The notes under the pieces were generated by a model, which had not been told where the DNA came from, did not search any database, and was given only the letters and a program-made list of their open reading frames with translations. Both the position numbers and the translations under genes were made by a program. A stretch of 64,000 nucleotides of DNA, from the NCBI GenBank assembly GCA_028277445.1, contig JANQGG010000009.1:1-64000 (forward strand). Reading direction: 5' to 3'. Position 1 is the stretch's first letter. Every line of letters starts with the position of its first letter. Origin of the DNA: Chloroherpetonaceae bacterium (lineage in GTDB: Bacteria; Bacteroidota; Chlorobiia; Chlorobiales; Chloroherpetonaceae). Below are positions 1 through 64,000 of this stretch, piece by piece.

Positions 1-11
1 CATCATATCCA

Positions 12-173
12 GTCATGCTGAACTTGTTTCAGCATCTCTAACAGCTCCCCTTTATCTGAGACCCTGAAACAAGTTCAGGGTGACCAAAAAAGGTAAACTT
101 GTCATTAGTAACTTGATTCAGCATCTGACGTTCTTGCCGAAGTCTGAGACCCTGAAATTAATTCAGGGTGACC
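12..173. repeat. Dispersed intergenic hairpin repeat, two copies
   Basis: Two related blocks lie side by side. The first (12-85) has a hairpin GCTGAAC/TTTCAGC-like arm near 17-33 and a second hairpin CCCTGAA/TTCAGGG at about 62-80. The second block (112-173) repeats the order: a degenerate 'cttgattcagcatct', then 'gagaccctgaa' pairing with 'ttcagggtgacc'. A third, inverted and partial copy sits at 28672-28692. No reading frame crosses the region. Such blocks look like a non-coding dispersed repeat family; whether it is mobile or structural cannot be told from one window. Confidence 0.6.
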
Positions 174-221
174 AATAACGTAAATGCGTCATTGGAAGGT
201 ATGAAAACCAACTTAAAATAA

Positions 222-1262
222 TTAGTGGATAAACTGCGCGTCTCCGTAGCCTAAAAATTTGTATTCTTTTTTTAAGGCATGCTTGTAATTTTTCATTAAA
301 AAGTCGTGATCAGCAAATGCACTGACAAGCATTAACAATGTGGATTCAGGTTGATGGAAATTCGTGATCAAGGCGTCTACCACTTTAAAATCATAAGGTG
401 GATAAATAAATTTATCGGTCCATCCTTCACCGAATTTAATCCGACCTTCAACCGTCGCATTGGCTTCCAAAGCACGGCATACCGTAGTTCCGCACGCAAT
501 AATTCGACCGGATTTTTTTTCTTTTAGCTCGTTGATCACTTTGGCGCAAGAATAAGGAACATTATAATATTCCGAATCCATCTTGTGTTTGGAAATATCT
601 TCCACTTCAACTTCACGGAATGTGCTTAAACCTGGGTGCAGGGTCAGAGAAATAATTTTAACCCCTTTATTTTGAATCTCTGTCAGTAACGATTTGGTGA
701 AATGCAATCCTGAAAGCGGCGCTACAACTGCCCCTGGCACTCTTGCAAAAACGGTCTGGTAACGTTCTTTATCTTGGTCATCCGGTTCACGCTTTATATA
801 ATCCGGAATAGGCATTTGCCCGATTTCTTCAACGATATGAAAAATATCAATATCGGGATTAAGAAAACGAATGGTGCGACCTCGGGAAGTGGTATTATCA
901 ACAACTTCTGCAATAAGATCATGTGAAAAGTAGATTTTATTACCGACGCGAACCTTTCGGGCCGGTTCTACTAAAACATCCCACAAACCGGCTTGCTTAT
1001 TAAGTTCTCGAAGTAAAAACACTTCAATTTTAGCCGATGTTTTTTCTTTATGACCAAACAATCTTGCCGGAAATACTTTGGTATCATTTAATACCAATAC
1101 ATCTCCTTTATTAAAATAATGACTGATGTCGGAGAATTGCTTGTGCTCAATTTCTTTTTTTCTCCGATCTAAAACCATCATTTTGCATTGATCGCGTGGT
1201 TCTGAAGGGTAGGCTGCTATAGCATTGTTGGGAAGTTTATAGCGGAAATCAGATAATCTCAT
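222..1262 (-). CDS. queA: S-adenosylmethionine:tRNA ribosyltransferase-isomerase QueA
   Basis: 346 residues, the usual length for the family. QueA transfers and isomerises the ribose of S-adenosylmethionine onto 7-aminomethyl-7-deazaguanine in tRNA, giving epoxyqueuosine at the wobble position of GUN anticodons. The N-terminus MRLSDFRYKLP, the early PAEPRD-like segment (AYPSEPRDQ), the 'LNDTKVFPARL' stretch and the C-terminal 'ITNFHQPESTLLMLVSAF' are all characteristic. ATG at 1262 is a clear start. The gene lies last in a minus-strand run, but 221 bp separate it from the TPR gene upstream, so it may have its own promoter. Cytoplasmic enzyme; identification is firm. Confidence 0.97.
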   Translation of the reverse strand: MRLSDFRYKLPNNAIAAYPSEPRDQCKMMVLDRRKKEIEHKQFSDISHYFNKGDVLVLNDTKVFPARLFGHKEKTSAKIEVFLLRELNKQAGLWDVLVEPARKVRVGNKIYFSHDLIAEVVDNTTSRGRTIRFLNPDIDIFHIVEEIGQMPIPDYIKREPDDQDKERYQTVFARVPGAVVAPLSGLHFTKSLLTEIQNKGVKIISLTLHPGLSTFREVEVEDISKHKMDSEYYNVPYSCAKVINELKEKKSGRIIACGTTVCRALEANATVEGRIKFGEGWTDKFIYPPYDFKVVDALITNFHQPESTLLMLVSAFADHDFLMKNYKHALKKEYKFLGYGDAQFIH

Positions 1263-1340
1263 ATTTTGAGTAGAAGTAAATTCTATGCAGTTTGAATGTG
1301 TTTAAAGCCATTCGAATTGACTAAAACAGAAACAAAAAAA

Positions 1341-1390
1341 GAATTTTTAGAATAATAAAACCTATCAAAAAGGTTCTCTTCTAAAAATTC
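1341..1390. terminator. Nested inverted repeat between TPR gene and queA
   Basis: A perfect 12-bp outer inverted repeat (GAATTTTTAGAA at 1341-1352, TTCTAAAAATTC at 1379-1390) encloses a 5-bp inner stem AACCT/AGGTT. It lies 94 nt downstream of the TPR gene stop on the minus strand and upstream of queA. The inner stem read on the minus strand is followed by a T-rich stretch, so it could end transcription. The long AT-only outer stem is unusual for a plain terminator and could be an operator or cruciform. Confidence 0.4.
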
Positions 1391-1483
1391 TATAGCATGG
1401 GTAGAAATATCTAAGCAAGGTAATAAAAAAAATATCCAAAGTCAAGTTTCAAATCCCTATAACTAAATACAATCCTAGATTTT

Positions 1484-2374
1484 TCAATTGATATGATGAG
1501 ATTTATCCCTGATGAGTTCTTTGAGTAAGGTGGCTAACTTTACATTGTGGGGTTCAAGTTTCTTTAATGAAAGTTTCGCTTGTTCAATATCATTTAAAAA
1601 TAAATGCGCCCTACCTAAATTGTAATGAATTTCATAAAGCGCTGGGTTTAAACGAAGCGATTGCTGATAATGAAAAATACATTTTTTAAACGACGCTTTT
1701 TTGAAGTGCACATTGCCTGCTAAAAAATGAGCGCTCGCATATTCCGGTGCAATGGAGAGCACATGGTTACTAATCAGATTGGCCGCTTCAAGCTTTGATT
1801 GTTGCAAATAAACATTTGCCAGATTTATGAAGGCATCGGCGAAAAGCGAATCATTTTCTATGGCTCGCTCAAAATAATGCGCAGCGCTATCTAAATTGTG
1901 TTTAAATAGTAAAAAATAACCGCCAAGGTTGTTTTTTACATCAGCTAAATTCGGATTTAGCGTCAAGGCTTTTTTAAGGTATGGATAAGCTTTTTCATAA
2001 GCGTTGTATTTAAGATAAACAGCGCCTAATGAGGCATTAGCTTCGGGGTAATCGGGCCACAAGTTTAGCGCTTTTTGAAAAACCAATTCGGCTTCTTCTA
2101 GATTACCTTGCTTGGTTTTTAAAAAACCAATGTAATAGTATGGTCTGGGATTATCCGGTATGAGCACGCACGCAGCTTTGAACTGGGTTAATGCTTCATC
2201 CACGTGACCGCTGTCTAATAACAGGTTTCCTTTTTCAATGTGTGTGTAAGCTTTTTCAATTGACGCCGATTTGTTCATGTTAAACAAAACGGATTGCGCG
2301 TTAAGGGGAGTTGAAACGTGCATCCCAAACAAAAGTAGTGATAAATTCAATAGGGTTATTTGGAATTTTAGCAT
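1484..2374 (-). CDS. Secreted tetratricopeptide-repeat protein
   Basis: About 296 residues from the ATG at 2374; an in-frame TTG at 2383 would add three residues but is less likely. The N-terminus is a hydrophobic signal segment ending near 'TPLNAQS'. From about residue 40 to the end there are roughly seven 34-residue TPR units (e.g. 'YYYIGFLKTKQGNLEEAELVFQKAL', split here only for recognition of the A/G/Y/A/P pattern). TPR arrays serve as protein-protein scaffolds, here in the periplasm or outside. The stop of tmk lies only a few bases upstream, so it is co-transcribed with tmk. No enzymatic motif is visible and the binding partner is unknown. Confidence 0.85.
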   Translation of the reverse strand: MLKFQITLLNLSLLLFGMHVSTPLNAQSVLFNMNKSASIEKAYTHIEKGNLLLDSGHVDEALTQFKAACVLIPDNPRPYYYIGFLKTKQGNLEEAELVFQKALNLWPDYPEANASLGAVYLKYNAYEKAYPYLKKALTLNPNLADVKNNLGGYFLLFKHNLDSAAHYFERAIENDSLFADAFINLANVYLQQSKLEAANLISNHVLSIAPEYASAHFLAGNVHFKKASFKKCIFHYQQSLRLNPALYEIHYNLGRAHLFLNDIEQAKLSLKKLEPHNVKLATLLKELIRDKSHHIN

Positions 2375-2388
2375 GAAACACAATTTGT

Positions 2389-3051
2389 TTAAAACGTTGT
2401 TTTTTTGGAGGCGTTCAATATGGGGATTAATTTTTTAAGAACATCTTTATGGATATTCGAAGGCTTTTTTAACGCGTCCAGTTCATGAACGCGTTCAGGT
2501 TCGTTATTTAAGATTTCTTTATAACCCATACGAACATTGCGATAAAAATCCAGCCCTGATTTTTCCATTCTATCCAAAGGCAAGTTGTTGTCGTTGAAAG
2601 ACAATGGGAGCGATTTTTCCGAAAACTTTCTAAGCAAGGAATCTTCGGGTAATATATCCAGATAGAACGTGATATCAGGTTTAATATTAAACGATGCGAT
2701 TTTATTGATCAGGTCAATGTGATCCAGGTTAAGTTTTCGGCCATAACCTTGATAAGCCACAGTTGAATCATAAAACCGATCCAAAATCACGATCGTTTGA
2801 GCTTCCAAAGCCGGAATAATAAGCGTTTTAATGAGTTCGGAGCGGCTGGCTGAAAATAAAAGCAGTTCAGTAATAGCGTTGATATCGTTTTTCGATTCCA
2901 AAAGTAATTCTCGGATGTCTTCGGCAATAGGAACACCGCCCGGCTCTCGTAATGCCAATACATCGAAATTTTCCTTGATCAGGTGTTTTTTTAACAATTT
3001 AACCTGAGTTGATTTTCCCGATCCATCCAGACCTTCGAATGTTATCAGCAT
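2389..3051 (-). CDS. tmk: Thymidylate kinase
   Basis: 220 residues. Tmk phosphorylates dTMP to dTDP with ATP in dTTP synthesis. The P-loop EGLDGSGKSTQ is at residues 6-16, the DR(Y/F/x) dTMP-binding motif appears as 'LDRFYDSTVAYQGYGR' around residues 92-108, and 'REPGG' near residue 36 is the usual dTMP contact. Length and motif order are normal. It sits between a lipid-type hydrolase gene and the TPR gene, with 14 bp upstream and about 14 bp downstream, so it is inside a minus-strand operon. ATG start at 3051. Confidence 0.97.
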   Translation of the reverse strand: MLITFEGLDGSGKSTQVKLLKKHLIKENFDVLALREPGGVPIAEDIRELLLESKNDINAITELLLFSASRSELIKTLIIPALEAQTIVILDRFYDSTVAYQGYGRKLNLDHIDLINKIASFNIKPDITFYLDILPEDSLLRKFSEKSLPLSFNDNNLPLDRMEKSGLDFYRNVRMGYKEILNNEPERVHELDALKKPSNIHKDVLKKLIPILNASKKTTF

Positions 3052-3065
3052 AGTTTAATTCCGGT

Positions 3066-3908
3066 CTAATTCAATACAAATTCGATGATAAGATCAGCAA
3101 AGATATTTGCCTTTTCAACCATAGGAGCATGGCCGCAATTTGGGATGATATGAAGTTTGGAATTGGGAATTTCACGATCAGCAATGTAAGCTGATTTTGG
3201 GGATATAAACTGATCTTTATCACCCCAAATAATTAAAACCGGTTGGCGAAGTTCCGACAAACGATCCCTATATCCCATTCGCCTTAAATCTAACTTTTTA
3301 TAATTTTTATTCAAAAGCATGATGGTGCGAAAGATATTTTTATCGCGAGCCATTTTAAAGTTTAGTTCAAAATGCTCCGGTGTAATGTGAGAGGGATCGT
3401 GATAGACTTTTTTCATGGCATCTTGGACAAACTTTCGCCGGGTTACAATTTTATGCAAGATGTGCCTGACACCCCAAAGGCTTGCTGCACGAATAACATG
3501 CGGCACATAGATAAACCCATCGGAGTTGCTTAAAACAACTTTATCCACGAGTTTGGGATAGTTTAAGCTTAAGGTTAAAACATATTTGCCGCCCATTGAA
3601 TGGCCTAATAAACACACCGATTTTCCCTGGCCAATGCAGTTTGTTTTTTCCATAAATTCCTTGAGCATATCGGCATAAAATTCCAAGGTGTAATTTTCTG
3701 AGATCGGTTTGTCAGATTGGCCGAATCCCAGTAAATCCAAAGCCAGTACTCGCATGTGCTTTGAGAGCTTGGGAATGGCATTTTCAAAAATTTCTATGGA
3801 GCTCGACATGCCATGAACTAAAATTATACTGCTGTCCCCGGAGCCGGATTCTATATATCGGTGCTGATAACCTGAAAGTGTGATGAATTTGTTTTCGGGC
3901 ATTGACAT
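3066..3908 (-). CDS. Alpha/beta-hydrolase fold esterase/lipase
   Basis: About 280 residues from ATG at 3908 (a second ATG lies at 3902). A TTG at 3959 is in frame but would overlap the upstream hydrolase gene by 29 bp, so the ATG is preferred. The oxyanion segment is 'ILVHGMSSS', the nucleophile elbow is 'LLGHSMGGK' (catalytic Ser), the acid is in 'IIWGDKDQFIS' and the catalytic His in 'IPNCGHAPMVEKA'. The whole triad is therefore visible. No signal peptide, so probably cytoplasmic. Substrate cannot be assigned; members of this family hydrolyse esters, thioesters or C-C bonds. It lies in a run with a second hydrolase and tmk. Confidence 0.88.
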   Translation of the reverse strand: MSMPENKFITLSGYQHRYIESGSGDSSIILVHGMSSSIEIFENAIPKLSKHMRVLALDLLGFGQSDKPISENYTLEFYADMLKEFMEKTNCIGQGKSVCLLGHSMGGKYVLTLSLNYPKLVDKVVLSNSDGFIYVPHVIRAASLWGVRHILHKIVTRRKFVQDAMKKVYHDPSHITPEHFELNFKMARDKNIFRTIMLLNKNYKKLDLRRMGYRDRLSELRQPVLIIWGDKDQFISPKSAYIADREIPNSKLHIIPNCGHAPMVEKANIFADLIIEFVLN

Positions 3909-3930
3909 GGTTGTTCTAGATAAACTTTGG

Positions 3931-4986
3931 TTAATAAGTTTGAGTAATCCAATTGGCAATTATACCTGCGGAGTTCCATATGATATTAATATGATTTGTA
4001 GAATGAAAGACGTACAGGTTTTTTTTGGTTGATTTGAGCTTTTTATAAGAATAAATCGCATGGCATGTTGGGATTAATTCGTCATCCTTGCCGGCCAGAA
4101 GTAAAACCGGCATTTTTATAAGCCGGTAAGTCAACGAAGGCTCAGTAGGAAACGCCGATAAAAAAAATTGTAGGCTATAGTCAGTTGTTAATTCCTTGTT
4201 TTGTAAGGCTTCTTTTACCAAAAGGAATTGAGTGGGTAGTTGAACATGAATGGCTTTAAATTGGTAGCCCAACAAGCCTCCGGGAAGAAATGCCGCTAAT
4301 TTTAAGGGTGATATCGTCGCAAATGTTCCGCTTTTTGAGATACTGTCCAATCTTGCAAGTTCTTGGGGATTGCAATCCGGCATTCGTAAAAACCCGCCGG
4401 CCATGAATAGAAGCCCATCGGGTTTTACATAGTTGATATTCATGTCGCGAAAATATTCCAAATACTTCAAGCACAAACCTGCGCCCAAGCTATGACCGCC
4501 TAAAATTATGGGTAGTTCGGGGTGCTGACGCTTTAAAGAATTAAGAACAAGCCTAAGATCACGGGCTAAAGCGCCTAAACCATGCGTTTTTCCAGTCTCA
4601 CCGCCTGATAAACCATGACCTCTCAAATCTATCAATACGGTTGCAATGTTATGTTTTTTAAGCGTATCGGCTAAGGGCAAATACAATTTGGATTGGGCCG
4701 ATGTGCCGTGAATAAATACGCACAATGCTTTAGCTGACCCCATGTGTTGAGGGAATATCTTTCGATAAGCAATTTTGGTGAGATCAAACGACGAGAGATA
4801 GTGAACCGTTGAATCAGATGCATTCAGCAGAGATCGGTAGTTCAACGTGTCTTTTAACGGAAGTGTAAAAATTGAGCGAGTTGGTTGGCTGGTTGAGGAA
4901 CATGCCGATAAACCGCCAATCAATAGAACCAAAACGCTTAACCGAAAAATGCCAGTTTTTTTAAGCCTATGTTTTACTTCAATCAT
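3931..4986 (-). CDS. Lipoprotein alpha/beta hydrolase, monoacylglycerol-lipase-like
   Basis: 351 residues. The N-terminus has a basic, hydrophobic signal and a lipobox 'GLSAC' (Cys29), so it should be a lipid-anchored envelope protein. The catalytic part follows: oxyanion 'CVFIHGTSAQS', 'DLRGHGLSGG', the nucleophile elbow 'ILGGHSLGAG', an acid in 'LLAGKDDELIP' and His in 'FHSTNHINI'. The 'RGHGxSxG' segment is typical of the monoacylglycerol lipase/lysophospholipase (Hydrolase_4) group. Envelope location suggests action on lipids or esters outside the cytoplasm, but the substrate is inferred only from the family. It lies 7 bp downstream of rluD. Confidence 0.85.
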   Translation of the reverse strand: MIEVKHRLKKTGIFRLSVLVLLIGGLSACSSTSQPTRSIFTLPLKDTLNYRSLLNASDSTVHYLSSFDLTKIAYRKIFPQHMGSAKALCVFIHGTSAQSKLYLPLADTLKKHNIATVLIDLRGHGLSGGETGKTHGLGALARDLRLVLNSLKRQHPELPIILGGHSLGAGLCLKYLEYFRDMNINYVKPDGLLFMAGGFLRMPDCNPQELARLDSISKSGTFATISPLKLAAFLPGGLLGYQFKAIHVQLPTQFLLVKEALQNKELTTDYSLQFFLSAFPTEPSLTYRLIKMPVLLLAGKDDELIPTCHAIYSYKKLKSTKKNLYVFHSTNHINIIWNSAGIIANWITQTY

Positions 4987-4993
4987 GCTGATT

Positions 4994-6046
4994 TTAATAC
5001 GTTATCAGTTTCATTTTTGCGATAGCATGTTTCATATCCTCTGGCAATGGCGAAGTGAATGTAACCATTCTTTTGGTTTTGGGGTGCTCAAACTCAAGAT
5101 AATACGCATGCAATGCTTGCCGGGGGATTCGTTGAAACAAATTTTTTAAAAACGCGTCACTTTGCGCAAACCCGCATGAACGGATTTTTTTTCCACCATA
5201 AGCCTCGTCGGAAATAATAGGATGATTGATATGTTGAAGATGCACACGAATTTGATGCGTGCGACCGGTATGCAATCGAACATCCAATAATGAAAAATAA
5301 CCATAATCTTCCACAATCTTGTATTCCGTTATTGCAGGTTTGCCTTCCATTGAGTCGTATGGGTAACAAGCCATCAGTTTGCGATCGCGTTTATTTCGTC
5401 CAATATTTGTTTTAATCGTGTCGCTTGCCGTTTTAGGAACGCCCCAAATCAGAGCCAGGTATTTTTTTAACGTTTTCCGGTCGGCAAATTGTTTGGCCAA
5501 TGCGTAATGCGTTTCATCATTTTTAGCCACTACAATTAAACCGGATGTGTCTTTGTCCAATCTGTGAACAATGCCCGGACGCATTGGCTCGTCATTGATT
5601 TTTGACAATTGAGATTGGGTGTGATACAGCACCGCGTTTGCGAGAGTCCCTGTCCAGTTTGCATAAGCCGGGTGAACAACCATTCCGGCAGGTTTGTCAA
5701 TAATGATAAGATCATCGTCCTCGAACACAATTGATAACGGGATGGGTTCGGGAAGCAATTCCGGCGGCGGCGGGGAAGTATATATAACATGTATTGAATC
5801 GCCGGGTGATACTTTATAATTGGATTTGATCGGATTGCCATTAACCAATACCCGTTGATCCAATATGCTCTGCTGAACTTTATTGCGCGTTGCGTTTTCT
5901 ACCCTGTCGGTTAAATACCGATCGATGCGAATGCGGGATTGATTGGCATCAACAGAAAACGTTTGTGTTTTAAACTCTGAAAGCTCGTCGTCGTCTCGTT
6001 CAGGATCAGGCGGCATTTCAGACGGGTTTATGGATTTTGAAATCAT
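4994..6046 (-). CDS. rluD: Pseudouridine synthase, RluD family
   Basis: About 350 residues from ATG at 6046; a TTG at 6070 would overlap nnr, so the ATG is chosen. An S4 RNA-binding domain comes first ('SRIRIDRYLTDR', 'VLVNGN'), followed by the RluA/RluD catalytic domain with 'IVHRLDKDTSGLIVVAK', whose Asp is the catalytic nucleophile, and the C-terminal 'GRTHQIRVHLQHINHPI'. Family members isomerise uridines in 23S rRNA (U1911/1915/1917 for RluD). The S4 plus catalytic order fits RluD better than RluA. The N-terminus has an acidic extension of about 25 residues before S4. Co-transcribed with nnr (stop 13 bp upstream). Confidence 0.93.
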   Translation of the reverse strand: MISKSINPSEMPPDPERDDDELSEFKTQTFSVDANQSRIRIDRYLTDRVENATRNKVQQSILDQRVLVNGNPIKSNYKVSPGDSIHVIYTSPPPPELLPEPIPLSIVFEDDDLIIIDKPAGMVVHPAYANWTGTLANAVLYHTQSQLSKINDEPMRPGIVHRLDKDTSGLIVVAKNDETHYALAKQFADRKTLKKYLALIWGVPKTASDTIKTNIGRNKRDRKLMACYPYDSMEGKPAITEYKIVEDYGYFSLLDVRLHTGRTHQIRVHLQHINHPIISDEAYGGKKIRSCGFAQSDAFLKNLFQRIPRQALHAYYLEFEHPKTKRMVTFTSPLPEDMKHAIAKMKLITY

Positions 6047-6059
6047 AACAAATAGCGGT

Positions 6060-7622
6060 TTAAGATTCAAATTCCAGAAACACCTCGGATAGGGCTGCTA
6101 AAACCGACATGGCTGATGTTCGGTTTTTGGCATCCGGTGAATGCTGACCGGCTTTGCCATGAATGTAAGCGCCAATAGCGCCGGCTTCAAGAATATCAAG
6201 CCCTTGTGCCACAAAAGCAGCAATTATGCCCGATAACACATCGCCGGTTCCGGCCGTGGCCAGCGCCTCTGTTCCTGAATCTGAAAAATATAGGGATTGA
6301 GAATTGCCTACAAGCGTTGGCGCGCCTTTTAATAGCACTGTGGCGGCATATTTTTTGCTAAACTCCCGAACATGTTTAAGCCGATTCAATCGTATGTCAT
6401 CGGCACAAACATGACTTAAACGTTCGAACTCTTTGAGATGTGGCGTTAAAATGGCATGGTTTAAAATTGGCCACGAATCAAGCTCAGAAAGTGCAAAAAG
6501 CGCGTCGGCATCCAAAACAATCTTTTTTTGTTTAAGCGCTGGTTGATTGAGCAGTTCAACAATAAAAGCCTGTCGTTCATCGGTTCGCCCAAACCCAGGG
6601 CCAATCAAGACCGAGTCGGCCCAATGAAGTTTTTCTTCCAGTTCATGTATGGATTGATCAATGATAATGGCTTCGGGAACGGCCATATGAAACATATTGA
6701 AAGCGTTTTGCGGGATGGATGCGCATACATAACCAGCGCCGGAAACAATAGCTGCTTTAGCGCTCAGTATTGCAGCGCCCATCATGGAGTTTTTACGGGT
6801 TTGATTGCCGGCAATGATCAACACTTTGCCATTTTCGTGCTTGGCGCTTTGATCCGTTCTTTTTGGCAAAGACTGGCGAACAAATTCATCATCAATCAAT
6901 TTGGCGTGGGAGGGGTTTATTAAAAATGATGGAATGGAAATATCGGCCAGTGCAATTTTTCCAGAGTGATTTCGGCCATCTTCCAAAAATAATCCGGTAT
7001 TTAAAAATCCTAACGAGATGGTTAGATCGGCCTTTACGGCAATGTCGGCAACTTGGCCGCTGGTGCAATCCAACCCTGAAGGCGTGTCAATGGCAATAAC
7101 TTGTGTTGATGGGCCCGATTTTTTTTGATTAATAAACGCGATAGCCTCACGGATTGGGGATTTTATCCTTCCATTATCAGGATTGGTATATCCCGTACCT
7201 AAAATAGCATCTACAATAAAATCATAAGATGCTTGTTCAATAATTGAAGGAATAGCTTCGTCGGTTTCTATAATCCGTAACCTATCGGTATGAGTCAAAT
7301 ATTGCTTTAAAGATTTAAGCGTTGCCAAGCCATCATCTTTTAATTGCGATTCAAGGCATAAATAAGCCAAATCAACATGAGCGCCGCCGTTAATTAAATG
7401 CCGTGTGAGTACAATACCATCGCCGCCATTGTTCCCCTTACCGGAAATAACAAGAAACCTCTTGCCCTGAATACACTTGCCGGATTTACCATACTCTTTT
7501 AAGATGATATTATAGCTTTCTTTACCGGCTAGTTCCATTAACTGGCGTTCGGAAACCCTTAATTTAATTATGGTTTCATAATCCAGTTGTCTCATTTCTT
7601 CGGATGTTAAAACGGCAAGCAT
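6060..7622 (-). CDS. nnr: Bifunctional NAD(P)H-hydrate epimerase / ADP-dependent dehydratase
   Basis: About 520 residues from ATG at 7622; an upstream in-frame alternative start at 7688 would add 22 residues that do not resemble the family. The N-terminal YjeF_N epimerase domain carries 'VISGKGNNGGDGIVLTRHL' and 'VDAILGTGYTNP'. The C-terminal ribokinase-like dehydratase domain carries 'VLIGPGFGRTDE', 'LDADALFAL', 'ILTPHLKEFERL' and 'ATAGTGDVLSGIIAAF'. Together they repair hydrated NADH/NADPH. The fusion is the standard bacterial form. Followed closely by rluD on the same strand. Confidence 0.96.
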   Translation of the reverse strand: MLAVLTSEEMRQLDYETIIKLRVSERQLMELAGKESYNIILKEYGKSGKCIQGKRFLVISGKGNNGGDGIVLTRHLINGGAHVDLAYLCLESQLKDDGLATLKSLKQYLTHTDRLRIIETDEAIPSIIEQASYDFIVDAILGTGYTNPDNGRIKSPIREAIAFINQKKSGPSTQVIAIDTPSGLDCTSGQVADIAVKADLTISLGFLNTGLFLEDGRNHSGKIALADISIPSFLINPSHAKLIDDEFVRQSLPKRTDQSAKHENGKVLIIAGNQTRKNSMMGAAILSAKAAIVSGAGYVCASIPQNAFNMFHMAVPEAIIIDQSIHELEEKLHWADSVLIGPGFGRTDERQAFIVELLNQPALKQKKIVLDADALFALSELDSWPILNHAILTPHLKEFERLSHVCADDIRLNRLKHVREFSKKYAATVLLKGAPTLVGNSQSLYFSDSGTEALATAGTGDVLSGIIAAFVAQGLDILEAGAIGAYIHGKAGQHSPDAKNRTSAMSVLAALSEVFLEFES

Positions 7623-7696
7623 GGTCTTTGAAAATGTTAGGTTATTCAATGTTTTTGAAGTAATAACAGAATTTTTACTGTTAAGCAAATCTGAAA

Positions 7697-7724
7697 TAAA
7701 AAAAGCTGCCGTTGAAGGCAGCTC
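7697..7724 (-). terminator. Rho-independent terminator after CDGSH gene
   Basis: Perfect 7-bp stem AGCTGCC/GGCAGCT (7704-7710 and 7717-7723) with a 6-nt loop. On the minus strand it is followed by a run of seven T residues. It lies 30 nt after the CDGSH stop and separates it from nnr. Confidence 0.85.
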
Positions 7725-7752
7725 AAAATAGACCTATTCTCGCATATTGGGG

Positions 7753-7953
7753 CTATTTTCCATGAATCTCCGATTTAAAGGAAACTTTTTTATGCTTACC
7801 GTCACAAAATGGTTTGTTCTCACTTGCGCCACAACGACATAAAAAGGTAGCCTTATTAGGTTCGGATAGCGGTTTGCCTTCCATATCATGAAGCTGAAAA
7901 TCGCCTTCCATTTTAATCGGGCCGTTGTCAAAAACTGTGATTTTAGTTGTCAT
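7753..7953 (-). CDS. CDGSH-type iron-sulfur protein
   Basis: 66 residues. The single zinc-finger-CDGSH motif is visible as CRCGASENKPFCDGKH (residues 39-54): C-x-C-x2-S-x3-P-x-C-D-G-x-H. This three-Cys, one-His set binds a redox-active, labile [2Fe-2S] cluster. Small stand-alone CDGSH proteins are common in bacteria, and their cellular role is mostly unknown. Cytoplasmic, no signal. It has its own terminator and 107 bp of upstream space, so it is probably monocistronic. Confidence 0.93.
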   Translation of the reverse strand: MTTKITVFDNGPIKMEGDFQLHDMEGKPLSEPNKATFLCRCGASENKPFCDGKHKKVSFKSEIHGK

Positions 7954-8060
7954 AATGTTTAACGTTTTGATTTTAAAAAGTGTCTAGGTTAATGTTAGGC
8001 TGCGCCATAGATTTTAAGCAAAAACCAAAAGACTAAGACAAAACGTTTTTTCTAAGGTAT

Positions 8061-9548
8061 TTAATTGAAATAAAAGTAAAAAGCAGTCCAATGAAACGAG
8101 CCGCCTGTTGTGGTTTCAACCGTTTTTTGAGGCGTTTGACCGGATGGTGGCGTTCCTTTGGGTCGGTTTGTTTTCTGGATATCCAAAGGGATAAATTGTG
8201 TGAATTGGTAGCTGAGATCGAGGTGTTTGAAAATCGGAATCGTCGTTTTTAGAGAGAGCTGGATCGCCGTTATTTTTTCATAATTTAGGGAGTGATTTTG
8301 CAGGTCTGTAATGCCAAATGTTAAAAAAAGTGGTCGCCAGGTTTGCGCTGATACCCTTGGGGTGATATCAAAATATTCGATGGTTGGTTTAATCAAAACA
8401 CGGTTCGAATAAGCATAACTGAATAAAACATGTTGAATTTCCAGTTCTGATACTGATTCCCCGAAATGCCGTACTCCCAATAGATCAACCGTTGAAGATG
8501 AAAATGGCCATGTTTCCACCCGTAATTTACCTTCAAAATCGTAATGGTCGTAACGGTAGCTTAACCAAAAACCATGATCATGGAAAGTTTGATAAATCCC
8601 TACCTTAAAGGCACTGGACTTTATATTTAGCCGGATTAACTTTCCAAACTTGGTGTTTTGATAAAACAAATCGGCATTAGAAAACAATGATGTCTTAGCC
8701 AGACCAACATCAATGGCCGTTGACTTGATTTTAAAATTAAGCCCATAATAGTGAGTAAAATGCCATCCAAATGGGATCATGTCATAATCGGATGTGATAG
8801 ACTTTAATTGGCTCTCAACAAATGCAGATGATTCATAGGCATAAACGGCGCTTATAAAGTCGCTGATGCCTGTGGAAATTCGGATGTATTCTGAAAGCAG
8901 ATCAAAATCCAAAGGGATTTTAACCTGGTCATCATTAGTTTGTAGAAGGAGATTTTGGTGACTGCCACTAAGCTTCTGAGAAAAAAGTACCGTTGTCTTG
9001 AATGGAAGCGTGAGTTGCAAAGGTAGATTGTAATACAGACCGTTGTCATTTTGGGTATAATGGCTGATTAAAGCCAGGCCGGTTTTTACATGGCTTGAAA
9101 TAGTTCCATTGGCCACAAAAAGGTTTTGTTTAAACTCCCGATTAAACTCACTATACCTGATTTCGGATTCCGGGATTTTAGCTGACGCGTTAAATGACAT
9201 GTTTCGGTGCCCGGCGCCCAAAGATGAAATAATGCCGAGGTGTTTTGTGGGCGCTAAAAAAGCTAACTCATAATTAAACACTTCGCCCTTTAGCTTAAAA
9301 CCTTTGTTATTTTTTGACGTGATAACATCCCAATAACTAAATTGCGATGAAAATATTGAGCTATCGGGGTCAGATGTGTTAAGAGGATGTTGAGATAAAC
9401 GATAAAACAATGAAGGTTGATGATCCCACAAATGGATATGATCATCAACGTTGGGTAAAAACTGCCTCAGTCCTTGTCCAAAGCAAGCGTGGTTATAAAA
9501 AAATGCCCACAAAATTAAAGATAAAATTGTGGTAAGTGATTTTAACAT
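8061..9548 (-). CDS. Unknown secreted protein, probable outer-membrane beta-barrel
   Basis: 495 residues, not assigned to a named family. A signal peptide is clear (hydrophobic residues 4-22, cleavage near 'CFGQG'). The rest is rich in alternating hydrophobic/polar stretches with many Tyr, Phe, Ser and His, and ends in 'WTAFYFYFN', an aromatic final residue pattern as in outer-membrane barrels. The tail around residues 460-485 holds a Pro/Gly/Thr-rich loop. These features suggest a barrel of the transporter or porin kind, but nothing identifies the cargo. A terminator separates it from the lipoprotein gene upstream, so it may have its own promoter in a short space or depend on read-through. 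Confidence 0.65.
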   Translation of the reverse strand: MLKSLTTILSLILWAFFYNHACFGQGLRQFLPNVDDHIHLWDHQPSLFYRLSQHPLNTSDPDSSIFSSQFSYWDVITSKNNKGFKLKGEVFNYELAFLAPTKHLGIISSLGAGHRNMSFNASAKIPESEIRYSEFNREFKQNLFVANGTISSHVKTGLALISHYTQNDNGLYYNLPLQLTLPFKTTVLFSQKLSGSHQNLLLQTNDDQVKIPLDFDLLSEYIRISTGISDFISAVYAYESSAFVESQLKSITSDYDMIPFGWHFTHYYGLNFKIKSTAIDVGLAKTSLFSNADLFYQNTKFGKLIRLNIKSSAFKVGIYQTFHDHGFWLSYRYDHYDFEGKLRVETWPFSSSTVDLLGVRHFGESVSELEIQHVLFSYAYSNRVLIKPTIEYFDITPRVSAQTWRPLFLTFGITDLQNHSLNYEKITAIQLSLKTTIPIFKHLDLSYQFTQFIPLDIQKTNRPKGTPPSGQTPQKTVETTTGGSFHWTAFYFYFN

Positions 9549-9552
9549 AGAT

Positions 9553-9578
9553 AAAAAAAGCCGGCAAAGCCGGCTTTA
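9553..9578 (-). terminator. Rho-independent terminator after lipoprotein gene
   Basis: Perfect 9-bp stem AAAGCCGGC/GCCGGCTTT (9557-9565 and 9569-9577) with a 3-nt loop, followed on the minus strand by a run of T residues. It lies 31 nt after the stop of the gene ending at 9609. Confidence 0.9.
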
Positions 9579-9608
9579 TAGTTGAGCTTAAAAATGTTCA
9601 TCAATTAA

Positions 9609-11243
9609 TCACTCGGTAGCAGTAATGGGAGGTGATACAGATTCAGAAAATCCCAAATCACTAGCAGTTATATTAAATGTTTGTTTGAACTGGGCATCTG
9701 TCATTCCCGGGAACAACCCATTAAACGTTGGATCGGGTAGTATCCAGTTATCAAAGCTGGTGGCAACCCATGTAATTACCGGTACATAATATTCCGTTTG
9801 AATATTGTATTCATAACTAAGAGTCGCAAAAATGTTTGTTGATCCTTTAGGATAACCCGACCAATATAAACTCATATACAAATAGTCATAAAAAATCGAA
9901 TTATTAATGAGGCTATCTTTAAGTGCATCGAATTGAGAATCAAACTCAGGAATAGTTTCACCCCATTGATTAGAAGTGGTTTTTCCATTCGAAATCTGAT
10001 AATACCTGTTATAATATTTAACTGAGCTATCACCGGTAACTGTTGCTGAGACTGACATTGAATTCCAGTAGTACCTTTCCCCGTATTCAATTTCTGCTAG
10101 AACAGTGTAAGCCGGAACCATAGCTTTAAAGTTTGGTATCGGCGTATCAAAATAACTGGCAAAATTCACATCCAGATTTTCCAGGGAGTTATCGCCATTA
10201 AAATCTGCCTTGATGGTTTTAACGGTGCCATTTAAAGCCTCTTTAAACTCGGTAATGCCATCTTTAACCTCTTGCGGTACGCCTGAGCCAACTTTAATAA
10301 CATCATCATCCTGATTGTCTGTTTCAGCTTCAACGAATGCTATGGCATTTTCAAGGTTTGTAGCAGCAGCAAGGAGAGCGGTTTTGGCTGAGCTCATATG
10401 CGAAGCGCCATCAGAATTTAATGCCAAAAAGTCTGAATCTTGCTTCAACGCATTAACCATGCCTGTACTATCGTAAGTAGCGATATTAAAATTATAGGCT
10501 ACGGAGAGATGAAGCCATGATTTTAAAATGTTTAAGACAGATTTAAGCGCATAGATTTCAGTGAAGTCAATTTCAATATCATCTTCGTTAACATCCCCTT
10601 GCATTTTACCGCTAACCATAAAGATGTAGCTTGTATTTGTAATTCGCTCTAGCCGGCTAATGGAGTAATTAACGGCTGGTAAAGCAACTGTTTTTAAAAT
10701 ATTTTGAATGTCGCCAATTTGAGGAACGTTACTGGAAGCGGTTAACTTAAACATGCCCATCGACATAGCCAGTGGAGCTTCAATAGACATTTGTTGATTT
10801 GATAAGCTGGTTGGGAAACCGGTTGACGAAACGCTAAAAATGTCTAACGTATTGCTCGGAGAAAAGATTTTCGCCGTATCTAAAAAAGCTCCCCAGGTTT
10901 CAAACGCATTAATAAAGGATTGATTTTGAGTGAGGTTTAAAAGTTCAGTCAGGGCAGCGCCAAAATTGGCATCATCATTATTCGGATCAAACTGCAGCGC
11001 TTGCTTATATAATGAATTTGGCGAGGAGAGATCAATATCGCTTGGTTGTTCAATATTACCTAATTCCGATTCAATCAAATCAAAAAGTTTTGCTTCAAGC
11101 TCTTGATTGGCGCTATCAACAAGGGATTTTGATTTTTCCGGATCGAAATCCTCATCCACAGTATTATCATCATCGCAAGCTGATAGAGAAAGTATAAACC
11201 CAACGACGAAAAGCAGCCCTAGAAATTGTTTGTAGACCTTCAT
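9609..11243 (-). CDS. Large lipoprotein of unknown function
   Basis: About 544 residues from ATG at 11243. The start is fixed by an excellent Shine-Dalgarno AAGGAGGT (11252-11259 on the plus strand as its complement) nine bases ahead; the in-frame TTG at 11249 is too close to it. Signal and lipobox are 'ILSLSACDDD', giving a lipidated Cys followed by acidic residues. The next ~120 residues are helical and look like a TPR-like stretch ('SLYKQALQFDPNNDDANFGAAL'). The C-terminal third contains aromatic, Tyr/Trp-rich segments. The overall pattern resembles secreted TPR-like lipoproteins of Bacteroidota/Chlorobiota but I recognise no family. It is transcribed divergently from hisC. Confidence 0.7.
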   Translation of the reverse strand: MKVYKQFLGLLFVVGFILSLSACDDDNTVDEDFDPEKSKSLVDSANQELEAKLFDLIESELGNIEQPSDIDLSSPNSLYKQALQFDPNNDDANFGAALTELLNLTQNQSFINAFETWGAFLDTAKIFSPSNTLDIFSVSSTGFPTSLSNQQMSIEAPLAMSMGMFKLTASSNVPQIGDIQNILKTVALPAVNYSISRLERITNTSYIFMVSGKMQGDVNEDDIEIDFTEIYALKSVLNILKSWLHLSVAYNFNIATYDSTGMVNALKQDSDFLALNSDGASHMSSAKTALLAAATNLENAIAFVEAETDNQDDDVIKVGSGVPQEVKDGITEFKEALNGTVKTIKADFNGDNSLENLDVNFASYFDTPIPNFKAMVPAYTVLAEIEYGERYYWNSMSVSATVTGDSSVKYYNRYYQISNGKTTSNQWGETIPEFDSQFDALKDSLINNSIFYDYLYMSLYWSGYPKGSTNIFATLSYEYNIQTEYYVPVITWVATSFDNWILPDPTFNGLFPGMTDAQFKQTFNITASDLGFSESVSPPITATE

Positions 11244-11384
11244 TATCAATGACCTCCTTGAATTGTATGGATTACAAGTACTTGATTAACTGAAATTGTT
11301 TAATGAATTTTAAATTATGAATAAGAAATGTTATTTCATAGCTAATTTCATCATTGCAATTTTAAAAAGTAGTTAAAATCGAAT
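11244..11384. promoter_or_regulatory. Divergent promoter region (lipoprotein / hisC)
   Basis: 141 bp of AT-rich sequence between divergent starts. It contains the strong ribosome-binding site of the minus-strand lipoprotein gene (complement of AAGGAGGT at 11252-11259). I see no convincing Shine-Dalgarno before the hisC ATG at 11385 and no clear operator. Confidence 0.5.
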
Positions 11385-12458
11385 ATGGATAAAGATTCCG
11401 TTTTAAATTTAATCAACCCAAATGTCCGAGCGCTTGGCGCTTATTCAATTTCAGGGGGACAAAATGCCGAGATCAAACTAAATCAAAATGAAAATCCACA
11501 AGATTTACCACAATCATTAAAACAAGCGATATTAAACGATTTTTTAAGCCAGCAATGGAATCGTTATCCCGATATTTTCCCTCAAAACGGTGCAGCCCGG
11601 TTTGCTGATTTCATTGGTCTTCCATCCGAGTATGTCCTTATGGGCAATGGCTCAAATGAATTGCTTTACACAATTTTTATGGCACTGTTGCACCCAAAGG
11701 CATCTATTTTGATTCCAACGCCATCGTTTTCATTGTATGGAAAAATCACACAAGTATTAGGCGCTGAAATTCACCCGGTTGCAATGAATAATGATCTAAG
11801 TTTTAATACATCCGCAATTATTGATGAAGCATTGGAGAAAAAACCACAATTAATTGCCATTTCAACGCCAAATAATCCGACAAGCAAATCCATTAGTATT
11901 GAGGAGATTGAGGAAATCGCTCAAAAAGCGCCCTCTGTCGTGTTAATTGATGAAGCCTACATTGAATTTTCCAAGCAAAAATCAGCCATCGAGCTAATTG
12001 ATCACTATCCGAATGTTATCGTGTTAAGAACGTTTTCAAAAGCATTTTCACTTGCCGGACTCAGGATCGGGTTTGCAATGACAAATCCTGCGTTAATTCA
12101 TGAGATCGTAAAACCAAAAATTCCGTTTGCCTCAAGCCATCTTGCTGAAACCGCGCTGAAGCATGTGCTTAAGAATTATTCAGTAATTGAAGAGGGGATT
12201 AAAACCATTTTGAATGAACGTGAAAGAGTTTCAGGGGCTCTTGAAAAGATTCAATCCATCAACTTATTTGAAAGCGACGCCAATTTTTTAATTGCCCGAT
12301 TTCCCGATGCGCAAAAAGTCTTTAATTCATTAAAGAATGAAGGGATTTTAGTGAGAAATGTTTCCGATTACCCGTTAATGGAAAACTGTTTGCGCATTAA
12401 TATCGGGAGTTATGAAGAAAATCAGGCCTTAATTCATGTCTTGAATCAACTGGTGTAA
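11385..12458 (+). CDS. hisC: Histidinol-phosphate aminotransferase
   Basis: 357 residues, class-II/I-fold PLP aminotransferase. It converts imidazole-acetol phosphate and glutamate to histidinol phosphate in histidine synthesis. Seen: 'IKLNQNENPQ' at the start, 'NGSNELLY', 'ISTPNNPTSK', 'VLIDEAYIEF' and the PLP-lysine motif 'TFSKAFSLAGLRIGF' with Lys219, then 'LRINIG' near the end. The motif set fits HisC; related phenylalanine/tyrosine aminotransferases are similar. No other his gene is nearby. It is followed by a spoU-type gene overlapping by 1 nt (TAATG), so the two are translationally coupled. Confidence 0.93.
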   Translation: MDKDSVLNLINPNVRALGAYSISGGQNAEIKLNQNENPQDLPQSLKQAILNDFLSQQWNRYPDIFPQNGAARFADFIGLPSEYVLMGNGSNELLYTIFMALLHPKASILIPTPSFSLYGKITQVLGAEIHPVAMNNDLSFNTSAIIDEALEKKPQLIAISTPNNPTSKSISIEEIEEIAQKAPSVVLIDEAYIEFSKQKSAIELIDHYPNVIVLRTFSKAFSLAGLRIGFAMTNPALIHEIVKPKIPFASSHLAETALKHVLKNYSVIEEGIKTILNERERVSGALEKIQSINLFESDANFLIARFPDAQKVFNSLKNEGILVRNVSDYPLMENCLRINIGSYEENQALIHVLNQLV

Positions 12459-13015
12459 TGATGAAACAATTGACTGGGCAAGAAATGCAAAGGCTTGGTG
12501 CGGAAAGTTTTCGTGCAGCCAAAAAACACCCGATTGTAATTTTATTGCATAACATTAGAAGTATGTGGAATGTTGGCTCAATTTTTCGCACATGTGATGC
12601 GGCGTTAATTGAAAAACTTATTATCACAGGTTACACCGCCACACCACCGCGAACGCAGATTGATAAAGTGGCCTTAGGCGCTACGGAAACGGTGAATTGG
12701 GAATATATATCCGATCCTTTGAACGCCATTCAAACCTTGAAATCTGACGGTTATCAAATTTGCGGTCTTGAAATAACAGATTGTTCAAAACCCCATTACG
12801 ACAGTTCAAATTACATATTTCCAACATGTTTGATATTAGGAAATGAAGTGACCGGAATTGATAATGAAGTATTAAGTGCTTGCGATTTAAGTGTGGAAAT
12901 CCCACAATTCGGAACGAAACACTCCTTAAATGTGGCTGTTTCGGCAGGTATTGCAGTTTTTGAACTGGTAAAAATTTACAGACAATCGGTTTTATCTAAA
13001 ACCGATAGGAATTAG
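12458..13015 (+). CDS. SpoU/TrmH-family RNA 2'-O-methyltransferase
   Basis: 185 residues. SPOUT-fold methyltransferase: motif 1 'LLHNIRSMWNVGSIFRTCDA', motif 2 'LILGNEVTGIDNEVL', motif 3 'EIPQFGTKHSLNVAVSAGIAVFEL'. The Asn and Arg of motif 1 and the trefoil-knot Gly-Asn-Glu are all present. These enzymes methylate the 2'-OH of tRNA (position 18 or 34) or rRNA; there is no N-terminal RNA-binding extension as in RlmB, and the specific target is not clear. Two ATGs (12458 and 12461) are possible starts. Overlaps the hisC stop by one base. Confidence 0.88.
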   Translation: MMKQLTGQEMQRLGAESFRAAKKHPIVILLHNIRSMWNVGSIFRTCDAALIEKLIITGYTATPPRTQIDKVALGATETVNWEYISDPLNAIQTLKSDGYQICGLEITDCSKPHYDSSNYIFPTCLILGNEVTGIDNEVLSACDLSVEIPQFGTKHSLNVAVSAGIAVFELVKIYRQSVLSKTDRN

Positions 13016-13232
13016 TGATTTCTTATTGATTTGTTGTTAAAAAAATTATAAAAAACTTATGAAAAGAAATCTTCAAAGAATGGCGAAAATTCTAATTTTT
13101 AGATACATGAAATTATTCACAATAAGGCATTAATTAGAATTATGTTTATCTTATAAGGTATTATAAAATAAATACTTATCGTATTATTAGGATTGTTTGC
13201 AAAGAACTCTGATCCTTTTGGCATGTTAGTTG

Positions 13233-13266
13233 ATATTAATTATGTGAGAAGTTACATAATTAATAT
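13233..13266 (+). promoter_or_regulatory. 13-bp perfect inverted repeat in 5' leader of secreted-protein gene
   Basis: ATATTAATTATGT (13233-13245) is the exact reverse complement of ACATAATTAATAT (13254-13266), spaced by 8 nt. It ends 2 nt before the Shine-Dalgarno GGAGG (13269-13273) and 11 nt before the ATG at 13278. It could act as an operator or, if transcribed, as an RNA stem that controls access to the ribosome-binding site. Confidence 0.6.
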
Positions 13267-13277
13267 TCGGAGGCATA

Positions 13278-13691
13278 ATGAAAAAGATTTTTGTTTTAAT
13301 GGCATTATTGTTAGGCGCTTCATATAATGCAGGTTTTGCGCAGCAAATTTATCAGGATTCGCATCATCATATTTTGTTTTATGAAGACAAGGATTTGAAA
13401 AATATTCATGAGCAACTTTTAGAACGTCAGATGGCATATAAGCATAAAGCCGGCGAAATAAAAAAGAAGCTCAATCAAATATTGGATAAAATGAGAACCT
13501 ATCATGATTATCATTCCGGTGTTGTAGTAGAGAAAATGCCTAACAATGACCTTGTAGAGACCTATAAAGTGTTAAAAGCAGAAAATGATTTTGTACAACA
13601 AAAATTATCACATGTTCAAATAAAAATTCTTCAGTTGCAAGAGTCATTTGATTTGGATCACAAACTTTTAGTAAATAATTCCCGTTATTAG
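13278..13691 (+). CDS. Small secreted coiled-coil protein, unknown
   Basis: 137 residues. Signal peptide MKKIFVLMALLLGASYNAGFAQ with cleavage after 'AGFA-Q'. The mature part is almost all helix with heptad-like hydrophobic spacing (about residues 45-130), so a periplasmic or secreted coiled coil is likely. Early residues are His-rich ('DSHHHILFYED'), which might bind metal. No family is recognised. ATG at 13278 has a good Shine-Dalgarno (GGAGG, 13269-13273) directly after a 13-bp inverted repeat. 169 bp separate it from the next secreted-protein gene. Confidence 0.75.
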   Translation: MKKIFVLMALLLGASYNAGFAQQIYQDSHHHILFYEDKDLKNIHEQLLERQMAYKHKAGEIKKKLNQILDKMRTYHDYHSGVVVEKMPNNDLVETYKVLKAENDFVQQKLSHVQIKILQLQESFDLDHKLLVNNSRY

Positions 13692-13860
13692 TAGTTGGTT
13701 GACTTTGATGTTTATATCACTTAAATTTGCAGACAATTGTTAAATATTTCAGTTTTCTCTTGTTTTATAAATGTATTGACCCTATTATCCGCTAGACACA
13801 ATTGAAACGATTGTTTTTTGTATTTTACAAAAAATAAATATTTAAATCGGAGAGAAAGAA

Positions 13861-14214
13861 ATGAAAAAGTTTACCCTACTATTATGCATAATGATGTTTC
13901 CGATTGTCCTTTTTGCTGAAGGGCGAATTCTCGGACGTGTCACAAATCAGAATGATTTACCAGTGTCGGATATTACGGTGCGCGTAAAACAGGGACAATC
14001 ATTCTGGAAGGGATGTAAAACCAACAGTGCAGGATTTTTTGTTATTGATGAAGTGCCTGCTGGTAAATATGATGTTGCGGCCTACAAAAAAGGTGATATC
14101 AGAGCTTGGTATGGTAGTGTTGAAGTAATGGATGGCGGCGTTGTAAGATTCAACATTGAAGTAAAATCACTTAATACAACAAAACCGTCTGTAGCCAATC
14201 AGGAAAACCAATAA
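13861..14214 (+). CDS. Small secreted protein with carboxypeptidase-regulatory-like domain
   Basis: 117 residues. A signal peptide (residues 1-20, ending 'LFAEG') precedes one Ig-like beta-sandwich of the carboxypeptidase regulatory type: 'RILGRVTNQNDLPVSDITV', 'TNSAGFFVIDEVPAGKYDV' and 'VVRFNIEV' follow the usual strand pattern. Such domains act as extracellular or periplasmic scaffolds. The protein is only this domain. ATG has a Shine-Dalgarno-like GGAGAG about 8 nt ahead. A strong terminator lies 24 nt after the stop. Confidence 0.8.
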   Translation: MKKFTLLLCIMMFPIVLFAEGRILGRVTNQNDLPVSDITVRVKQGQSFWKGCKTNSAGFFVIDEVPAGKYDVAAYKKGDIRAWYGSVEVMDGGVVRFNIEVKSLNTTKPSVANQENQ

Positions 14215-14237
14215 ATATGTAGTTACTTGCATTTTAG

Positions 14238-14265
14238 AAAAAGGCTCCGATTGAGCCTTTTTTTA
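14238..14265. terminator. Bidirectional rho-independent terminator
   Basis: 10-bp stem AAAAAGGCTC/GAGCCTTTTT (14238-14247 and 14253-14262) with a 5-nt loop and a T tract on the plus strand and A tract before it. It serves the secreted-protein gene (plus) and the convergent PAS gene, whose TAA stop (14263-14265) lies in the T tract. Confidence 0.9.
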
Positions 14266-14679
14266 TTGCTCGCATGGATGAATGCGTTTATACTCAGTAA
14301 TATCTACGACAGTTGTAATCTTATATTTTTCCCCGTTGTCATCAATTATAAGTTTAGGCGTACTATATACATCAACAAAAGATCCATCAGGTCGTTCGAT
14401 ATGCCAATCATCATGAATTTCCGGTACTGTGCCGTTCATAAAGGCTTGATGAATATCGTTTGCTAATTCACGATGTTCATGTGGTATTAAAGTTGTGAAA
14501 TGTTGGTTGATAATTTCAGGAAGGCTTTTCCCATAAATTTTACAAAAAAATTGATTTGCTGCTAGAAAATAACCCTCTTGATTGGTGACGCTCATGCCTA
14601 CGTTTATTGAATCAAAAATCTGTTTGTAGAAGCATTCATTATCAATAAAAGAAGAGACTTGTTTTTGAGAAGATGCCAT
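14263..14679 (-). CDS. Single-domain PAS sensor protein
   Basis: 138 residues: one PAS/PAC fold and nothing else. Seen: 'IFDSINVGMSVTNQEGYFLA', 'FFCKIYGKSLPEIINQHFTTL' and the PAC part 'ERPDGSFVDVY', 'KITTVVDITEYKRI'. There is no histidine kinase, GGDEF or transcription-factor output domain, so it must signal through a partner or act as a ligand-binding adapter. No signal peptide. It has 390 bp of upstream space and shares a terminator with the gene on the other strand. Confidence 0.85.
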   Translation of the reverse strand: MASSQKQVSSFIDNECFYKQIFDSINVGMSVTNQEGYFLAANQFFCKIYGKSLPEIINQHFTTLIPHEHRELANDIHQAFMNGTVPEIHDDWHIERPDGSFVDVYSTPKLIIDDNGEKYKITTVVDITEYKRIHPCEQ

Positions 14680-14935
14680 AGGTGCTTCTGTTTAAGTTAG
14701 TGTTAGCTATACTTTGAAATACCTCACAAAAAGCACACCAAAAATTCTACAAAACGATTTTAGAATTAATTTATTTTGCTATGAGTTATAACATGAACTA
14801 TTATATGGAAGAGATTTTAATTATTGGTGAGATTTTTTTTGGGAAAAGCCCAGATTTTAGACGAATCCATAAAAAAATGATAAAATAAAGTCGTTTTCTT
14901 AAACTTTTATTAATACAGGTTCGTTTATAAAATTG

Positions 14936-15018
14936 CCTTACAGTTTATGGTTTCTGTAAGGTTTTCATAGAGCACCTCCTTAAAGGCTGTCGAGCTTGTC
15001 TTGGCAGCCTTTTTATTT
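14936..15018 (+). ncRNA. Candidate small RNA with anti-Shine-Dalgarno segment
   Basis: On the plus strand: hairpin CCTTACAG/CTGTAAGG (14936-14943 and 14954-14961, 10-nt loop), then single-stranded CACCTCCTT (14973-14981), identical to the anti-Shine-Dalgarno tail of 16S rRNA, then a terminator stem AAAGGCTG/CAGCCTTT (14982-14989 and 15005-15012) followed by TTATTT. No plus-strand gene lies just upstream, so the terminator suggests an independent short transcript. The promoter is not clear; a TATAAA-like element lies near 14926. On the minus strand the same DNA reads as a strong ribosome-binding site plus seven codons. Confidence 0.45.
14945..14981 (-). other. Possible seven-codon leader ORF (MKTLQKP) with perfect SD
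   Basis: On the minus strand AAGGAGGTG (complement of 14973-14981) lies six nt ahead of ATG at 14968, and the frame reads MKTLQKP then TAA (14945-14947). The coding part overlaps the CCTTACAG/CTGTAAGG hairpin. It is an alternative to the plus-strand sRNA reading; the nearest minus-strand gene (PAS) starts 266 nt downstream. Confidence 0.3.
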
Positions 15019-15069
15019 ACATAAAGTAACTGGAATTACGATATGTAATTTGGAGTGCAACTGTTTTTA

Positions 15070-15645
15070 TTAAGGCGACGTAATTTTTCTATTGAAATCA
15101 GCCATTGCTTTTTGCAAGCCATTTTTTATAAAGGATTCGACGCTTTTGGCGGCATATTCAATCAATTCTTCGGTTACCGGTTTTTCATCCTGTGAGAATT
15201 TCCCTAAGACAAAACCAGATGCATTTGTTTTCAGAGATTCATTTCCAATACCAAGCCTTAATCGGGCAAAATCTGATCGTCCCAGTAGTTGAATGATATT
15301 TTTTAATCCATTTTGCCCGCCATCTGAGCCACCTGGACGAAAACGTAGCGTGCCTAAAGGTAAATTAAAATCATCACAAATAATTAGAATATCAGAAACC
15401 GAAATTTTATAAAAAGCCATGGCATGCTGTACGGCTTTTCCAGATAAATTCATGTATGTTTGAGGTTTTATTAATAAGGTATCCTCATCATGAATTGGTG
15501 TTTTTATCATTTCATAAGGGCCTTTACCACCTCGAAATTGCTGATTATGTTTTTCGGCCAGCAAATCCAGAACCTCAAATCCGATATTATGACGGGTATG
15601 TCGATATTTCTCTCCAGGATTTCCCAGGCCAACGATTAGTTTCAA
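15070..15645 (-). CDS. pth: Peptidyl-tRNA hydrolase
   Basis: 191 residues, normal length. Pth releases tRNA from peptidyl-tRNA that dropped off ribosomes. The signature MKLIVGLGNPGEKYRHTRHNIGF at the start includes the conserved Asn9 and the catalytic His19-20 region; 'KPQTYMNLSGKAV' and 'ICDDFNLPLGTLRFRPGGSDGGQNGLKNI' complete the active site. Cytoplasmic, essential in most bacteria. Its stop lies 55 nt before the structured intergenic element. Confidence 0.97.
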   Translation of the reverse strand: MKLIVGLGNPGEKYRHTRHNIGFEVLDLLAEKHNQQFRGGKGPYEMIKTPIHDEDTLLIKPQTYMNLSGKAVQHAMAFYKISVSDILIICDDFNLPLGTLRFRPGGSDGGQNGLKNIIQLLGRSDFARLRLGIGNESLKTNASGFVLGKFSQDEKPVTEELIEYAAKSVESFIKNGLQKAMADFNRKITSP

Positions 15646-15765
15646 AACAAATGGCTATTTATTGGTTAAAATTCGGAGCAAAATGCATGAATTGCGATGC
15701 AAATCTAAAGAAATGAAAAGTGATTATCAAAAGGAAGAAGATCAAAATCGGATGAGGGAAAAAGT

Positions 15766-15790
15766 AGAGGAACGCGTTTGCGTTCCTCCT
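15766..15790 (-). terminator. Rho-independent terminator after hppA
   Basis: 9-bp perfect stem GAGGAACGC/GCGTTCCTC (15767-15775 and 15780-15788) with a 4-nt loop. On the minus strand 'TACTTTTT' follows. It lies 13 nt after the hppA stop. Confidence 0.85.
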
Positions 15791-15800
15791 TCTTTAAAAA

Positions 15801-17879
15801 TCAAAGCAATGGAGCAATAACCAAAGCAACTACAGCGATTAATTTCATTAAAATATTCAAACTTGGGCCGCTGGTATCTTTAAAGGGATCGCCAACGGTA
15901 TCGCCTACAACAGCGGCTTTATGCGCTTCGCTGCCTTTGGCGTAAGTAACGCCATCGAATTCAATTTTTCCTTCAATGCGTTTTTTAGCGTTATCCCAAG
16001 CGCCGCCGGCGTTGGATTGGAAAATTGCCATTAAAACACCGGATGTGGTAACACCGGCTAATAAACCACCAAGCATATTTTTAGATATAAAACCAACAAT
16101 TACCGGTACCAATACACCCATTAAGCCGGGCAGGAGCATTTCGCGCAGTGCCGCTTTTGTGGAAATATCTACACATTTGGCATACTCAGCTTTTGCTGTG
16201 CCTTCACGAAGACCGGTTATTTCATTAAACTGTCGGCCTACTTCTTTAATCATATCACCGGCAGCTCTGCCAACAGCGCCCATTGCCATAGCGCTAAATA
16301 CAAATGGTAACATTGCGCCAATAAGCAACCCGGCCATAATCACGGGATCTGAAATATCAATCGTTTTTACATCGGCTTGTTGCATGTATGCGGCAAACAA
16401 CGCTAAAGCTGTTAAAGCCGCGCTTCCGATAGCGAAACCTTTTCCGATAGCGGCAGTCGTATTGCCAACTGCATCAAGTTTATCGGTTCTTTCACGCACT
16501 TCCGGAGGCATACCTGACATTTCCGCAATACCGCCGGCGTTATCGGAAATCGGACCATAAGCATCCACAGCAAGCTGAATACCGGTAACGGAAAGCATGC
16601 CTAAAGCTGAGATAGCAATACCATATAAACCTGCAAAATGGTGTGCGCCTACAATAGCGATGGATAAAACTAAAATCGGTAAACCGGTTGAAAACATACC
16701 AATGCCTAAGCCGGCAATGATGTTTGTTGCGGCGCCGGTAATACTTTGTTTAGCGATACCAATAACCGGTTTGTTATGAGTAGAACAGTAGTATTCGGTA
16801 ATGATGCCAATTAATACGCCGGCAGCCAAACCTAATAATACCGCAAAATAAACGTTGGTAGATGTGTAAGTAAAGTCACCAACCGTCCAGGATTCTGGGA
16901 GGAAAGCTGTGATTACAAAGTAACTTAAGATAGCCATTACACCTGAAGCTCCAAATTCACCGGTATTTAATCCGGCTTGAGGGTTACCTCCTTCTTTAAC
17001 GCTAACAAAAAACGAACCAAGGATGGCGACAATAATACCAACGGCAGCTAAAATCAATGGGAGCAGTACTGCGGCGGTAGAAAGGGAAGAGTCCATTTGG
17101 GCGAAAATAGGTACAAATGCAGCGCCTAACACCATGGTTCCGATAATTGAACCGACATAACTTTCGAAAAGATCAGCGCCCATTCCGGCAACGTCGCCAA
17201 CATTATCGCCAACATTGTCGGCAATGGTGGCAGGGTTTCTTGGATCATCTTCAGGAATGCCTTCATATACTTTACCTGCTAAGTCAGCGCCTACGTCAGC
17301 AGCTTTGGTATAAATGCCTCCGCCTACGCGAGCAAATAGCGCAATCGATGAAGCCCCTAATGAAAAGCCTGAGATTACATTAATGACAGTTCCTATTTCT
17401 GTAAACAGCTGGCTATAGATAACAAACAAGACGGAAAGTCCAATAACGCCTAACCCAACAACAGACAAGCCCATAACAAGACCGCCCGAAAATGCAACGT
17501 TTAAAGCTGTGCTAAGTCCGGTACGTGCAGCGTGCGTAGTACGAACATTGGCTTGAGTGGCGACTCTCATTCCAATATAACCTGCGCTTCCTGAGCAGAT
17601 CGCGCCCATAAAAAAGCTTAGTGCAACTAGCCAGGAAGAATCAGTTCTGCCGGAATTGGCAAACGCCAGCAGTACGGCAACAGAAATAACAAAAATGATC
17701 AAAATTTGATATTCGCGTTTTAGAAACGCAGTGGCTCCTTCAGCAATATGATTTGCTATTTCAGCCATTTCAGTAGTCCCGCTGGATTGTTTGGAAACCC
17801 AACTTGCTTTAATAAAGGCATATAGCAGCGCAATAACTCCCGCTGCAGGTACTGCATAAATAACTGCTTCAGTATTCAT
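15801..17879 (-). CDS. hppA: Membrane-bound K+-dependent pyrophosphatase
   Basis: 692 residues with about 16 membrane helices. The enzyme couples PPi hydrolysis to H+ and/or Na+ export. Catalytic motifs are visible: '[30 protein letters not shown]' region (residues ~190-220, in overlapping acidic groups), '[17 protein letters not shown]', and late '[21 protein letters not shown]'. In '[18 protein letters not shown]' the first Ala and the Gly occupy the positions that are Lys and Thr in K+-independent enzymes, so this is the K+-dependent class. That class includes H+, Na+ and dual pumps; which ion is moved cannot be settled by eye. Monocistronic with its own terminator. Confidence 0.96.
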
Positions 17880-17913
17880 GTTTTCTTTTCGGTTTGATTT
17901 TTTATGAAAATGC

Positions 17914-17946
17914 TTTCATTGTTTGCGTTAAACTGTATCAATGAAA
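17914..17946. promoter_or_regulatory. Inverted repeat upstream of hppA
   Basis: TTTCATTG (17914-17921) and CAATGAAA (17939-17946) form an 8-bp inverted repeat spaced by 17 nt, 35 to 67 nt before the hppA start. The spacing fits an operator near a promoter, but nothing else supports it. Confidence 0.25.
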
Positions 17947-18060
17947 ATATGTTACTGGTAATAATGTTGATAAATAAGCCTCAAAGAACAGCGCGATGCT
18001 TTTTGAAAAGCGCCATGCAAATATCGATGACATTAAAGTTACAATTATTTCAGGATTTCT

Positions 18061-18094
18061 AAAAAAAAATCACGCATTCATCGAATGCTTGTGA
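18061..18094 (-). terminator. Rho-independent terminator after Dabb gene
   Basis: Hairpin with a perfect GCATTC/GAATGC core (18074-18079 and 18083-18088) and outer TCAC/GTGA pairs; on the minus strand nine T residues follow. It ends the VOC/Dabb group. Confidence 0.85.
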
Positions 18095-18133
18095 TATGCA
18101 AAATCGAGGATGGTTCAGGAGAGAATGAGGGTT

Positions 18134-18439
18134 CTAGTCAATCGAATAATCAACAACAGCGCGTTTCAGAGTCACAGATTTGATGAACCCCGCTACCTTT
18201 TTATGTTCGGGATGATTTTGGTAAATCGATAAATCGTTTATGGATTTGAACTCGGAATACAAGGCCAAATCGAAGGCATGCTCAGAGCCATTAAAGTCGC
18301 GCCCGATTTCTATCTCTTGAATTTCAGGAATAACCGATTTTAAACCTTCAATTTTTTGCCGGATTGTTTCGATGATTTCAGATTTGGATTTGCCTAGGGC
18401 ATCCTCTTTGATCATCCAAAAAACGATGTGTTTGATCAT
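18134..18439 (-). CDS. Dabb (dimeric alpha-beta barrel) family protein
   Basis: 101 residues. The start 'MIKHIVFWMIKEDA' and the end of the domain 'DLALYSEFKSINDLSIYQNHPEHKKVAGFI' are typical of the stress-responsive alpha/beta-barrel (Dabb) family, ferredoxin-like dimers. Plant members are induced by salt stress; bacterial ones are mostly uncharacterised, some act in aromatic or polyketide chemistry. Cytoplasmic. It is third in a minus-strand group with an AraC regulator and a VOC protein (gaps of 26-28 bp), and a strong terminator follows. Confidence 0.85.
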   Translation of the reverse strand: MIKHIVFWMIKEDALGKSKSEIIETIRQKIEGLKSVIPEIQEIEIGRDFNGSEHAFDLALYSEFKSINDLSIYQNHPEHKKVAGFIKSVTLKRAVVDYSID

Positions 18440-18465
18440 TGATATAAGTGAATTTTGTTAAAAAA

Positions 18466-18888
18466 TCACGCCGACTTTTCAGCAAAGCCTAATACATAAC
18501 CGTTATTATCAAGTATATAAAATTCTTGCATTCCATACCAAGTGGTTTTTAACGAAGTTGACTTAAGTGTTTTTGAAGCAATTTCTTCATAGAATTGTTC
18601 TATGCCCTCAATTTCCATATAAAAGGATACACTTGCGCCAAGGTTTTCAAATTGGGATAAACGAACATCATGTTTAAAGCTCTTGGTTTGTTGCATCATA
18701 ATTTCAACATCATCTTTTGCAATCAAAGCATATACATAATCTTTAGATTCCGAAAGACTATGTTCAATACCATCTTCTGTTGCCGGTACGGCCATAATAA
18801 GGTTAAATCCTAAATTCTGTTGATAAAATTTAACAGATGCTTTTATATCCGCTACAGCAAGGTTTGGCGTTAGTTTATTAAACGTCAT
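18466..18888 (-). CDS. Glyoxalase/VOC superfamily protein
   Basis: 140 residues. The VOC fold is visible as two beta-alpha-beta-beta-beta modules: 'LTPNLAVADIKASVKFYQQNLGF' and 'VSFYMEIEGIEQFYEEIASK' followed by 'WYGMQEFYILDNNGYVLGFAEK'. Family members are metal-dependent glyoxalases, dioxygenases, or binding proteins for drugs such as bleomycin. The typical metal Glu near the end of the last strand appears replaced by Gly-Phe, so function is uncertain. It lies between an AraC regulator and a Dabb protein and is probably controlled by that regulator. Confidence 0.82.
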   Translation of the reverse strand: MTFNKLTPNLAVADIKASVKFYQQNLGFNLIMAVPATEDGIEHSLSESKDYVYALIAKDDVEIMMQQTKSFKHDVRLSQFENLGASVSFYMEIEGIEQFYEEIASKTLKSTSLKTTWYGMQEFYILDNNGYVLGFAEKSA

Positions 18889-18916
18889 GGTTGTCCTGTA
18901 GTTAAGTTAAATAAAA

Positions 18917-19666
18917 TCAAAGGTAGGTTTTGGCAAGCGTTGATAATTGTAAAAAACGGACATTTTCATTTTTGGAAAGCGCTTTTGGAGATGAGCCAGT
19001 ATGTTTTTTAATTTCTTTTATAAAATGAGCTTGATCGTAATAACCAGGGGTGGGACTGAGCTTTCCATGGGCAATTTCCGGGTAAGACGCCCTACAGCGC
19101 GTAATATCTAAAAGGGATTTTAGGGAAAGTCCAAACATTCGGTTAAAATACCGGTTGATTTGCCGGCTGGGCCATCCAATGTTTAGTGATAGGGATGAAA
19201 TGTTTTTAACAGGTGTATTGTAAATATGATCGAACAAATCTAGCTTTTTTCTTTCGATTGGGTTTGAACGATCCAATTCTGATAGCATCAGTTTGTTTAA
19301 GGCCTTTGCTGCTAATTCATGATCTTGAAAGTTAATAAGGCCAATGTTCCAAAAGTTTAGTGGAAGCGCTTTAGACGCATTTAAGTACTGGCTTAAACTT
19401 TTTTTGAGTAAATACTCGGCGGCGAGCAATTTGAACCGAATTCCAAACAGATCGGCGCCTTTTTTAACAATAATATTTTTATGATTTCGCCATACGCCTG
19501 TCAAGGTAATTTTCTTTGCGCAATTGTTTTCAATATTGATAATCAGATCAAAATACCCATCGGGTAGAATGGTGGTATGCAAATCAGCATCGGGGGTTTG
19601 GAAAACCCAAAAACATTTAACCAGGTGGTTTAGCTTTTTTGCGGGTTTGATTTCATGGTAGAGCAT
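18917..19666 (-). CDS. AraC-family transcriptional regulator
   Basis: 249 residues. The N-terminal ~115 residues match the unnamed sensor domain common in such regulators ('CFWVFQTPDADLHTTILPDG', 'GIRFKLLAAEYLL'). The C-terminal AraC DNA-binding part starts at about residue 160: first helix-turn-helix 'SLSLNIGWPSRQINRYFNRMFG', then 'GYYDQAHFIKEIKKHTGSSP', the conserved signature of the second. Between them, 'EIAHGKLSPTPGYYDQ' looks about five residues shorter than usual, missing part of the first helix of the second HTH. Starts with ATG next to the TAA that ends the extension of the restriction gene. Likely regulates the VOC and Dabb genes downstream. Confidence 0.85.
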   Translation of the reverse strand: MLYHEIKPAKKLNHLVKCFWVFQTPDADLHTTILPDGYFDLIINIENNCAKKITLTGVWRNHKNIIVKKGADLFGIRFKLLAAEYLLKKSLSQYLNASKALPLNFWNIGLINFQDHELAAKALNKLMLSELDRSNPIERKKLDLFDHIYNTPVKNISSLSLNIGWPSRQINRYFNRMFGLSLKSLLDITRCRASYPEIAHGKLSPTPGYYDQAHFIKEIKKHTGSSPKALSKNENVRFLQLSTLAKTYL

Positions 19667-19795
19667 TTATTTCAATTTGCTTATAGAACCAGAATTAAAT
19701 TCAACTAATTTTTCCCAGTTGATTTGACCTTCATCATTACAAAAGTCATTAGCAAATTCTTTTTGGAGATGTTTTTGTCCCGATTTTTTTTGTAC
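19667..19795 (-). other. In-frame coding-like extension beyond the TAG of the restriction enzyme
   Basis: Directly after the TAG at 19796-19798 the same minus-strand frame stays open for 42 codons until TAA at 19667-19669. The encoded text (…'KEFANDFCNDEGQINWEKL'…) has normal amino-acid composition. It may be the true C-terminus of the enzyme cut off by a nonsense mutation, or a chance open frame. The TAA abuts the ATG of the AraC gene. Confidence 0.45.
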
Positions 19796-20572
19796 CTATT
19801 TTCTGAACCTTTTAAAATACGTATCAATTTCAGGTCTAAGCTCTATACCAGCAATTTCAAAACATTTTAGTAATTCTTCGTATGCACCTGAACCACCTAA
19901 AAAATCCCAGAACTCATTAGCTACTTTCAATTCATTGTCAATGTCTAACATTCCTTTGAGCGTCCAACGTTGATAAGGTTCAGGCTCATATGGGTTATAT
20001 GGTATTGCAATTAAGCTGTTAACTTTTGATGCTGTATTTTTAGCCAATTCAATTCCGATCCACTCAAGCAATGTTCTTTTAAAATCTTTGAAATTACTGA
20101 TGTTAGGTTTAGCAGTTTTCAAATCAAATAAAAATTTTTCACCATCGGCGCTTTCAACAAATAAATCAACTTTTACAGTACGGAAATGATTCATTTTTCC
20201 AGACTGACAAATCTTTCTAATGGCTTCAATCTCATTTTTTTTGTTTGGATCTTTACCGGTTGAAAGATTATTGATTATTTGTTGAATTTTATTTTGTACT
20301 TCCTCGCTAATTGCTGTCCCCAAAACATATTGCGCTTCAGCTTTCTTAAAATGATTTTTAGCTAAGGCTACAGCAACTGGTTCAAAAATTGATGTTCCAA
20401 ACGATGTATTTAAAGAATGTATGAATGAATACAGCGCTAACCTGTCTTTTCCAAGCAATCGGTAATGAAAAGGCATATTGCTGGATTCTGGTTTATAGTT
20501 TTGAAACTTCTTACGTACGCAAGTTTTAATTACATCTTTTATAAAAATTTTTTGTTCCTTACTTAAGACCAT
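19796..20572 (-). CDS. Type II restriction endonuclease, TdeIII/MjaII-like
   Basis: 258 residues. From memory, the early segment 'MPFHYRLLGKDRLALYSFIHSLNTSFGTSIFEPVA' (in two halves: residues ~33-55 and 55-67) matches the TdeIII family of restriction enzymes, several of which cut GGNCC. The active-site-like set is 'VDLFVES' followed by 'KFLFDLKTAKPN', i.e. D…(E/D)xK of the PD-(D/E)xK fold. It starts 3 bp after the stop of a DNA methyltransferase on the same strand, the classic RM arrangement. The site is inferred from family only. The TAG stop is followed by 42 open in-frame codons (see separate entry), so the protein may be a truncated form. Confidence 0.75.
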   Translation of the reverse strand: MVLSKEQKIFIKDVIKTCVRKKFQNYKPESSNMPFHYRLLGKDRLALYSFIHSLNTSFGTSIFEPVAVALAKNHFKKAEAQYVLGTAISEEVQNKIQQIINNLSTGKDPNKKNEIEAIRKICQSGKMNHFRTVKVDLFVESADGEKFLFDLKTAKPNISNFKDFKRTLLEWIGIELAKNTASKVNSLIAIPYNPYEPEPYQRWTLKGMLDIDNELKVANEFWDFLGGSGAYEELLKCFEIAGIELRPEIDTYFKRFRK

Positions 20573-20575
20573 GAA

Positions 20576-22153
20576 CTATTTAGATTTTAGATGAAATATA
20601 ATTTCTGAGTAAGCGCTTTTGTCTTTTTCAGTTCTATTTAGCACAGGCCTTTTGTATTGATTTACGATTTTCATACCAGATTTTTCAGAAATCTTAGGAT
20701 AAAGGTTGCTTTTGTCATTTGCCACAAGGAAAATATCGTAATCTTTTACCATATATTTTTTACAATTATTCAAGACATTTGATATACCCTGTATATATGA
20801 TTCTTTTGCCTCTTTACCCCTTCCTTTGTAAAGAGGCCCGATTTCTAATTCGTCTTTTCTTTCAAAACCAAATAGATCATAGGCGTATGCGTGTTGCTCA
20901 TGATAATCAATAAGACCAACATAAGGCGGACTTGAAAAAACTCCTTTTATTTTTTGATTCTTTGCTAATTTGTATAGGTTGGGATTTCTAATATCAAGTT
21001 CCTCAAATAATTCTATAGATCGACTATCCCCAGTAAGGCATTGTTGAAGCGTATCCGTTCTTAATTTGTTAAAACAAGAAATGCGATTTATTGTATCTTT
21101 AGAGTATGTTTCCCACCATTTAAGAATTGAAAAAAGTGGTTTGCATACTTTGCCATGTTTACTGCAATAATATGTAGAAGTAATTGGGGCTTTTAAAGTT
21201 GCAAGGTCTGCATGAGTAGTAGCTCTGCAGGAACGAATTGTACGACTAAAGATTACACTAACAACTTTCTTAGTATTTATATTTGATATTTTTTTTACTT
21301 GATTAAAAACAAAATCAATTTCATCGCGGATTGGTGGAATGTACCATTTATCTAAAAACGTATCGGTTTTAGATTGTTCAATATTGATATTGTAAGCCTT
21401 AATAAGTTTTTGGTATATAGGGAGAAATTCTAGTGCTTTTTCTGGACCATACTTTTCTTGATTGATTTTTCCTTGTTTCACGTTGTATTTGTAATCAGGT
21501 ACAGGGAAAAATTGATTGTTGAAGTCGTATAATTTTCCTAGAAGTTCGTTTTCAAACTCAATGGTTTTTCTATCAGCAAGAAATGTCTTCAAAGAATGAG
21601 TTATTCGTTGCAATTCTTTTTTAATATCGTGGATGTCATGTTTATGTACTTTAACATTGCTTATTAATGCATTGAATTGAGAAACATCAATACCAATGGC
21701 ATGCAAGCCTAACTCATTACTTTGAACAAGTGTCGTTCCACTTCCACAAAAAGGGTCAAGTACAATATCGCCAGGTTGGAAATATACTTCCTTTTTAAAA
21801 TCATCAGTATGATTGCCTAAAAAATATTCAACAAGTTGAGGGATAAATTTACCTTTATATGGATGAAGCCTGTGAACATGCTTTGTTGTTTCTGATTCTT
21901 TGTATTGATCAAAAGATAGTGCCCAGTTTAGATCGTCTCCAAGTTTGTTTTTCCATGAAACTTCGCGATTTCCGTTATAAGATTTATAGTAATTGATTAA
22001 ATCCTGTTTGGCAATTTGGGTAGTTCCGTTTATGCCTATTTTTGGTACTCGTCCATATTGAATAAGGTATGAGATATTAGAAGTTGTCACCTGTTTATTG
22101 AGGTATTTTGTTGCCCATAGACTAGCTTCTTTAATTGTTAAAAGTTCTTCCAT
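20576..22153 (-). CDS. Type II DNA (probably cytosine-N4) methyltransferase with N-terminal HTH
   Basis: 525 residues. Methyltransferase motif I is 'ILDPFCGSGTTLVQSNELG' as 'VLDPFCGSGTT' near residue 135, and the catalytic motif IV is 'FSSPPYVGLIDYHEQ' near residue 400. Motif I before an SPPY motif is typical of amino-methyltransferases, and S/TPPY is most frequent in N4-cytosine enzymes. The first 60 residues look like an excisionase/MerR-type helix-turn-helix ('TIKEASLWATKYLNKQVTTS'). Partner of the restriction enzyme 3 bp downstream. The N-terminal segment may repress its own promoter. Isolated between a glycogen gene and metabolic genes, so likely acquired. Confidence 0.85.
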   Translation of the reverse strand: MEELLTIKEASLWATKYLNKQVTTSNISYLIQYGRVPKIGINGTTQIAKQDLINYYKSYNGNREVSWKNKLGDDLNWALSFDQYKESETTKHVHRLHPYKGKFIPQLVEYFLGNHTDDFKKEVYFQPGDIVLDPFCGSGTTLVQSNELGLHAIGIDVSQFNALISNVKVHKHDIHDIKKELQRITHSLKTFLADRKTIEFENELLGKLYDFNNQFFPVPDYKYNVKQGKINQEKYGPEKALEFLPIYQKLIKAYNINIEQSKTDTFLDKWYIPPIRDEIDFVFNQVKKISNINTKKVVSVIFSRTIRSCRATTHADLATLKAPITSTYYCSKHGKVCKPLFSILKWWETYSKDTINRISCFNKLRTDTLQQCLTGDSRSIELFEELDIRNPNLYKLAKNQKIKGVFSSPPYVGLIDYHEQHAYAYDLFGFERKDELEIGPLYKGRGKEAKESYIQGISNVLNNCKKYMVKDYDIFLVANDKSNLYPKISEKSGMKIVNQYKRPVLNRTEKDKSAYSEIIFHLKSK

Positions 22154-22198
22154 GATGAAACGCTCATAAATTTAGTTTTGAGATTCTTAAATGTTTAG

Positions 22199-22217
22199 AT
22201 ACTAGTTCAGCTAGTAT
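22199..22217. promoter_or_regulatory. 7-bp inverted repeat upstream of methyltransferase
   Basis: ATACTAG/CTAGTAT (22199-22205 and 22211-22217) with a 5-nt centre, 46-64 nt before the MTase start and next to a T-rich stretch. A possible operator for the MTase's own HTH domain; weak evidence. Confidence 0.3.
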
Positions 22218-22354
22218 TAAAAAAATTAAGTGATTGCTCGTTGAATTTTTTTGCAATATCTTTGATTGTTAAAAAGAAGGCAATTAGAAACTAAGTAGTT
22301 AAACTATTATTTAGTATTTCAAAATTTCAAGTAATAGAAAGAAATCACAAACGA

Positions 22355-22390
22355 CCACCAATATCTTTTTCAAAAGACTTTGGTGGATTT
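22355..22390. terminator. Possible terminator between glgP and MTase
   Basis: CCACCAA (22355-22361) pairs with TTGGTGG (22380-22386) over an 18-nt loop; a T run (six T) follows on the plus strand. It is 27 nt past the glgP stop, where a minus-strand terminator is expected, but on that strand the T tract is poor. Confidence 0.35.
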
Positions 22391-22412
22391 TTTCATAAGC
22401 TCTGATACGTTG

Positions 22413-24941
22413 CTATTGTGCCTTCTTACGTTTCGCTTTGCCGTTCGAATTGATCTTGATTTCAACCGGTTTGGCTTGCCAGATTTCATCGGCGTATTGT
22501 TGAATCGTGCGATCGCTTGAAAACCGGCCCATATTGGCTACATTCAAAATTGCGCGGCGCGTCCATTCCTTTTTCGTTTTAAACACACGATCAACTTCAC
22601 GCTGGCATCGAACGTAGTCGTTAAAGTCAGCAAGTAACAGGTATTGATCGCGCGAAAGAAGCGATTCAATGATCGGTTCAAACAACCGGTGTTCCGAAGG
22701 GCTGAAATACCCGGATCGGATCATATCAATAACCTGTCGGATTTCAGGCTCATTCTCATAGATCTCTCTCGGATTATAGCCAGATTCTTTTAGCGCTTTT
22801 ACTTCGGGTGTCTTTAATCCGAATAAAAACATGTTTTCCGCCCCAACTTCTTCCATGATTTCAATATTAGCGCCATCCAGCGTACCGATTGTTAGCGCCC
22901 CATTCAATGCAAATTTCATGTTACCGGTACCCGAAGCTTCCGTACCGGCCGTTGAGATTTGTTCGGATAAATCCGCAGCCGGTATGATAATTTCAGCCAA
23001 CGAAACCGAATAATTGGCCAGGAACACCACTTTGATGGTTTCATTTACGCGAGGATCGTGATTAATGACATCAGCTATAGCGCAAATTAATTTTATAACC
23101 AGCTTAGCATTGTAGTAACCCGGCGCCGCTTTTCCGGAAAATATGAATGTGCGTTTTTGGCATGGGAAATTTGGATTTTCAAGTAAACGGTTGTAGAGCC
23201 AAATGATGTGCAGAATATTCAGGAGTTGGCGTTTGTATTCATGCAGGCGTTTTACCTGGCAATCAAAAATTGAATTTAGATCAACATCCAGGTTATTGTT
23301 TTTCTTGATGTATTTGGCAAGTTTTTGTTTGTTTTGCTTCTTGGCTTTCTGCCAGGCTCGTTGAAACGCGGTATCCGACGCAAACGCTTCAATTTTTTTG
23401 AGTTGGTATAAATCGGTAATCCACTCAGGTCCGATTTTATTTGTTATCACATCAGATAGTTCAGGATTGCACAAATACAACCAACGCCGTTGGGTAATGC
23501 CATTGGTTTTGGCGTTGAATTTTTCAGGCCAAAGATCGTGAAAATCTTTAAACAGGCAGGGCGTTGTTTTAATGATTTCGGTATGAAGTTCCGAAACGCC
23601 GTTAATGGAATGGCTGCCAACAATCGCCAAATACGCCATCCGTACTTGCTTGACATCGCCTTCTTCAATTATTGACATTCGCTTCAATCGGTCGTTGTCA
23701 TTTGGAAATACTTCAGCGACATCTTTTAAGAATCGATGATTGATTTCAAAAATAATCTGAAGATGCCGTGGTAGAACCTTGCCTAACAAGTCAACCGACC
23801 ATTTTTCCAATGCTTCCGGCAGTACGGTATGGTTTGTGTAAGCAAATGTTTTTGTCGTGATACTCCAGGCTTTTTCCCATGGCAAGTCTTCGTCGTCCAA
23901 AAGCAGTCTCATGAGTTCAGCTACAGCGATTGCCGGATGGGTATCGTTGAGTTGAATGGCAACTTTTTCGGGGAAACAGTCAAAATTATTTTGATAGGTT
24001 TTCTTGTAACGAACCAGAATATCCTGAAGTGTAGCCGATACAAAGAAAAATTCTTGCTTTAATCGCAGTTCTTTCCCTTGAGAAAGACTATCGTTGGGGT
24101 AAAGTACTTTTGAAATGGTTTCACTGGAGGCTTTATCGGAAACGGCTTTTTCGTAATCGCCATAATTAAAATAGTCGAAATCAAATTCGCGGGTTGATTT
24201 CGCCGACCACAAACGCATGTTATTAACCGTGTTGGTTTTAAATCCCGGAACAGGCGTGTCATATGCCATAGCCATGACTTGCTGAGTATCTACCCACTCG
24301 GTTTTTAATATGCCTTTATCGTCATGATATTGATGAACATGGCCATAAAACTTAACGGTCACTAAACTTTCCGGCCTGGGAATTTCCCAGGGGTTGCCAT
24401 ACCGTAACCAATTGTCGGGGGTTTCAACTTGGTAGCCATCCTGGATTTTTTGAAAGAAAATGCCGTATTCGTAACGAATGCCATAACCGTAAGCCGGGAG
24501 CTGTAGCGTTGCCATAGAATCCAAAAAGCATGCGGCAAGTCTGCCTAAACCACCATTTCCCAGTGCAGCGTTAGGTTCAAGATCCTCGATCTCTTCCATT
24601 TGTAAGCCTAGTTCGTGCAAAGCTTGTCGTGTGGTTTCCGTCATATCAAGGTTGATCAAAGCATTGCCAAGCGATCGACCGATCAAAAATTCCAATGACA
24701 GGTAATACACACGCTTTGCGTCTTGGTCGTAATAGTTTTGCTGCGTTTTTATCCACCGATCAATCAACCGATCGCGAATGGCGTAAGCCAAACTGCTGTA
24801 GTAATCCAGTTCGGTTGCTGAATACTTATCTTTTGCCAACGAAAAATGCAAGTGATCGAGCCAGGATTTTTTTATGGAAGCTTTGTCCCGACCTTCGTGA
24901 CCTTCAAACAAGGGGATTGTGGTTTTGTCTTTTACTGGCAT
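22413..24941 (-). CDS. glgP: Glycogen phosphorylase
   Basis: 842 residues, full length (GT35). It releases glucose-1-phosphate from alpha-1,4-glucan using phosphate and PLP. Seen: 'YYLSLEFLIGRSLGNALINL', 'ALGNGGLGRLAACFLDSMATL', 'QLNDTHPAIAVAELMRLL', and the PLP segment 'TAGTEASGTGNMKFALNGA', Lys in the NMK triad around residue 680. No glucan synthase or branching enzyme lies nearby. ATG at 24941 has a good Shine-Dalgarno AAAGGAG (complement of 24948-24954), 6 nt ahead. The C-terminus has a Lys-rich tail of about 10 residues. Confidence 0.97.
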   Translation of the reverse strand: MPVKDKTTIPLFEGHEGRDKASIKKSWLDHLHFSLAKDKYSATELDYYSSLAYAIRDRLIDRWIKTQQNYYDQDAKRVYYLSLEFLIGRSLGNALINLDMTETTRQALHELGLQMEEIEDLEPNAALGNGGLGRLAACFLDSMATLQLPAYGYGIRYEYGIFFQKIQDGYQVETPDNWLRYGNPWEIPRPESLVTVKFYGHVHQYHDDKGILKTEWVDTQQVMAMAYDTPVPGFKTNTVNNMRLWSAKSTREFDFDYFNYGDYEKAVSDKASSETISKVLYPNDSLSQGKELRLKQEFFFVSATLQDILVRYKKTYQNNFDCFPEKVAIQLNDTHPAIAVAELMRLLLDDEDLPWEKAWSITTKTFAYTNHTVLPEALEKWSVDLLGKVLPRHLQIIFEINHRFLKDVAEVFPNDNDRLKRMSIIEEGDVKQVRMAYLAIVGSHSINGVSELHTEIIKTTPCLFKDFHDLWPEKFNAKTNGITQRRWLYLCNPELSDVITNKIGPEWITDLYQLKKIEAFASDTAFQRAWQKAKKQNKQKLAKYIKKNNNLDVDLNSIFDCQVKRLHEYKRQLLNILHIIWLYNRLLENPNFPCQKRTFIFSGKAAPGYYNAKLVIKLICAIADVINHDPRVNETIKVVFLANYSVSLAEIIIPAADLSEQISTAGTEASGTGNMKFALNGALTIGTLDGANIEIMEEVGAENMFLFGLKTPEVKALKESGYNPREIYENEPEIRQVIDMIRSGYFSPSEHRLFEPIIESLLSRDQYLLLADFNDYVRCQREVDRVFKTKKEWTRRAILNVANMGRFSSDRTIQQYADEIWQAKPVEIKINSNGKAKRKKAQ

Positions 24942-25056
24942 GATGTGCTCCTTTAACTAAAGGTTTAGGCGGTAAAAAGGATTACTTGAAAGTTAGCAAT
25001 GTTTTTCAGACCAAAAAAGCAAATCCACACGTTTTAACATCTTAAACGGCCTTTTG

Positions 25057-26097
25057 TTATGGATGGATATATCGAAGCATAATACTAACGGGCAAATGAT
25101 CCGAAATGCCGCCTTTATAGATATTTCCGTTGTAAGTTTTTAGCATACCCAGCACACGCCCGCCTTTCATGAGCTCAAACATGTAAGGTTTATAAAAGAT
25201 GCTTGCCGACCCCATTACATATTCAAACCGCGATGAGTTGGTCAAGTTTTTATGGATGATGATTTGATCAAATGTTTTCCAATGGTTCTGAAAAATATAT
25301 GTGCCGATTGGGGAGTGATGATCAAAACAATTTAACAGGGTGTTAGGGGGTAATTGATCTTTCCATTGAAAATAAGGCGCAGCATTCAGCGTTTTTGATA
25401 GGGAGGTGTTGTGCGGCTCATCGTTGAAATCTCCCATAATCAGAATATCCAAAGCCGGATCGGTTTGGATTAACGAATCCACGTGGCGTTTTAACGCTTG
25501 TGCTGCAGCAATACGCCAGCGCTCGGTGCGGTTACGGCTCATGCGCCTGGAAGGCCAATGATTGCCATAAATGGCCAGATCAACATTGTGATGAGAAAAT
25601 TTTACAAACATGATTTCACGGCCTGTTTTGCCATCAACCACGTAAGGGATTTGCACGCACTCAATCAGCTTTAAACGTTTTGCGTTATAAACAAATCCGA
25701 TATCAATACCCCTGGGGTCGCTGGAATGGCGATAAGCAATTTTATACCCCGAAGTTTTCAAGATATCGGTAAAAAGCCGTTTCAGAAGTTCGGGATGCTC
25801 AACTTCGCAAAAACCAAAAATCTCAGGATATTGTTTTTGAGGATGGCTTGCTTTGATGTCGTTGATAACTTTTGCCAGTTGATTGAGCTTGTGATCAAGT
25901 CGCTTGCGTGTCCAGTTTTTTGAGCCCTCAGGGGTAAAGTCGCCATCGTTTGTTAAGGGATCGTTTGCGGTATCAAATAAATTTTCCACGTTCCACCACA
26001 CAATCTGAAACACCCGATCGTGGTGTTGCGCCATTAGTGGCTGTGTGAAAATCAGAATGAAGGGGCATAAAATCAGAACTATTTTGAAGAGGGTCAT
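25057..26097 (-). CDS. Secreted endonuclease/exonuclease/phosphatase-family protein
   Basis: 346 residues. Signal peptide in residues 1-23 ('FTQPLMAQ'). The catalytic fold follows: 'IVWWNVENLFDT' (metal/active Asn-Glu), 'EIFGFCEVEHPELL', 'IYGNHWPSRR', 'ILIMGDFNDEP' and 'GGISDHLPVSIML' hold the conserved N, E, H, D-x-N and D-H residues of the DNase I-like/EEP superfamily. Substrate might be extracellular nucleic acid or a phosphodiester; the family does not decide. Similar proteins are common in Bacteroidota. Divergent from the 153-aa gene across an intergenic palindrome. Confidence 0.88.
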   Translation of the reverse strand: MTLFKIVLILCPFILIFTQPLMAQHHDRVFQIVWWNVENLFDTANDPLTNDGDFTPEGSKNWTRKRLDHKLNQLAKVINDIKASHPQKQYPEIFGFCEVEHPELLKRLFTDILKTSGYKIAYRHSSDPRGIDIGFVYNAKRLKLIECVQIPYVVDGKTGREIMFVKFSHHNVDLAIYGNHWPSRRMSRNRTERWRIAAAQALKRHVDSLIQTDPALDILIMGDFNDEPHNTSLSKTLNAAPYFQWKDQLPPNTLLNCFDHHSPIGTYIFQNHWKTFDQIIIHKNLTNSSRFEYVMGSASIFYKPYMFELMKGGRVLGMLKTYNGNIYKGGISDHLPVSIMLRYIHP

Positions 26098-26119
26098 TGG
26101 ATCGGGGGAATTTTTTTAG

Positions 26120-26137
26120 TACGTAAATATTTACGTA
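26120..26137. promoter_or_regulatory. Perfect 18-bp palindrome between divergent genes
   Basis: TACGTAAATATTTACGTA reads the same on both strands. It is placed 23 bp before the minus-strand start (26097) and 35 bp before the plus-strand start (26172). Such a site is a good candidate operator for a dimeric regulator that controls both genes. Confidence 0.6.
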
Positions 26138-26171
26138 AAGAAAGTTGTATTAATCATTTGATTTAACATCT

Positions 26172-26633
26172 ATGGAAGATATTCAAAAAAATAAAGCCCT
26201 TGAAATTCTTGAAAAAAAACTGGATGAAAAAGGTATTCAGGAGTTTTTAAGCATTTCAAACGATATGGAAATGATTTTCGGAAAATACCCCGAATTGGAT
26301 ATGGAAACAGCCAAGTCTTTGATTGAGGATTATTTTTCTGATCGCGGCGAGTCTAAAGAATTTGTAGAAAAATGGCTTGGTAAAGCACAGGCGCACTGCG
26401 AAAAATATGGTATTGAAAAAAGCGCTATGCCGAAAGCAATGGTGGCGGATTTGGGCATGTTTCGTTTTATGTCGTTTTTTGAGGAATACGGATTAAGCGA
26501 GCAGGAAATTTTTCAAATTTTTTCCGGGGCTGCAGATCAGGTTTCCGATGTTGAGTTTAAAGTCCCTGGCACCATGAGCGTTCAACCCGATCATAAATGC
26601 TCTTGCAGGCACCATGGTGATTGCAACGAGTAG
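26172..26633 (+). CDS. Unknown acidic helical protein with Cys/His tail
   Basis: 153 residues, no recognised family. Nearly all helical with many Glu, Asp and Lys; no signal peptide or membrane helix. The end 'HKCSCRHHGDCNE' carries three Cys and three His within 13 residues, a possible metal or Fe-S site. The gene converges with the EamA gene (stops 2 bp apart). Upstream lies an 18-bp palindrome. Seen: sequence features only; function not inferred. Confidence 0.7.
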   Translation: MEDIQKNKALEILEKKLDEKGIQEFLSISNDMEMIFGKYPELDMETAKSLIEDYFSDRGESKEFVEKWLGKAQAHCEKYGIEKSAMPKAMVADLGMFRFMSFFEEYGLSEQEIFQIFSGAADQVSDVEFKVPGTMSVQPDHKCSCRHHGDCNE

Positions 26634-26635
26634 TT

Positions 26636-27061
26636 TTAACGAACTAAAAGGTAAATTCCCCCGATTACCATCACTACCCCGCCTAACCGTTCCAGGGTGA
26701 ATGGTTCATTGAGAAGCATGATCGCAAAAATGTAAGTGAGCATGGGCGAGGTTGCCGATAGCGTTTTTACAACCGAGGCTTCGCCTTTTTGCATGGCATG
26801 GAAATAGAAAAAAAGCATCACCACAATTAACGCGCCTTGAAGCAATCCATATAAAATATACGTTTTGGGAACATCGGCAAGTTGTATAAACTCTCCGCTA
26901 TAAGCAATTAGAATGCCGTAAAACAATACTTGAGAGAGGCCTCTCAAAAATGCCATTTGCGCCGGGGAGAGCACGCCCAACGTGATTTTTTCAATCAAAG
27001 GAAGCACCCCAAGGATCAGCACAGCAATGCCTAAAGAAACATAAATGTTCAGTTCTCGCAT
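26636..27061 (-). CDS. Half-size EamA-family membrane transporter
   Basis: About 141 residues from ATG at 27061; a GTG at 27106 would add 15 residues. Contains one EamA unit with five membrane helices ('IYVSLGIAVLILGVLPLIEK', 'LIVVMLFFYFHAMQKGEASVVK', 'SATSPMLTYIFAIMLLNEPFTLERLGGVV', 'GGIYLLV'). Full EamA proteins have two such units; a single-unit protein must dimerise, as small multidrug resistance proteins do. Substrate unknown. Its stop is 2 bp from that of the 153-aa gene on the other strand. Confidence 0.82.
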   Translation of the reverse strand: MRELNIYVSLGIAVLILGVLPLIEKITLGVLSPAQMAFLRGLSQVLFYGILIAYSGEFIQLADVPKTYILYGLLQGALIVVMLFFYFHAMQKGEASVVKTLSATSPMLTYIFAIMLLNEPFTLERLGGVVMVIGGIYLLVR

Positions 27062-27144
27062 GGAATCATAGTTAATTAAAGGTAAAGATGTGATAAACTT
27101 AAGCACAAATATTGGCTATCTCAAAGAGGAAACGCAAAAGGGAT

Positions 27145-27176
27145 GAAAAAAGCCGTCCGGAGGTTGGACGGCTTTC
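27145..27176 (-). terminator. Rho-independent terminator after OMP gene
   Basis: 10-bp stem AAAGCCGTCC/GGACGGCTTT (27149-27158 and 27166-27175) with a 7-nt loop; six T residues follow on the minus strand. It lies 6 nt after the stop at 27181. Confidence 0.92.
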
Positions 27177-27180
27177 ACGT

Positions 27181-27753
27181 TTAAAAGATATCAAACATAA
27201 CCTGAGCCCATATTTGGAAATGGTTCGAATCGCCTTCATTATCTTCTTTATTAAATGCATTGTTCAAGCGGTATTTGGCTTCCACATCAAAACTGATGGG
27301 CATCAAAGGCAAGTCGACTTGAGCGCCAACGCCAAGTCCGGCACCAAAACGCGACTCGGAATCAGTATTATCGCCGGAATAGAAGTTCATGGCTAAATCG
27401 CCGCTTAGGTATGGCGAGATCATCGGAAGAGGCAGCAAACTATACTCAATACCTCCGCCAACTGAAATGATTTCTGTATCAACAGATACCTCTTGACCAA
27501 AAACATCAATATCGGCGCTAAACGAGTTATAATGGGCATGGCCGACAAGCTTAAATGGGAGCGCTTTAATATCCAGCTTAAGTTTTCCGCCAAGGTTGTA
27601 ACCGTTAAAGTCTGAAAAATCGCTTTGGCCCAGTGAAAGGCCACCGCCAATGCCACCTTTTACGGTTAAGGGTTTAATGATTTCAACCTGAGCATGGCTC
27701 AGTGAAGGAAAGCAAAGCAAAGCAGTAACCAGAAAAACAAAAATTTTTTTCAT
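27181..27753 (-). CDS. Outer-membrane beta-barrel protein
   Basis: 190 residues. Signal peptide MKKIFVFLVTALLCFPSLSHA followed by an 8-stranded-barrel-like sequence: glycine-rich alternating strands ('TVKGGIGGGLSLGQSD', 'GYNLGGKLKLDIKALPFKL', 'IISVGGGIEYSLLPLPM', 'RFGAGLGVGAQVDLPL') and a terminal aromatic 'FDIF'. This fits the small outer-membrane barrel group (OmpX/OmpW/opacity-like) without further identification. Monocistronic with a strong terminator. Confidence 0.85.
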   Translation of the reverse strand: MKKIFVFLVTALLCFPSLSHAQVEIIKPLTVKGGIGGGLSLGQSDFSDFNGYNLGGKLKLDIKALPFKLVGHAHYNSFSADIDVFGQEVSVDTEIISVGGGIEYSLLPLPMISPYLSGDLAMNFYSGDNTDSESRFGAGLGVGAQVDLPLMPISFDVEAKYRLNNAFNKEDNEGDSNHFQIWAQVMFDIF

Positions 27754-28266
27754 AATGCACCCGTGTTAGTGTTAGAAAAGTGAAATCCTTATGGATTCCC
27801 CAACCGCAGTTAATTTACAACACTTTTGGAAAAAAGATGTGATACAGATAGCAGATAAGCAAATGTTGAAGGTGCAAAATTAAGGTGAGAAAAAACGCGA
27901 TTTGCTGATTAAAAAAAGCATCGGGATAAATGGTTACCTTAAATCAAAACGATTTTTTTAGCATTTTATCTGTTTTGATTCTATTCCCCTAAAATTGTTG
28001 CCAATCGTAATTTGGGTGCAGGCCGGATTAGTACTGACTGGCCAAAGCATTAAGCTTTTGGATACCGAATATTCTCCCACATGTCGTCTGATACCTCGTG
28101 ACCAGTCAAGGAGTAGTTCATTTCTCTTACACTTAAAATCAAAATACCTGTTATTATTTAATAATAAACGACAAAATTTTATAAATAATTTAGGTATATT
28201 TGTTATTTTGTTTAAATTATTTATTTATGCTACAAAATGGTTGTTTTAATTCATAAAAAAGAGTGA
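27754..28266. other. 513-bp intergenic region with structured segments
   Basis: No convincing gene. It holds a 9-bp inverted repeat AATCAAAAC/GTTTTGATT (27942-27950 and 27972-27980), then a segment at 28035-28108 with an outer stem TGACTGG/CCAGTCA and an inner hairpin CCAAAGC/GCTTTTGG that could be a structured RNA. The rest, 27754-27940 and 28110-28266, is AT-rich and should contain the promoters of both flanking genes. Confidence 0.5.
28035..28108. ncRNA. Possible structured RNA element
   Basis: Outer 7-bp stem TGACTGG (28035-28041) with CCAGTCA (28102-28108) encloses a hairpin CCAAAGC-attaa-GCTTTTGG (one bulged T). The sequence between is not obviously paired. On the minus strand part of it ('GTACTAATC' with 'GGCC' nearby) loosely resembles the 3' end of 23S rRNA. 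The strand and whether it is transcribed are unknown. Confidence 0.25.
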
Positions 28267-28578
28267 ATGATGGACGTACAAAATCGCCCGTTAGGAACTG
28301 TGATGCAGATGGTTGAAGAGATGGGAAGCGAAGTGACTTACGCCTACGACGATTTGGTGTTTATCAATCACAACGCGTTTATTGTCCAGTTTACAGACCA
28401 CCCAACCCACTTGAATATATATTTTAATAATGCGTATAAACCGGACAAGATTAAAATCCTGAGTGAGGCATTATTAAAACAAGGGCCGCTACATGCCTTT
28501 GAAATAACAATGAAAGGAACTTATGAGCTCGAACAAAAAGATGGTGAAAATCTTGATATCAAGTTTTTTGATCATTAA
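28267..28578 (+). CDS. Conserved-looking small protein, unknown
   Basis: 103 residues; no family recognised. Predicted mixed alpha/beta: 'GTVMQMVEEMGSEVTYAYDDLVF', 'NAFIVQFTDHPTHLNIYFN', then an acidic C-terminus. No signal peptide or membrane segment. Two adjacent ATGs (28267 and 28270) can serve as start. Composition is ordinary coding. It stands alone between two long non-coding stretches. Confidence 0.6.
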   Translation: MMDVQNRPLGTVMQMVEEMGSEVTYAYDDLVFINHNAFIVQFTDHPTHLNIYFNNAYKPDKIKILSEALLKQGPLHAFEITMKGTYELEQKDGENLDIKFFDH

Positions 28579-28671
28579 AGAAGCGTTGCTTAAACAGGAG
28601 AGGTGTAAAAATCGCCATAGAAAAAATACTTAATAGCAAGTTAATTATAGGCAAAAGTTAGCAATACTAAT

Positions 28672-28692
28672 CCTGAGCGTGTTTCAGGGTCT
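28672..28692 (-). repeat. Third copy (inverted, partial) of the start-of-window repeat
   Basis: 'cctgagcgtgtttcagggtct' differs at 2-3 positions from the reverse complement of the hairpin at 60-80. It lies in the space between the 103-aa gene and the efflux operon. Confidence 0.5.
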
Positions 28693-28761
28693 AAAAACAA
28701 TGGATTTGCAGGTGCTCACCCGTTGTAATGAGAACTTGATTAAACCTTTATAACTCAGAAT

Positions 28762-29928
28762 CTAAACGCTTCTCAAGGCATCCACCACTTTTAAACGAGC
28801 CGCGCGTACAGCCGGTAAAAAGCCGCCGCTAAACCCCATAAACAAAGCAAAAAGAAGAACATTGGTTATGGTTTCAGTTGTGAGTGAAAACCGAAATTCC
28901 ATTTCCGAAAAGGAATCAAAATTGACAGTTGAAATTGAAAATTGACTTAATCCCGACGCCACAAGTAAGCCAATCAGCCCACCGATCATGGCCAGTAATG
29001 ACGATTCAATTAAAAACCCGAGTAAAATACTTTTCCGCGAAAAACCCAGCGCTTGAAGTGTGCCGATTTCACGTGTGCGATTGGCAACAGCCGCATACAT
29101 GGTGATCATCGCACCAATAATAGCGCCAATACTGAAAATTGTGGTGACAACCGTTCCTAAGATTCGAATAAAGCCGGCAATGTTTTCGGACTGATCGGCG
29201 TAGAATTGTTGCTCTTGTTTGACATCAACCCTGAGCCGCTTATCGTTATCGGCCAAAGCCTGGTAATTTTCGAAAGCTTCCTGATCGGTAAGCTTAACAG
29301 TCATGGAAGAATAGAGAGGTCGGCGAAAGGCTTGCATAAACTGTTCGGTATCGCCCCAGACTTCGGAATCAAAGCCGGTACGTCCTGCATCAAAGACACC
29401 CACAACATTCCATTCACGTTTTCCAAAAAAGAGCTTGTCGCCAATTTTGCACTGCTCATAATTTCGCCTTGCCGCCGCGCCAACAACTATTTCAGATGTT
29501 CCGGGCGTAAACATTCGGCCTTCAATGAGTTTAACATTTTGGCGAAGATCAAACACATTGGTTTCCGTACCTCTTAGTGGTGCATTCACCATATCATCGC
29601 TGTCTTTTTTCTTGAGATTCACGATGACCATTACTTCAGGTGTTGCAATCAACCGACCTTCGGCGTTTCTGGCAATGCCCGGATAACTTTTCAGAATATT
29701 GGCATGATCTCTGGTTAAAGAGCTTGTAGTTTCCGTAATCGAGGAGCGTTGAATAATGATGGCGTTATCGGGAGAGCCGGTTTGAACCAGCGTTTCTTTA
29801 ATTCCTCCCGATAGCATCAATACCGCGGCATAAACAAACGATACCAATGAAATGCCAAAAATGGTTACAATGGTGGTGGTTTTTCGAACAAATAAGCTTT
29901 TCGCGCTATAATTAAGTGGTAATTTCAT
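28762..29928 (-). CDS. ABC transporter permease, FtsX/MacB-type (second)
   Basis: 388 residues. N-terminal membrane helix (residues 20-42), a ~220-residue periplasmic MacB_PCD-like domain ('SSITETTSSL', 'GRLIATPEVMVIVNLKKKD'), then three helices of an FtsX domain near the C-terminus ('IRILGTVVTTIFSIGAIIGAM', 'SSLLAMIGGLIGLLVASG', 'LLFALFMGFSGGFLPAVRAARLKVVDALR'). Such permeases couple cytoplasmic ATPase to extrusion or lipoprotein transport. It is the last gene of the operon beginning at 34025; the upstream permease ends 8 bp away. Confidence 0.92.
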   Translation of the reverse strand: MKLPLNYSAKSLFVRKTTTIVTIFGISLVSFVYAAVLMLSGGIKETLVQTGSPDNAIIIQRSSITETTSSLTRDHANILKSYPGIARNAEGRLIATPEVMVIVNLKKKDSDDMVNAPLRGTETNVFDLRQNVKLIEGRMFTPGTSEIVVGAAARRNYEQCKIGDKLFFGKREWNVVGVFDAGRTGFDSEVWGDTEQFMQAFRRPLYSSMTVKLTDQEAFENYQALADNDKRLRVDVKQEQQFYADQSENIAGFIRILGTVVTTIFSIGAIIGAMITMYAAVANRTREIGTLQALGFSRKSILLGFLIESSLLAMIGGLIGLLVASGLSQFSISTVNFDSFSEMEFRFSLTTETITNVLLFALFMGFSGGFLPAVRAARLKVVDALRSV

Positions 29929-29936
29929 GACTTGTT

Positions 29937-31091
29937 TTATGAAAGTTGCCTTAAACCATCAATGATGTTGAGATGAGCAGCTCTGATGGCTGGCATAATT
30001 CCCGAAAGAGCCCCAACGACTAATGTTGCAATAACTGCAGCAATTAATGTCATGGTTGAAATATCAAATGATGGGAAAAATGAGCCGACAGCGTCTGCAA
30101 ACCCATTGACTATTGGAAATGTAATCAGAAGTCCTAATAACGCTCCGAGCGACGAGAGCAACAACGATTCACCTACGATCATTGCATAGATAAAGCCAGG
30201 CTGAAAACCCAGGGTTTTGATGACGGCGTATTCCGAGGTTCGCTCCCGGGCTGACATAACCATCGTATTGGCTAACACAAGCATAATGATGGCAATGATC
30301 ACAAACGACACTATTTCCAGACTTGAAATGATTGCAGAAGACATAGTTACAAAACTGAGTTGAAATGCGCTTTCGGTTTCGGTTAAGGTTTCATTGGCCG
30401 AGTTTTTAAACCGCTCATCAATGCCCTGACAAACGAGGGCCGCATTATCAGGATTATCTATGGTGGCAATATAAAATCCAACATTTCCGGTGAAATCCGG
30501 GAAAATTTCCGCCACGCGTTCATCCAAGTATTTCCAATGAAAAAAGAAAATAGTTTCATCGGCGCTTTTTTTGGCGCCTTTGTATAGACCTCGAATCGTA
30601 AAATCCCAATCGCCTTCGTAAATGGTTCCTGTTAGCGGCACAATATCTCCAACCTTCCAGCCGTAGCGTTCGGCAAGTTTTTGCCCCACGATGGCACCGG
30701 AGCGGTCTTTTAAAAATGCCTGCATTTGTTCAGGGCGAACCTCGTATTCCGGGTAGACATTAAAGTAAGAGACCGGATCAATCGCAAATTGAGCAAAAAA
30801 ATTACCCGGATCTTTATAAATACCGCCAAACCAATTCGCATAGGTAACTTCCAGCACATCGGGCGTGGATTCCAATTTGTTTTTATAGGCTAATGGCAAC
30901 GGAAAGCCAATCGATATGGCATTCCGGGTGACAATTCGATTAGAAGAAGACGCTTCAACCCCAATATACCATGCGGTAATCACGGTTCTGATAAAGCCAA
31001 ACGAAGAAACGGCAATCGCTACGCCTAAAATGGTAAGTATGGCACGAAGCTTATGGCGAAATACATTTCTGGCAATTAATTTAATAATCAT
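29937..31091 (-). CDS. ABC transporter permease, FtsX/MacB-type (first)
   Basis: 384 residues. Same layout as its neighbour: first helix at residues 12-32 ('LRAILTILGVAIAVSSFGF'), periplasmic domain, and a C-terminal FtsX domain with helices in 'IVSFVIIAIIMLVLANTMV', 'GESLLLSSLGALLGLLITF' and 'LVVGALSGIMPAIRAAHL'. Two non-identical permeases with one ATPase suggest a heterodimer. The ATPase gene is 2 bp upstream. Confidence 0.92.
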   Translation of the reverse strand: MIIKLIARNVFRHKLRAILTILGVAIAVSSFGFIRTVITAWYIGVEASSSNRIVTRNAISIGFPLPLAYKNKLESTPDVLEVTYANWFGGIYKDPGNFFAQFAIDPVSYFNVYPEYEVRPEQMQAFLKDRSGAIVGQKLAERYGWKVGDIVPLTGTIYEGDWDFTIRGLYKGAKKSADETIFFFHWKYLDERVAEIFPDFTGNVGFYIATIDNPDNAALVCQGIDERFKNSANETLTETESAFQLSFVTMSSAIISSLEIVSFVIIAIIMLVLANTMVMSARERTSEYAVIKTLGFQPGFIYAMIVGESLLLSSLGALLGLLITFPIVNGFADAVGSFFPSFDISTMTLIAAVIATLVVGALSGIMPAIRAAHLNIIDGLRQLS

Positions 31092-31093
31092 AC

Positions 31094-31771
31094 TTATGCT
31101 CCGTTTAATGTGCCTTTATCCAAATGTTTCTTAATGTGCGCCCGACCGGCAGCATGCGGGTCGTGGGTGACCATAATGATGGTTTTTCCTAACTCCTTAT
31201 TAAATCTTACCATCAGATTCAAAATTTCTTCCGCCGATTTACGATCCAAATCACCGGTTGGTTCATCGGCAACAATAATGGATGGATCGGTCACAATAGC
31301 TCTTGCAATCGCAACGCGTTGCTGCTGACCGCCGGAGAGCTGATTGGGGTAATGGTCCATGCGGTCGGGCAAACCCACCAGGTTTAGCGCCAAACGAATT
31401 TTTTTATCACGCTCCTCTTTGCTTAGGTTGATCAAATGCAGGGGAAGTTCAACATTTTCATAAGCCGTGAGCACGGGCATGAGATTATAAAACTGAAAAA
31501 TAAAACCAACATGTTGCGATCGCCAACCGGCCAGTTGCGATTCATTCATTTGGCTCAGTTCCGAGCCGCAGATGGTCACTTTTCCAGATGTTGGCGTATC
31601 CAGTCCGGCAATCATATTGAGCAATGTAGATTTGCCTGAACCTGAAGGACCCATCAGCGCGAGAAATTCACCGTTTTCCACCTGCATGTTGATGCTTTTG
31701 AGCACTTGGAGCTCTTCGGCATCGCGATGATAAGTTTTACTTAAATTTTCTATGTTTATGATTGTTGACAT
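31094..31771 (-). CDS. ABC transporter ATP-binding protein, MacB/LolD-type
   Basis: 225 residues. Walker A 'GPSGSGKST' (~39-47), Q-loop 'FIFQFYNLMPVLTAYENVELP', signature 'LSGGQQQR', Walker B 'IIVADEPTGDLD', H-loop 'MVTHDP'. The 'YNLMPVLTAxENVELP' segment is characteristic of the LolD/MacB branch that drives FtsX-type permeases. Placed between the regulator and the permeases within the efflux operon (2 bp to the permease). Confidence 0.95.
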   Translation of the reverse strand: MSTIINIENLSKTYHRDAEELQVLKSINMQVENGEFLALMGPSGSGKSTLLNMIAGLDTPTSGKVTICGSELSQMNESQLAGWRSQHVGFIFQFYNLMPVLTAYENVELPLHLINLSKEERDKKIRLALNLVGLPDRMDHYPNQLSGGQQQRVAIARAIVTDPSIIVADEPTGDLDRKSAEEILNLMVRFNKELGKTIIMVTHDPHAAGRAHIKKHLDKGTLNGA

Positions 31772-31780
31772 TTAGCAAAA

Positions 31781-32785
31781 TTATAAAGGTTTTACAGGAA
31801 TACAAAGTTTAACAGGGTGTGGCCCTGAGTCGTTCAAGCATGGATTATGAGGATAGAGTTCAAAACAGGGTCTGTCATCCGGTTGATAACCGCTTTCTGG
31901 TAACCAAACTCCGCACAAAGTGTTCCATGCCTTAGCATAGTCTTGGGTTTTTAGTTGAAATTTCCCAACCGCATATGTCCCACCGTCTAACTTCAAAGGT
32001 TCAAGACCGCCGTGTTTTAATTCTTCTGAAAAGGCTTTCAGACATATGCTCGATGTTTGCTGATCAGGGGGGATTATATCCGGGTTGTGGTGATAAATGT
32101 GTAAAAATTCTGGGTTAAGGTTATTAAATAAATTCGCTGAATCCAATAGCTGGCAAAGAACCTCAATCTTTTGATGCGAGGTATTAATATCTTCATAAGA
32201 GCCATTATACTGAAGCGCAACCATGTTTTGAGGCTCAAATTCTTCAATGCAAAAATTATGAAGAGGGCTGAGCGATGTTTTTGGCCAGATGTTTAATTTC
32301 GGGATGGATGCATAAACCGGAAGGTGAATTTTTGGGTTGTGATCGTGGATTATGGTTTGATCATCTTGGCCGTCATTCTGAATTTTATCCCGACGGTGTT
32401 TGGAACGCGTTTTCTTTCGCCAAACGGTTGGGCTCTCGGAAAATTGCGCTTTAAATTGCTTTGTAAATAATGAGGTGTTTTCAAAACCGCACTCTTCGGA
32501 AATTAACGAAATGTTTTTTTGCGGCTGTTCAATGAGTAAATGCGCCGCATTTTCAAGCACAATTTTTTCGGCAAAATCGGAAAGTGAAATGCCGATAAAG
32601 GCTTTGAAAATGCGATGAAAATGACGTGGTGAAAAATAACAAAGCCTGGTCAGTTTTTCCTGATCATGAGCAAGGTTGGGGTGGAGCTCAATTAATTCAA
32701 TAATTTTATTGATTCTGCATATGTACTCGTCTTTGTAATATTTTCGGTCTGTTTTTTTTAGGGTTTGAAAAATGAGTTCGTTCAT
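31781..32785 (-). CDS. AraC-type regulator with GyrI-like effector domain
   Basis: 334 residues. An AraC DNA-binding domain is N-terminal (residues ~22-120): 'DQEKLTRLCYFSPRHFHRIFKAFIGISLSDF' (first HTH in pieces) and 'NISLISEECGFENTSLFTKQFKAQFSESPT'. After a basic linker, a GyrI/Rob/SOUL-like effector-binding domain follows ('MVALQYNGSYEDINTSHQKI', 'GGTYAVGKFQLKTQDYAKAW', 'LPESGYQPDDRPCFELY'). GyrI domains bind hydrophobic drugs. Sitting inside the efflux operon, it probably senses the substrate and controls the operon. Confidence 0.92.
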   Translation of the reverse strand: MNELIFQTLKKTDRKYYKDEYICRINKIIELIELHPNLAHDQEKLTRLCYFSPRHFHRIFKAFIGISLSDFAEKIVLENAAHLLIEQPQKNISLISEECGFENTSLFTKQFKAQFSESPTVWRKKTRSKHRRDKIQNDGQDDQTIIHDHNPKIHLPVYASIPKLNIWPKTSLSPLHNFCIEEFEPQNMVALQYNGSYEDINTSHQKIEVLCQLLDSANLFNNLNPEFLHIYHHNPDIIPPDQQTSSICLKAFSEELKHGGLEPLKLDGGTYAVGKFQLKTQDYAKAWNTLCGVWLPESGYQPDDRPCFELYPHNPCLNDSGPHPVKLCIPVKPL

Positions 32786-32804
32786 GGGCTTTGTCGGATT
32801 GGAG

Positions 32805-34025
32805 TTATCGCACTATTTCTACCTGATCTCCGTCCTGCAATGTTTCATCGGGGTTTGAAACCACTTTATCACCTGAACTCAAGCCATTCAACACTTCAAT
32901 TTTACTACCGTCAGATGCACCCGTTTTAATGTTTTGAACGATAAGCCTGTTGTCTGATACTTTAAACACAACGCTTTGATTATCTTTGAAAACGATTGCT
33001 TTTTGGGGGATCAACAGTTTTGGTTTTTCGGTTTGAAGCTCCCTGGATATGGGCTTAGAAAGAAACGTAGCTTTTGCGCTCATTTCCGGCAACACTTTTT
33101 CATCAATATCTAAAAACTTGATTTTACAAAGGATTGTGGCTTTACTGCGATTAGCCGTTGGTACAATTTTATCCACCACGCCAGGGTATCGGGTTTGTGG
33201 ATAGGCGTCTAAAACAATTTCACAGCTCTGACCAATGCTAACCTTTTGAATGCTTGATTCGGAGACATCGGCTTCCAATTGCAACGACGACATATCGGCC
33301 ATGGTTACCACAGCGCTTTTGGCATTAACCGATCCGGCAAACGGGGCAACAATTTCTCCGATATCAGCCCCTTTGGTTAAAATTGTGCCATCGAACGGCG
33401 CTCGTATTTCAGTATTGTTAAGTTGAACTTCTACGGCTTTCATTCGGGCGATGGCCGACTCGATATTGGCGATATCGACATCTTTTTGTGCAATCGCCAC
33501 ATCAAGATTGGTTTGGGCTTCATCCAATTCTGATTCTGAGATCGCGCCACTCTGATGAAGGTTATTCAGACGGTTGAAGTCTTTTCTAAGACGATTAAGC
33601 TCGGCTAAATTTCGTTTTTCAACCGCTTCTAAAGCTGCAACGTTTGCCTTAGCATCCAGCCATTCGGCTTTAATATCATTATTTTCAATTCGCCCGATGA
33701 GATCGCCTTTTTTAACATGATCCCCTTCAACTACGCCAAGATATACCAGCCGTCCGGTAGCCTTTGAAGCAACGGCTGCTTTGCGTTGCGGGATAATATA
33801 CCCGCTTGCCGTAAGACCGCTACTTGCAGTTTGGGTTGAAGAAAGACTAACAGTCGTTACTCTAACTTTTTTAGGCGCTGAAAAAACAAAATTAATCAGC
33901 AGTAAGGCAATCAAAACCACAGCAAAGCCAATAATAGCATACTTAACCGGGTTGCTTAAAGATGTTTTTTTTAAAGTGCGACTTTGAGGGTCAATTTTTA
34001 AATCAGATAAATCAGGTGTATCCAT
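32805..34025 (-). CDS. HlyD/MacA-type membrane-fusion (periplasmic adaptor) protein
   Basis: 406 residues. One N-terminal membrane anchor (residues ~28-48, 'YAIIGFAVVLIALLLINFVF'), a lipoyl-like barrel ('GRLVYLGVVEGDHVKKGDLIGRIEN'), a coiled-coil hairpin (~110-195), then the second lipoyl half ('IRAPFDGTILTKGADIGEIV') and a beta-barrel/MP domain. It links inner-membrane ABC permease to the outer membrane. First gene in the operon adaptor-regulator-ATPase-permease-permease; no TolC-like gene follows, so an outer-membrane partner elsewhere must be used if export spans both membranes. Confidence 0.93.
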   Translation of the reverse strand: MDTPDLSDLKIDPQSRTLKKTSLSNPVKYAIIGFAVVLIALLLINFVFSAPKKVRVTTVSLSSTQTASSGLTASGYIIPQRKAAVASKATGRLVYLGVVEGDHVKKGDLIGRIENNDIKAEWLDAKANVAALEAVEKRNLAELNRLRKDFNRLNNLHQSGAISESELDEAQTNLDVAIAQKDVDIANIESAIARMKAVEVQLNNTEIRAPFDGTILTKGADIGEIVAPFAGSVNAKSAVVTMADMSSLQLEADVSESSIQKVSIGQSCEIVLDAYPQTRYPGVVDKIVPTANRSKATILCKIKFLDIDEKVLPEMSAKATFLSKPISRELQTEKPKLLIPQKAIVFKDNQSVVFKVSDNRLIVQNIKTGASDGSKIEVLNGLSSGDKVVSNPDETLQDGDQVEIVR

Positions 34026-34180
34026 AATGTTGTTAAATTTCAGGAAAGGATGCCATAAAATACAAGTCGGGCATGTAACTTAAAACTACTTTTTTAAAAT
34101 TTTTATAGAATTTCAAACCGTTTTCTTGGTTTAAACGATTCTTAATAAAATCAAGATGGAGAAAGACGAATTTTCCTCTC

Positions 34181-34300
34181 CCGGCCTATCGGCCACCCTC
34201 TCAGAGTGAGGGACAATAAAACACAATTCGGTATTAGAATTTGTGACTTCAATAAATTATCCTCCGCTGGCGGAGGTGGCTTCGAAGAAGCCGGAGGTGG
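34181..34300. repeat. GC-rich hairpin repeat cluster
   Basis: Consecutive stems in otherwise AT-rich DNA: CCGGCC/GGCC (34181-34194), CCCTC/GAGGG (34196-34212), CCTCCG/CGGAGG (34261-34276) and GGCTTC/GAAGCC (34278-34292). 'CGGAGGTGG' recurs at 34271-34279 and 34292-34300. This resembles small dispersed non-coding repeats found in several FCB genomes. Confidence 0.6.
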
Positions 34301-34573
34301 AAAAATATGCCCACTATATCCTAATAGTTAACTCATTTGCAAATTCGTCATTGGAAGCTGATTCAACACCAATTGTTTCGGACGGATTTATTAAATTCAA
34401 GCGAGTGAAATAAAAATTAATGGCAGTTGCGCTCATGCTATAAAAAACAACCAATGATTTATTTTGTATTAAGGTTCAATACCCTTAAGATTGCTGCGAA
34501 TCCTTTTCCAGCGCAAACTGGAATTGAAGTGAATGGCAAAAGCACTGTGCTTATGATGCACGTTTTATCGTTA

Positions 34574-34606
34574 AAATAAGATGGTTGCCGCTTGAGCAAC
34601 CATCTT
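34574..34606 (-). terminator. Rho-independent terminator after TonB receptor
   Basis: 11-bp stem AAGATGGTTGC/GCAACCATCTT (34578-34588 and 34596-34606), 7-nt loop; 'TTATTTTAA' follows on the minus strand. 10 nt after the receptor stop. Confidence 0.85.
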
Positions 34607-34615
34607 GATAAACAG

Positions 34616-36883
34616 TTAAAAACCAATGTTAAACGATGTATAGAAATTTCTACCGGGAGAGTATATCGGGTCAGTTGTACCTCTTACCGAACGACTAAGG
34701 TGTTCATAATAATTGGTGTCAAACACATTATTGATACCAGCGCTTACACGAAAGGTTTCCAGAAGCTGATAGCTTAATTTTAGGTCTAAAATTGAAAAGC
34801 CCGGTGTTTTGGATTCGCCATATTCAGATGAAACCCGGGTTTGCTTTAAGACATGGCGAAAGGTGAATTCGGGCTGCAATTTATCTTCAAGGAAATTACC
34901 AAAAATCGTATACCTGATATCCAATGGTGCAATTTCAGGTAAAGGCTCTTTTCGTTCCAGGTCTTGGGCATAAGTATAAGCGATACCCAATCGATGATGA
35001 AGCCCGGAAAAAAGGTTTTGTTTCCAATTGAACTCAAAGCCCAATTTATACGCTTTGCCAATGTTGGTAAAACGTCGTACTCCCGGACTCATTGGTAAAC
35101 GAGGCGTTAAAGACGTATCGATAGACGACGAAATAAAATCCTGCAGGTAAGAGGCAAAGATATCCACATTTAACGCCGTTTCGCCCCGAATCCATCGCAA
35201 TGAGAAATCAATTTGGTTATTGATCTCAGGGTTAAGGGTTGGGTTTCCTACTAATTCGTAAGGATCTTGACCGACCGGGAAATAATTGATAAACCGCTCA
35301 ACTAAACCGCCGCTTCTCTGAACGCGGCCAAGCCATAAACTTAACGATACTTCATAATTAAGATGACGCGTTATGCCTAAGCTTAGGCTTGGATTGATTT
35401 GGGTTTCCGATGTTTTAGAATAAGCAGTTAAAAACTCCGCACTTGGATCGTTTGACTCGGCGGAAACCAGATCAACCCTACCTGAAACAATGACATTCGT
35501 ATAAGCGCTTTTGTATTGGTATTCGGCAAACAACCCGGTTTTTATAATCCGGCTATCTTGCCAGACATTATCTTCAAAGGTTTTACCAGCCTGCATGCCC
35601 ATGAGATAGTCACGAGTGCGCGTTCCATCAGCGCCTTCTACCCGAAAATCAGCGCCGGCATAAAATGGCCCATTATCCAAATCCCAGTAGGTTTCGGTTC
35701 TCGCGCCGTAGTTGTATGTATTGGCGTCGGTTTCGGCATTAAGCATTCTGGGGTTAAGCGTTTTAAGCCGATTATCCATAAGATGATCTACAAATGATCC
35801 GTAAACGGTGGTTGTCCATGTATCGAGATACTCAGCGTCGAAAACCATTTCGTGTTGGATATTAAACATCCAGGTGTTGTCTTCACGCAAATCCATAGGC
35901 AGAGCAGGGAAATCAGCGTCTCTGGCAATATTATGGTTGGTTGAAATTCGCATCTCATGATATTCGGCAAGTTTCAGACCCAGATTAATGCCAAAGCTGG
36001 CTCTTAAAAAGTCGGCTTGAATGCTATGATTATTGCCGGATTCATAGTCATTGCCTTCAGACCAGGAAGCAAATAAACCCAGGTCGTAATTTTTCCCGCT
36101 CATTCCAACTAACCCTTCGCTTCGTTTAACGCTGCCATTATTTTCATAGCCGCCGGATAGCCGACCATAAACTTCCGGATGTTCTTCGAAACGAAGCGGG
36201 GCGGGAATAAAATTGATGGTTCCTCCAAAACCTGCGCCATATCGAAGCGCATACGGACCTTTTAGAATTTCAATCCTGTCGATCATGTTCGGCGCCATTT
36301 GGCTGGTGGGCGGATCCATCCGGTTTGGGCACGCCGCCGTTGCGCATTGCGCACAATTCAGCACAATATTTAACTGATCGTTTTTGAATCCTCTTAAAAC
36401 GGGATCAGCGCCATAATTGCCGCCTTTTCGGACGCTGCTTATAGACGGTATTTGTTCTAAGATGGCCGCGCCATCGTGAGCCATCCGATCTTGATAGTCA
36501 ATTTCGAGCTTATCGGATGGGGATTGCGTTGGCTTCAACGCAATGACGGTTACCGGATACATATCCACGCTTTGTTGCTTCCGGTAAACAACGCCTGATT
36601 TTATCGCTTGTTGTAACTCGATTTCATTTAATTGCCATGTTCCGTAATTAAGATGCGAAAACGATATGCTTTTCTCATCAGTAGGCGTAAACTCAATCAT
36701 TCCTTCTTCATCTGAAACGCCTGTAAAACTTCCGTATTGAAACGATGCGCCTACAATCGGCGATGATGTGGTTTTATCCACCAATTTTATTCGCTCAGCT
36801 TTTTGGGCATTAGCGTTCAGGGCTTGCATGCAAATGATTGCCATACAAGTCACAAATGGTATAATGACTTTAAAAAAACGCAT
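34616..36883 (-). CDS. TonB-dependent outer-membrane receptor, OprC-like (copper)
   Basis: 755 residues. Signal peptide to about residue 26, then a short carboxypeptidase-regulatory-like fold (~30-110), a plug domain and a 22-strand barrel ending 'SPGRNFYTSFNIGF'. In the plug, 'ACPNRMDPPTSQ' matches the hallmark of the TonB copper-receptor family (OprC), where a Cys-x3-Met pair binds copper; here Cys185 and Met189 keep the spacing. Two further Cys lie just before ('NCAQCATAAC'), an unusual addition. So copper or a copper complex is the probable cargo. The gene downstream of a small Cys/His protein (103 bp gap) fits metal uptake. Confidence 0.9.
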   Translation of the reverse strand: MRFFKVIIPFVTCMAIICMQALNANAQKAERIKLVDKTTSSPIVGASFQYGSFTGVSDEEGMIEFTPTDEKSISFSHLNYGTWQLNEIELQQAIKSGVVYRKQQSVDMYPVTVIALKPTQSPSDKLEIDYQDRMAHDGAAILEQIPSISSVRKGGNYGADPVLRGFKNDQLNIVLNCAQCATAACPNRMDPPTSQMAPNMIDRIEILKGPYALRYGAGFGGTINFIPAPLRFEEHPEVYGRLSGGYENNGSVKRSEGLVGMSGKNYDLGLFASWSEGNDYESGNNHSIQADFLRASFGINLGLKLAEYHEMRISTNHNIARDADFPALPMDLREDNTWMFNIQHEMVFDAEYLDTWTTTVYGSFVDHLMDNRLKTLNPRMLNAETDANTYNYGARTETYWDLDNGPFYAGADFRVEGADGTRTRDYLMGMQAGKTFEDNVWQDSRIIKTGLFAEYQYKSAYTNVIVSGRVDLVSAESNDPSAEFLTAYSKTSETQINPSLSLGITRHLNYEVSLSLWLGRVQRSGGLVERFINYFPVGQDPYELVGNPTLNPEINNQIDFSLRWIRGETALNVDIFASYLQDFISSSIDTSLTPRLPMSPGVRRFTNIGKAYKLGFEFNWKQNLFSGLHHRLGIAYTYAQDLERKEPLPEIAPLDIRYTIFGNFLEDKLQPEFTFRHVLKQTRVSSEYGESKTPGFSILDLKLSYQLLETFRVSAGINNVFDTNYYEHLSRSVRGTTDPIYSPGRNFYTSFNIGF

Positions 36884-36911
36884 ATGTCTTGAATTTTTTG
36901 GTTAATTAAGA

Positions 36912-36954
36912 GTGCGCAAACCAAGCAACAAGACCGCACTTGTTGTTATCGCAC
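36912..36954. promoter_or_regulatory. Nested stem-loop in leader of TonB receptor gene
   Basis: Outer GTGCG/CGCAC (36912-36916 and 36950-36954) encloses a perfect 7-bp hairpin CAACAAG/CTTGTTG (36926-36932 and 36939-36945). It lies 29-71 nt before the receptor ATG, between it and the small Cys/His gene. It could be a leader RNA structure, an intercistronic terminator/attenuator or an operator. Confidence 0.45.
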
Positions 36955-36985
36955 GCTTTTTAAAATGGGTGGCGTTTAAGTAAAA

Positions 36986-37375
36986 TTATGTTGGTACAAC
37001 CATCAGGGACGGAGGGTGAAAGATTTCATCAATAAAAGGGGATACATATAGTGAAAAGTTGTAAAGATACTTTACATGTTGAAAAGCGCCCTTCGGGAAA
37101 ACGTTGTTTTTTAGGCGTGTAAAACTTAGATCTACACTTTCATGTTTTTCTTTTAGGGTTGGCGGATTATGTTTTTGGGCGTTTTTTTCAGCCTGTTTTA
37201 ATTGCTTTGATAGATGGCATTTTCCATGACATTTTAATTTGGGCTTATCCTTGTTGATGCATAGAACCGCAGCTATGAAATCCTGATTGATTTTAAAATC
37301 AACCAAAATCCACAGTTTATTTAACGTTGGAAAAAGCAATGAAAACGTTAAAAACAAGCTTAAAAGTAGTCTCAA
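36986..37375 (-). CDS. Small Cys/His-rich envelope protein linked to copper receptor
   Basis: 129 residues. An N-terminal hydrophobic segment (residues 2-22, also 25-45 moderately) acts as signal or anchor. The centre has 'CINKDKPKLKCHGKCHLSKQL', in pieces Cys-x9-Cys-His-x2-Cys-His, a strong metal-binding appearance; the end has 'DEIFHPPSLMVVP'. Proteins of this layout occur next to TonB receptors in Bacteroidota, to my knowledge without assigned function. Located upstream of the OprC-like receptor, same strand. Role in copper handling is inferred. Confidence 0.7.
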   Translation of the reverse strand: MRLLLSLFLTFSLLFPTLNKLWILVDFKINQDFIAAVLCINKDKPKLKCHGKCHLSKQLKQAEKNAQKHNPPTLKEKHESVDLSFTRLKNNVFPKGAFQHVKYLYNFSLYVSPFIDEIFHPPSLMVVPT

Positions 37376-37560
37376 ATCATCAAAATTTTAATCGTTTATG
37401 CATCTTAGGCAAACCAATAAAACTAATAAAAATCACATTTTTATCACCAAATATCTAATCGTGATTCAAGCAATGTTGATTTGAAAAATGATTTGGGATG
37501 ATTTAAAATCGGATATGTAACTATGCAGCTTGATTTACAAGAATAACAAGCCAAAAGAAC

Positions 37561-38613
37561 TTACGCCGGCTCTTCATGGGTAATGCAATGCAACGCGCCA
37601 AGACCCAACACTAAATCCACACAATCAATACCCACCACTTCGCGCTCCGGGAACAATTTTTTTAGTGTAGAAATAGCCACTTCATCATTAGGATGACCAA
37701 ATGTTGGCACGGCAACCACATTGTTGGCAATATAGAAATTGGCGTAGCTGGCTGGCAGACGCTCGCCATTAAATTCAAGTTTAGGCGGCATGGGGAGCGT
37801 ATGGATTTCAAACGGGTTATTGTTACAATCTGTAAAGGTTTTTAGAACGTTAAAATTTTCCTGCAACACCGTGTAATTTTCATCTTCAGGATTTTCTTCT
37901 ATCGCTGTCACAATGGTTGTGGGATTTACAAATCGGGCGATATCATCAATATGGCCGTCGGTATCGTCACCGGCGATGCCATCGTTGAGCCATAAGATTT
38001 TTTGAACGCCCAGGTACGTTTTCAAGCGTTCTTCAATTTCTTGCTCATTAAGATGAGGGTTTCGATTAGGGTTTAGCAGGCAAGAGCGGGTTGTGAGCAA
38101 ACAGCCTTCGCCGTTCGTATCGATTGAACCGCCTTCCAGAATCATACCGGGGTCAAAGACAGGCATGCTGAATCTGGCGGCAATTTTTTGGGGGATGGCA
38201 TTATCCAACTCAAAAGGAGGGTACTTGCCCCCCCAGGCATTGTAGCCCCAATTGATAATAGCTTTTTGGGTTTTCCCATCTGTGTTTTTTACCACATAAC
38301 ATGGCCCATGGTCCCGGCTCCACGCGTCGTTAGTTGGGAAGTGATGGAACACAAGCTTGTGATAATGCTTGGCTGCTTCTGCAGAATCCAGAATAAGATC
38401 AAGCGCCTCATCTTCCATGGCAACATCTTTGACAATTAAATTGACTTCTTCATGCGGCAACAGAATGCGTGCAAGCTCTGCAAATGTTGAAGGAACTGGC
38501 TCGAACTTACCCGGCCAGGTTTCTTTGTTATGCGGCCAGGAAATCCAGGTTGACCGGTGTGGCGCCCATTCCGGGCGAATCGCGTATCCCAATTCAGAAG
38601 GTGTATTGCTCAT
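37561..38613 (-). CDS. aguA: Agmatine deiminase
   Basis: 350 residues, the usual length. AguA hydrolyses agmatine to N-carbamoylputrescine and ammonia. Seen: 'EWAPHRSTWISWPHNKETWPG' near the start, 'DAWSRDHGPCYVV' , 'LEGGSIDTNGEGCLLTTRSCLLN', 'GDDTDGHIDDIARF' and the catalytic Cys343 in 'GALHCITHEEPA'. With aguB 1.4 kb upstream on the same strand it makes putrescine from agmatine. ATG at 38613; an M48 protease gene ends 9 bp upstream. Confidence 0.96.
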   Translation of the reverse strand: MSNTPSELGYAIRPEWAPHRSTWISWPHNKETWPGKFEPVPSTFAELARILLPHEEVNLIVKDVAMEDEALDLILDSAEAAKHYHKLVFHHFPTNDAWSRDHGPCYVVKNTDGKTQKAIINWGYNAWGGKYPPFELDNAIPQKIAARFSMPVFDPGMILEGGSIDTNGEGCLLTTRSCLLNPNRNPHLNEQEIEERLKTYLGVQKILWLNDGIAGDDTDGHIDDIARFVNPTTIVTAIEENPEDENYTVLQENFNVLKTFTDCNNNPFEIHTLPMPPKLEFNGERLPASYANFYIANNVVAVPTFGHPNDEVAISTLKKLFPEREVVGIDCVDLVLGLGALHCITHEEPA

Positions 38614-38622
38614 GGTTTCTAA

Positions 38623-39894
38623 CTAAACAAGCTCTGTTTGATGGTCGGTTTGTAATTGAGCAACCTCTTTTCGCAAGGCTTCAATGCGTTTTAAAACCGG
38701 CGGGTGAGAGTAGTTCAAAAACACATAAAACGGATGCGGCGTCAGGTTCGATAAATTATTTACCGATAGTTTTTTCAGCGCATCCACCAGCGCCAAAGGA
38801 TTGTTAAAGGTTTGCGATACAAAATGATCGGCTTCATATTCGTTTTTGCGCGAGAAAATTTGCATACCGATGGAAAGAATAAATTCGATGGGCGTATAAA
38901 GCAAGCCAAAGAAAATTAACCCGGCATATACCGAAATTTGATCCATGAAAAATGCATCAAACAGCCCTTGCGCCTTCAAAAAGACCGATAAGAGATAAAA
39001 CAAAATACCGGTATGCACAATGCTGATGATCATGCCTTTTTGGATATGCTTTTTCTTGTAATGGCCAATTTCGTGTGCCAGAATGGCAACAAGTTCATCT
39101 GTGCTGTGATTATTGATCAGCGTATCGTAAAGCGCGATGCGTTTGTTTTTGCCAAATCCTGTAAAAAAAGCGTTGGATTTGGTGGAGCGTTTAGAGCCAT
39201 CAATGACATAAATACCGGTTAAGGGGAAGTTTACAGCCTTAGCGTAATCCATAATGGCTGATTTTAGCGGGCCATCTTCAAGCGGCACAAATTTGTTGAA
39301 GAGCGGCATAATCCAGGTTGGGGCTACATATTGCAAAATTAGTGTGAAAAGAGTTATGCCAATCCAACACCACAGCCAAGCAAGTGGGCCGGCGTATTCA
39401 AAAAACCAGATAATGCCGGCTAACAAAGGGGCTCCAAGAATAATCCCCAACGTAACGCCTTTCAGGTGATCGGAAAAAAAGGTGGCGAGTGTGGTTTTGT
39501 TAAAGCCGAATTTTTCTTCGATCACAAAGGTCGAATAAAGTTCAAACGGCAAACTGAGAATGCCTTGAGCAAGAATTAAAATCCCGATAAAAATCAATCC
39601 GGTTACAATTACCCCGTAGCCATGTCCTGAAGCAAAACCATCCAGCCAGTTAAATCCGCCTGAAAACCAAAAACCAAGGATGAGCAGCAGATCAAACGTC
39701 TCATGAAAAAGACCGAACTTGGTTTGCGTAACCAGGTAATCTTGCGATTTGGCATACGCTTCTGGATCGTACGTGCCTTCAAATTCTTTAGGCAGAGCGC
39801 TTGAAGCCGCACGAAGATTCATTGAATTGGAAATGATCTTTAAGATGTAGGTGAAAATGAGCGTAAAGGCAATAATAAGGGTGTAGCTATTCAT
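38623..39894 (-). CDS. M48-family (Ste24-type) membrane zinc protease
   Basis: 423 residues. About seven membrane helices and the zinc motif 'AILAHEIGHYKKKH' (HExxH, residues ~290), with the third ligand Glu in 'NEYEADHFV'. The N-terminal region ('FEGTYDPEAYAKSQDYL', 'FELYSTFVIEEKFGFNKTTLATF') matches CAAX prenyl protease 1/Ste24. In bacteria these act in membrane-protein quality control. Placed between aguA and aguB, with 9 bp to aguA. Confidence 0.93.
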   Translation of the reverse strand: MNSYTLIIAFTLIFTYILKIISNSMNLRAASSALPKEFEGTYDPEAYAKSQDYLVTQTKFGLFHETFDLLLILGFWFSGGFNWLDGFASGHGYGVIVTGLIFIGILILAQGILSLPFELYSTFVIEEKFGFNKTTLATFFSDHLKGVTLGIILGAPLLAGIIWFFEYAGPLAWLWCWIGITLFTLILQYVAPTWIMPLFNKFVPLEDGPLKSAIMDYAKAVNFPLTGIYVIDGSKRSTKSNAFFTGFGKNKRIALYDTLINNHSTDELVAILAHEIGHYKKKHIQKGMIISIVHTGILFYLLSVFLKAQGLFDAFFMDQISVYAGLIFFGLLYTPIEFILSIGMQIFSRKNEYEADHFVSQTFNNPLALVDALKKLSVNNLSNLTPHPFYVFLNYSHPPVLKRIEALRKEVAQLQTDHQTELV

Positions 39895-39979
39895 GAAATC
39901 AGGTACTTGAAATTAGCGGTTAAAAAATTCATGAGTAATAGTGAAAAAACCATTTGTCCGAAATCTACGTTTCTGGATA

Positions 39980-40855
39980 TTATGTATCAAGAAACCGCTG
40001 AGTAAGATTTGCATAACTTTCAATCCGGCGATCGCGCAAAAAAGGCCAATGTTGTCGGTAGATATCTATCTGGCTTAAATCGCACTCAGCCATTAAAATA
40101 CGTTCTTCATCTTTTGGGGCTTTTGAAATTAGCTCGCCAAACGGAGAACTTACAAAGCTTTGACCCCAGAATTCAAGGTCGCCTTCATTCCCGACACGGT
40201 TAATTGAAGCAACAAATGCCCCGTTGGAAATTGCATGGCTTCGTTGAATGCACTCCCAAGCCTGATGCTGCGCATTTCTTACGGCTCTCTCGGAATCCTG
40301 CGTGCCCCAGCCGATTGCGGTGGGATAGAAAAGAATTTGAGCCCCTTGAAGCGCAGTTAACCTGGCTGCTTCCGGAAACCACTGATCCCAGCAAATCAAC
40401 ACGCCAATCGTGGCAAATCGGGTTTTAAATGTTTTGTAGCCCAAGTCGCCGGGCGTAAAGTAAAATTTTTCATAAAATCCCGGATCGTCTGGGATATGCA
40501 TTTTGCGGTACTTTCCCAAATAACTTCCATCGGCATCAATTACGGCTGCCGTGTTGTGATACAAACCCTGCGTACGCTTTTCAAACAAAGATGCAATGAT
40601 GACAACGCCAAGTTCTTTTGCTAGTAACGAAAGTTTACCCGTTGTTGGACCCGGTATGGCTTCAGCCAGATTGAACGGTTCATAGCTTTCGGTTTGGCAA
40701 AAGTACCGGGATAAAAACAGCTCCTGCAACCCAATAATTTGCGCGCCCTGTGTGGCCGCTTCACGTATGTTATGAATTGCCTTTTCAAGGTTACTCTCAG
40801 GATCAGTTGAACATGTCATTTGAACAAGCCCGAGTGTTACCGTTGAATTGCTCAT
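39980..40855 (-). CDS. aguB: N-carbamoylputrescine amidase
   Basis: 291 residues, carbon-nitrogen hydrolase (nitrilase) superfamily. Catalytic triad visible: Glu in 'IGLQELFLSRYFC', Lys in 'LGKYRKMHIPDDPGFYEKFYF', Cys155 in 'VLICWDQWFPEAARL'. 'ELFLSRYFCQTE' and 'HIPDDPGFYEKFYFTPGD' are characteristic of N-carbamoylputrescine amidase. Converts N-carbamoylputrescine to putrescine, CO2 and NH3. Works with aguA on the same strand, separated by the M48 gene. Confidence 0.95.
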   Translation of the reverse strand: MSNSTVTLGLVQMTCSTDPESNLEKAIHNIREAATQGAQIIGLQELFLSRYFCQTESYEPFNLAEAIPGPTTGKLSLLAKELGVVIIASLFEKRTQGLYHNTAAVIDADGSYLGKYRKMHIPDDPGFYEKFYFTPGDLGYKTFKTRFATIGVLICWDQWFPEAARLTALQGAQILFYPTAIGWGTQDSERAVRNAQHQAWECIQRSHAISNGAFVASINRVGNEGDLEFWGQSFVSSPFGELISKAPKDEERILMAECDLSQIDIYRQHWPFLRDRRIESYANLTQRFLDT

Positions 40856-40912
40856 AATTGATGGTCTTAGTTCATTGACAAGCTGCTTTAAGGCAGGGAA
40901 TATAATGCATTT

Positions 40913-41818
40913 CTAGGAAGAGGCAAGAATTAATCCTAGTGAAAGTAAAACGCTGCTGATCGCTAAATACTTTGCCGTTCCGCTAAGAACTTGGTTAAGC
41001 GCTCTGCCCTGAAGCGTGTAAAGATGTTTAATTAACTGGAACGCTAAGGGCAATCCTAAAAACGGCAACAGGATGATAATTGAATACCCTCGGAAAAATA
41101 GAAGCAGCGACGGTAAAAAGGAGAGTGCAAGTAAAAAAACATACAAGGCTTTGGCGTTTTTTAAGCCTAGTCTGACGGCAAGAGTAATTTTACCGGCTTT
41201 TGGATCCGTATCAATATCGCGGATATTATTGACGCCTAAAATGTTCATGGAAAGAACGCCTGGCGTAATGGCAACAAGCCATGCTTCCGGGGTTAATGTA
41301 AAGGTTTGAATATAATACGTGCCGCATACGGCAACGAGACCAAAAAAAATAAAAACAAAAAAATCCGCAACACCTTTATAGGCTAACGGATAAGGCCCTC
41401 CGGTATAAGCCCAGGCAAAAAACAACGAAAACACGCCGATAAGAAAGATTGGCCATCCGCCCAGATACACCAGATACAGGCCGATTGCAAACGTTGTTGA
41501 TGCCAATGCAATCGAAGCGTTGATCATGGCTTTTTCAGAAATTAAGCCTTTAGCCACAGCGCGGGTTGGCCCTAAGCGCTCTTCCGTATCGGCGCCTTTG
41601 CGAAAGTCATAAATCTCGTTGATAAAATTTGAAAGGATCTGGATCAGGAGTGCACAAATCAAAGCTACAAGCGCAGGAACTGTCGAGAAACTGTTGTGCG
41701 CATATGCAAGCGAAGAGCCCAGGATAACCGGCGCAGCGCCGGCAGGCAGCGTCTTTGGACGGAGGGCTTCCAGCCAAACTTTCAGTGCTGAATCTGAGCT
41801 ATCAGTTCTTAATTCCAT
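40913..41818 (-). CDS. menA: 1,4-dihydroxy-2-naphthoate polyprenyltransferase
   Basis: About 301 residues from ATG at 41818; a TTG at 41857 would overlap the neighbour's stop and is less likely. UbiA-family membrane enzyme with about eight helices. The first Asp-rich motif is 'NFINEIYDFRKGADTEERLG' and the second 'NNIRDIDTDPKAGKITLAVRLG'. 'WLEALRPKTLPAGAAPVILG' at the start is typical for MenA. It attaches the polyprenyl tail to DHNA in menaquinone synthesis. Next to ferredoxin-NADP reductase. Confidence 0.94.
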   Translation of the reverse strand: MELRTDSSDSALKVWLEALRPKTLPAGAAPVILGSSLAYAHNSFSTVPALVALICALLIQILSNFINEIYDFRKGADTEERLGPTRAVAKGLISEKAMINASIALASTTFAIGLYLVYLGGWPIFLIGVFSLFFAWAYTGGPYPLAYKGVADFFVFIFFGLVAVCGTYYIQTFTLTPEAWLVAITPGVLSMNILGVNNIRDIDTDPKAGKITLAVRLGLKNAKALYVFLLALSFLPSLLLFFRGYSIIILLPFLGLPLAFQLIKHLYTLQGRALNQVLSGTAKYLAISSVLLSLGLILASS

Positions 41819-41853
41819 TCTAAAAACGATTGTGATAAAATACCTTAAGGCGA

Positions 41854-42870
<1,017 letters not shown>

Positions 42871-42941
42871 TCAAATGTAAAAAATGCAATTGGTTTTTAA
42901 TAATCTTGGAAGAAATCCTAACAAAAACGTGGCTTAAACGA

Positions 42942-43262
42942 TTATTCATTGATGGGTGGATTTGAAATTCCGTCCGGATCAATTAATCCGAATAATACGC
43001 CAATTTGCTTCTCATCGTTATTGTATTCGCGTATTTCTACATGAATAGCATCTTCTTTTGATGCGCTACTACCATCGTTATTCGTAAAATAAAATAATGC
43101 TTTATTGCCTCCGCTAGGTGTATCGCCTAGAAACCGGTAAGTCCCAAAGCTAATTTCTTCAAGCACGCAACCCGGCGTTGAATTTGAAACCACCGGGCAC
43201 CCTGCGCATTGGCAATAAAAACAATCTTCGGCTTCATAAAGCTCGCATACTGGAAATTTCAT
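42942..43262 (-). CDS. Small cysteine-rich protein, unknown
   Basis: 106 residues; no family recognised. The first 32 residues hold six Cys ('VCELYEAEDCFYCQCAGCP', plus 'GCVLEE'), with C-x2-C-x1-C-x2-C type spacing that could bind zinc or an Fe-S cluster. The rest is a mixed beta-rich region. No signal peptide. It stands 74 bp upstream of the ferredoxin-NADP reductase gene on the same strand and might belong to the same redox unit, which is inference only. Confidence 0.6.
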   Translation of the reverse strand: MKFPVCELYEAEDCFYCQCAGCPVVSNSTPGCVLEEISFGTYRFLGDTPSGGNKALFYFTNNDGSSASKEDAIHVEIREYNNDEKQIGVLFGLIDPDGISNPPINE

Positions 43263-43447
43263 AATTGGATCAATGATTTAAAGTCGCAACAAGCAATTAA
43301 TTTATACTTAGAAGCCCACTTTTTAAAATTTTCTCTCAATAACTACTATTGTGATTTACTTTCTTCTGGCTTGGATTTCTATTCCTAACACATGTATATT
43401 CAGGTAACGTTTTCATAACCTGCCTTAAGAGAAGGTAAAATTCTTGC

Positions 43448-44071
43448 ATGTCAGCTCGGAGTAAAATTTTCTTTGGTGTGGATTTAGCAGGACGCATCGA
43501 TGAGGTAACCGGTATAGCTGCAGTATCCGAAAAAAAAGAATTGGTATTTGTCAATGAAGTAAAACCTGATATTGCCATTCGAAACTATATTGATTATCAT
43601 CGACCGGTTATCATCGGCATAGATGCTCCTTTAACTATACCTAATGGTAAATTCGGCACATACGCCAGCCGAAAATGCGACCGCGATTTAATCAGTCTTG
43701 GTATTCCTACGTTTGCCACCTCCATGCTTGCGCAGCTTACCTTCCGGGCTCTTACCATTCAAACCGTATTATCCAAAAAATATCAGATCATAGAAGTTTA
43801 TCCCCATGCGACACGCCTCAGAATGGGCGTTCAAAACAAAGGTCAGAAACATACTGAAAAAAATCGTGAATTGGTTCAAAGCCGATTATCGCGATTTGTT
43901 AAAAATATGCCCCGCTCTTCAAAAGTGCTTTTAAGCTCTGATGCGTTGGATGCCATTTTAGCCGCTTACACAGCCTATCTTCATTATAACCACCTTACGG
44001 AAGGCATTGGGGATGAAACCGAAGGAAAGATTTATATTCCAAAAGTTAACTTCAAAAAAAGCCTCAATTAA
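43448..44071 (+). CDS. DUF429-family protein (RNase H-like fold)
   Basis: 207 residues. 'FFGVDLAGRIDEVTGIAAV', 'VIIGIDAPLTIP' and 'SSDALDAILAAYTAYLH' give the D…D…D pattern of the DUF429 family, predicted to be RNase H-like nucleases. Function is not established. Lone plus-strand gene; start ATG at 43448. Convergent with the AlbA_2 gene (33 bp gap). Confidence 0.82.
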   Translation: MSARSKIFFGVDLAGRIDEVTGIAAVSEKKELVFVNEVKPDIAIRNYIDYHRPVIIGIDAPLTIPNGKFGTYASRKCDRDLISLGIPTFATSMLAQLTFRALTIQTVLSKKYQIIEVYPHATRLRMGVQNKGQKHTEKNRELVQSRLSRFVKNMPRSSKVLLSSDALDAILAAYTAYLHYNHLTEGIGDETEGKIYIPKVNFKKSLN

Positions 44072-44104
44072 TACCTGTTTAAAACCAACACGATTAAAAA
44101 CACA

Positions 44105-44779
44105 TTAGTTGGTTGAAGATAGCGCTGCCAATGTGTAATAATTATGCCGTCCTTCATGATGCAGTTGAATAACGCCAGCTTTAACCAGTGTGATCAATAT
44201 GGCCGAAGCGCGAGAACTTGAAATATTGACGAGTTTACAAAATTCCGCTAAGGTGATTCGATGGTATGAATTAAGGTAACGAAACAGGGTTTGTTCATTT
44301 TCGCCATAGCTAAAGCGAATCGGGCGTTTTTCAAATTTTAGATAGGTTACCATATCCTTATTGGCCGAAATATTGTGGCTTTGTTTGCGGATATATACTT
44401 TTTTTTCCCGAATCGGTTTGTGTGATTTTGGATGGGGGTTTTCAGTAATATGATAAATCGGTTTATTGGGTGATTCATCAACTTCAACCAGGAGCACATC
44501 GCGGCCTCGGTATTCAACAACATGTTGCTGATATGAAATTTGAGGAGAAATATGGTGTGTGGCAGCGTCGCGAATGACTTCCATCATTTCTTTTTCACTC
44601 TCAATCCCAATAATGCGCTTGTCATCATCAACGCCAATTAAAATAAAGCCACCTTTGGTATTGGCAAACGCAACCATCGATTTGGCAATTTTTCCGGGCG
44701 AATGAACCAATCGTTTAAATTCGGTTTGCTCATCTTCTCCGCGTTCAACAAGTTGGAGAAGTTCAATTTCTGAATACAT
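44105..44779 (-). CDS. AlbA_2/Schlafen-like DNA-binding regulator
   Basis: 224 residues. N-terminal AlbA_2 (divergent AAA-4, Schlafen-like) domain: 'EDEQTEFKRLV' and 'VAFANTKGGFILIGVDDDKRIIGI' at residues ~12-60, then 'HISPQISYQQHVVEYRGRDVLLVEV' and 'PIREKKVYIRKQSHN'. The C-terminal ~70 residues ('SYHRITLAEFCKLVNISSSRASAILITLVKAGVIQLH') form a winged helix. Such proteins are usually transcription regulators. Its target is not visible; the lipoprotein gene upstream lies 109 bp away on the same strand. Confidence 0.88.
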   Translation of the reverse strand: MYSEIELLQLVERGEDEQTEFKRLVHSPGKIAKSMVAFANTKGGFILIGVDDDKRIIGIESEKEMMEVIRDAATHHISPQISYQQHVVEYRGRDVLLVEVDESPNKPIYHITENPHPKSHKPIREKKVYIRKQSHNISANKDMVTYLKFEKRPIRFSYGENEQTLFRYLNSYHRITLAEFCKLVNISSSRASAILITLVKAGVIQLHHEGRHNYYTLAALSSTN

Positions 44780-44888
44780 AATTCAAGGCGCTTCATATTA
44801 TTGGAAACAGCAACACATATGCTCCGCAGAGGCTTTGACTTATGGAAAGAACATCGCAAACTCACTGAAAAATTCAGAGCGCCGATAA

Positions 44889-45698
44889 TTATTTTGTTTC
44901 TTTGGTTTTTGTTGCGCTCTCAATGGGCGATTCCGACGATATCGACACAGGTTTGGGTATTTCAACTTTTGGTTCTGCTGCTTTAAACGTTGAAAACAGG
45001 TAATTCAAAGCCTGGACATCTTCGGCAGCTAAACTATCAACCGGATGAAACGTGATGATGTTAAATTGATAGTCGCCAAAACGATAAAAGGCATTATTGT
45101 ATTGCTTGCCACCAAATTCGTAACGCCCTATATAGGTTTGGCTGCACTTCATGCTTTGTTCGGCGGCAGAATTAAAACGCTGATAATGTTTTGGGATTTG
45201 ATTTTTGCCGAAAGAGAGTGCTTCTTCAACCTGAGCCCATAAATTCAAAGAATCAAAGGCTGGTTTGGCAACTGATACCGTTACACTGAGATTGTTTCCA
45301 TTGATGTAATTAACCAGATTTTTATACTCTTTGCGAGAAGCTATCCATGATTTCGGTAAATAATACTCGCAGCTTAAACCCGGTTCGGTAACTTTTTCCA
45401 GCTGCAAACCGGCATTGGAAATTGTGCCATTTTGTAAAGCCATTACCGGATTTATTCGCGCATCGGTTGTGATTTTAACCGAATCGAGTTCGCCAAAAAT
45501 AGCCGCAGCTATGGACGATGTATCCGCAACCCTTAATGAATCAGGAATATCAGGCAAAGCAGCCATTTCGGAAGTATCAGACATCATATCGTCTGAAGAC
45601 GTTTCCGGATAAGCAGCTTCTTTTGATCCACCGCATCCTATAAAACAGGTGAAACTTATCAAAGTAATAAAAAAGAGAGCGTATGAAATTTGGCGCAT
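44889..45698 (-). CDS. Lipoprotein of unknown function
   Basis: About 269 residues from ATG at 45698. Signal with lipobox 'CFIGCGGSKE'. A linker rich in Ser, Asp and Met follows, then a domain starting near residue 90 with 'LQLEKVTEPGLSCEYYLPKSW', 'KEYKNLVNYINGN', 'YIGRYEFGGKQYNNAFYRFG', and a Pro/Glu/Ser-rich end. No family recognised. It is most likely anchored to the inner or outer membrane from the periplasmic side. Its promoter should be in the 366-bp space upstream. Confidence 0.7.
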   Translation of the reverse strand: MRQISYALFFITLISFTCFIGCGGSKEAAYPETSSDDMMSDTSEMAALPDIPDSLRVADTSSIAAAIFGELDSVKITTDARINPVMALQNGTISNAGLQLEKVTEPGLSCEYYLPKSWIASRKEYKNLVNYINGNNLSVTVSVAKPAFDSLNLWAQVEEALSFGKNQIPKHYQRFNSAAEQSMKCSQTYIGRYEFGGKQYNNAFYRFGDYQFNIITFHPVDSLAAEDVQALNYLFSTFKAAEPKVEIPKPVSISSESPIESATKTKETK

Positions 45699-46094
45699 TT
45701 GTGTGAGCTTAGTTTTTTTGGGACCCAAAATCCGGGATTAATAACTAATGATTTGGTACTAATTTAAAGAAATTTGTTAAAAAAATTGTCTTTAAGTCAG
45801 TCGCAATTATTAGCGATCTGTTAAATAATCTGGTGATGAAAGGCTTTCCATCATTCCCTAAAGGTATTAAAACTATGCCATTTAATCAAAATCCAAAAAT
45901 TGACGTCGTTTAGATGTTAAGCCATCATATTAATCAAGTGTAAATATTAGGGATCAGCACAATTGACAATTTCTATAATTTTACTTCAATCGAAAATTTT
46001 GATAAAAGCCGAAAAAAAAATCGGCACTTCGGCTATGCTCAATGATCGATTTTGGAGTTTGTTACCCCCTTCGTTAGTTTTTGTGATACCAAGG
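45699..46094. other. Intergenic region after mnhG
   Basis: About 400 bp without a supported gene. Near 46006-46034, 'AGCCGA' and 'TCGGCT/TCGGC' copies around an A8-9 run could form the minus-strand terminator of the antiporter operon; the pairing is ambiguous. The left end should hold the lipoprotein promoter. Otherwise nothing is seen. Confidence 0.35.
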
Positions 46095-46457
46095 TTAATC
46101 ATAAATGGTTGTGGTAATCCCGAACGAATCATCATCGTTTTCTTCCAACTCGTCAATACTGGTTTCGCTGGATTGATTTATTTGCATCAGATGAGCAACT
46201 CGGCCAAGCATATGAGTGCCGACAGGTGTTGTCATGAATATAAAAACGTTAATTAATATCCCTTGCAACGTAAGCCAAAAATCCTGGAAGTAGATAATCA
46301 TACCAAGGATCATTAAAAAAGCGCCCAGTGAAGGAGCTTTCGTTACGGCATGCATGCGTTGATAGACATCGGTCATTTTTAGGATGCCAATACTGGCAAT
46401 AAGCATAAACATTGCTCCCAATACCAAGAGTACGGCTGCAATCCACTCACTGATCAT
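46095..46457 (-). CDS. mnhG: Na+/H+ antiporter subunit G
   Basis: 120 residues with three membrane helices ('ISEWIAAVLLVLGAMFMLIASIGIL', 'TKAPSLGAFLMILGMIIYF', 'LINVFIFMTTPVGTHMLGRVA'). 'DVYQRMHAVTKAPSLG' and 'TPVGTHMLGRVA' are the PhaG/MnhG signature. Last gene of the seven-subunit Mrp operon; its start overlaps the mnhF stop by 11 bp. The C-terminus has a short acidic tail. Confidence 0.95.
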   Translation of the reverse strand: MISEWIAAVLLVLGAMFMLIASIGILKMTDVYQRMHAVTKAPSLGAFLMILGMIIYFQDFWLTLQGILINVFIFMTTPVGTHMLGRVAHLMQINQSSETSIDELEENDDDSFGITTTIYD

Positions 46458-46734
46458 AAAATCTCCGCTTTAAGAATTTTGAGATAGCAACTGTTCCTAT
46501 AAAAACAATAAGTGCAATGAAGACGGCAATGTCCAAATACACGGCCTGTTTACTGATAATCATAAGTGCAATACTAATGCCAATGGTTAAACTGGCAATC
46601 AAATCAAGTGAGAGCACTCTATCAGGGGCGGTTGGTCCAAGGATCAACCGAATAAATGCCAGGATCATGGATAGAGAAATCATCCCAAAAACCAATCCGG
46701 CTGCCAATTCAATAATGTTAAACTCTAAAGTCAT
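46447..46734 (-). CDS. mnhF: Na+/H+ antiporter subunit F
   Basis: 95 residues, three helices. 'IRLILGPTAPDRVLSLDLIASL' is the MnhF signature (R-x-GPT-x-x-DRV-x-x-D). Overlaps mnhE by 4 bp (ATGA) and mnhG by 11 bp. Confidence 0.95.
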   Translation of the reverse strand: MTLEFNIIELAAGLVFGMISLSMILAFIRLILGPTAPDRVLSLDLIASLTIGISIALMIISKQAVYLDIAVFIALIVFIGTVAISKFLKRRFYDQ

Positions 46735-47066
46735 CGTGTAAATTCTAAGATGCGTTTTTCAAGGCCTTCTTTGATGTGATGTTTTACTTTTTCAACATCA
46801 TCTAAGTACATATCGTGTACATAAATGGCTGACTTATCTTCGGTAATGTGCAAGCATAAACTCCCCGGCGTCATTGAAATCAGATTAACCAGAATTAGAA
46901 TTTCCTGATCAGTTTTTACTTCCAAATTGATTTTTATTATTCCGGGGTTGAAACTAGGATTTGGCGAAAGAATATCTTTTGCCATTGCTAGATTTGCTTT
47001 GATGAGCTGGAAAAGATAATACCCCACAAACAAGATCAATTTGTATAATCTGCGTAATAGATTCAT
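46731..47066 (-). CDS. mnhE: Na+/H+ antiporter subunit E (short form)
   Basis: 111 residues. 'SFNPGIIKINLEVKTDQEILILVNLISMTPGSLCLHI' contains the MnhE hallmark 'NLISMTPGSL' and 'YVHDMYLDDVEKVKHHIKE' matches the end. Typical MnhE has ~160 residues with two N-terminal helices that are missing here; only one hydrophobic segment (residues 9-25) is present. The gene begins 14 bp after mnhD, so no extra sequence fits in front. Either this lineage uses a short E subunit or the N-terminus was lost. Confidence 0.9.
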   Translation of the reverse strand: MNLLRRLYKLILFVGYYLFQLIKANLAMAKDILSPNPSFNPGIIKINLEVKTDQEILILVNLISMTPGSLCLHITEDKSAIYVHDMYLDDVEKVKHHIKEGLEKRILEFTR

Positions 47067-47080
47067 AAAGAGTAAGTGCT

Positions 47081-48565
47081 TTAAGGTTTAAGTACGCTGC
47101 GAATGTACTCTTCAGGGTTTAGCAATTCTGTACCGGCCTTTGCGGTAATTTGAATCAATGGTTCGGCAATTAAACCCATCGCTAAAGTGCCCAAAGCTAA
47201 CATCACAACCGGAAACATCATTCCAAACGGTAAATCAATTTTAGGCGCTACGTAATCGCCGGGTTGTTTTTTCCAAAAAGCTTCATTCCAAATTTTGACC
47301 ATGGAAAAAAGTGTAATTAATCCAACAAAAATAGCAACGGCTGTGATCACATAGTTTTGATTTTCAAAACCAGCCGTAATGAGTAATAATTTCCCGACGA
47401 ATCCCGAAAGGGGAGGTACGCCTGCCAATCCGCATGAAGCAATCAGAAACAAGAGGGTTAGAAATGGGTAATTTTTGTACAAACCGCCAATAGCTTTAAG
47501 CTGATAAGTTCCTTTGATCTTATAAATGATTCCTGAAATTAAAAACGTATTGGTTTTAGCTAAAATATTGTGAACCATGTAAAAGATTGCCCCGCCAACG
47601 CCCATCACGGTAAACAATCCCAAACCCATGACCATATAGCCTATCTGACTGATAATGTGGAACGATAAAATTTTTCTGACATCGTACTGCGAAGCGGCTG
47701 TAAGCACCCCAACAATCATGGTTGTACCCCCGACAATTAAGAGCAACGGATGCCAAAAATCCGGATTTTGGACGAAAAACAGTGTGAAAAAACGGATCAT
47801 AGCATACATGCCTACTTTGGTAAGCAATCCCGAAAACAAAGCCGTAATGGCAATGGGCGGGGTATGGTACGAAGCCGGCAGCCAGAAAAAGAAAGGAAAC
47901 ACCGCCGATTTAATACTGAATGCCACAAAAAACAGCATAGCCGAGCTGTTAAGCAATATGGACTCATCAGATTCCCGGATTTTCACGGCCAGATCAGCCA
48001 TGTTCAGTGTTCCGGTTTTACCATACAGCAGACCGATACCGGCTAAAAAAAGCAAAGAAGAGATCAGGTTCATCGTTACATACTTAATGGCGCCATCCAG
48101 CTGCTTGCTTTTTCCACCCATGGTTAAAAGCACAAACGACGAAAGGATCATCACTTCAAACCAAACATACAGGTTAAAGACATCCCCTGTTAAAAAAGCG
48201 CCATTAACTCCCATCAAAAGAGCATGAGATAACGGAAAAAAGCTTAAACGTTGAAACCGGTCATCAATGGTTGGCAGGGCGTAAATGGCAACCAAAAGCC
48301 CTATCAAGCCCGACATAATCAACATAATTGCACTGAGCGTATCAACAACCAATGTAATCCCGTAAGGCGCCGGCCAATTACCAACCTGAATCACCTGAAT
48401 GCCATGGGTATTAACCTCATGGAAGAGAAACAATGCCACACCCAGTTGCAAGGCGATACCGCTTAAACCGATCACTTGCTGAAGCAGTTTCGAGCCTCTT
48501 AAAACCAACAATACAATAATGCTAATGAGGGGAAGCAAAATGGGTAAAAGGATGGTCTGTGTCAT
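47081..48565 (-). CDS. mnhD: Na+/H+ antiporter subunit D
   Basis: 494 residues with about 14 membrane helices, Proton_antipo_M family (NuoN/NuoM-like). 'YVWFEVMILSSFVLLTMGG' holds the conserved Glu of the first proton channel; 'FFWLPASYHTPPIAITALFSGLLTKVGMYA' holds the conserved Lys and Pro. 'AGVPPLSGFVGKLLLI' is typical. Overlaps mnhC by 4 bp. Confidence 0.96.
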   Translation of the reverse strand: MTQTILLPILLPLISIIVLLVLRGSKLLQQVIGLSGIALQLGVALFLFHEVNTHGIQVIQVGNWPAPYGITLVVDTLSAIMLIMSGLIGLLVAIYALPTIDDRFQRLSFFPLSHALLMGVNGAFLTGDVFNLYVWFEVMILSSFVLLTMGGKSKQLDGAIKYVTMNLISSLLFLAGIGLLYGKTGTLNMADLAVKIRESDESILLNSSAMLFFVAFSIKSAVFPFFFWLPASYHTPPIAITALFSGLLTKVGMYAMIRFFTLFFVQNPDFWHPLLLIVGGTTMIVGVLTAASQYDVRKILSFHIISQIGYMVMGLGLFTVMGVGGAIFYMVHNILAKTNTFLISGIIYKIKGTYQLKAIGGLYKNYPFLTLLFLIASCGLAGVPPLSGFVGKLLLITAGFENQNYVITAVAIFVGLITLFSMVKIWNEAFWKKQPGDYVAPKIDLPFGMMFPVVMLALGTLAMGLIAEPLIQITAKAGTELLNPEEYIRSVLKP

Positions 48566-48906
48566 TCCAGATCCTCCTTAACCATATCCAAATCTTCTGT
48601 TTCATTTACTTTGTAGAACCGATAAAGCAAAGCCAATGAAAAGGCGGTAATGCCAAAACCAATGACGATAGCCGTTAATATTAACGCTTGTGGCAAAGGG
48701 TCGGCAACATCTGATATGGCTGTTTGCCCGCTTTCTATGAATGGAGGTTTGGCTTTGGTTAAGCCGCTCGAAACAAAAATCACAAGGTTTGTAGCATTGC
48801 TGAGGAAAATAATACCCAGAATAAGCTTAACCAGACTACGCCTGAGCATTAAATATACCCCGGCTGAATACATCACCCCGATTAATATGGATAGAACTAA
48901 TCCCAT
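48562..48906 (-). CDS. mnhC: Na+/H+ antiporter subunit C
   Basis: 114 residues, three helices, NuoK-like. 'GVMYSAGVYLMLRRSLVKLILGIIFLSNATNLVIF' (in parts) and 'DPLPQALILTAIVIGFGITAF' are the MnhC signature. Overlaps mnhD by 4 bp and mnhB by 10 bp. Confidence 0.96.
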   Translation of the reverse strand: MGLVLSILIGVMYSAGVYLMLRRSLVKLILGIIFLSNATNLVIFVSSGLTKAKPPFIESGQTAISDVADPLPQALILTAIVIGFGITAFSLALLYRFYKVNETEDLDMVKEDLE

Positions 48907-49310
48907 TTTTTTTCTTTCTCCAAAATAGCGCCCATAACGGTGACTAAAACACCCAGAACGGTTAAATACACCCCAACATCAAACAATGTGGGGGTTCCAA
49001 GTTTTATTCCAAAAAACGACAGCCACTGCCCGGTCATAAATGGTTCGGAATGTAAAATTGCCGGCAATCCGCTGAAAAAAGCCAGTAGCAGACCCAATGC
49101 CATGAGTTGCAACGGGGAAATAAGCATTTTTTCAAATGTGGTTTCCACATCATAGGCCATCATGTAAAACACATATCCCGATGCAGCAAGCAAACCGCCA
49201 ATAAATCCACCACCGGGTAAATTATGCCCCCGGTAAAGTACAAAAAGGCTTAAGATGATAAACAACGGTTTAATAACAGGCGCTGAAATCAATAATATCT
49301 GTATTTTCAT
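48897..49310 (-). CDS. mnhB: Na+/H+ antiporter subunit B
   Basis: 137 residues, four helices. 'PLFIILSLFVLYRGHNLPGGGFIGGLLAA' with 'HNLPGGGFIGGL' is the MnhB domain hallmark; 'PTLFDVGVYLTVLGVLVTVMGAILE' ends it. One base from mnhA. Confidence 0.96.
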   Translation of the reverse strand: MKIQILLISAPVIKPLFIILSLFVLYRGHNLPGGGFIGGLLAASGYVFYMMAYDVETTFEKMLISPLQLMALGLLLAFFSGLPAILHSEPFMTGQWLSFFGIKLGTPTLFDVGVYLTVLGVLVTVMGAILEKEKKWD

Positions 49311-49311
49311 C

Positions 49312-51627
49312 TTACCCGATTTTTCTGATTTTTTTAATACTCAGACCCATTAGAAAGAACACCCCGATCGCTGAAATGGTTAGAACAACGATTTCTCCCA
49401 TCGTATCCAAAGCCCTGAAGTCAACTAAGATCACATTAACAATATTCTGCCCTTTGCCAAGCGTGTAACTATTTTCGTTGAAATAACGGGATATACTTGG
49501 ATATATTTCCAATGTGTGGGCCTTAAAGGTTAAGGCCATCATAAATCCACCAAAGAGCACGGCTATTAAACCATCGCGTATTCTTCCAACCGTATTGCTA
49601 TATAGCTTAAACACGGGCAAATAGTAGATGACCATCACAAACAGGACGACTACCAGCGTTTCTACCATAATCTGTGTAATGGCCAGATCAATTGCACCAT
49701 AAAAAGCAAAGATCAACGCAAGACCCCAACCGATAACACCCATTGAGATGATAGCTGTCAGTCGCGACCGGGTGACCACGGTAAATACTGTTGCGCCTAT
49801 CATAAGTAGCACAAGCCCAATTTCGTAATAAGGCGCTGAGTCGAATTCAAACGGTATTGTCCAGAATTGAGTATAGATTAATTGAAACCATACAAATGCA
49901 GAGGCAACGGCAAAAATAATCATTAGATAGACGCGCAATATGCCGTTTTGAATAAACTTGGTGTTCTTTTTAGTGAACACTAAAAAGCTTTCAATCAGTG
50001 TATTGAAAGCGTCTGAAAAGGTGAACCGGATTAAAGCCTTATCCAAGCGCTTAACGGTGCCAATTACCGGTTCACGAAATATGAAAAGCAGTGCACCCAG
50101 CCCAACCGTTAAAATGCTAAGCAATAATACTTCGTTAAACCCATGCCAAAGTTTGATTTTGACATCAATTTTCATACCTGCTGCAGCGCTTACCGCAGGA
50201 CTGAATACATTTTGAGCGAAAAAGTCTGGGAAAACTGCCAGAACAAAACTAAACACGGCCAAAACACCAGGCCCTAACCATAACCGAAAGGACGTTTCTG
50301 TTGGTTCTAACGGGGTGTTGCCACGTTTTCCAAAAAACACCTTCCATGCTAAAATTCCGGAAATAGCCACCATAATCGCATTGGAAACCACTCCTAACGC
50401 TAACAAGTAAGAAGCCGGGCCGGTAGTCATGATATTGGCTTCGTAGATCAATTCTTTTCCGATAAAACCGATAAATGGTGGAAAGCCTGCCATGGAAAAA
50501 AGCGCCACTAAGGCAGCTGCGGTTGTCAGAGGCATCGCTCGGTTTAATCCGCCAAGTTCTTCAATATTTCTCGTACCTGTTTTTTTATCTATAGAACCGG
50601 CAAGCATAAACAGGGCGCCTTTATATAGTGAATGCACCACCAGGAAAATTGTAGCGGCTTTAATGGATGCGGGGGTGTTGTTGCCAATGAGCATCACTAA
50701 AATTCCCAAGGCGCTGATGGTGGTGTAGGCCAGTATTTTTTTTAAATCCGTTTGTGAAAGGGCAAAGTAGGACCCGATAAACATTGTGGTTACGCCAAAC
50801 AAGCTAAGTACAACCTGCCAGACTTCAGTATTGCCTAATACCGGAGTTAGCCTTAAAAGTAAATACACGCCGGCTTTTACCATGGTTGCCGAATGTAAAA
50901 AGGCGCTTACCGGCGAAGGCCCGGCCATGGCATTGGGCAGCCAAAAATGAAACGGAAATTGTGCGGATTTTGTAAACGCGCCGATAAAAATCAAAATCAG
51001 AATCGGCAAATAAAACGGACTGTTTCGTAAAGCATCGGGATTGGAAAGCAGTTCCTTTAATTCGAACGTGCCGGTTACCTGGTTGATGAAAACTATACCT
51101 GCAAGCAGCGCTAAGCCTCCCATTACCGTAATAAGCAGGGCTTGCAGCGATGCATTGCGCGATTCGTCCTTTTCATGAAAAAAACCAATCAACATGAACG
51201 AACTCACGCTAGTCAGCTCCCAAAACACAAACATGGTAATGAGGTTTCCTGACAGCACAAGTCCCATCATGGACGCCATGAAAAACAAGAGGTATAAATA
51301 AAAGCGGTCTTTTAGGTCGTAGTTTTTCATGTAAGTGCCTGAATACACAACCACTAAAAAACCCAATGCAGTGATGAGCAGCAAAAACAGCAAACTCAGT
51401 CCATCCAGATACAGGGAGAGATTTATGCCTAAAAAGGGAATCCAATCAACAGAATGAGATATTGGGGCGCTATTGCCAAAATCCAGAGCCAGGTAAAAGT
51501 AAAACAAAAATGAAGCGCCGGGTGCGGCATCCAATATTAGCCAAGCATGCTTCGGCAGATGTTTTTGGATAAACGGAGCCAGGAACGCTATAATGTAAAT
51601 GGTTATAACCGGAAAAAACAATGCCAT
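49312..51627 (-). CDS. mnhA: Na+/H+ antiporter subunit A
   Basis: 771 residues with about 20 helices. The N-terminal NuoL-like part carries 'MFVFWELTSVSSFMLIGFFHE' and 'FPFHFWLPNAMAGPSPVSAFLHSATMVKAGVYLL' with the conserved Glu, Lys and His. The C-terminal part (after ~residue 560) holds the MrpA-specific extension 'FAFYGAIDLAITQIMVETLVVVLFVMVIYYL'. First gene of the complete A-B-C-D-E-F-G Mrp operon, which exchanges cytoplasmic Na+ for H+. ATG at 51627. 282 bp upstream separate it from rsgA and should hold the promoter. Confidence 0.97.
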   Translation of the reverse strand: MALFFPVITIYIIAFLAPFIQKHLPKHAWLILDAAPGASFLFYFYLALDFGNSAPISHSVDWIPFLGINLSLYLDGLSLLFLLLITALGFLVVVYSGTYMKNYDLKDRFYLYLLFFMASMMGLVLSGNLITMFVFWELTSVSSFMLIGFFHEKDESRNASLQALLITVMGGLALLAGIVFINQVTGTFELKELLSNPDALRNSPFYLPILILIFIGAFTKSAQFPFHFWLPNAMAGPSPVSAFLHSATMVKAGVYLLLRLTPVLGNTEVWQVVLSLFGVTTMFIGSYFALSQTDLKKILAYTTISALGILVMLIGNNTPASIKAATIFLVVHSLYKGALFMLAGSIDKKTGTRNIEELGGLNRAMPLTTAAALVALFSMAGFPPFIGFIGKELIYEANIMTTGPASYLLALGVVSNAIMVAISGILAWKVFFGKRGNTPLEPTETSFRLWLGPGVLAVFSFVLAVFPDFFAQNVFSPAVSAAAGMKIDVKIKLWHGFNEVLLLSILTVGLGALLFIFREPVIGTVKRLDKALIRFTFSDAFNTLIESFLVFTKKNTKFIQNGILRVYLMIIFAVASAFVWFQLIYTQFWTIPFEFDSAPYYEIGLVLLMIGATVFTVVTRSRLTAIISMGVIGWGLALIFAFYGAIDLAITQIMVETLVVVLFVMVIYYLPVFKLYSNTVGRIRDGLIAVLFGGFMMALTFKAHTLEIYPSISRYFNENSYTLGKGQNIVNVILVDFRALDTMGEIVVLTISAIGVFFLMGLSIKKIRKIG

Positions 51628-51909
51628 ACGTGCTGGAATTCCTTAAGAGATAGTGGTTTTTAACAATCAACTTTTGCAAATATTTATACGGAATAACGGG
51701 AGTAGGTTCTAAAAAATTTTGGCTTAAGCTTAAACAAATTAATAATTAAATTCTTTATTCATACGATCTCATTTTATTTTTAAAAAATTATATAACAGTG
51801 AGTGTAAGATTTGTAGGCGATTGCGGGAAAATAACCAATCAAACTGGCGCTATGTTTACTAATGTGCTCACGTGTAATATACAACATCGCTCCGCACAGC
51901 GTATTGCGC

Positions 51910-52974
51910 TTAGTACTTTTTAAAATTACCTTTTTTATAATTCTTTATCATTTTCCCGAAATTTTTATCTTTTTTGCGCCTCTCAGCAATCGTCAATTCG
52001 AAATGCTCTTTTTCTCGCTCCATTTTCAGGTAATTTTCGTAGGACGATTTATCAATCTCTCCATTTTCCACGGCTGCTAAAACTGCACAACCTGTCTCTA
52101 TTGTATGGGAACAATCTTTAAATTTACAATCTTTTGATAATTCAAATATTGAATCAAATGTGATTTCTAATCCAGCTGAGGAATCTGCGATTCCAACTTC
52201 CCTCATTCCTGGGTTATCAATTAAAATTCCGCCATTTTCAAGAACTCGCAATTCACGATGTGTGGTCACGTGTCGTCCTCTGTTTGAATGATCGCTTATT
52301 GCGTTTGTTTTCATCAATTCTTGCCCTAAAATCGTATTCAAAAGTGTTGACTTTCCAACCCCTGAAGAACCCAAAAGACAATATGTTTGACTTTTTTCAA
52401 TAAACGCTTTCAATTTTTCAATGCCTTGTTGTGATTCATTACTGATGGCAAATACGGGGACATTTTTTATTCGTTGTTGAACGCTTTCAATCATTTGGGA
52501 TAACGCAATATCGTCCACCAAGTCAATTTTGTTGAGAATAATAATTGGTGTAACGTGCGAGGTATTGCAAATAGTCAGGTATCGTTCAATTCGGTTGATG
52601 CTGAAATCTCTATCAACAGCTTGTACGATAAAAGCTTTGTCGATATTGGCTGCTATAATTTGTTTATCGCCTTTTTTGCCGACCGATTGCCTTTCAATAA
52701 TGGATTTTCTGGGAAAGACAGAATGAATAAGTACTTTATCGTTATCGTACTCGGAAATAGCAACCCAATCACCTACAGCAGGGAAATCAGACCGGCTTTG
52801 TGCCGTATATCGTAAATTTCCAAGTATCTCGGCTTCATATTCCTTTTCCGCAGTTTTAACAACATATCTTTCCTTATGTTCAGCGATTACTCGTCCTACA
52901 GCAAATGAATCAAGCCCATTTTCTGTTCTATAATTTTCTAAGTCGGCGTTATAGCCTAAATCTTCAAGTGTCAT
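51910..52974 (-). CDS. rsgA: Ribosome small-subunit-dependent GTPase
   Basis: About 354 residues from ATG at 52974 (a GTG at 53019 is in frame and would add 15 residues). OB fold first ('GRVIAEHKERYVV', 'VGDWVAI'), then a circularly permuted GTPase: G4 'ILNKIDLV' precedes G1 'LLGSSGVGKSTLLNTIL' and G3 'IDNPGMREVG'. A Cys/His zinc finger follows ('CKFKDCSHTIETGCAV'), and a basic C-terminus. RsgA checks maturation of the 30S subunit. Located by an unrelated DUF3052 gene, so it may be an accessory copy; this window cannot tell. Confidence 0.93.
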   Translation of the reverse strand: MTLEDLGYNADLENYRTENGLDSFAVGRVIAEHKERYVVKTAEKEYEAEILGNLRYTAQSRSDFPAVGDWVAISEYDNDKVLIHSVFPRKSIIERQSVGKKGDKQIIAANIDKAFIVQAVDRDFSINRIERYLTICNTSHVTPIIILNKIDLVDDIALSQMIESVQQRIKNVPVFAISNESQQGIEKLKAFIEKSQTYCLLGSSGVGKSTLLNTILGQELMKTNAISDHSNRGRHVTTHRELRVLENGGILIDNPGMREVGIADSSAGLEITFDSIFELSKDCKFKDCSHTIETGCAVLAAVENGEIDKSSYENYLKMEREKEHFELTIAERRKKDKNFGKMIKNYKKGNFKKY

Positions 52975-53049
52975 TTTTTTTGCGTAAGTTGTATTAGCGA
53001 CCTTAAAGGAACGGAACACACGATTTGGCTGTGTTTGGTCGCAGCATTT

Positions 53050-53472
53050 TTATTGAAAGTCCATTGAGTACCTTTTCTCCTTTTGAATGACTAATTTTAG
53101 CCCAGACCAAACATCATCAATTGCACACACTTTGATATCTACAAGGTCAATTTTCAGTGCATATTGCCTAATAATATCTTCGGTGATATCTGTTGGTACT
53201 TTTGAATACTTCTTTGGCCATGAGCTCCAAATAACACCGTCGGGTTTGATGTTTTTTTTAGCTAAGGAAATAAGATTGAATAGCTCCGACTTCTTATTAG
53301 AGAAAAGGTGAATAAAATTGAGACCCTTTTTCCATTTGGTATAAAAAGAAAGGTTTACTGGTAAATCTGGTACAAGGTATGAATACTCCATTGGTGAGTT
53401 TTTTACTAAGATAGACATTTCGGCTTTTATACCAAGCTTTTTTACAAGAGGTGTTCCAGAATAACCAGACAT
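53050..53472 (-). CDS. DUF3052-family protein
   Basis: 140 residues. 'GYSGTPLVKKLGIKAEMSILV' at the start, 'DGVIWSSWPKKYSKVPTDITEDIIRQYAL' and 'LVDIKVCAIDDVWSGLKLVI' match the DUF3052 family. The family has no known activity to my knowledge. No signal peptide. The rsgA gene starts 75 bp downstream on the same strand. Confidence 0.85.
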   Translation of the reverse strand: MSGYSGTPLVKKLGIKAEMSILVKNSPMEYSYLVPDLPVNLSFYTKWKKGLNFIHLFSNKKSELFNLISLAKKNIKPDGVIWSSWPKKYSKVPTDITEDIIRQYALKIDLVDIKVCAIDDVWSGLKLVIQKEKRYSMDFQ

Positions 53473-53776
53473 AATAACTACTTTACAGTTACTACTATTT
53501 CACACGAACATCTGAATATACGAATGTCGTATTTTCTTCTTAATGGTAATTATTTTTTTAAGGTTTCGGTGAGATGAGTATTAAGGCTAACGTAAAGTTA
53601 AATGCCGTAAACTAAACGTTTCTAAATTTCTTCGAGCTAGAGGAAAGCTTATTCAGCTACAAACACATCAGTTGGCTTATGGTAGTATAGTATTTTTTAG
53701 TCATTGTGTTTTTTATTTACCAGATATTTTATAATTTTATTGCGTAATGTTGTGTAAGGTTGTATAATCTTTTATT
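53473..53776. promoter_or_regulatory. Divergent region with probable leaderless promoter of MTase
   Basis: TTGCGT (53740-53745) and TATAAT (53763-53768) with a 17-bp spacer form a sigma-70-like promoter; the expected start is about 53775, next to the ATG at 53777, so the MTase mRNA would be leaderless. The remaining ~260 bp show no gene or repeat. The DUF3052 promoter must lie on the other strand near 53480-53560. Confidence 0.55.
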
Positions 53777-54853
53777 ATGTCAAAATATTTATCTGTTAGT
53801 GAAGCAGCTGAGAAATTAAACGTTAGTTCGGAGACTCTTAGGCGTTGGGATAAGTCTGGTAAGTTTAAGAGTTCAAGACATCCAATTAATAATTATCGAG
53901 TATATAGCGAAGGACAGGTTCTTTCGTTGTTTGAAGAAATGCAGATGGAAATTACCTATCGAAAAAGGAATGTTTCATCAATTAAGCACGATACATACTT
54001 TGAAACTAAGTTAGGTAAATTGTATAACGCAGATTCATTGGAATTTTTGCAGACGTTAGAACCAGATTCAATTGATCTGATTTTTGCTGACCCTCCTTAT
54101 AACCTTAAAAAGGCTGAATGGGATTCCTTCTCTTCACAACAAGAGTATGTTGAGTGGAGCTTGGAATGGATAGCTGAATCAAGTAGAGTACTTAAGAATA
54201 CTGGTTCTCTTTATATCTGTGGATTTTCAGAAATATTAGCGGATGTAAAGTGGGCATCAGCACACTTATTCAAGGGATGTAAGTGGTTAGTATGGTTTTA
54301 TAGGAATAAGGCGAACTTGGGAGGTGATTGGGGGAGATCACATGAAAGTATTCTACATTTAAGAAAGTCTAAGGACTTTAAATTTAATATTGATGAAGTT
54401 CGGGTCCCTTATAATAATCATACATTGAAATATCCATTAAGACATCAAGCTCAGTCATCTCAATATGCAAAAGGGAAGAAAAATGGAAAGAAATATGTTT
54501 GGAAGCCTCATCCATTAGGGGCAAAACCAAAAGATGTTATTGAAATACCTACCTTATCAAATGGTTCTTGGGAACGTTATGCTCATGAGACACAAAAACC
54601 TATTGAGCTTTTGAGAAAATTAATACTCTCATCTACAGATAAAGGGGATATTGTTTTGGATCCATTTGGTGGCTCGGGTTCAACTTATGCTGTTGCAGAG
54701 GCTTATGATCGAAAATGGATTGGTATAGAAAAAGAAGTATCTTATTGTTATATCATTTCTCAAAGGCTTTCTGATCAAGATCATTTGTCAAGAATAAAAA
54801 GTGAAGTTGATACTAAAGAATCCAATAAAAGAAGACAAAAGTTAAGAGGATAG
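53777..54853 (+). CDS. Type II DNA methyltransferase with N-terminal MerR-like HTH
   Basis: 358 residues. N-terminal helix-turn-helix 'LSVSEAAEKLNVSSETLRRW' (residues 4-23). Catalytic motif IV 'LIFADPPYNLKKAEWDSF' comes early (~residue 112) and motif I 'VLDPFGGSGSTYAVAEAYDRKWIGIE' late (~residue 295), the beta-class order of N6-adenine/N4-cytosine enzymes. DPPY is most often seen in adenine methyltransferases. Convergent with, and overlapping by 12 bp, a probable restriction enzyme gene. No Shine-Dalgarno; a likely leaderless message. Base composition is even more AT-rich than neighbours, suggesting recent gain. Confidence 0.9.
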   Translation: MSKYLSVSEAAEKLNVSSETLRRWDKSGKFKSSRHPINNYRVYSEGQVLSLFEEMQMEITYRKRNVSSIKHDTYFETKLGKLYNADSLEFLQTLEPDSIDLIFADPPYNLKKAEWDSFSSQQEYVEWSLEWIAESSRVLKNTGSLYICGFSEILADVKWASAHLFKGCKWLVWFYRNKANLGGDWGRSHESILHLRKSKDFKFNIDEVRVPYNNHTLKYPLRHQAQSSQYAKGKKNGKKYVWKPHPLGAKPKDVIEIPTLSNGSWERYAHETQKPIELLRKLILSSTDKGDIVLDPFGGSGSTYAVAEAYDRKWIGIEKEVSYCYIISQRLSDQDHLSRIKSEVDTKESNKRRQKLRG

Positions 54854-55729
54854 TAATTTCCAGATATCTGAGGTTATTAGCTCGGAAAAAGACTTGATAT
54901 ATTTGCTATACGGCTCTTTTTTTGCATTAGGAGGTGGATCAAGATAATAAACGCCCTCTAGCTCTGTTAGGAAATTGCTGTAAACCATAAAAAGACCTGA
55001 AACGAGAGTGTAACTGATATTGGCCTCTTCCTTCCTCTGTACGTCATTCAAAAATATTCCGATTACTTTTTGATCATGTTTAACGAATCTTTCCAACAGG
55101 ATTTTGTCGATAAACATTTTCCCCATTCGATCTTTGGAAGTAGTTTTTACGGATACCACAATTTCATCCTTGTCCAAAAATTTAGATGTTGACTTTACTG
55201 ATCTATATGGAGATAGAATCAAGTCATTCTCACATTTGTATACCTTAGTTCCTTCGTCTGTTTCATAAGGTATTTGGAGTATAGTCTTTTTGTTTGAGAT
55301 TCCTATTTCCGTGAAAATCACCTTGATCAATTCTTCAAACCTATTCCCAACATGCTTTCGTGCACTGTTTGGGTTTACGAGAAGATCGAGACCTGCTCCT
55401 ATAGATTGTTGAATTGTGTATAGGGTTTGATCTATTAGCAATAGTTCCTCAGTACTGAAAGTCCGATCACCATTTTGTATTCTGATCAATAATTCAGAAA
55501 ATAACGAAAGCGTAATTTGGAATTTATTTAGATCAGCTATGAAATATCGAGTATTAATTGGGCGAATAAATTTCTTAACACCTGCCTGTTCGCTAATGTA
55601 TATTCTGTAATCCCCTTTGTCGTTGAAACTAGTTAATACAGCCGGAAGGTAGTTCAATACACTTTTGGCTATTTCAACAAATTGATAGAGTTCTATTTTC
55701 TTTTCTTGTAGGTCTGAATCTAGAGCCAT
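54842..55729 (-). CDS. Probable type II restriction endonuclease
   Basis: 295 residues. I do not recognise the exact family, but 'KCENDLILSPY' followed by 'EIVVSVKTTSKDRMGKMF' matches the N-D…(V/E)xK-T-T-S-K-D-R active-site pattern seen in restriction enzymes of the PD-(D/E)xK class. Its 3' end overlaps the 3' end of the MTase on the other strand by 12 bp, the usual tail-to-tail RM layout. Specificity unknown. Starts at ATG 55729; 181 bp upstream to the DUF1566 gene. Confidence 0.78.
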   Translation of the reverse strand: MALDSDLQEKKIELYQFVEIAKSVLNYLPAVLTSFNDKGDYRIYISEQAGVKKFIRPINTRYFIADLNKFQITLSLFSELLIRIQNGDRTFSTEELLLIDQTLYTIQQSIGAGLDLLVNPNSARKHVGNRFEELIKVIFTEIGISNKKTILQIPYETDEGTKVYKCENDLILSPYRSVKSTSKFLDKDEIVVSVKTTSKDRMGKMFIDKILLERFVKHDQKVIGIFLNDVQRKEEANISYTLVSGLFMVYSNFLTELEGVYYLDPPPNAKKEPYSKYIKSFSELITSDIWKLLSS

Positions 55730-55910
55730 TCAGTTTTTTCTCACTTAACTAATGATTTGATAATTGAAACACTAATCTTGCTGAATAAAATATTCAATGA
55801 ATAGCAAATGCAACTGTTTTATCAAAAGATAATAAATGTTTTACAATAGTTGTAAAGGGCGTTGAGGAACGATTTTAAGTGTACTATTCTAACAATACAT
55901 TGGTTTTTAC

Positions 55911-57167
55911 TTATTCTATATTCCGAACAGCTCTCACGTAATTATAGACATATCGTACATCACCTTGCGGCCCAAAAAATTGTGGGTAATCGGATATATT
56001 TCCCGATTTTGGATCGCTGCGTTGAGCGCCTGCGCCATGCACATCAAAAAGCATGTCATTCATTTTTCCCTGGGCTTCACCAAAGGCAATATAAACGGCC
56101 TGAGATGATTTCATATCCTGGGGGCCATCAAGATGCGTGGTGGATGACCAAAAGTAAGGATACTGGCCGCTGTTGCCATCGGGGTCGGTAATTTCAGTGA
56201 CGTCAAAAAGCGGATCAATGGCCGGCGAATCAGTGGCATTGGGACTTCGGGTATAATCCACAATGGTTTGAAGCTCTTTGGCATTGGGCAATCGCCAATC
56301 GGTGTAATCGCCGAGTTCCAGGTTTTCAGCGTAAGCCAGGGCGTCTTGCCAATTACGGGCTGAGCCGTCATCGGCTTGCTGCCACATGAGCCCGGTTGCC
56401 AGATCGGATATGGTGCCATCTCCGTTATCTACAAAAAGGTTTTTTCCGTAATCCGCATTTCCCCTGACATATCTGGCATAAAAGTGTTTTTCAGTATCAG
56501 GGTTTTGGGGATTGCTATAGCCATAGCCTTTGATTCGACCGTCGGCAAAATTAACGCCAAAAAGCGTGGCATCGCCATTCATCGTTGTACTGGTATATTC
56601 GGTGGAAGAAAGCCATTGCGCATCGATGTATCGCTCTTCCTGATTGTCGATATTGCCATAAGCAAAATCAAAATAATTGGTATCAATAAATGGTATGGCA
56701 TCGGCAGGGATGGTGTAGAAATCTTCTCCCGAGCCGGTATATCCTGAAAATAAGATCAGGGAATAGAGTTCTTTGATGGTGGGAACGCGCCAGTCTTCGT
56801 AGCCGCCCAAAGTCATGGTGTCGGCAATAGCTTTGGCTTGGGCAAGAGAGACTTTACTTACATTCACCGCTTTAGACCATATCAAACCGGTGACATTATC
56901 GCTCACCGTACCATTGCCATTATCAATGTAAGAAGCCTGATTGCCCGTATAATGGGCATCTTGTCCGTAAAAGCTTTCTCCGCCAGCCGGTTCGGCGATC
57001 ACGGATTGGTTGTTATAAAACGTTGTTTGCCGGGTATCAACAATTTTGTAGGAATAAGTTGGTGTTTGAGCGGTTTGGGTTAGGCCGTTCTCTTCCGAAT
57101 CGTCGCAAGAATAGAGCGCCATTAAAAGTAATGCTAATCCTAAAAAATGCTGAACCAGATTTTTCAT
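55911..57167 (-). CDS. Lipoprotein with two DUF1566 (Lcl C-terminal) domains
   Basis: 418 residues. Lipobox 'LYSCDDSEE' (Cys21). Two similar domains follow: first about 80-240 ('NGNGTVSDNVTGLIWSK', 'GGYEDWRVPTIKELYSL'), second about 245-418 ('DNGDGTISDLATGLMWQQ', 'DYTDWRLPNAKELQTIVDY', 'YFWSST'). This is DUF1566, also found in the C-terminal part of the Legionella collagen-like adhesin, where it takes part in binding. Probably surface exposed. Isolated, with promoter in 57168-57301. Confidence 0.88.
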   Translation of the reverse strand: MKNLVQHFLGLALLLMALYSCDDSEENGLTQTAQTPTYSYKIVDTRQTTFYNNQSVIAEPAGGESFYGQDAHYTGNQASYIDNGNGTVSDNVTGLIWSKAVNVSKVSLAQAKAIADTMTLGGYEDWRVPTIKELYSLILFSGYTGSGEDFYTIPADAIPFIDTNYFDFAYGNIDNQEERYIDAQWLSSTEYTSTTMNGDATLFGVNFADGRIKGYGYSNPQNPDTEKHFYARYVRGNADYGKNLFVDNGDGTISDLATGLMWQQADDGSARNWQDALAYAENLELGDYTDWRLPNAKELQTIVDYTRSPNATDSPAIDPLFDVTEITDPDGNSGQYPYFWSSTTHLDGPQDMKSSQAVYIAFGEAQGKMNDMLFDVHGAGAQRSDPKSGNISDYPQFFGPQGDVRYVYNYVRAVRNIE

Positions 57168-57301
57168 GATAACCGGTTTTTGATAATTGTGATAAATGCG
57201 GGTTGGACGCTGCTTAAATGATTAAGGTTTAAGGTTAGCAAGGGGAGCAGTTATTTCATACCAAACATTAGCTATGTTTAGCATTGTTGTGGCTTATATG
57301 A

Positions 57302-58006
57302 TTAGACGCAAATTTTCGTCATAATCTGTTCAAGGATATAATTTCGTCTTATATCATACTTTGTTTTCATTGGACGGTTTTTACCCAATCTTCGCTCTAT
57401 GGCTTGAGCCGTGTATGCCATTTCTTCTTTGGCAATATCATCATCCATGTTGTTGAGCACATACAGGGTATAGTAATAGGGGAATCCTTTCCATTTGCCG
57501 GTATTATCTCTATGGCGCTTCAGATAATTGATGCCGGCTTTAAGCATGTTGGTATCATTACCCAGTCCGCCGGAGCCAAGGTTTAACCATAACCCGCATG
57601 AGCAGGATTTGCAGCAATACATGCCATATTCATAATTGTACTTTGGATCGTTCAGTAGAGAATTTACCATGTTTAATAAGCTGGTATCTGATTTTTGCAA
57701 GGCTTGTTTCACTTGCTTGGTTTTTACGCCCAGTTTGTGCAACAAACGGCTCGCTTCTTCGCCGATCATGTGGCGTTTGCCAACACGCGAAGTGATTTTT
57801 TCGCCGGTAAACAAGATTAAATTATCTTTCATATCATCGTCTGTAGGAGCAAACATTTCGGCATAAGCAAGTGGTTTGCCTTGCCGGCTGACAATAAAAT
57901 CCACGATTTGATTTTTTTCATCCTCATTAATTTCTACGCCAAAAAGCAATGCCTCGGAAACATTGTCAATGGTTTTAAATAAGCTGTTAGGGTCTAAGTA
58001 TGTCAT
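57302..58006 (-). CDS. Unknown protein with Cys cluster
   Basis: 234 residues; no family recognised. No signal peptide or membrane helix. The middle holds 'YCCKSCSCGLWLNLGSGG' with four Cys in seven residues (Cys131-ish onwards), a possible metal site. 'GINYLKRHRDNTGKWKGFPYYYTLYVL' recalls helical repeats of terpene-cyclase/prenyltransferase-type alpha/alpha folds, but this is a loose impression. Flanked by spaces of 134 bp and 200 bp, so monocistronic. Confidence 0.55.
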   Translation of the reverse strand: MTYLDPNSLFKTIDNVSEALLFGVEINEDEKNQIVDFIVSRQGKPLAYAEMFAPTDDDMKDNLILFTGEKITSRVGKRHMIGEEASRLLHKLGVKTKQVKQALQKSDTSLLNMVNSLLNDPKYNYEYGMYCCKSCSCGLWLNLGSGGLGNDTNMLKAGINYLKRHRDNTGKWKGFPYYYTLYVLNNMDDDIAKEEMAYTAQAIERRLGKNRPMKTKYDIRRNYILEQIMTKICV

Positions 58007-58067
58007 AGGATTCGAATTTTTGATTTGCTGTCAAAACACACTGGGTTTATGATGATTTGCTTTTTTA

Positions 58068-58095
58068 GAAAAGAGAGGCGCGAGCCTCTCTCATA
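58068..58095 (-). terminator. Probable terminator after OmpA-like gene
   Basis: 8-bp perfect stem AGAGAGGC/GCCTCTCT (58072-58079 and 58084-58091) with a GCGA loop. 'TTTTCTAAAA' follows on the minus strand; it lies 118 nt after the OmpA-type stop, so the match to that gene is likely but not certain. Confidence 0.6.
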
Positions 58096-58208
58096 AAAAA
58101 TAAATACCTTTATTGAATCAAAAACCTGTTTTTAGGTGGCTCACATTTTAAAAAGTCTGGCGTTTTAAAGCAATCTGGGCAAAGATATCGTGCGGTTGCC
58201 GGTAGTTA

Positions 58209-59129
58209 TTATCTCTCAACCAGTTCAACCCTTCGGTTTCTTGCCTTTCCATCTTCCGTTAAATTACTCATTTTAGGCGATGTAGAGCCTATTCCATATG
58301 GCTTAATCTGATTGGCGATTACGCCATATTCTGAAACAAGCATTTTGACAACGGCGTTTGCCCTATTTTGCGATAATTTAACATTTGATTCAAAGTTACC
58401 GGTATTGTCGGTATGACCAACAATTAAAAATTTTTTGTTGGCGTTATTTTTCAAATAACCTGCGATCACTTTTAATGCATTTGACGATTCTTTTTTTACT
58501 TGATGTTTTCCGCTATCAAAATAAATGTCATAAATAGCTACTTTGCCTTCTGCTGCAATGCCATCGTTAAGAACGTTAAGCGTTACCATATTCATTTCCA
58601 TTGGCTCTGCTTCAACCGTAACTAAGGTATAAACTACATCGTCTTCTATTCTGGTAGCTGCAATGGTAATATAAATGTCATGTTTACTCGTTGAAATTTT
58701 ACCGGCAAGGTAGTCGTTTGCGTAATTGGGAAGTTGAAGGTATGAATATGGATTGTACCGCGTTATTCGTTCTTTAGTGAAAAGGTCGCGGACAAAGTAG
58801 TTGTCACCTATTTCAATATTTCCTGCTTTATCTGAGATATTAATAATAGATCCGCCTTTGGCTTTTATGGCTTTTTCATAGTTTTTTATGATCTCATAAG
58901 AAGATTTTTTCGCGGGTGCGTAACAAAACTGCCTTCTCACGTTTCCCTCAACAACTTGAATCAACGTATCATTGACGAGAATATGATGTTTTTCAAATCC
59001 AATGGCGTCATCAAACTCAACTTTGCTCCCTTGATATAATGAAATAATTTCTGACTTTTCCTGAGCTTCTACCTGAGATGCAGCAATCAATAAAGCAAGT
59101 AATACAAATAGTTTTTTAAGATTTTTCAT
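58209..59129 (-). CDS. OmpA-family protein with DUF4892-like N-terminus
   Basis: 306 residues. Signal peptide MKNLKKLFVLLALLIAASQVEA. The N-terminal region ('LYQGSKVEFDDAIGFEKHHI', 'RRQFCYAPAKKSSYEIIKNYEKAI') resembles DUF4892. The C-terminal OmpA peptidoglycan-binding domain starts near residue 200: 'IYFDSGKHQVKKESSNALKV', 'IVGHTDNTGNFESNVKLSQNRANAV', 'GIGSTSPKMSN', 'RNRRVELVE'. It should anchor in the periplasm to peptidoglycan. Same architecture is common in proteobacterial and FCB envelope proteins. Confidence 0.92.
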   Translation of the reverse strand: MKNLKKLFVLLALLIAASQVEAQEKSEIISLYQGSKVEFDDAIGFEKHHILVNDTLIQVVEGNVRRQFCYAPAKKSSYEIIKNYEKAIKAKGGSIINISDKAGNIEIGDNYFVRDLFTKERITRYNPYSYLQLPNYANDYLAGKISTSKHDIYITIAATRIEDDVVYTLVTVEAEPMEMNMVTLNVLNDGIAAEGKVAIYDIYFDSGKHQVKKESSNALKVIAGYLKNNANKKFLIVGHTDNTGNFESNVKLSQNRANAVVKMLVSEYGVIANQIKPYGIGSTSPKMSNLTEDGKARNRRVELVER

Positions 59130-59471
59130 AATGTGCGTTTTAAATGATTAGAAAGTGATAACCCATTCAAATTTTTGTACTGAAACTACTGTTGAAGGAC
59201 GGTTTGCATTTTAAACCGGCATGGGATAAAAACAGGAAAGCAATTTAACAGAAGCAATTTTTTTTTCAAAGTCATGTTCATGTCGCGTCAGTTTTTAGGA
59301 AGTCCAAACATTTTTTGCTTTTAAGGTTTGAACCGCTCAGAATCAAACCGGACAGTTCCGCCAACGGGTTATTTATTCGTTCATAAACACCGTGCAAATT
59401 TTACCAAGTCGATGATTTGGCGATTTCAAGTTTGCGGCAAATGTTTCTATAAGGGATTAGGGAATGCAATT
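59130..59471. other. 342-bp intergenic region with two hairpins
   Basis: GGTTTGA/TCAAACC (59325-59331 and 59343-59349) and, directly next to it, CGGA/TCCG (59349-59352 and 59357-59360) form adjacent hairpins. The rest, including a T run at about 59262-59271, has no gene I can support. The structure may end the methyltransferase-gene transcript (minus) or be a recombination site; no attC or IS signature is convincing. Confidence 0.4.
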
Positions 59472-60236
59472 TTATTTTTTTAGGAGCCATGATGAGCAAA
59501 TCATATCATTTTCAATCCGTTTAGATTCTTCTAATTGATTAGTCATATAAGTTTCAAAAATTTTGCTTTTATGAGGGTATAGGGTTTTAAGTTCTTGAAT
59601 TCGTTTGCCAATAAATTTGTTGTTGGAACGATTGATTTTTTTGATCTTATTTATATCCCAAAATACATGATCAACAAGTTTTAATTGGCTCTCGGAAAGC
59701 TGTCCATTGAGTTCTTTCTCGCTTGGGATGTCTTGAATTCTATTTTTGGAATCCAGGGTAAAAGCAATCTCTAAAACAATATATCCTTTGTCCTTAATAC
59801 ATTGACTTAGCTGCAACAACGTTTGATTAATGTTTCCTAAAAGAGTGGAGTCATATCCGTAAATAGCAATATCGTAATTCTTGGCTTTTGGTAAGTAAGC
59901 TTTTAAATCGCCGATTTCAAATTTAACCTTGTCAATTAATGAATGTTCTATGGCATACTTGTTGGCGGAGTCAATAAATTCGGGGACGATGTCAATACCA
60001 AGTCCGTAAAAGTCAATCCTCTGACTAAGTTTAATTAATACAGCGCCCTTGCCGCAACCAAAATCTATTATGTTTTCAATTGTTGATGGCTCTATATTTT
60101 TTTCAATCAGTTTAATGATATACTTGGGCATACTGCCTAATTCCCATAAATCTTGGAGAGCGTAGGGGACATGTTTTTCCATGTTCGGGTCTATCAAGTC
60201 GAGAGAATTTAGAAAATCCTTTTTTGACGTATTCAT
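59472..60236 (-). CDS. Class I SAM-dependent methyltransferase
   Basis: 254 residues. SAM motif I 'IIDFGCGKGAVLIKLSQRIDFYGLGIDI' (residues ~56-83, in pieces: 'DFGCGKGA' and 'GLGIDI'), 'KVKFEIGDLKAYLP' as motif II/III region, 'IAIYGYDSTLLGNINQTLLQLSQCI'. No signal peptide. The C-terminal 90 residues are basic and not a recognised substrate domain. Substrate unknown (small molecule or protein). Isolated by 118 bp and 342 bp. Confidence 0.85.
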   Translation of the reverse strand: MNTSKKDFLNSLDLIDPNMEKHVPYALQDLWELGSMPKYIIKLIEKNIEPSTIENIIDFGCGKGAVLIKLSQRIDFYGLGIDIVPEFIDSANKYAIEHSLIDKVKFEIGDLKAYLPKAKNYDIAIYGYDSTLLGNINQTLLQLSQCIKDKGYIVLEIAFTLDSKNRIQDIPSEKELNGQLSESQLKLVDHVFWDINKIKKINRSNNKFIGKRIQELKTLYPHKSKIFETYMTNQLEESKRIENDMICSSWLLKK

Positions 60237-60354
60237 TGTTGCATGGTTTTTATTGTTTCGCTCTGTAAAGGGGACTCACTGAAATGATTACTGGCGGCTC
60301 GCATATGAAATGAACGCGAATTTGAAGCATTTGCTTATGAAATTGCCTCTCGAT

Positions 60355-61023
60355 TTATGAAATGCTCCGTTGCAAAATTTTATTACTTTGCAACTCATAT
60401 TTTTTTATTTCTCGTTTAATTTTATCTGATTTTGTCTCATTTGAAACTGAAGTTAGAAAATCGCCGATGTGTTTCTTATCCGGTAAATTATGATCTATGG
60501 AAGATAGTAACTTAATAAATTCTGATAGCAGGAAATTCTGATGTTTTTCTGAATTTGTATTTATCCTTAATGAATCAATTATTTTTGAAATAATCATTGA
60601 AGCCAAATGCGACTTTTCTTTTATTATTATTGCTGAATTATTTATACAACATTTAATTGTCGAAATTTTTTCGTCATGAAGTTGTTTGTAATAATTTTCT
60701 ACAATCAAGTCAAAATGATTGTTTTTATCTTCAGAAATCAAGTTCGCTATCAAACCCATACCGTAGTTTCTATGATAGGAGTTTTGATGTTTAAGTAAGC
60801 TTGCGAAATTCTCCCAATAGCGATAAAAAAGAGATGGATCGTTTTTTGTCGCTTTTTCAAGAATCAAATAGGAGTGATAGTAAATATTTATTGAATCATT
60901 TTCCAAGAGATTTTTGACCAAAATATCTCTGAAACTACCATCATTAATAGCTATGTCAAAAAATGGGGTAATATCAACTTTGGTTTCTGATACGGTTAAT
61001 AAATAGTTTTTTTCATCCATCAT
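60355..61023 (-). CDS. Unknown helical (HEAT/ARM-like) protein
   Basis: 222 residues, entirely helical with paired helices of ~15 residues: 'FRDILVKNLLENDSINIYYH', 'LFYRYWENFASLLKHQNSYHRNYGMGLIANLI', 'CCINNSAIIIKEKSHLASMIISKIIDSL'. This looks like HEAT or armadillo repeats, which mediate protein contacts. It has no signal or membrane segment. A perfect 10-bp inverted repeat (61032-61080) lies just upstream. Confidence 0.6.
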   Translation of the reverse strand: MMDEKNYLLTVSETKVDITPFFDIAINDGSFRDILVKNLLENDSINIYYHSYLILEKATKNDPSLFYRYWENFASLLKHQNSYHRNYGMGLIANLISEDKNNHFDLIVENYYKQLHDEKISTIKCCINNSAIIIKEKSHLASMIISKIIDSLRINTNSEKHQNFLLSEFIKLLSSIDHNLPDKKHIGDFLTSVSNETKSDKIKREIKKYELQSNKILQRSIS

Positions 61024-61031
61024 GTTGATTT

Positions 61032-61080
61032 CAATACAAGTTAAAACAGGCGCTTGAATTTAATTGAATTACTTGTATTG
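61032..61080. promoter_or_regulatory. 10-bp inverted repeat upstream of HEAT-like gene
   Basis: CAATACAAGT (61032-61041) and ACTTGTATTG (61071-61080), perfect, with a 29-nt spacer; it starts 9 bp before the gene's ATG. A possible operator pair or leader hairpin. Confidence 0.4.
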
Positions 61081-61208
61081 TTATATCAATTAAAGAGGTA
61101 AACCGATTGAGTTTTTGATGGTGTTTAATTTTATTGAAAATATTGACGCCCTCTTCATCTTTCATGGTTAAAAATTTTAAAGGCATTGTCGCCTAAAGAT
61201 TAAAGCCA

Positions 61209-62888
61209 TCATGTGTTTTGATCGGTTAAACTGCTTTGAAAATCAGTATGCCAATCGGAACTGATGTTGGCAAGAATATTTTTAGGATGCGTTCGTTGAT
61301 GGCTTAAATATTTGGTCTGTATCTGGTGATCGCCAACCAGGATATTATTAGCAAACATTGTAGTTCCGTAATCGTCCAGAGATTCAAGCTGATCGTAATC
61401 GCCAAGCAATAAATTAATTAAATCGTCGTCAAAGTCGATGGCTTCAACCGTTTTGATTTGCGCATTTCCTTGCAGGGTAATGAGCGTATCGCCGCTTTTT
61501 ATTTCGTCGGCGCTTCTTGGCCCATCCGGCGTAATCACAACATGGCAACTTGATAAGGTAATTTGATCGCCTTTTTGGGTCGTGATCCGTAATGCCGTTC
61601 CTTTGTAATGCCCTAAAGTTGTGGCTCGAACAGGCAATGTATCTCCTTTTGCATTAATCTGCACCACATCGCCGCTATCTATGGATTCAATGGATTTCGT
61701 TGTTCCGTCAGAAAGTCGTATTTGAGTATCTTTTGCCAGGCAATGCCAATAAAATACCAGAGGCTTAATATTTTTTAACCCGGGAGCGTCGTTTAATTCG
61801 TAATCTTTGCCCTGTTTGCTATACACAAAAGCCCATACAAATGCATCCGGACTGTTTTTGGTTTTCACGCCAATATTGCACCTGAAAAGCGTAACCGTAT
61901 CGGCTACCCACGGCGATTTTTCAAACGAAATGGCTTTCCCAGCCGTTTTGCCATCGCCGTCGGCGGGAAGATTCCATTCCAGAATAGTGTACTTTTTTTG
62001 CTCGTCTAAGCTTCTGGAAAACCACGGATACACCTGATTCATATCATGAGGGGTTACTTTCTTTTCACCGCCTTCAGCTCTAACGACCTTCATATCCACA
62101 AATAAAGTATCCGAAGGAATTAATTCCAGAAGTTCGCTTTGAAACGTTACGCTGCCTTTAAAGGGTACAACAATCGTGTTATTTGCCCACTGGCCTTTGT
62201 GAAACCAATAATCGCTATCCTCGGCTTTGTGCCCGCGCGAGAGGGCGATCATGATGTTTTTTTTATCTTTGTGCTCAGGTTTTGAAGCGGGTTGGATCAC
62301 TTTTGGAACATCGGCGGCGCCGGCAAGTTTATCGCTTTTAACAGCCCCATAGTAAGGGGTGTTGTCTATAACCAACGCATAATTAAGTACGGCTTTTATT
62401 TGACGGGGTTCTGAAGCGGCTTTGGTTTCTATTTGGACATATCTTCCGTTCCCAATATCAGTCATAGGCGTAGTGCCGATGACTTCGTGGGTTTGGGCAT
62501 CCAAAATTTGAAGGATCAAGGTTGTTGAATTGGTGCCGTTATTAATGGTGGAATAGGCTAGCGCATTAAAGCTTTTTTCAAAAAAAGATAACCCGGCAAT
62601 GGCATTGCTATTCACAAACCCATCATCATCGGTCTGGTTTAGCAGTTGTGATATCGCGTTTATTCCGCCCTGTTTGTGATGAGTGCAACAGGCATCTAAA
62701 TGCTCATGAAGTTTCGGATATCGTTCCTGAGTAATGTTGTGCGTATTAAATAATAACTTCCAATATGCATAGTGATCGTCATTTGAAAGATCAAAGCGTA
62801 AATGCTCGTCCTCTTCAAGCCGGTCTAGTTCACCCTGAATATGTTGAAACGCCTTACTTTCCTTAAACAAAGATGTATTGATAGCCAT
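61209..62888 (-). CDS. Hint-domain protein, unknown N-terminal region
   Basis: 559 residues. The C-terminal part is a Hint (hedgehog/intein) domain from Cys383: 'CLAKDTQIRLSDGTTKSIES' (nucleophile Cys first, block A), 'SCHVVITPDGPRSADEI' (block B-like His), and 'FANNILVGDHQIQTKYL' (final block with GDH in place of the intein HN). There is no intein C-terminal Asn-Cys/Ser junction and only 25 residues follow, so it could cleave or ligate but not splice. The first 380 residues hold no known family: helical start, then beta-rich domains ('TLILQILDAQTHEVIGTTPM', 'IMIALSRGHKAEDSDYWFHKGQW'). No signal peptide. 23 bp behind a beta-rich gene. Confidence 0.7.
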   Translation of the reverse strand: MAINTSLFKESKAFQHIQGELDRLEEDEHLRFDLSNDDHYAYWKLLFNTHNITQERYPKLHEHLDACCTHHKQGGINAISQLLNQTDDDGFVNSNAIAGLSFFEKSFNALAYSTINNGTNSTTLILQILDAQTHEVIGTTPMTDIGNGRYVQIETKAASEPRQIKAVLNYALVIDNTPYYGAVKSDKLAGAADVPKVIQPASKPEHKDKKNIMIALSRGHKAEDSDYWFHKGQWANNTIVVPFKGSVTFQSELLELIPSDTLFVDMKVVRAEGGEKKVTPHDMNQVYPWFSRSLDEQKKYTILEWNLPADGDGKTAGKAISFEKSPWVADTVTLFRCNIGVKTKNSPDAFVWAFVYSKQGKDYELNDAPGLKNIKPLVFYWHCLAKDTQIRLSDGTTKSIESIDSGDVVQINAKGDTLPVRATTLGHYKGTALRITTQKGDQITLSSCHVVITPDGPRSADEIKSGDTLITLQGNAQIKTVEAIDFDDDLINLLLGDYDQLESLDDYGTTMFANNILVGDHQIQTKYLSHQRTHPKNILANISSDWHTDFQSSLTDQNT

Positions 62889-62911
62889 AACAAGCTCCCT
62901 ATTGAAAGTTT

Positions 62912-63946
62912 TTATTTAGATGGATTGATTTTACTGACGAGTACTTTTGCAATATTGAGTATGCCAAGTTTTGTATTAACGATGGATGTTTTAATCAGCT
63001 TTAATGAAAAGGACAGACCCTGTAAAACTAACTTGGATAAAGTCATGCTGATTTTCAGGGACTCAATAAGAAGCTTGAATTTTAAATTTATAGTCAGGTT
63101 AATGCCAAATGTAATCCAAATACCAATGTACCAGACGATAAATTTGAACCCGATATTTACGCTCCATCTTGGATGCCAGTCTACCAGCTTTGTTAGGTTA
63201 ATATCCGAACTGCCGGATTTTGTATCCAGCTCTAATGATAACTTTGGTGATGTGACTTTTTCGACGGTAAATGACGACGATATATCCGGGATATCTAGTC
63301 TCGGTACATTAACGGGACCGATAGCAGTTTTATCCAACTCCAAATTCTCAAAGGGAAGACTGACTTCGGAATCTAATTCTACATCATCTATTTGACTTGT
63401 GTTGGTTTGAAAATTATCGGCTATCAATTGGGTATCGGCAGAAAGGGTAAGAGAATCAACGGAGATATTTTTTGCATCAATGTCTATATCGGCGTTGATA
63501 GGCACAGGGAACAAATGAAAATCTATGCCGCCGTTTTGAGCCTCAATGATCTGCTCGTTTCCGCCAATCAATCCTTTTTTTGAATCCTCATGGTAGTCAA
63601 TCTCACCGGTTGTTTTCTCTGAGATGTTCGTAATTTCAGTTTCGATTAATTGCATCACCGAATCGGCTTGTGCGTTGTCTAAACCGGCGTTTATCAGTTT
63701 TTGCTTAAATTCCTCAACGGACTCGTCTTCATTTAATTTGGACTTTTTGCCCCATCCCCAGTCAAACACGGTTGAAAAATCAATGTGTAGCACGCCGTTT
63801 TGCATCGTGCCTTTTAACTTTGTATTTCCTGTGATTTCGTCAATGCTTAAGTTTTTAACATCGGCCTCAAAGTTTAGATTAGAGGCAATTCCATCGGCTG
63901 TGGTTGGGTCTAACCGGATACCGTTAAGTTGAATTTTGTTGCTCAT
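62912..63946 (-). CDS. Unknown beta-rich protein upstream of Hint protein
   Basis: 344 residues; no family recognised. The first 250 residues alternate hydrophobic and polar residues with many Asp, Ile, Val and Thr ('IDIDAKNISVDSLTLSAD', 'VELDSEVSLPFENLELDK'), as in beta-solenoids or stacked beta repeats. Residues ~255-335 are a hydrophobic, strand-forming end ('FKFIVWYIGIWITFGINLTI', 'LKISMTLSKLVLQGLSFSLKL') that may insert in a membrane. No signal peptide. ATG at 63946. The next gene lies beyond the window. The Hint-domain gene follows 23 bp later, so they are probably one unit. Confidence 0.6.
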   Translation of the reverse strand: MSNKIQLNGIRLDPTTADGIASNLNFEADVKNLSIDEITGNTKLKGTMQNGVLHIDFSTVFDWGWGKKSKLNEDESVEEFKQKLINAGLDNAQADSVMQLIETEITNISEKTTGEIDYHEDSKKGLIGGNEQIIEAQNGGIDFHLFPVPINADIDIDAKNISVDSLTLSADTQLIADNFQTNTSQIDDVELDSEVSLPFENLELDKTAIGPVNVPRLDIPDISSSFTVEKVTSPKLSLELDTKSGSSDINLTKLVDWHPRWSVNIGFKFIVWYIGIWITFGINLTINLKFKLLIESLKISMTLSKLVLQGLSFSLKLIKTSIVNTKLGILNIAKVLVSKINPSK

Positions 63947-64000
63947 GGTTTTTTATAAATAGGTTTAAATTGCTGTTATTAAATAAACAAATGGCGACGA

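Follow-up and report, generated by a model that had tools for sequence, protein, structure and literature searches.

A rare bacterial family of stand-alone Hint proteins predicted to cleave without splicing

A Hint gene and its neighbors in the window

The window, that is, the whole 64,000-nucleotide stretch analyzed here, corresponds to bases 1 to 64000 of a 114.7-kb contig. Near its end lie two open reading frames separated by 23 bp, which encode proteins of 559 and 344 amino acids and are placed exactly as the first-pass annotation had them (Table 1). Codon usage was native for both the Hint ORF (0.28 bits/codon) and the 344-aa ORF (0.25 bits/codon), compared to -0.07 for an antisense ORF. 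The region preceding the Hint domain, annotated as about 380 residues without a signal peptide, comprises 382 residues, and no signal peptide was recognizable at the N terminus (MAINTSLFKESKAFQHIQGELD) of the 559-aa protein. Signal peptides were judged by eye.

Table 1 Features of the Hint gene and of the gene upstream of it, with positions in the window
Feature	Position	Strand	Basis
559-aa protein: N-terminal region, Hint domain, and C-terminal tail	61209..62888	-	ORF; full-length homologues in other genomes
Residues 1-382, N-terminal region	61743..62888	-	Beta-rich by low-confidence model
Residues 383-520, Hint domain	61329..61742	-	Profile and predicted fold
Cys383 codon, first Hint residue; predicted cleavage His382|Cys383	61740..61742	-	Invariant in 11/11 members
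His449 codon, block-B histidine of the (S/T)xxH motif	61542..61544	-	Invariant in 11/11 members
Gly519-Asp520, where inteins have His-Asn; +1 residue His521	61329..61334	-	VGD invariant in 11/11 members
Residues 521-559, C-terminal tail, predicted helical (low confidence); conserved Q524 and D549	61212..61328	-	Model and alignment
AGGGAG, ribosome-binding-like sequence, 6 nt before the Hint ATG	62895..62900	-	Sequence
344-aa upstream protein, amphipathic-beta pattern	62912..63946	-	ORF, codon usage; no homologue detected
Residues 262-288 of the 344-aa protein, most hydrophobic stretch, alternating pattern	63083..63163	-	Hydrophobicity pattern

Just downstream of the Hint gene is a 222-aa gene (60355-61023) with an unusually low G+C content of 28% and no convincing Pfam match. 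The next gene upstream of the 344-aa gene is divergent and by sequence encodes a ParA-like ATPase; it is followed by a 209-aa gene (L005:4380-6012). Elsewhere in the window, the sequence at positions 53777-55729 points to a DNA methyltransferase whose N terminus carries a MerR-like helix-turn-helix, and a 295-aa gene tail-to-tail with it, which has no Pfam match, could encode a restriction enzyme.

Evidence for a C-terminal Hint domain

Searched as a single sequence, the 559-aa protein gave weak Hint matches that fell under every curated cutoff (1.5e-4 for PF13403 and 2.7e-4 for TIGR01445). With a profile of seven family members (A6), however, the Hint match was solid, and the PDB entries matched included 8w20 (best E value, 1.6e-12), the bacterial intein-like (BIL) domain 2lwy (5.2e-12), and many inteins. 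The predicted fold agrees with the profile. An AlphaFold2 model of the Hint region matched the gp41-1 intein in Foldseek with an E value of 9.2e-9 and a TM score of 0.85 by target length, and further matches were to BIL2 and hedgehog Hint. The model of the 559-aa protein was good in the Hint part alone (pLDDT mostly 60 to 85), with values mostly below 50 in the N-terminal region. The annotated Hint match thus survived profile searching, and the domain lies at the C terminus from Cys383, its residue 1, as proposed.

The annotation had also noted that the splice-site Asn is lacking, which is correct because Gly519-Asp520 stands where His-Asn would be. In inteins, His-Asn follows the last block of the domain. 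The family profile aligned its ANGIxV motif with that block of the PhoCDC21-1 intein, and the conserved V ends the block at the point where inteins continue with His-Asn.

A rare family found sporadically in several phyla

The whole architecture of a ~382-aa N-terminal region, a Hint domain, and a ~40-aa tail recurs in Azospirillum, Tistrella, Embleya, and Pseudoalteromonas, where relatives were found by tblastn, and in a Chlorobiales MAG, where genome searches found it. The genome of the window, which we take to be that of a Chloroherpeton-like bacterium, belongs to this order as well. A scan of genome contigs with the 559-aa protein alone gave no match, and a scan with a three-member alignment yielded two more Azospirillum genomes and the same MAG. 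The N-terminal region and the Hint domain were joined in one gene wherever they were found, and the N-terminal region without Hint was not found in 394 genomes of the phylum. The full family was present in 2 of these 394 sampled genomes. Hint domains as such occurred in 62 of them, mostly within long ORFs, which we interpret as inteins or as Hint proteins of other kinds. Many Chlorobiales genomes carry stretches resembling Hint domains or inteins in long ORFs, mostly of ~1,500 aa (L012-L027); these stretches are probably inteins. The family is real but rare, and sporadic over several phyla. We found no description of it in the literature searched. A phage origin was rejected, as searches of phages and viral contigs gave no match. 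The tree, unreliable because its branches are long, does not place the two Chlorobiales copies together.

Eleven members were aligned over their whole length. Cys1 and the block-B (S/T)xxH motif are present in all 11, as is VGD, after which the +1 residue varies (H, V, Y, N, or L). A Gln four residues after VGD and an Asp in the tail are also common to all of them. The mean pairwise identity between genera was 33% for the Hint domain, 25% for residues 195-382, 17 to 19% for residues 1-194, and 22% for the tail. A signal peptide was apparent by eye in the Pseudoalteromonas homologues only.

The upstream gene is not a conserved partner

The 344-aa ORF shares its strand with the Hint gene and is plausible as a gene; it is probably lineage specific and cotranscribed or cotranslated with the Hint gene. 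Its product had been annotated as beta-rich with a hydrophobic end. Most of the protein shows an alternating, beta-type amphipathic hydrophobic pattern, and residues 262-288 form one moderately hydrophobic stretch. No signal peptide was recognizable by eye. A single-sequence AlphaFold model (pLDDT 44), of which the confident part is only one long C-terminal helix, conflicts with the beta-type alternation and was set aside.

No relatives of the 344-aa protein were found in Pfam, PHROGs, NCBIfam, PADLOC, PDB, plasmids, IMG/VR, or the 394 genomes, and no homology was found to proteins B or D of the operons of relatives described below. The other Hint copies are preceded by genes that are unrelated to it (an M4 protease, an MFS transporter, a hydantoinase-like gene, and transposase remnants). 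The first-pass annotation had proposed that the two genes form a self-processing secreted or surface system and suggested searching for the pair in other genomes. The pair was absent within the searched collections, although the Hint protein itself does recur. We rejected a conserved two-gene unit, since the 344-aa protein has no homologue in any collection searched and precedes no other Hint copy. What remains of the architecture proposed as novel is a Hint autoprocessing domain C-terminal to a separate region, kept across phyla. A secreted or surface location is likewise unsupported for the window proteins, as neither protein of the window has a signal peptide by eye and only the Pseudoalteromonas homologues appear to have one. 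A known defense system was also rejected, with no PADLOC match.

Gene contexts of the relatives

In Tistrella pTM1, Embleya, and the Chlorobiales MAG, the Hint gene is the first in a same-strand series encoding very large proteins (1,000 to 3,900 aa). The genes that follow it encode a 1,053- to 2,002-aa protein (missing in the MAG), a ~1,200-aa protein, a variable middle protein, and a giant protein of 2,500 to 3,900 aa, which has LysM matches in Tistrella and the MAG. This related giant-protein operon was seen in three phyla (L038:17389-37878, L039:14026-36420, and L029:6692-20000). The ~1,200-aa protein has relatives in Nostoc, Azospirillum B510 and 4B, Lysinibacillus, and others. Relatives of the operon without a Hint gene were seen on Nostoc, Azospirillum, and Lysinibacillus plasmids, and no family Hint gene was present within 16 kb on either side at the four loci of ~1,200-aa-protein relatives examined. 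The middle gene in the MAG, Nostoc, and Azospirillum 4B had a weak endonuclease/exonuclease/phosphatase match that was under the cutoff (E values, 1e-4 to 0.03). The operon-protein B family had no match in the window's own genome, in a search that lacked a positive control and shows little.

Other genera have different neighbors. In Pseudoalteromonas, the Hint gene follows one for an M4 metalloprotease that carries PKD and GEVED domains, and the cluster (L004:3434-13967) comprises this protease, a Hint protein with an apparent signal peptide, and several related proteins. The Hint gene of four Azospirillum strains faces a halogenase/LodA-type oxidase/ferritin-like cluster in convergent orientation (L002:9124-13544). 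A single function is uncertain because the gene contexts differ between genera. Two readings by eye, of the Pseudoalteromonas neighbors as membrane-attack-type pore formers and of a 479-aa Tistrella protein as a metallo-beta-lactamase, were not confirmed.

Comparison with known Hint systems

Hedgehog, intein, and BIL subfamilies of Hint have been described (PMC5874633, PMC7664689, and PMC7906309). The 559-aa protein shares the Hint fold, the Cys at position 1 (C383), and the block-B His (H449) with the superfamily, including class 1 inteins. Similar to the hedgehog Hog Hint-SRR, it has a C-terminal Hint domain after a separate functional region, Cys1, a TxxH-type motif, no C-terminal Asn, and an extra segment behind the Hint domain. 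Unlike Hog, it is bacterial, has no signal peptide by eye, and has a tail of only ~40 aa. Hog also has an Asp that activates the sterol (D243 of hSHH; PMC7906309), whereas the family has no invariant Asp between V409 and H449. The BIL domain 2lwy of Clostridium thermocellum, which is among the best PDB sequence relatives, is likewise bacterial, with Asn at the block-F position and no +1 nucleophile. However, the family Hint ends in an invariant Gly-Asp and not in His-Asn as in A-type BIL domains, with only a short tail behind it.

In contrast to class 1 inteins, the Hint domain of the 559-aa protein has no terminal Asn, no +1 Cys/Ser/Thr, and no endonuclease. Inteins end in Asn, Gln, or Asp followed by Cys, Ser, or Thr; here, Asp520 is present but is followed by H, V, Y, N, or L among the members. 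There is also no conserved host protein around the family Hint, only ~40 residues follow it, and the N-terminal region was found only with this Hint. Four of seven family Hint domains match PF07591, the PT-HINT of polymorphic toxins. Unlike in PT-HINT proteins, only residues 521-559 lie behind the Hint domain, nothing of toxin size, and the part to be freed is N-terminal.

Predicted processing and alternatives

From the sequence, we consider it probable that the 559-aa protein undergoes N-terminal cleavage without splicing. It would be a stand-alone autoprocessing protein with a hedgehog-like order of a 382-aa region, Hint, and a short conserved tail. In the folded protein, Cys383 would carry out an N-to-S acyl shift at the His382-Cys383 bond, which we infer because Cys1 and (S/T)xxH are conserved. 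Splicing should not then be completed, as His-Asn is replaced by Gly-Asp and the +1 nucleophile is absent. Water or a small nucleophile would resolve the thioester, separating a free 382-aa N-terminal region from the remaining 177 aa of Hint and tail. The argument for cleavage without splicing is thus that Cys1 and the block-B His are kept while the C-terminal His is lost and the +1 nucleophile is absent. Consistent with it are the profile and fold matches of the Hint domain, the occurrence of Cys1 and (S/T)xxH in all 11 members despite mean identities between genera of 17 to 33% by region, the replacement of VHN by VGD in every member with no fixed residue at +1, the finding of the N-terminal region and Hint only together, and the related operon in Tistrella, Embleya, and the Chlorobiales MAG. 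The released N-terminal region may act with locally encoded partners; partners encoded nearby may be involved because the Hint protein of the relatives heads operons of very large proteins.

The invariant Asp520 counts against this reading, as it could support C-terminal cleavage; Asp is among the residues with which class 1 inteins end (PMC7664689). In a BIL-like dual cleavage, Cys383 would cut on the N side and Asp520 on the C side, giving three fragments. The Asn shared with 2lwy at the block-F position also fits this, but the penultimate His is Gly in all members, the residue after Asp varies, and the tail is conserved as though it stays attached, so that we regard dual cleavage as unlikely. 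A hedgehog-like ligation is slightly less likely still. There, the tail would hold a lipid or other nucleophile that attacks the thioester, and the N-terminal region would become covalently attached, for example, to a membrane component. The hedgehog domain order with its conserved ~40-aa tail behind Hint and the Foldseek matches to hedgehog Hint point in this direction; the missing counterpart of the hedgehog active-site Asp, the shortness and the mean identity of only 22% of the tail, and the lack of a signal peptide in the window protein argue against it.

Still more doubtful is a catalytically dead Hint domain with a structural role. Throughout the family, the C-terminal catalytic residues are missing, as would be expected for such a domain. 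However, neither Cys1 nor the block-B His varies between genera even though overall identity is low, and a purely structural module is disfavored because it would not need these residues. It would be an equally long shot to regard the family as a bacterial counterpart of hedgehog processing, in which a nonsplicing stand-alone Hint within giant-protein operons attaches its N-terminal region covalently to a lipid or other nucleophile with the aid of the tail.

With N-terminal cleavage as the preferred reading, the family would represent a compact, putatively nonsplicing Hint protein with an invariant Gly-Asp for His-Asn, sporadic over several phyla and in three phyla tied to an operon of giant proteins. 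If it does cleave, autoprocessing would extend to a new protein class, and a handle on the giant-protein operons would be gained. The MAG contig that carries the family member also encodes a second, different Hint-type protein of 662 aa (L030:4454-6442); it has a Cys-rich start and ANGIVVGD as in the family, followed by several hundred amino acids.
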